Shown piece by piece: positions 1 through 14,124 of a stretch of DNA of 14,124 nucleotides. The stretch comes from a bacterium (lineage in GTDB: Bacteria > JALSQH01). Position 1 is the first letter of the stretch; the number at the start of each line of letters is the position of its first letter. The translations under genes and the position numbers were made by a program. Location: positions 1-14,124 of the forward strand of contig JALSQH010000099.1 in NCBI GenBank assembly GCA_026985515.1, given 5' to 3'. Below the pieces are notes generated by a model that was given only the letters and a program-made list of their open reading frames with translations, did no database searches and was not told the DNA's origin.

Positions 1-89
1 TAGCCATTAAAGGTGTCGGGGTTTTTGAAACTTTGAAGGCCATTACAAAACTTGTTCTTATTGATCTGAAGAGGAAAACAGGGGCCTGA
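1..89 (+). CDS. 3' end of an unidentified protein (partial)
   Basis: Only one + strand frame (codons starting at position 3) is open from the window edge. It ends at TGA 87-89 after about 28 codons and reads AIKGVGVFETLKAITK, then a basic tail ending KRKTGA. The other two + frames hit stops within the first few codons. The segment is too short to name a family. It lies 37 nt upstream of the OsmC gene on the same strand, with no room for a convincing promoter between them, so the two may be co-transcribed. That this is a real gene end is an inference from the open frame and the strong ribosome binding site that follows shortly after. Confidence 0.35.
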   Translation, partial: AIKGVGVFETLKAITKLVLIDLKRKTGA

Positions 90-112
90 TTCTTCCCACT
101 TTCACCATAAAT

Positions 113-120
113 AAGGAGGA
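113..120 (+). promoter_or_regulatory. Shine-Dalgarno sequence of the OsmC-family gene
   Basis: AAGGAGGA lies 6 nt before GTG at 127. It decides the start: no ATG is correctly spaced, and the GTG gives an N-terminus that fits OsmC-family proteins. Confidence 0.8.
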
Positions 121-126
121 ATTGAA

Positions 127-540
127 GTGCAGAAAGTGGTATGGAAGGGTAATATGTTGTTTGAAGGGGAGAATGAGAGAGGACTGAAAACTACAATGGA
201 TGCTTCTCCTCAGCATGGAGGGAATAATAATGGTCCTGCTCCAATGGAGGTATTTCTTCACAGTCTTGGTGGATGTACCGGAATGGATGTAATATCCATT
301 TTAAGAAAGATGAAAGAACCTGTGGAAGAGTTTTACATAGAAATAAATGCTGAAAGAGCACCTGAACACCCGAGAGTATACACAAGAGTGCATCTCAAGT
401 ATGTTTTCAAAGGTAATCTGGATCCAAAGAAGGTAAAAAGGGCGATTGAGCTTTCAAGCAATAAATACTGCTCTGTAACTGCTATGTTGAGAAAAACTGC
501 AGAAGTAACCTATGATTACGAGATTATTCCTCCAGAGTAA
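127..540 (+). CDS. OsmC/Ohr-family protein (YhfA-like)
   Basis: This 137-aa protein has the two conserved cysteines of the OsmC/Ohr fold: C50 in GGCTGMDVISILRKM and C115 in NKYCSVTAMLRKTAE. In characterised members the pair reduces organic hydroperoxides in the cytoplasm using thiol donors. The motif GPAPMEVFLHSLGGCTGMDV matches the YhfA-like branch better than true Ohr, and the substrate of that branch is not well settled. The length is normal for the family. Translation starts at GTG 127 behind AAGGAGGA. The last 25 bp overlap the 3' end of the opposing nucleotidyltransferase gene. Family assignment is secure. A peroxidase role is inferred from the family. Confidence 0.9.
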   Translation: MQKVVWKGNMLFEGENERGLKTTMDASPQHGGNNNGPAPMEVFLHSLGGCTGMDVISILRKMKEPVEEFYIEINAERAPEHPRVYTRVHLKYVFKGNLDPKKVKRAIELSSNKYCSVTAMLRKTAEVTYDYEIIPPE

Positions 541-1250
541 AAATCTGGAAGGGTAATGTCTCCACTTTCAATGGCTGATTTAATAGAGTGGTACTTCTCT
601 TCAGTTCCAAGGTCGAGCCAGAGACCATCCCATATCACTGCCCTTATTTTCTGACCGTTTTTTAAGAGTTTTTTGTAAAGGGAATCGATTATTGAGGATT
701 TTCCCTCTGGAAGATATTTAAAAATTTCGCTCCTGAGTAAATGTATGCCTGCAAATGTAAACTTTTCACCATTTCCAGTTTCACCAAAGCCTGTTACCTC
801 TTCATCCTTTACCCATACAGGAGTGTAACCATCCCTGTAGGGAACGAGCACCATGGTGGCAACAGGCAGGGGATCAATCAGAAGTTTTTTTAAGGGAAAG
901 TCTGTTATGATGTCTGAGTTCAGCAGAAAAAAAGGATGTGGAAATAAAAACCTTTCAGCCTTTTTAACTCCACCTCCTGTGCCCAGCAGTTCCTCTTCAA
1001 TTGATGGAATTATTCTGACAGGGAGTTGCAGTTTTGCAAAGTAATTCAGAAGGTCCTCCTTCCTGTAGTGGAGATTTACCACTATATCCCTTATCCCCCA
1101 GTTGAGGAGAAGCCTTATACTGTACTCAATGAGAGGTTTTCCCCTGACTTTCAGAAGAGGTTTTGGCTGATTTGCCGTAAGATTTCCCATCCTTACCCCC
1201 CTCCCTGCAGCCAGGATCATTCCCATTATGTATGATTTACAGCACTCCAT
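516..1250 (-). CDS. Sugar-1-phosphate nucleotidyltransferase (MurU/RmlA-like)
   Basis: This 244-aa protein is of the NTP_transferase fold. The nucleotide-binding loop LAAGRGVRMG is at residues 13-22 and PKPLL at 29-33. GTGGGVKKAERFL follows near residue 90, then the metal-binding Asp in FLLNSDIITD, the sugar-side FTFAGIHLL, and a terminal GLWLDLGTEEKY. The pattern and short length are closest to MurU (MurNAc-1-P uridylyltransferase) and mannose-1-P guanylyltransferase-like enzymes. The actual sugar cannot be told. The first ATG (1250) overlaps the stop of the upstream 188-aa gene as TAATG, indicating coupling. Homologues usually begin 1-3 residues before the MILAAG motif, so Met9 (1226) or Met11 may be the true start. 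The 3' end runs 25 bp into the convergent OsmC gene. Confidence 0.85.
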   Translation of the reverse strand: MECCKSYIMGMILAAGRGVRMGNLTANQPKPLLKVRGKPLIEYSIRLLLNWGIRDIVVNLHYRKEDLLNYFAKLQLPVRIIPSIEEELLGTGGGVKKAERFLFPHPFFLLNSDIITDFPLKKLLIDPLPVATMVLVPYRDGYTPVWVKDEEVTGFGETGNGEKFTFAGIHLLRSEIFKYLPEGKSSIIDSLYKKLLKNGQKIRAVIWDGLWLDLGTEEKYHSIKSAIESGDITLPDFYSGGIIS

Positions 1251-1816
1251 TAATCAGAAAGGGTCAGGTATATTTTATCCAGGATTATCAAACTGTTTTT
1301 CTTCCATTTTCTGTAAATTTCAAGAACAGATTTAAAATTTCCCACCACACTCCCCTTTATGTAGAGTTCATAGGGATGCTCTGCAGTGTATATTCCTCTT
1401 TCTTTTACTTCGTGGAATTCCTCATTTTCTTCTTTAATTACCACCTCCACATCTTCTGGAACATCTTTTAAGAGTTCCTTCATCTGTTTCCCATGGACAG
1501 GTGTGAAAGCCTCCATTTCAAAATCAAAAGATGCATTTTCAATTTTTCTTGCGGACTTAAGGTCAATTTCAATGTTGTTTCCCCCTTCTTTCAGGGTTTT
1601 TTCCCACTCCGGCAGTGATTTTTCATCAACGATTACATGGACGAGAGTTTCAACAACTCCGAGCCATTCCTTCAGCCTGTCAGATAGAGTTTCCCTTGCT
1701 ATATTTTCCTCTTTGCTGAAATAAACCTCGGCATTTTCAATGCAGGTCATTCTCCCTTCCATAAAACCTTTTACAAGAAGATATGGACCTTCCACAACCA
1801 GTTCATAGTACTCCAT
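1250..1816 (-). CDS. Hypothetical protein, 188 aa, coupled to the nucleotidyltransferase
   Basis: I do not recognise the family. The protein starts MEYYELVVEGPYLLVKGFME. It is acidic and Glu/Lys-rich, with predicted mixed alpha/beta content, no signal peptide and no membrane segment. A central stretch contains PVHGKQMKELLKDVPEDVEV, and the C-terminus ends KKNSLIILDKIYLTLSD. The start is well supported by AAAGGAG (1823-1829, - strand) 6 nt before ATG. A clear sigma70-like promoter lies just upstream (1842-1869). Its stop shares one base with the first ATG of the nucleotidyltransferase, so the two are probably translated together. A functional link to sugar-nucleotide synthesis is only guilt by association. 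Confidence 0.8.
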   Translation of the reverse strand: MEYYELVVEGPYLLVKGFMEGRMTCIENAEVYFSKEENIARETLSDRLKEWLGVVETLVHVIVDEKSLPEWEKTLKEGGNNIEIDLKSARKIENASFDFEMEAFTPVHGKQMKELLKDVPEDVEVVIKEENEEFHEVKERGIYTAEHPYELYIKGSVVGNFKSVLEIYRKWKKNSLIILDKIYLTLSD

Positions 1817-1841
1817 TTCCCACTCCTTTACAGTTTTTTAG

Positions 1842-1869
1842 ATTTTACCATTTAAGGTAGGGTTGTCAA
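1842..1869 (-). promoter_or_regulatory. Sigma70-type promoter, leftward, for the 188-aa gene and nucleotidyltransferase
   Basis: On the - strand, TTGACA (1869-1864) is followed by a 16-nt spacer and TAAAAT (1847-1842), about 25 nt before the ATG at 1816. The -35 is a perfect consensus and the -10 has four of six bases plus the highly conserved A2 and T6. The eight bases after the -35 read ACCCTACC, the same box found in the divergent promoter. Confidence 0.6.
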
Positions 1870-1898
1870 ATTCAGAGCAAATGAGACTTGACCCTACC
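1856..1898. promoter_or_regulatory. Inverted repeat shared by the two divergent promoters (candidate operator)
   Basis: GGTAGGGT (1856-1863) and ACCCTACC (1891-1898) are perfect 8-bp inverted arms with a 27-nt interval. The right arm overlaps the rightward -35 (TTGACC, 1888-1893). The left arm is immediately downstream of the leftward -35. A shorter direct repeat, GTCAAATT, occurs at 1865-1872 and 1900-1907. The layout would let one dimeric regulator act on both operons. It could also be chance similarity between two promoters. No regulator gene is visible to assign. Confidence 0.4.
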
Positions 1899-1916
1899 AG
1901 TCAAATTTCCTATTAG
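1888..1916 (+). promoter_or_regulatory. Sigma70-type promoter, rightward, for the xerC-hslVU-arg operon
   Basis: TTGACC (1888-1893), a 17-nt spacer and TATTAG (1911-1916) form a good vegetative-type promoter. A transcript would start near 1923, leaving a leader of about 30 nt before the xerC ATG at 1952. It is the only convincing promoter I see for the long rightward gene string. No ArgR-like palindrome was recognised around it. Confidence 0.55.
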
Positions 1917-1951
1917 CAGTTTTTTGTTAGATGTGCTAAACTTATCTTTAA

Positions 1952-2854
1952 ATGGAAGAATTGAGAAAGTATATCCTGCAGTTTGAAGATTATCTGAAAA
2001 TAGAGAGAAATGCCTCTCCCCATACCCTGAGAAATTACACTGCTGATCTGAAGGAATTTGTTGAGTTTCTCGAAAAGGTAAAAGTGAAAAAATGGGAGGA
2101 TGTGGATTTCAGGTTGATCTCCTTTTTCATCAGGGAACTCTACAGAAAAAACAGTAAAAGAACAATTGCAAGAAAGCTCTCCACATTGAGAACTTTTTTT
2201 GATTACCTTATCAGAGAAGAGATTGTAAAAAATAACCCTGCAAGGCTTCTGAGCAATCCCAAACTTGAAAAAAAGATTCCATCTTTTCTAAACATAGAAG
2301 AGGTATTTGCTCTTGTGGAGTCACCTGATGATTCTCCTCTGGGTAAGAGGGACAGGGCAATTATTGAAATGCTTTATGCAACAGGGATGAGGGTCAGTGA
2401 GCTGGTTGGATTAAATATTGAAGATGTGGATTTCAAAAGTGAACTTGTACTTGTAAGGGGTAAGAGAAGAAAGGAAAGGATTGTTCCTCTGGGTAAACCT
2501 GCTCTGGAGGCTTTGAGGAAATACCTGCCTGTTAGAAGGGAGATAATGGAGAGTAATGGTGAGACACACACGGCGCTTTTTGTGAATAACAGGGGCAGAA
2601 GATTGACGGCAAGGAGCGTGGAGAGGATTGTTGATAAGTACATTGTTAAGACGAGCATAATGAGGAAAATTTCTCCTCACGCCTTGAGACATACCTTTGC
2701 CACCCATCTCCTGAATGCTGGCGCAGATTTAAGGACAATTCAGGAGCTACTGGGGCACAGCTCACTTTCCACGACTCAGGTTTACACGCATGTTGAAGTG
2801 GAAAAGTTAATGCAGGTCTATATGAAGTCACATCCGCGGGCAAGGGGTGAATGA
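1952..2854 (+). CDS. xerC: Tyrosine recombinase XerC/XerD
   Basis: This 300-aa site-specific recombinase is expected to resolve chromosome dimers at dif with a Xer partner in the cytoplasm. The N-terminal SAM-like core-binding domain covers about residues 5-90 ([16 protein letters not shown]). The catalytic domain follows with the complete set: R147 ([12 protein letters not shown]), K171 in the beta-hairpin ([13 protein letters not shown]), H243 and R246 ([14 protein letters not shown]), H269 ([11 protein letters not shown]) and nucleophile Y278 (VYTH). The length is typical for Xer proteins, unlike longer phage integrases, and no attachment sites are seen. The position before hslV-hslU matches Bacillus codV (xerC). 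XerC versus XerD cannot be decided from sequence alone. The ATG at 1952 has no obvious Shine-Dalgarno sequence, although the N-terminus aligns with family expectation. Confidence 0.92.
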
Positions 2855-3387
2855 TGGAAAAATTTTACGGTACGACCATAATCGCTATAAAGAGAGATGG
2901 AAAAACAGTCGTTGCAGGTGACGGACAGGTAACAATGGGAAATTCCATCATAAAAGCATCTGCCAGAAAGGTCAGAAGGTTGTATAATGATAAGGTACTG
3001 GCAGGTTTTGCAGGTTCCACGGCTGATGCATTTGCTCTTTTTGAAAAGTTTGAGGGAAAATTGAAGGAGTTCAACGGCAATCTGGTTAAATCGGCAGTGG
3101 AACTGGCCAAGGAGTGGAGGACCAGCAAGATGCTCAGGTATCTGGAGGCTCTTCTCGTTGTGGCAGATAAGGATCATCTTCTCCTGATTTCAGGTACAGG
3201 GGATGTTCTTGAGCCGGATGAGCCTGTAATAGCAATTGGTTCCGGAGGAAATTATGCCCTTGCTGCAGCCAGAGCGCTTTTGACACATACGAACCTATCT
3301 GCAAGGGAAATTGCTCTGGAATCGCTTAAAATTGCATCCGATATCTGCATATACACCAACAGCAACTTTGTGGTGGAGGAATTATAA
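2851..3387 (+). CDS. hslV: ATP-dependent protease subunit HslV (ClpQ)
   Basis: This 178-aa proteolytic subunit of the HslVU (ClpQY) complex is an N-terminal nucleophile hydrolase forming stacked hexameric rings in the cytoplasm. A short propeptide, MMEKFYG, precedes the catalytic Thr8 ([13 protein letters not shown]). In mature numbering D17 (AGDGQVTMG) and K33 ([10 protein letters not shown]) are present. The C-terminus, [15 protein letters not shown], is characteristic and docks into HslU. ATG at 2851 overlaps the xerC stop as ATGA. A second in-frame ATG at 2854 is spaced better (6 nt) from AGGGG at 2843-2847, so the true start may be one codon later. This does not affect the mature enzyme. 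hslU follows after 15 nt. Confidence 0.96.
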
Positions 3388-3402
3388 GGAGGAAAGGTTA
3401 AA

Positions 3403-4746
3403 ATGGAGAGAGAAGAAGTTCTTACTCCCAAACAGATAGTTGAGGAGCTGGACAGATACATTGTGGGGCAGAAAGAAGCGAAGAAGGCAGTTGCCATAGC
3501 ATTGAGAAATAGATGGAGAAGGAAGCATGTACCTGAAGAATTGAGAGATGAAATAGTACCCAAAAACATACTCATGATAGGACCAACGGGGGTGGGAAAA
3601 ACTGAAATTGCAAGGAGACTTGCCAAACTTGCGGATGCTCCCTTTATCAAAGTTGAAGCTTCAAAATTCACAGAGGTAGGTTATGTGGGAAGAGATGTTG
3701 AGTCAATCATAAGGGATCTTGTGGAGATAGCGGTGAATCAGGAAAAAGAGGCGGAGAAGAGAAAGGTTTATGAAAAAGCGAAACAGATAGCTGAGGAAAG
3801 GTTACTTGACATTCTCATACCGAGAGTTTCCAGTTACTATCAGGATGATGAGCATGAAAGGACCTACAGGGAAACGAGGGAAAAATTCAGGCAGATGTTG
3901 AGGGAGGGTAAGTTGGATGAGAGGGAAGTGGAAATCACTGTAACTGCCTCGGCGGTTCCGGTAATTGAGGTTTTTTCCGCTTCGGGTATGGAAGAGATGG
4001 GATATCAGATGAAGGACCTGTTTGACGCTTTTCTACCCAAAAAGAAGAAAAAGAGAAGAATGAAGGTAAAGGAGGCTCTCGAGTATCTTGCCCAGGAAGA
4101 GGCTTCAAAGCTCATAGATATGGACAAGGTGACATCAGTGGCACTGCGTAAAGTGGAGGAGAGTGGAATAGTTTTCATAGACGAAATAGACAAGGTGGCG
4201 GGGAGAGAGGGGGATAGAGGTCCCGATGTTTCAAGGGAGGGAGTTCAGAGAGATCTTCTCCCCATTATCGAGGGAACCACCGTTACAACGAAGTATGGAC
4301 TGGTTAAAACTGACCATATCCTGTTTATTGCGGCAGGTGCTTTTCATGTGGCGAAACCTTCTGATCTTATTCCTGAACTGCAGGGTAGATTTCCCATCAG
4401 AGTGGAATTATCTCCTCTCACAAGAGATGATTTTTACAGAATTCTCACCGAACCTGAGAATGCTATAACAAGGCAGTACATTGAATTAATGAAAACGGAG
4501 GATGTGGAACTTGAATTTACCGATGACGCTCTGAGAGAAATTGCAAGGCTGGCTGAGGAAGTCAACCTTAAAAATGAGAATATTGGGGCAAGGAGGCTTT
4601 ACACTGTGGTGGAGAAGCTCCTTGAGGATATTTCCTTCAATGCCCCCGAGCTGAAGGGTCAGAAAATCACCATTACAGGTGAGTATGTAAGAGAAAAGTT
4701 GAAAGATATTGTTGAGAGTGAGGATCTGAGCAGGTATATACTCTGA
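3403..4746 (+). CDS. hslU: ATP-dependent protease ATPase subunit HslU (ClpY)
   Basis: This 447-aa AAA+ unfoldase feeds substrates to HslV. Visible elements are the N-terminal [17 protein letters not shown], Walker A GPTGVGKT (60-67), the pore loop GYVG (93-96), and a long intermediate (I) domain of about residues 110-235 with a basic KKKKKRR run near 213-219. Walker B is IVFIDEID (256-263). Sensor/arginine-finger regions include [11 protein letters not shown] and [18 protein letters not shown]. The C-terminus EDLSRYIL is the tail that inserts into HslV and activates it. The length is close to E. coli HslU. ATG 3403 is preceded by AAGGAGG (3386-3392), so translation is strong and independent of coupling. 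All catalytic parts look intact. Confidence 0.97.
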
Positions 4747-4755
4747 GGGTCTGGA

Positions 4756-5685
4756 ATGAGGATTCTTGTTGTTGATGATGACAGAAATATCCTCAAAGAG
4801 ATTGAGGATTGGGCGAAAACTGAAGGAATTGATTGTGTAGCAGTACCTTCAGGTGTGGATGCCATCAGAATTATGGAAACAGACCCGAACTTTGATCTTG
4901 CCGTTGTTGATCTGATAATGCCCGGATTGCACGGGATAGACACCCTTCAGGGATTAAAAAAAATAAAACTTGATCTTCCAGTTATTCTCATGGCAAATCC
5001 GAGGGAAATGAAGCTGGCTGAAAGGGGGATAAAGGCGGGAGCAGCAGCGATTCTTCCCAAGCCGGTCAGCTTCGAAAAGTTGTCTGAGCTTGTAAGATCC
5101 CTGACAGGGAAGCAGAAAAAGGAAATTGAAGGATGTCTTTTTAATGAAGATACCGTTACCTCCTTTGTAGAACTGCTCCAGATTCTGATTGACACCCCCC
5201 CTGGAGAGGAAATTTTTGAAGTCCTTGCAAGAGAGGTAAGGGAAAAATTTAATCTCACCGGGTTAACTCTCTGGGTACTTTCTAGGGAGAGCAGGAAGTT
5301 AAAGCTTATTTTCCCCTCAGGCGAGGAGGAACTTGATCTTTCCCTGAAGGAAGAGTATCCAGATTTTGTGGAGGGTGAGGAGATAGATAAATACCTGCCC
5401 GGAAGGGGGAGCGAGGATAGATTGCTTTTTTTTATAAAAAAGAGAGGAAGGGTTTTTGCTCTGATGCTTGTTGAAAAGGGGGATGGTTTTCATTCTCTCG
5501 AAGGAGAGTTTGTGGCGAATCTATTTGGTATTGCCGTTAACCTTTACTGGCTTAACGAGAGTCTTACACGAAGCATTGATCTTCAGGCAAAGGCAGAGGC
5601 TGAGGCCGATGAATTGAGGACGAAACTTGCCAGAGCAGTTACTCTGATGGAAAAGCTTAAAAGCAGGATGAAAAAGCAGGATTGA
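4756..5685 (+). CDS. Receiver (REC)-GAF-like-coiled-coil protein with a degenerate receiver
   Basis: This 309-aa protein starts at ATG 4756, with GAGGGT 5 nt upstream, 9 nt after hslU. Residues 1-118 form a response-regulator receiver: acidic pair in LVVDDD (5-9), phosphoacceptor D52 (VVDLIMPGLHG) and Lys102 (LPKPV). The conserved Thr/Ser that follows beta4 is Ala80 (PVILMANPRE), so phosphorylation-driven switching may be altered or absent. Residues about 130-275 resemble a GAF domain: helix FVELLQILID, strands GLTLWVLSRES and RVFALMLVEKG, and a final helix EGEFVANLFGIAVNLYWLNE. The C-terminus (about 276-305) is a charged probable coiled coil with no helix-turn-helix, so direct DNA binding is not indicated. 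GAF is inferred from pattern only. Partner kinase and output are unknown. Confidence 0.8.
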   Translation: MRILVVDDDRNILKEIEDWAKTEGIDCVAVPSGVDAIRIMETDPNFDLAVVDLIMPGLHGIDTLQGLKKIKLDLPVILMANPREMKLAERGIKAGAAAILPKPVSFEKLSELVRSLTGKQKKEIEGCLFNEDTVTSFVELLQILIDTPPGEEIFEVLAREVREKFNLTGLTLWVLSRESRKLKLIFPSGEEELDLSLKEEYPDFVEGEEIDKYLPGRGSEDRLLFFIKKRGRVFALMLVEKGDGFHSLEGEFVANLFGIAVNLYWLNESLTRSIDLQAKAEAEADELRTKLARAVTLMEKLKSRMKKQD

Positions 5686-5688
5686 AAG

Positions 5689-6567
5689 ATGAGAAGGTAC
5701 ATTGAAAAGGCAAATACACTGCTAGAGGCCTTACCTTATATTAAGAAATTCTACGGTAAAACAATCGTGGTCAAATATGGCGGCAACGCAATGGTTGATG
5801 CCGGATTAAAGAGAAGCTTTGCAGATGATATAACACTGCTCAAGTACATAGGTATTAATCCTGTTATAGTGCATGGTGGAGGTCCCCAGATTGGAAAGGT
5901 GATGGAAAAGATGGGTCTTGAAAGCAGATTCTACAGAGGAATGAGAATCACCGATGATGAAACGATGGATGTCGTTGAGATGGTCCTTGTGGGAAAGGTG
6001 AATAAAGAAATTGTGAATTTGATAAATAGAGCGGGGGGAAAGGCCATAGGCTTGAGCGGGAAAGATGGTAACATGATCCTTGCCAGGAAGATAACCTTTG
6101 TGGAGGAAAAGGAAGGCCTGCCACCAGAAATCATTGATATTGGTAAAGTGGGAGAGGTGGAGGAGTTTAATCCAGAAATTCTTGAGGTGCTAGATCAATC
6201 TGGCTTTATCCCAATTATTGCACCCGTTGGTGTGGATAGAGAAGGGGTAACATACAATTTAAACGCAGACATTGTTGCTGCAGAAGTTGCAATGGGTTTG
6301 AAAGCTGAAAAACTAATTTTCCTGACAGATACTGAGGGGGTTAAGGGTAAAGATGGTCAACTTATGAAGAGTCTTAAACCTGAAGAAATAGAGCAGATGG
6401 TTAAAAATGGGGAGATAACGGGCGGAATGATTCCGAAAGTTGAGTGGGGGGTCAGGGCTGTTCAGAGTGGTGTGGAGAAGGTTCATATAATTGATGGCAG
6501 GATTCCGCATTCCCTTATACTGGAACTGTTCACAGATGCAGGAATAGGTACGGAGATAGTGAGATGA
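5689..6567 (+). CDS. argB: Acetylglutamate kinase ArgB
   Basis: This 292-aa enzyme phosphorylates N-acetyl-L-glutamate, the second step of arginine synthesis. Amino-acid-kinase motifs are present: VVKYGGNAM (27-35, Lys29 near the gamma-phosphate), VHGGGPQIG (61-69), [15 protein letters not shown], and the nucleotide-side [12 protein letters not shown] with [14 protein letters not shown]. The N-terminal helix [19 protein letters not shown] and the C-terminal segment ending [18 protein letters not shown] match arginine-sensitive hexameric NAGKs (Thermotoga, Pseudomonas) rather than the arginine-insensitive E. coli dimer. Feedback inhibition by arginine is therefore inferred. The gene begins 3 nt after the receiver gene and overlaps argD by 4 nt. 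Confidence 0.96.
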
Positions 6568-7730
6568 GTTTTCTTCTTCCAACATACAGCAGGTATGGTG
6601 TAAAATTTGTATCGGGTAAGGGCCCTTACCTCTATGATGAGAATGGGAAGGAGTATCTTGATTTCCTTTCAGGAATAGGGGTCAATATTTTTGGATATGC
6701 CTATTCTCCTCTGGTAGAAAAACTAAAAACCCTTGCTGAGAAACCCTGGCATCTGTCCAACTATTTTCAGATAGATTCACAGGAAGAGCTTGCAGGAGAA
6801 ATTGTGAGGTCTCTTTTTCCTGCAAAGGTTTTCTTTTCCAACAGCGGGGCTGAGGCCAATGAAGCTGCTATAAAATTTGCCAGACTGTATGGTAAAAAGA
6901 GGAAGAATGGTGCATATAAAATCCTTGTTGCGGAGAATTCCTTTCATGGAAGAACACTCGCCACCGTTTCAGCAACAGGTCAGGAAAAGGTCCAGAAAGG
7001 TTTTGATCCGCTCTGCCCCGGTTTTGAATTTTTCAAATTCAACGATCTTGCCTCACTTCTTGACAGGGTAAGTGAGGAAGTTGTGGCAGTTATGGTTGAG
7101 CCGATTCAGGGAGAAGGTGGAGTTATACCGGCGGAGGTTGATTTTCTCTACAACCTGAGGCAGGAGACGAGGAAGAGGGGGATACTTCTCATTCTGGACG
7201 AAGTTCAGACGGGTGTTGGGAGAACCGGTGACCTTTACGCTTTTCAGGGATACGGGGTTCAGCCTGATATTTTTACATCAGCAAAGGCACTTGCTGGAGG
7301 ATTGCCAATAGGTGCCACCATTGTGCATGAAGAAATTTCTGATGTTGTTACACCAGGTGTTCATGGTTCCACATTTGGTGGTAATCCCCTTGTTACAGGT
7401 GTGGCCCTTGAAGTTATCAGAAGAGTAAAGGACCCGGAGTTTCTTGCGGGGGTTCGTGAAAAAGGGGAGTATCTAAGGGATAAGTTGCTTCAACTTAAAA
7501 TGAAATTTTCCTTTGTGGAGGAGGTGAGGGGGAGAGGACTTATGTGGGGAATTCTTCTGAAAATCAAATGCGGTGAAATTGTGCAGAGAGCCCTTGAGAG
7601 GGGGTTGATAGTTAACTGTACTGCTGAGAGGGTGGTGAGGCTGCTTCCGCCGCTGATTGTGGAAAAGGGGGAAATAGACAGGGCGGTGTCGATTATTGAG
7701 GAACTATTTCGGGAAATTGAGGAGGATTAG
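6564..7730 (+). CDS. argD: Acetylornithine aminotransferase ArgD
   Basis: This 388-aa class-III PLP aminotransferase converts N-acetylglutamate semialdehyde to N-acetylornithine, using glutamate. Visible features are the PLP phosphate-binding [16 protein letters not shown] (92-107), [15 protein letters not shown] (126-140), VEPIQGEGG (178-186), D212 in [14 protein letters not shown] for the pyridine nitrogen, and Schiff-base Lys241 in [30 protein letters not shown] lies downstream. The length fits bacterial ArgD. ATG 6564 overlaps the argB stop (ATGA), with GGAG at 6552-6555. The substrate-contact stretch reads [13 protein letters not shown]. Context with argB and argF makes ArgD much more likely than a GABA or ornithine transaminase. 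Confidence 0.95.
7719..7726 (+). promoter_or_regulatory. Shine-Dalgarno sequence of argF, inside the end of argD
   Basis: GAGGAGGA lies 5 nt before ATG 7732. It fixes the argF start at 7732 and argues against the in-frame ATG at 7696, which would add 12 basic residues and overlap argD by 35 bp. Confidence 0.75.
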
Positions 7731-7731
7731 G

Positions 7732-8634
7732 ATGAAAAAGGATTTCCTGACACTTTTCAGTCTGGAGAGGGAAGAACTTGAATGGATACTTCAGAGAGCT
7801 TCGCAGTTGAAGAGAGCGAGGCAGGAGGGAAGAATTATAAAGACCCTTGAGGGTAGAACCCTTGTAATGATTTTTGAGAAGCCTTCAACCAGGACGAGGC
7901 TATCCTTTGAAATAGGGATGTACCAGCTGGGTGGTACTGCGGTTTTTATGGGAAAACAGGAGAGCCAGCTTGGCAGGGGGGAAAGTATTGAGGATACGGC
8001 AAGGGTTATATCGAGGTATGCAGATGCCATCATGATAAGGACATTTGGGCAGGAAACAGTTGAAAGACTGGCTCAGTATGCCACCATCCCGGTAGTAAAT
8101 GGATTGACAGATAAGTATCATCCTGTTCAAATTTTGTCAGATGTCTTTACAATTATTGAAAAATTGGGTAAAATTAGTGGGGTAAGAGTGGCGTATCTTG
8201 GTGACGGAAACAATGTGGCCCATTCGCTTATAAATGGAGCCGCTGTTTTTGGATATGAATTGAATGTTGCGACACCTGAAGGTTTTGGACCTGAGAGAGA
8301 AATTGTTGAAAATGCAAGGGAAAGGGGGGGAAAGATAGAGATACTTCATGATCCCTTCACCGCTGTTGAGGGGGCAGAGGTGGTTTATACAGATGTGTGG
8401 GTGTCAATGGGACAGGATAAGTCTGATCTCACCCCCTTTCAGAAATTTCAGGTAAATGGTGAACTTCTGAGAAGAGCCCACGAAAATGTGATGGTTCTTC
8501 ACTGTCTCCCCGCCCATAAGGGAGAGGAGATAGAAGAAAAGGTTTTTGAAGAGCATGCTGAGGAAATATTTACCCAGGCTGAGAACAGATTACATGTGCA
8601 GAAAGCATTGCTGGAGTATTTGATACTGCAATGA
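7732..8634 (+). CDS. argF: Ornithine carbamoyltransferase ArgF
   Basis: This 300-aa enzyme joins carbamoyl phosphate and ornithine to give citrulline. The carbamoyl-phosphate site has EKPSTRTRLSFE (STRTR at 52-56), QLGRGESIEDTARV and HPVQ (130-133). The ornithine side has TDVWVSMGQ (SMG at 225-227) and LHCLPAHKGEE (HCLP at 257-260), which separates it from aspartate and acetylornithine carbamoyltransferases. Two small departures from the commonest motif forms are HPVQ in place of HPCQ/HPTQ and HKGEE in place of HRGEE. The chosen ATG is behind GAGGAGGA, one base after the argD stop. The stop overlaps the J-domain gene by 4 nt. Confidence 0.95.
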   Translation: MKKDFLTLFSLEREELEWILQRASQLKRARQEGRIIKTLEGRTLVMIFEKPSTRTRLSFEIGMYQLGGTAVFMGKQESQLGRGESIEDTARVISRYADAIMIRTFGQETVERLAQYATIPVVNGLTDKYHPVQILSDVFTIIEKLGKISGVRVAYLGDGNNVAHSLINGAAVFGYELNVATPEGFGPEREIVENARERGGKIEILHDPFTAVEGAEVVYTDVWVSMGQDKSDLTPFQKFQVNGELLRRAHENVMVLHCLPAHKGEEIEEKVFEEHAEEIFTQAENRLHVQKALLEYLILQ

Positions 8635-9830
8635 AACTGGATGAAAATAGTTTGAAGGCAAAACCCAGAATAGTTGCGTCAGGTTCCTTGGAGGGTCTGA
8701 CCCTGACTCCGGAGGAAGGGTTTGTTTTGTCTCTGATTGACGGGAAGACCTCCATAGGGGAGATCCTGATGATATCAACTCTTCCACAGGAAAGAACCCT
8801 CGAACTTTTAAAGAAACTCCTTGATTACGGAGTGATCACGCTGGATGATTCAGAGGGGCCAATATCGAAGTGGTGGAGTAAAAGTTCAGGAAAGTCCGAT
8901 AGAAGGTTGGAAAATTCTGATGTTAAAAAAGAGGAAAGAAAGGTTAGTGAAGATTCCATCCCGGAAGAGGTGTTGAGAGATATTGAAAGGATGTATCAGT
9001 TTGTTCAGACGAGAAATTATTATGACATACTCGGATTGCCAAGAAAAGCTTCAAAGGAGGCAATAAGGCAGGCTTACAGATCCCTGTCAAGGAAGTATCA
9101 TCCTGATCAGTACTACCAGAAGGTTTCTCCTGAAACACGGAAGAAACTTGATGTTATTTTTGCAACAATTTCAGAGGCTTATTCAACTCTCAGCAATCCT
9201 GAAATGAGAAGGGAGTATGATGAGGAGCTTGCAACAGGGGTAAAAAAGAGGAAAATAAAAATTGACATTGCTGAGAAAGAAGCGGATACACCGAAGGAGA
9301 AGGCGTACAGATTGATAACTCTGGGTGATGAGGCATATAAGAACAGGGAGTATTCATCAGCTCTGAATAATTATAAACTTGCCAGACAGCTGATTGGTTC
9401 ACTCCCCTCTCTTGACGAGAGAATAAGGAAAGCCCAGATTGCATCCGACTTGAGAAGGATGGTGGAAAAGATTGAGAAAGATGAGATGCTGCTTGAGCTT
9501 GACACTGTTAAAGAGATGGTTTCTCTCGTAAAGGCTAACCTTACACATCTACCTCCGGACCCCGAGCTTCTTGTAAGGGCGGGGAAGATAATGATGAAGA
9601 TGACCAGGGCTTACAGAGTAGCGGCAGAATTGTTTTCAATGGTGAAAAAATATGGAATGTTAAAAAATGATGTGGTTTTTCTTCTTGCTGAGGCCAAAAA
9701 GGAGTCTGGTGATGTGGAGGGTGCGATCAGGGAACTTGAAGAGATCCTCAAGAGAGACAGGAAAAACACAGAGATAAGAGAAAAAATAAGAGAACTGAAA
9801 CTTCTTTTAAAACAGGGCAGTGTGAGGTAG
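8631..9830 (+). CDS. J-domain protein with N-terminal winged-helix-like domain and TPR tail
   Basis: This 399-aa protein is a non-canonical DnaJ (class C). Residues about 20-72 (LTPEEGFVLSLIDGKTSIGE, then a leucine-rich helix and YGVITLDD) form a small helical, winged-helix-like module seen in other Gram-negative multidomain proteins. A charged linker follows. The J-domain covers about 129-198 with NYYDILGLPRKASKEAIRQA, HPD at 157-159, and AYSTLSNPEMRREYDEE. The HPD is needed to stimulate DnaK ATPase. Residues about 222-258 look like a TPR (KAYRLITLGDEAYKNREYSS), with further helical repeats to a Lys/Glu-rich end. The Gly/Phe and zinc regions of true DnaJ are missing. It overlaps argF by 4 nt and is followed after 1 nt by a DnaK paralogue, its probable partner. 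Substrates are unknown. Confidence 0.88.
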   Translation: MKLDENSLKAKPRIVASGSLEGLTLTPEEGFVLSLIDGKTSIGEILMISTLPQERTLELLKKLLDYGVITLDDSEGPISKWWSKSSGKSDRRLENSDVKKEERKVSEDSIPEEVLRDIERMYQFVQTRNYYDILGLPRKASKEAIRQAYRSLSRKYHPDQYYQKVSPETRKKLDVIFATISEAYSTLSNPEMRREYDEELATGVKKRKIKIDIAEKEADTPKEKAYRLITLGDEAYKNREYSSALNNYKLARQLIGSLPSLDERIRKAQIASDLRRMVEKIEKDEMLLELDTVKEMVSLVKANLTHLPPDPELLVRAGKIMMKMTRAYRVAAELFSMVKKYGMLKNDVVFLLAEAKKESGDVEGAIRELEEILKRDRKNTEIREKIRELKLLLKQGSVR

Positions 9831-9831
9831 T

Positions 9832-11412
9832 ATGAGCAGAGCAATTGGTATAGATCTTGGAACGACCAACAGCTGTGTTGCTGTTGTGGAAAGGGGTAAA
9901 CCCGTTGTTATTCCCAACAGCAGCGGATATAGAGTCACTCCATCAATATATGCTGTTACAAAGGATGGTAAAAAACTTGTTGGACACCTTGCCAAAAGAC
10001 AGGCTGTGATGAATCCGGAAAATACAGTTTATGCTTTTAAAAGATTGATTGGCAGGAGATTTGATTCTCCTCAGGTGCAGGAATCAATAAAAAGGTATCC
10101 ATATAAAATAGTGAGGGGACCCAATGATGATGTGAGAATAAAACTGATTGACAGAGAATACACGGTACCTGAAATTGCTGCAATGATTCTGACTGAATTG
10201 AAGTTTATGGCATCAGAATTTCTTGGTGAGGAAGTTGAAAAGGCAGTGATAACAGTTCCTGCCCATTTCAATGATAGTCAGAGACAGGCTACTAAAGATG
10301 CAGGAAGAATAGCGGGCCTTGATGTGATAAGAATAATAAATGAGCCCACCGCAGCTGCCCTTGCCTATGGATATGGCAGGAAGAAAGAGTCTGGTTTAAT
10401 AGCGGTTTATGATCTTGGTGGAGGAACTTTTGATATATCCATTCTTGATTTAAGTGAAGACGTTTATGAAGTTATTGCCACTGCAGGTGATACCTTTTTG
10501 GGAGGAGAGGATTTTGATAAGAGAATAGTGGAGTATCTGATTGCAGAGGGGAAAAAGCAGCTTGGTATAGACCTGTCAAAGGACAAACTTGCCATGCAGC
10601 GCTTGAAGGATGCTGCTGAAAAGGCCAAGATGGAGCTTTCCACATTAATGGAGACCAAGATAACTCTCCCCTTTATTGCCACAGGTCCCTCGGGTCCTCT
10701 GCATCTTGAAGTTATTCTTACAAGGGATCAGCTTGAACAGATGGTACTTGATCTTGTGGAGCAGACACTTGAAATAGTGGAAGAGACATTCAGGGAAAGC
10801 GGTGTTAAAAAAAGCGACATAAAGGATGTTATCCTTGTTGGTGGTCAGACGAGGATGCCCCTTATTCAGAAAAAGGTTGCAGAATTATTCGGGAAGCAGC
10901 TGAGAAAAGGGGTACATCCAGATGAAGTGGTGGCTGTTGGTGCCGCTATTCAGGCAGATATGCTGATGAGAGAGGATAAGGATCTCCTGCTCATAGATGT
11001 TACTCCACTTTCTCTGGGTATCATGACATATGGAGGATATTTTACCAGATTGATTCCCAAAAATACCCCTGTTCCCACCAAAAAGAGTCATATCTTCACG
11101 ACGGTCAAAGATAATCAGAGATCGGTTAAAATAAGTGTTTACCAGGGAGAGAGTGATATTGCGGAGGAAAATGAATTACTCGGTGAATTTGTTCTGACAG
11201 ATATTCCCCCTGCTCCCAGAGGAGTTCCGGAAATTGAAGTAACCTTTTCAATCAATTCAGATGGAATAGTGAGTGTTTCAGCCAGAGATCTTGCAACTGG
11301 AAAGGAGCAATCGATTCAGGTTACCACCAGAAACAGGCTCTCAGAGGAAGAAATTAAGAGAATGAGAGAGTTGAACGAAGAGTATCAGGTTACTCTCAAA
11401 GGAGATAAGTAG
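9832..11412 (+). CDS. DnaK-like Hsp70 chaperone lacking the C-terminal helical lid
   Basis: This 526-aa protein is about 100 residues shorter than standard DnaK. The ATPase domain is complete and keeps E. coli numbering: [11 protein letters not shown] (5-15), K70, P143, R151, E171 and T199 (YDLGGGTFD). Such numbering implies the extra N-lobe segment of Gram-negative DnaKs. The allosteric linker DLLLID (384-389) leads to [13 protein letters not shown] and a full beta-sandwich peptide-binding domain to about 500. Only [18 protein letters not shown] of lid helix A remains, then the chain stops. argG begins 27 nt on, so this is not a recent frameshift. It is probably a specialised paralogue working with the preceding J protein. 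The housekeeping dnaK should lie elsewhere. ATPase function is expected, but stable substrate clamping is doubtful. Confidence 0.93.
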
Positions 11413-11427
11413 TTTTAAAATCCTAAT

Positions 11428-11435
11428 AAGGAGGT
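11428..11435 (+). promoter_or_regulatory. Shine-Dalgarno sequence of argG
   Basis: AAGGAGGT, 4 nt before GTG 11440, supports the GTG start. It lies in the 27-nt gap after the DnaK-like gene, where no terminator hairpin is visible. Confidence 0.75.
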
Positions 11436-11439
11436 CAGA

Positions 11440-12654
11440 GTGAGCGAAGTAAAGAAGGTTGTTCTTGCGTATTCTGGGGGGCTGGATACTTCAGTTATTC
11501 TTGCATGGCTGAAGGAAACTTACAACTGCGAAGTTATAGCTTTTGCTGCTGATCTGGGGCAGAATGAGGATATGGAGGAGATCAGGGAGAAAGCACTTAG
11601 GACCGGAGCAGATAAGGTTTATATTGAGGACCTCAAGGAAGAATTTGTGAGAGATTATGTTTTCCCGATGATGAGGGCAAGTGCCATTTATGAAAACTAT
11701 TATCTTCTTGGAACATCCATTGCAAGACCTCTTATTGCGAAAAAACAGATTGAAATTGCGAGGAAGGAGGGAGCTGATGCGGTGAGTCACGGTGCAACTG
11801 GAAAGGGGAATGATCAGGTACGATTTGAGCTTACATACTACACCTTTGAACCATCCATAAAGGTGATAACTCCATGGAGAATATGGGATTTAAAGAGCAG
11901 ATCTGATCTCATTGACTGGGCAAGGAAAAGGGGCATACCGGTACCTGTTACTAAAGATAAACCATACTCCATGGATAGAAATCTGCTCCACATAAGTTAC
12001 GAGGGTGGAATTCTTGAGGATCCATGGGCAGAGCCTCCGGAGGATATTTTCCAGCTCACAGTCTCGCCTATGGATGCACCCGACGAACCTGAATATGTGG
12101 AAATAGAGTTTGAAAAGGGAAACCCTGTCAAGGTAAATGGGGAGAGACTTTCTCCTGCCGCGTTGCTTGATAAGCTCAACAAAATAGCAGGTAAACATGG
12201 TATAGGAAGGGTGGACATTGTTGAGAACAGATATGTTGGAATGAAGTCGAGGGGAGTTTACGAGACTCCTGGGGGTACCCTTATCTACCATGCACACAGA
12301 GCTCTTGAATCCATAACTCTTGACAGAGAGGTAATGCACTTGAGGGATTCTCTCATCCCCAGGTATTCAGAACTGGTCTACTATGGTTACTGGTTCTCTC
12401 CAGAGAGGGAATCGCTACAGAAGTTCATTGACCATACACAGGAAAATGTGACTGGTACGGTTAGACTCAAGCTTTACAAGGGAAATGTTATTATTGCAGG
12501 GAGAAAATCTCCATACTCCCTTTACAGTCCCGAGTTTGCCACTTTTGAGAGAGAAGAGGTTTACAATCAGGCTGATGCAGAGGGATTTATCAAAATTAAT
12601 TCTCTGAGATTGAGAATAAGGTCACTTCTTGGCCGGAGGGAAGGTGAGGAGTAG
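11440..12654 (+). CDS. argG: Argininosuccinate synthase ArgG
   Basis: This 404-aa enzyme makes argininosuccinate from citrulline, aspartate and ATP, the step after ArgF. The N-terminal ATP pyrophosphatase P-loop AYSGGLDTS (10-18) is intact. Next come [19 protein letters not shown] (about 89-107), [15 protein letters not shown] (116-130) for ATP/aspartate binding, [21 protein letters not shown] for citrulline, and the C-terminal synthetase domain with [19 protein letters not shown]. The length matches the family. Translation starts at GTG 11440 behind AAGGAGGT. The last 11 bp overlap the next gene. argH, which often follows argG, is not adjacent here. Confidence 0.97.
12635..12640 (+). promoter_or_regulatory. 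Shine-Dalgarno sequence of the secreted beta-rich protein, inside argG
   Basis: GGAGGG lies 3 nt before GTG 12644, within the argG coding end. The spacing is short but usable, and this is the only start that places a complete signal peptide at the N-terminus. Confidence 0.55.
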
Positions 12655-14124
12655 TTTACTCCTTTTGCTTTTTCTTCCCTCCCTCCTGATAGGGGGTGAG
12701 GGTTATTTTTCTCCCATTTACAGATGGAGTGGTGGTGTTCTCTGGGGCGAAATAGATAAGTTAAAAATGCCCTCTTTTTATAATTTCACGGGTTTGAGTT
12801 TCTCCTCTGAGAAGAATTTTCCTTTTGTTGGTTACTCTGCCTCTTTTGGTAAAATAAAGTATAGTTTCTGGGCTGGTGAAAGTTACTCCTCCCGGAGCAC
12901 CAGAGTAACTGCGGCTGCAACGGTGCCACAGGATGGTGGATTTCTTTCAGGAGAGAGAGTTGAAAAGGGAAAGGAGGGTACAGGAAGGGGAGAAGTGGGG
13001 GCGAAATTGGGATTGGTCCAGGGGAATGTTTCCCCGGAAGTAATGATTGATTATTCCTATTTTTCCAGAAGTTACCTGCCTTCTTTTGAATTACTTCCTC
13101 CCTGGGAGCTTGATCTACCTGATCCTGTTACTTCTGCTGTTCTTTTCAGGGAAGATGGAGAGGAGATGGGTATTGAAAAGACGCCTGTTGAATCTGGAAA
13201 TCTCGTAGTTCATAACCTCACTGCTGGTCTGGGAATTTTCACAGAGGAGAGTCTGTGGATGGGAATTAAATTTAAGTGGAAGAGGTTGAAACTCAGCGAA
13301 AAAGATCAGATAGCTGAAAGCGGAAGCAATTTTGAATACATTTCTGGGCCAGAGAGGTACTGGAGTTATGACGAATATGGAGTGGGTCTGGGGAGCATCT
13401 TTGAGGGGAAAAATTTCAGGATTCAGGGGGACTTCAGTTATCTGCCAGGATATGATCTCTCCAATTCATTTGATAGGTGGAGGTATTACTACAGGGAGGA
13501 AGTTCCATCAAGTTATGGCAGAGAGTATACAATTTATGATTTGACATTTGAGGATAACTTTTCTGGAAGGGTGGGGAGAGGATTTCTGGGGGAAGTTATT
13601 CTGCTGGTGAAATCCCCTGTACAGGGAAAATTCCTTTTCATTTCAGGAGCTTCCCTTTCCTATTCTCGTTTGAGGGGGAATTACAGGGTCGAGGGTGGAT
13701 TTACCGTGGATTCCCATATTCTCCATAGCACCGGGGAAACAGATGTAAATCCACAGGCAAACTATCTGGAGAAATTTTACGGTGTGAGAAACTACGATGT
13801 TGAGGAGTTCCATGAAGATTTTTCATTCAAACTTCCAGTCATCTTTCAGGGTAGATTTTCAGATATCAACTTTAAAGTAGGTTACATCCTTTCGGGAGAG
13901 TATCGTCATTCTTATATTAAAAGGGAGTTAGCCAGTTTCACTCCATTGAAAATTGTCAGGATAAGTGGGGGAACAACCTATTCGGAAAATAGCAATTTCC
14001 TCCCTCAAACAGAGGGAAAATCTGTTTCTTATATGTTTAACCATGAAGATCTGTTCCTGGGCATGATTGATTATGAGGTGGAGGGTTACTTTGTAAGATT
14101 CTGGCTCTCAACTGATAGTGAAAC
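12644..14124 (+). CDS. Secreted, probably outer-membrane beta-barrel protein (5' part; runs off window)
   Basis: A reading frame from GTG 12644 is open for 493 codons to the window end. It begins [20 protein letters not shown], a Sec signal peptide with one Arg and a leucine-rich core, followed by [20 protein letters not shown]. The rest is rich in aromatic and small residues alternating with polar ones, for example [35 protein letters not shown] and [16 protein letters not shown]. These look like amphipathic beta strands joined by charged loops. I read no cysteine in the visible part. There is no lipobox and no recognisable TonB plug. These traits fit an outer-membrane barrel or surface beta protein of a diderm, but I cannot name a family. 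It overlaps argG by 11 bp and so looks like the next operon gene. Confidence 0.75.

Follow-up and report, generated by a model that had tools for sequence, protein, structure and literature searches.

The gene run around the J protein and DnaK

The window, by which we mean the whole 14,124-nucleotide stretch of DNA that was analyzed, carries a run of genes on one strand in the order xerC-hslV-hslU-regulator-argB-argD-argF-J-DnaK-argG, with no gap larger than 27 nt. The features are summarized in Table 1. The xerC and hslV frames overlap by 4 nt. The TGA stop codon of argF and the start of the J gene share the sequence ATGA (8631-8634), the ATG of the DnaK gene lies one base past the J stop, and argG begins with GTG, preceded by AAGGAGGT. 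A first-pass annotation had pointed to this tight packing (a 4 nt overlap of argF and J, then spacings of 1 nt between J and DnaK and 27 nt between DnaK and argG), and all of its coordinates are exact. For argF we prefer the ATG at 7732 as the start; the listed TTG at 7696 is a mechanical call.

Table 1. Positions of the genes and intergenic features of the run in the window.
Feature	Position	Strand	Basis and remarks
xerC-type tyrosine recombinase, first gene of the run	1952..2854	+	Phage_integrase and SAM-like domains; precedes J in many loci
hslV (ClpQ), HslUV protease subunit	2851..3387	+	ORF; syntenic homologues 49-69% identity
hslU (ClpY), HslUV ATPase	3403..4746	+	ORF; syntenic homologues 52-67% identity
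Response regulator between hslU and argB	4756..5685	+	Response_reg; position kept in several phyla
argB, acetylglutamate kinase	5689..6567	+	TIGR00761 above cut-off
argD, acetylornithine aminotransferase	6564..7730	+	TIGR00707 above cut-off
argF, ornithine carbamoyltransferase	7732..8634	+	TIGR00658 above cut-off
Class C J protein, 399 aa	8631..9830	+	Pfam; AlphaFold model; alignment of 12 homologues
Non-canonical DnaK paralogue, 526 aa, without helical lid and C-terminal tail	9832..11412	+	PF00012; E. coli DnaK alignment; tail length; tree
27-nt gap with argG ribosome-binding site, no terminator-like site	11413..11439	+	Sequence; pattern scan
argG, argininosuccinate synthase	11440..12654	+	TIGR00032 above cut-off
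Terminator-like hairpin at argG stop, candidate transcript end	12646..12664	+	Pattern scan only

The C-terminal part of the response regulator has no assigned domain. Longer regulators of ~460-535 aa occupy the same slot between hslU and argB in other phyla (loci L076, L176-L178, L182 and L184). The gene 3' of argG (12644-14124) has a signal-peptide-like start and runs past the edge of the window. It gave no match in a Pfam search, and may encode an outer-membrane protein.

The window was scanned for regulatory patterns. No terminator-like site on the same strand falls inside the gaps of the run, in a scan whose counts lie near the shuffle level (14 sites found, 10.9 expected). Promoter-like matches were below that level (16 compared with 19.0). 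The CIRCE element of HrcA-controlled heat-shock operons has no match in the window with up to three mismatches allowed, and the six weak matches to ARG boxes, the mark of ArgR control, are at the chance level of 5.0. From the arrangement of the genes, J and DnaK are probably transcribed together with the neighboring run.

Domain structure and lineage of the two chaperones

The J protein has a DnaJ domain at residues 129-197 (Pfam PF00226, 66.7 bits). The HPD motif is intact at 157-159, in agreement with the first-pass annotation, and is invariant in 12 aligned J homologues. Ahead of the J domain lie a winged-helix-like head (residues 1-72) and a disordered linker, and behind it TPR-type helices (221-394). 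The AlphaFold model has a pLDDT of 74, and the N-terminal part (residues 1-72) alone reaches 82. The C-terminal DnaJ domains and zinc finger of class A and B DnaJ proteins are absent; apart from the J domain, Pfam gives only weak TPR matches, and the TIGR02349 score of 61 bits compares with a cut-off of 377 bits. Pfam offers no convincing name for the head domain, a TrmB-like winged helix appearing in just two of the 12 homologues (E = 0.0024). Residues 1-72 were also compared by fold, as a candidate PqqD/RRE-type peptide-binding winged helix. The comparison returned winged-helix chains including MccB, TbiB1 and TruD with Z = 5.6-6.5, and GATOR1 subunits with Z = 8-9; with Foldseek the best E value was 0.045. 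In many loci a TPR protein bearing the same winged-helix-like domain at its C-terminal end is encoded 3' of DnaK (for example L044 3418-4008 and L125 9898-10518). No such protein is encoded in the window.

The DnaK scores 715 bits against PF00012. It does not reach the TIGR02350 equivalog cut-off (764.5 compared with 822.55 bits) and passes that of NF001413 (785.9 compared with 648). Aligned with E. coli DnaK, it can be followed to residue 516, and past position 512 it has just 14 residues; canonical DnaK proteins have 127-133 there, and lid-bearing DnaKs of its own lineage mostly have 83-100. The absence of the lid was overlooked in the first-pass annotation, as was the presence of hslVU and xerC in the same gene run. 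The catalytic residues K70, E171, D194, T199 and D201 are all kept, together with the J-docking residues R167, N170 and T173, D389 of the linker, G32 of the GrpE loop and the pocket valine. The arch residues differ, M404 and A429 of E. coli being replaced by Y and V. A pseudogene is ruled out by the open frame, the catalytic residues and 87% identity over the full length to the homologue in genome G001.

In a tree of 52 sequences a branch with 100/100 support separates the DnaKs of this cluster type from the canonical DnaKs and from a second type. The non-canonical side comprises 25 DnaKs found with the J family, six whose partner is a shorter J protein, and two further paralogues. Lid-free and lid-bearing DnaKs are intermixed within it, some of the inner forks being weak, and the lid would therefore have been lost more than once, or regained. 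Lid-bearing DnaKs of the same lineage (604-610 aa) hold the same gene position elsewhere, indicating that the role does not depend on loss of the lid.

The genome (2.36 Mb, 97.6% complete) contains other DnaK genes. A canonical DnaK of 667 aa is encoded on contig C118, a 585-aa DnaK on C254, and a DnaK-J pair is split over C22 and C241; there is one further weak match. The DnaK of the window is therefore a paralogue, as the first-pass annotation had proposed, and not the only dnaK of the genome. C22 (L040 2582-5112) carries groEL and then the start of a DnaK at the contig end, while C241 (L039 1-1254) opens inside a DnaK that is followed by a 172-aa J protein. The two are probably one groEL-DnaK-J set broken by assembly. 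Pairs of DnaK with a short J protein recur in G041, G059, G060, G160, G188 and G296.

Conservation of the neighborhood and its relation to arginine genes

Profiles of the J family were searched in genomes of many phyla, and loci were chosen by J score and not by context. Upstream neighbors were counted in the 71 loci whose upstream sequence reaches 1.5 kb or more, taking the nearest recognized gene on the same strand; unrecognized genes may therefore intervene. By this measure argF is the upstream neighbor in 26 of the 71, and some member of xerC-hslVU-argBDF in 51. Among all loci argG lies downstream of J in 29. A DnaK is found 3' of J in 64 of the 77 loci with readable downstream sequence, leaving 13 without. 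The argF-J arrangement occurs in at least four phyla, that of the window and those of G041, G296 and G381, and the 4-nt overlap of these genes is shared by the window, L045 and L076 (two phyla).

In the family of the window, G001 has J-DnaK-argG. Its argG (L037 5457-6682) is broken into two overlapping frames by a frameshift or sequencing error. In another phylum G041 and G060 have argF-J-DnaK, the latter with hslU-regulator-argB-argD ahead, and L076 reads hslU-regulator-argB-argD-argF-J-DnaK. In a third phylum, represented by G021 and six relatives, the order is J-DnaK-TPR-argG, continuing with MreB- and MreC-like genes where the sequence is readable. The J family is present in 109 of 187 genomes of the phylum of G381, which has large genomes and is perhaps Myxococcota, and many of these have the full order through argG. 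Loci L125 and L174 read xerC-hslV-hslU-argB-argD-argF-J-DnaK-TPR-argG, and a window-like order is also seen at L176, L178, L182, L184, L248, L254, L260 and others. In the phylum of G296 and G160 the gene behind the argF-linked J encodes a HEAT-repeat protein and not DnaK (L121 4214-4792, L123 7990-8568). DnaKs are present elsewhere in the genome in that phylum.

J-DnaK is genuinely linked to arg genes, and the linkage is conserved. The argF-J-DnaK-argG order that the first-pass annotation had suggested looking for in other genomes recurs across phyla and is not peculiar to this one. Misassembly is ruled out by the identical order in the relative G001 and in other phyla. A literature search for linkage between arg, hslVU, J and DnaK genes found no paper describing it, and the arrangement has been little noticed.

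Such linkage might mean that the pair folds or assembles ArgF and ArgG, or tunes the pathway, and is co-expressed with it for that reason. The frequency of argF and argG as neighbors in several phyla and the translational overlap with argF in two of them are as expected on this basis. Yet in 17 loci no arg gene is present and J lies behind hslU or xerC, directly behind hslU in L122, L180, L189, L191 and L244, and behind xerC alone in L234, L236, L237, L240-L242 and others. Moreover, no argG scored over the TIGR00032 cut-off, which was positive in 14 of 14 control genomes, in G188, G577, G579, G539, G569 and G101 (92-100% complete), and all six retain J-DnaK. The same search found none over the cut-off in G424, where only J was seen, or in G393 (79% complete). 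Retention of the pair where the pathway has been lost argues that J-DnaK has a function of its own, and in most bacteria the arginine enzymes fold without such a pair. We consider a role in folding or tuning these enzymes very improbable. J-DnaK is probably not dedicated to arginine, and the link as observed is one of position, perhaps also of expression.

The first-pass annotation had envisaged either co-expression with the arginine enzymes or a wider state of growth or proteostasis. The loci without arg genes and the genomes without argG speak against a tie to the arginine enzymes as such, and the wider option gains weight because hslV-hslU, which encodes a heat-shock protease in E. coli, shares the gene run. 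The J protein and the lidless Hsp70 might pass clients to the HslUV encoded upstream. In many loci xerC-hslV-hslU lies ahead of the pair, and the five loci with J directly behind hslU fit well with such a partnership, but in 12 loci J lies behind xerC with no hslVU nearby, and several of these also lack DnaK. We know of no established handover from a J/Hsp70 pair to HslUV, and regard this explanation as unlikely.

Proposed role and comparison with known systems

Complex bacteria often have additional Hsp70s, and clients have been assigned to few of them. We favor the view, with a probability of roughly 0.6, that J-DnaK is an accessory Hsp40/Hsp70 machine whose Hsp70 belongs to a non-canonical lineage, located in an old xerC-hslVU-argBDF-J-DnaK-argG neighborhood and not dedicated to arginine. 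The TPR-type solenoid and the winged-helix-like head of the J protein would serve to select or hold partners, and the J domain would trigger ATP hydrolysis in the non-canonical Hsp70. Lacking a lid, the latter would be expected to bind clients briefly, or to bind partners that are already folded, and not to trap unfolded chains. Probable transcription with the neighborhood would make the level of the pair track growth and not heat shock, and the pair would have been kept in several lineages after the arg genes left the neighborhood or the genome.

A bolder proposal, possible yet clearly tentative, is that a deeply conserved superoperon unites the recombinase, HslUV, arginine synthesis and a dedicated lid-free Hsp40/Hsp70 machine. 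The winged-helix-J-TPR protein and its non-canonical Hsp70 lineage would then be a distinct chaperone system with a client class of its own. It might, for instance, pass native proteins on to HslUV or gate a response to growth or starvation. The neighborhood persists across phyla, its DnaK slot is occupied by versions with and without a lid, and arg and hslVU genes have been naturally lost from around the pair. It thus provides a clean comparative system for the role and clients of a lidless Hsp70.

The pair shares with the canonical DnaK-DnaJ-GrpE system the nucleotide-binding domain, linker, beta substrate domain, HPD-containing J domain and J-docking residues. The DnaK differs from canonical DnaK in having neither lid nor tail and in its separate lineage, the J protein differs from class A proteins in lacking the G/F and zinc-finger organization, and the two lie outside any dnaK-dnaJ-grpE setting. 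They resemble the yeast ribosome-associated complex Zuo1-Ssz1, where the dedicated partner of a J protein is an atypical Hsp70. Ssz1 is not known to cycle as an active ATPase, whereas no ribosome-binding feature was seen in the window pair and its DnaK has all the tested catalytic residues.

The pair might alternatively act in signaling, with the Hsp70 regulating the envelope, motility or a stress regulator, or forming a stable complex of the Zuo1-Ssz1 kind. Ssz1 is indeed a non-canonical Hsp70 with a J-protein partner (PMC7083937), and the conserved run includes a response regulator. In Myxococcus xanthus StkA (MXAN_3474), which at 540 aa is short and non-canonical like the window DnaK, shows no heat induction and controls exopolysaccharide (PMC4319316). 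However, the genes behind StkA are stkB (lipid-transfer-like) and stkC (PhaE-like), whereas the window DnaK lies amid arg and hsl genes. The full retention of catalytic and J-docking residues favors a cycling chaperone, and no regulated target is known. A signaling function thus seems distinctly unlikely.

From their description and locus tags, MXAN_3015 and MXAN_3016 of M. xanthus are likely the experimental counterpart of the window pair. They too are a J protein and an Hsp70 with consecutive locus tags, from which their adjacency is inferred. Like the window DnaK, MXAN_3016, which is annotated as DnaK, falls outside the canonical PRK00290 group and lacks the C-terminal tail; it is not the heat-induced copy, as would also be expected of the window DnaK. 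The shortened lid in M. xanthus, in contrast, is reported for MXAN_2747 and not for MXAN_3016. Deletion of MXAN_3016 lowers peroxide resistance and sporulation, and the protein is not induced by heat and cannot replace E. coli dnaK (PMC8265645). The first-pass annotation had taken adjacency as evidence that J protein and Hsp70 work together, but the 13 loci without DnaK and the binding of MXAN_3015 to the canonical MxDnaK1 (PMC11019930) warn against assuming an exclusive pair. The J protein of the window type may therefore serve other Hsp70s as well.
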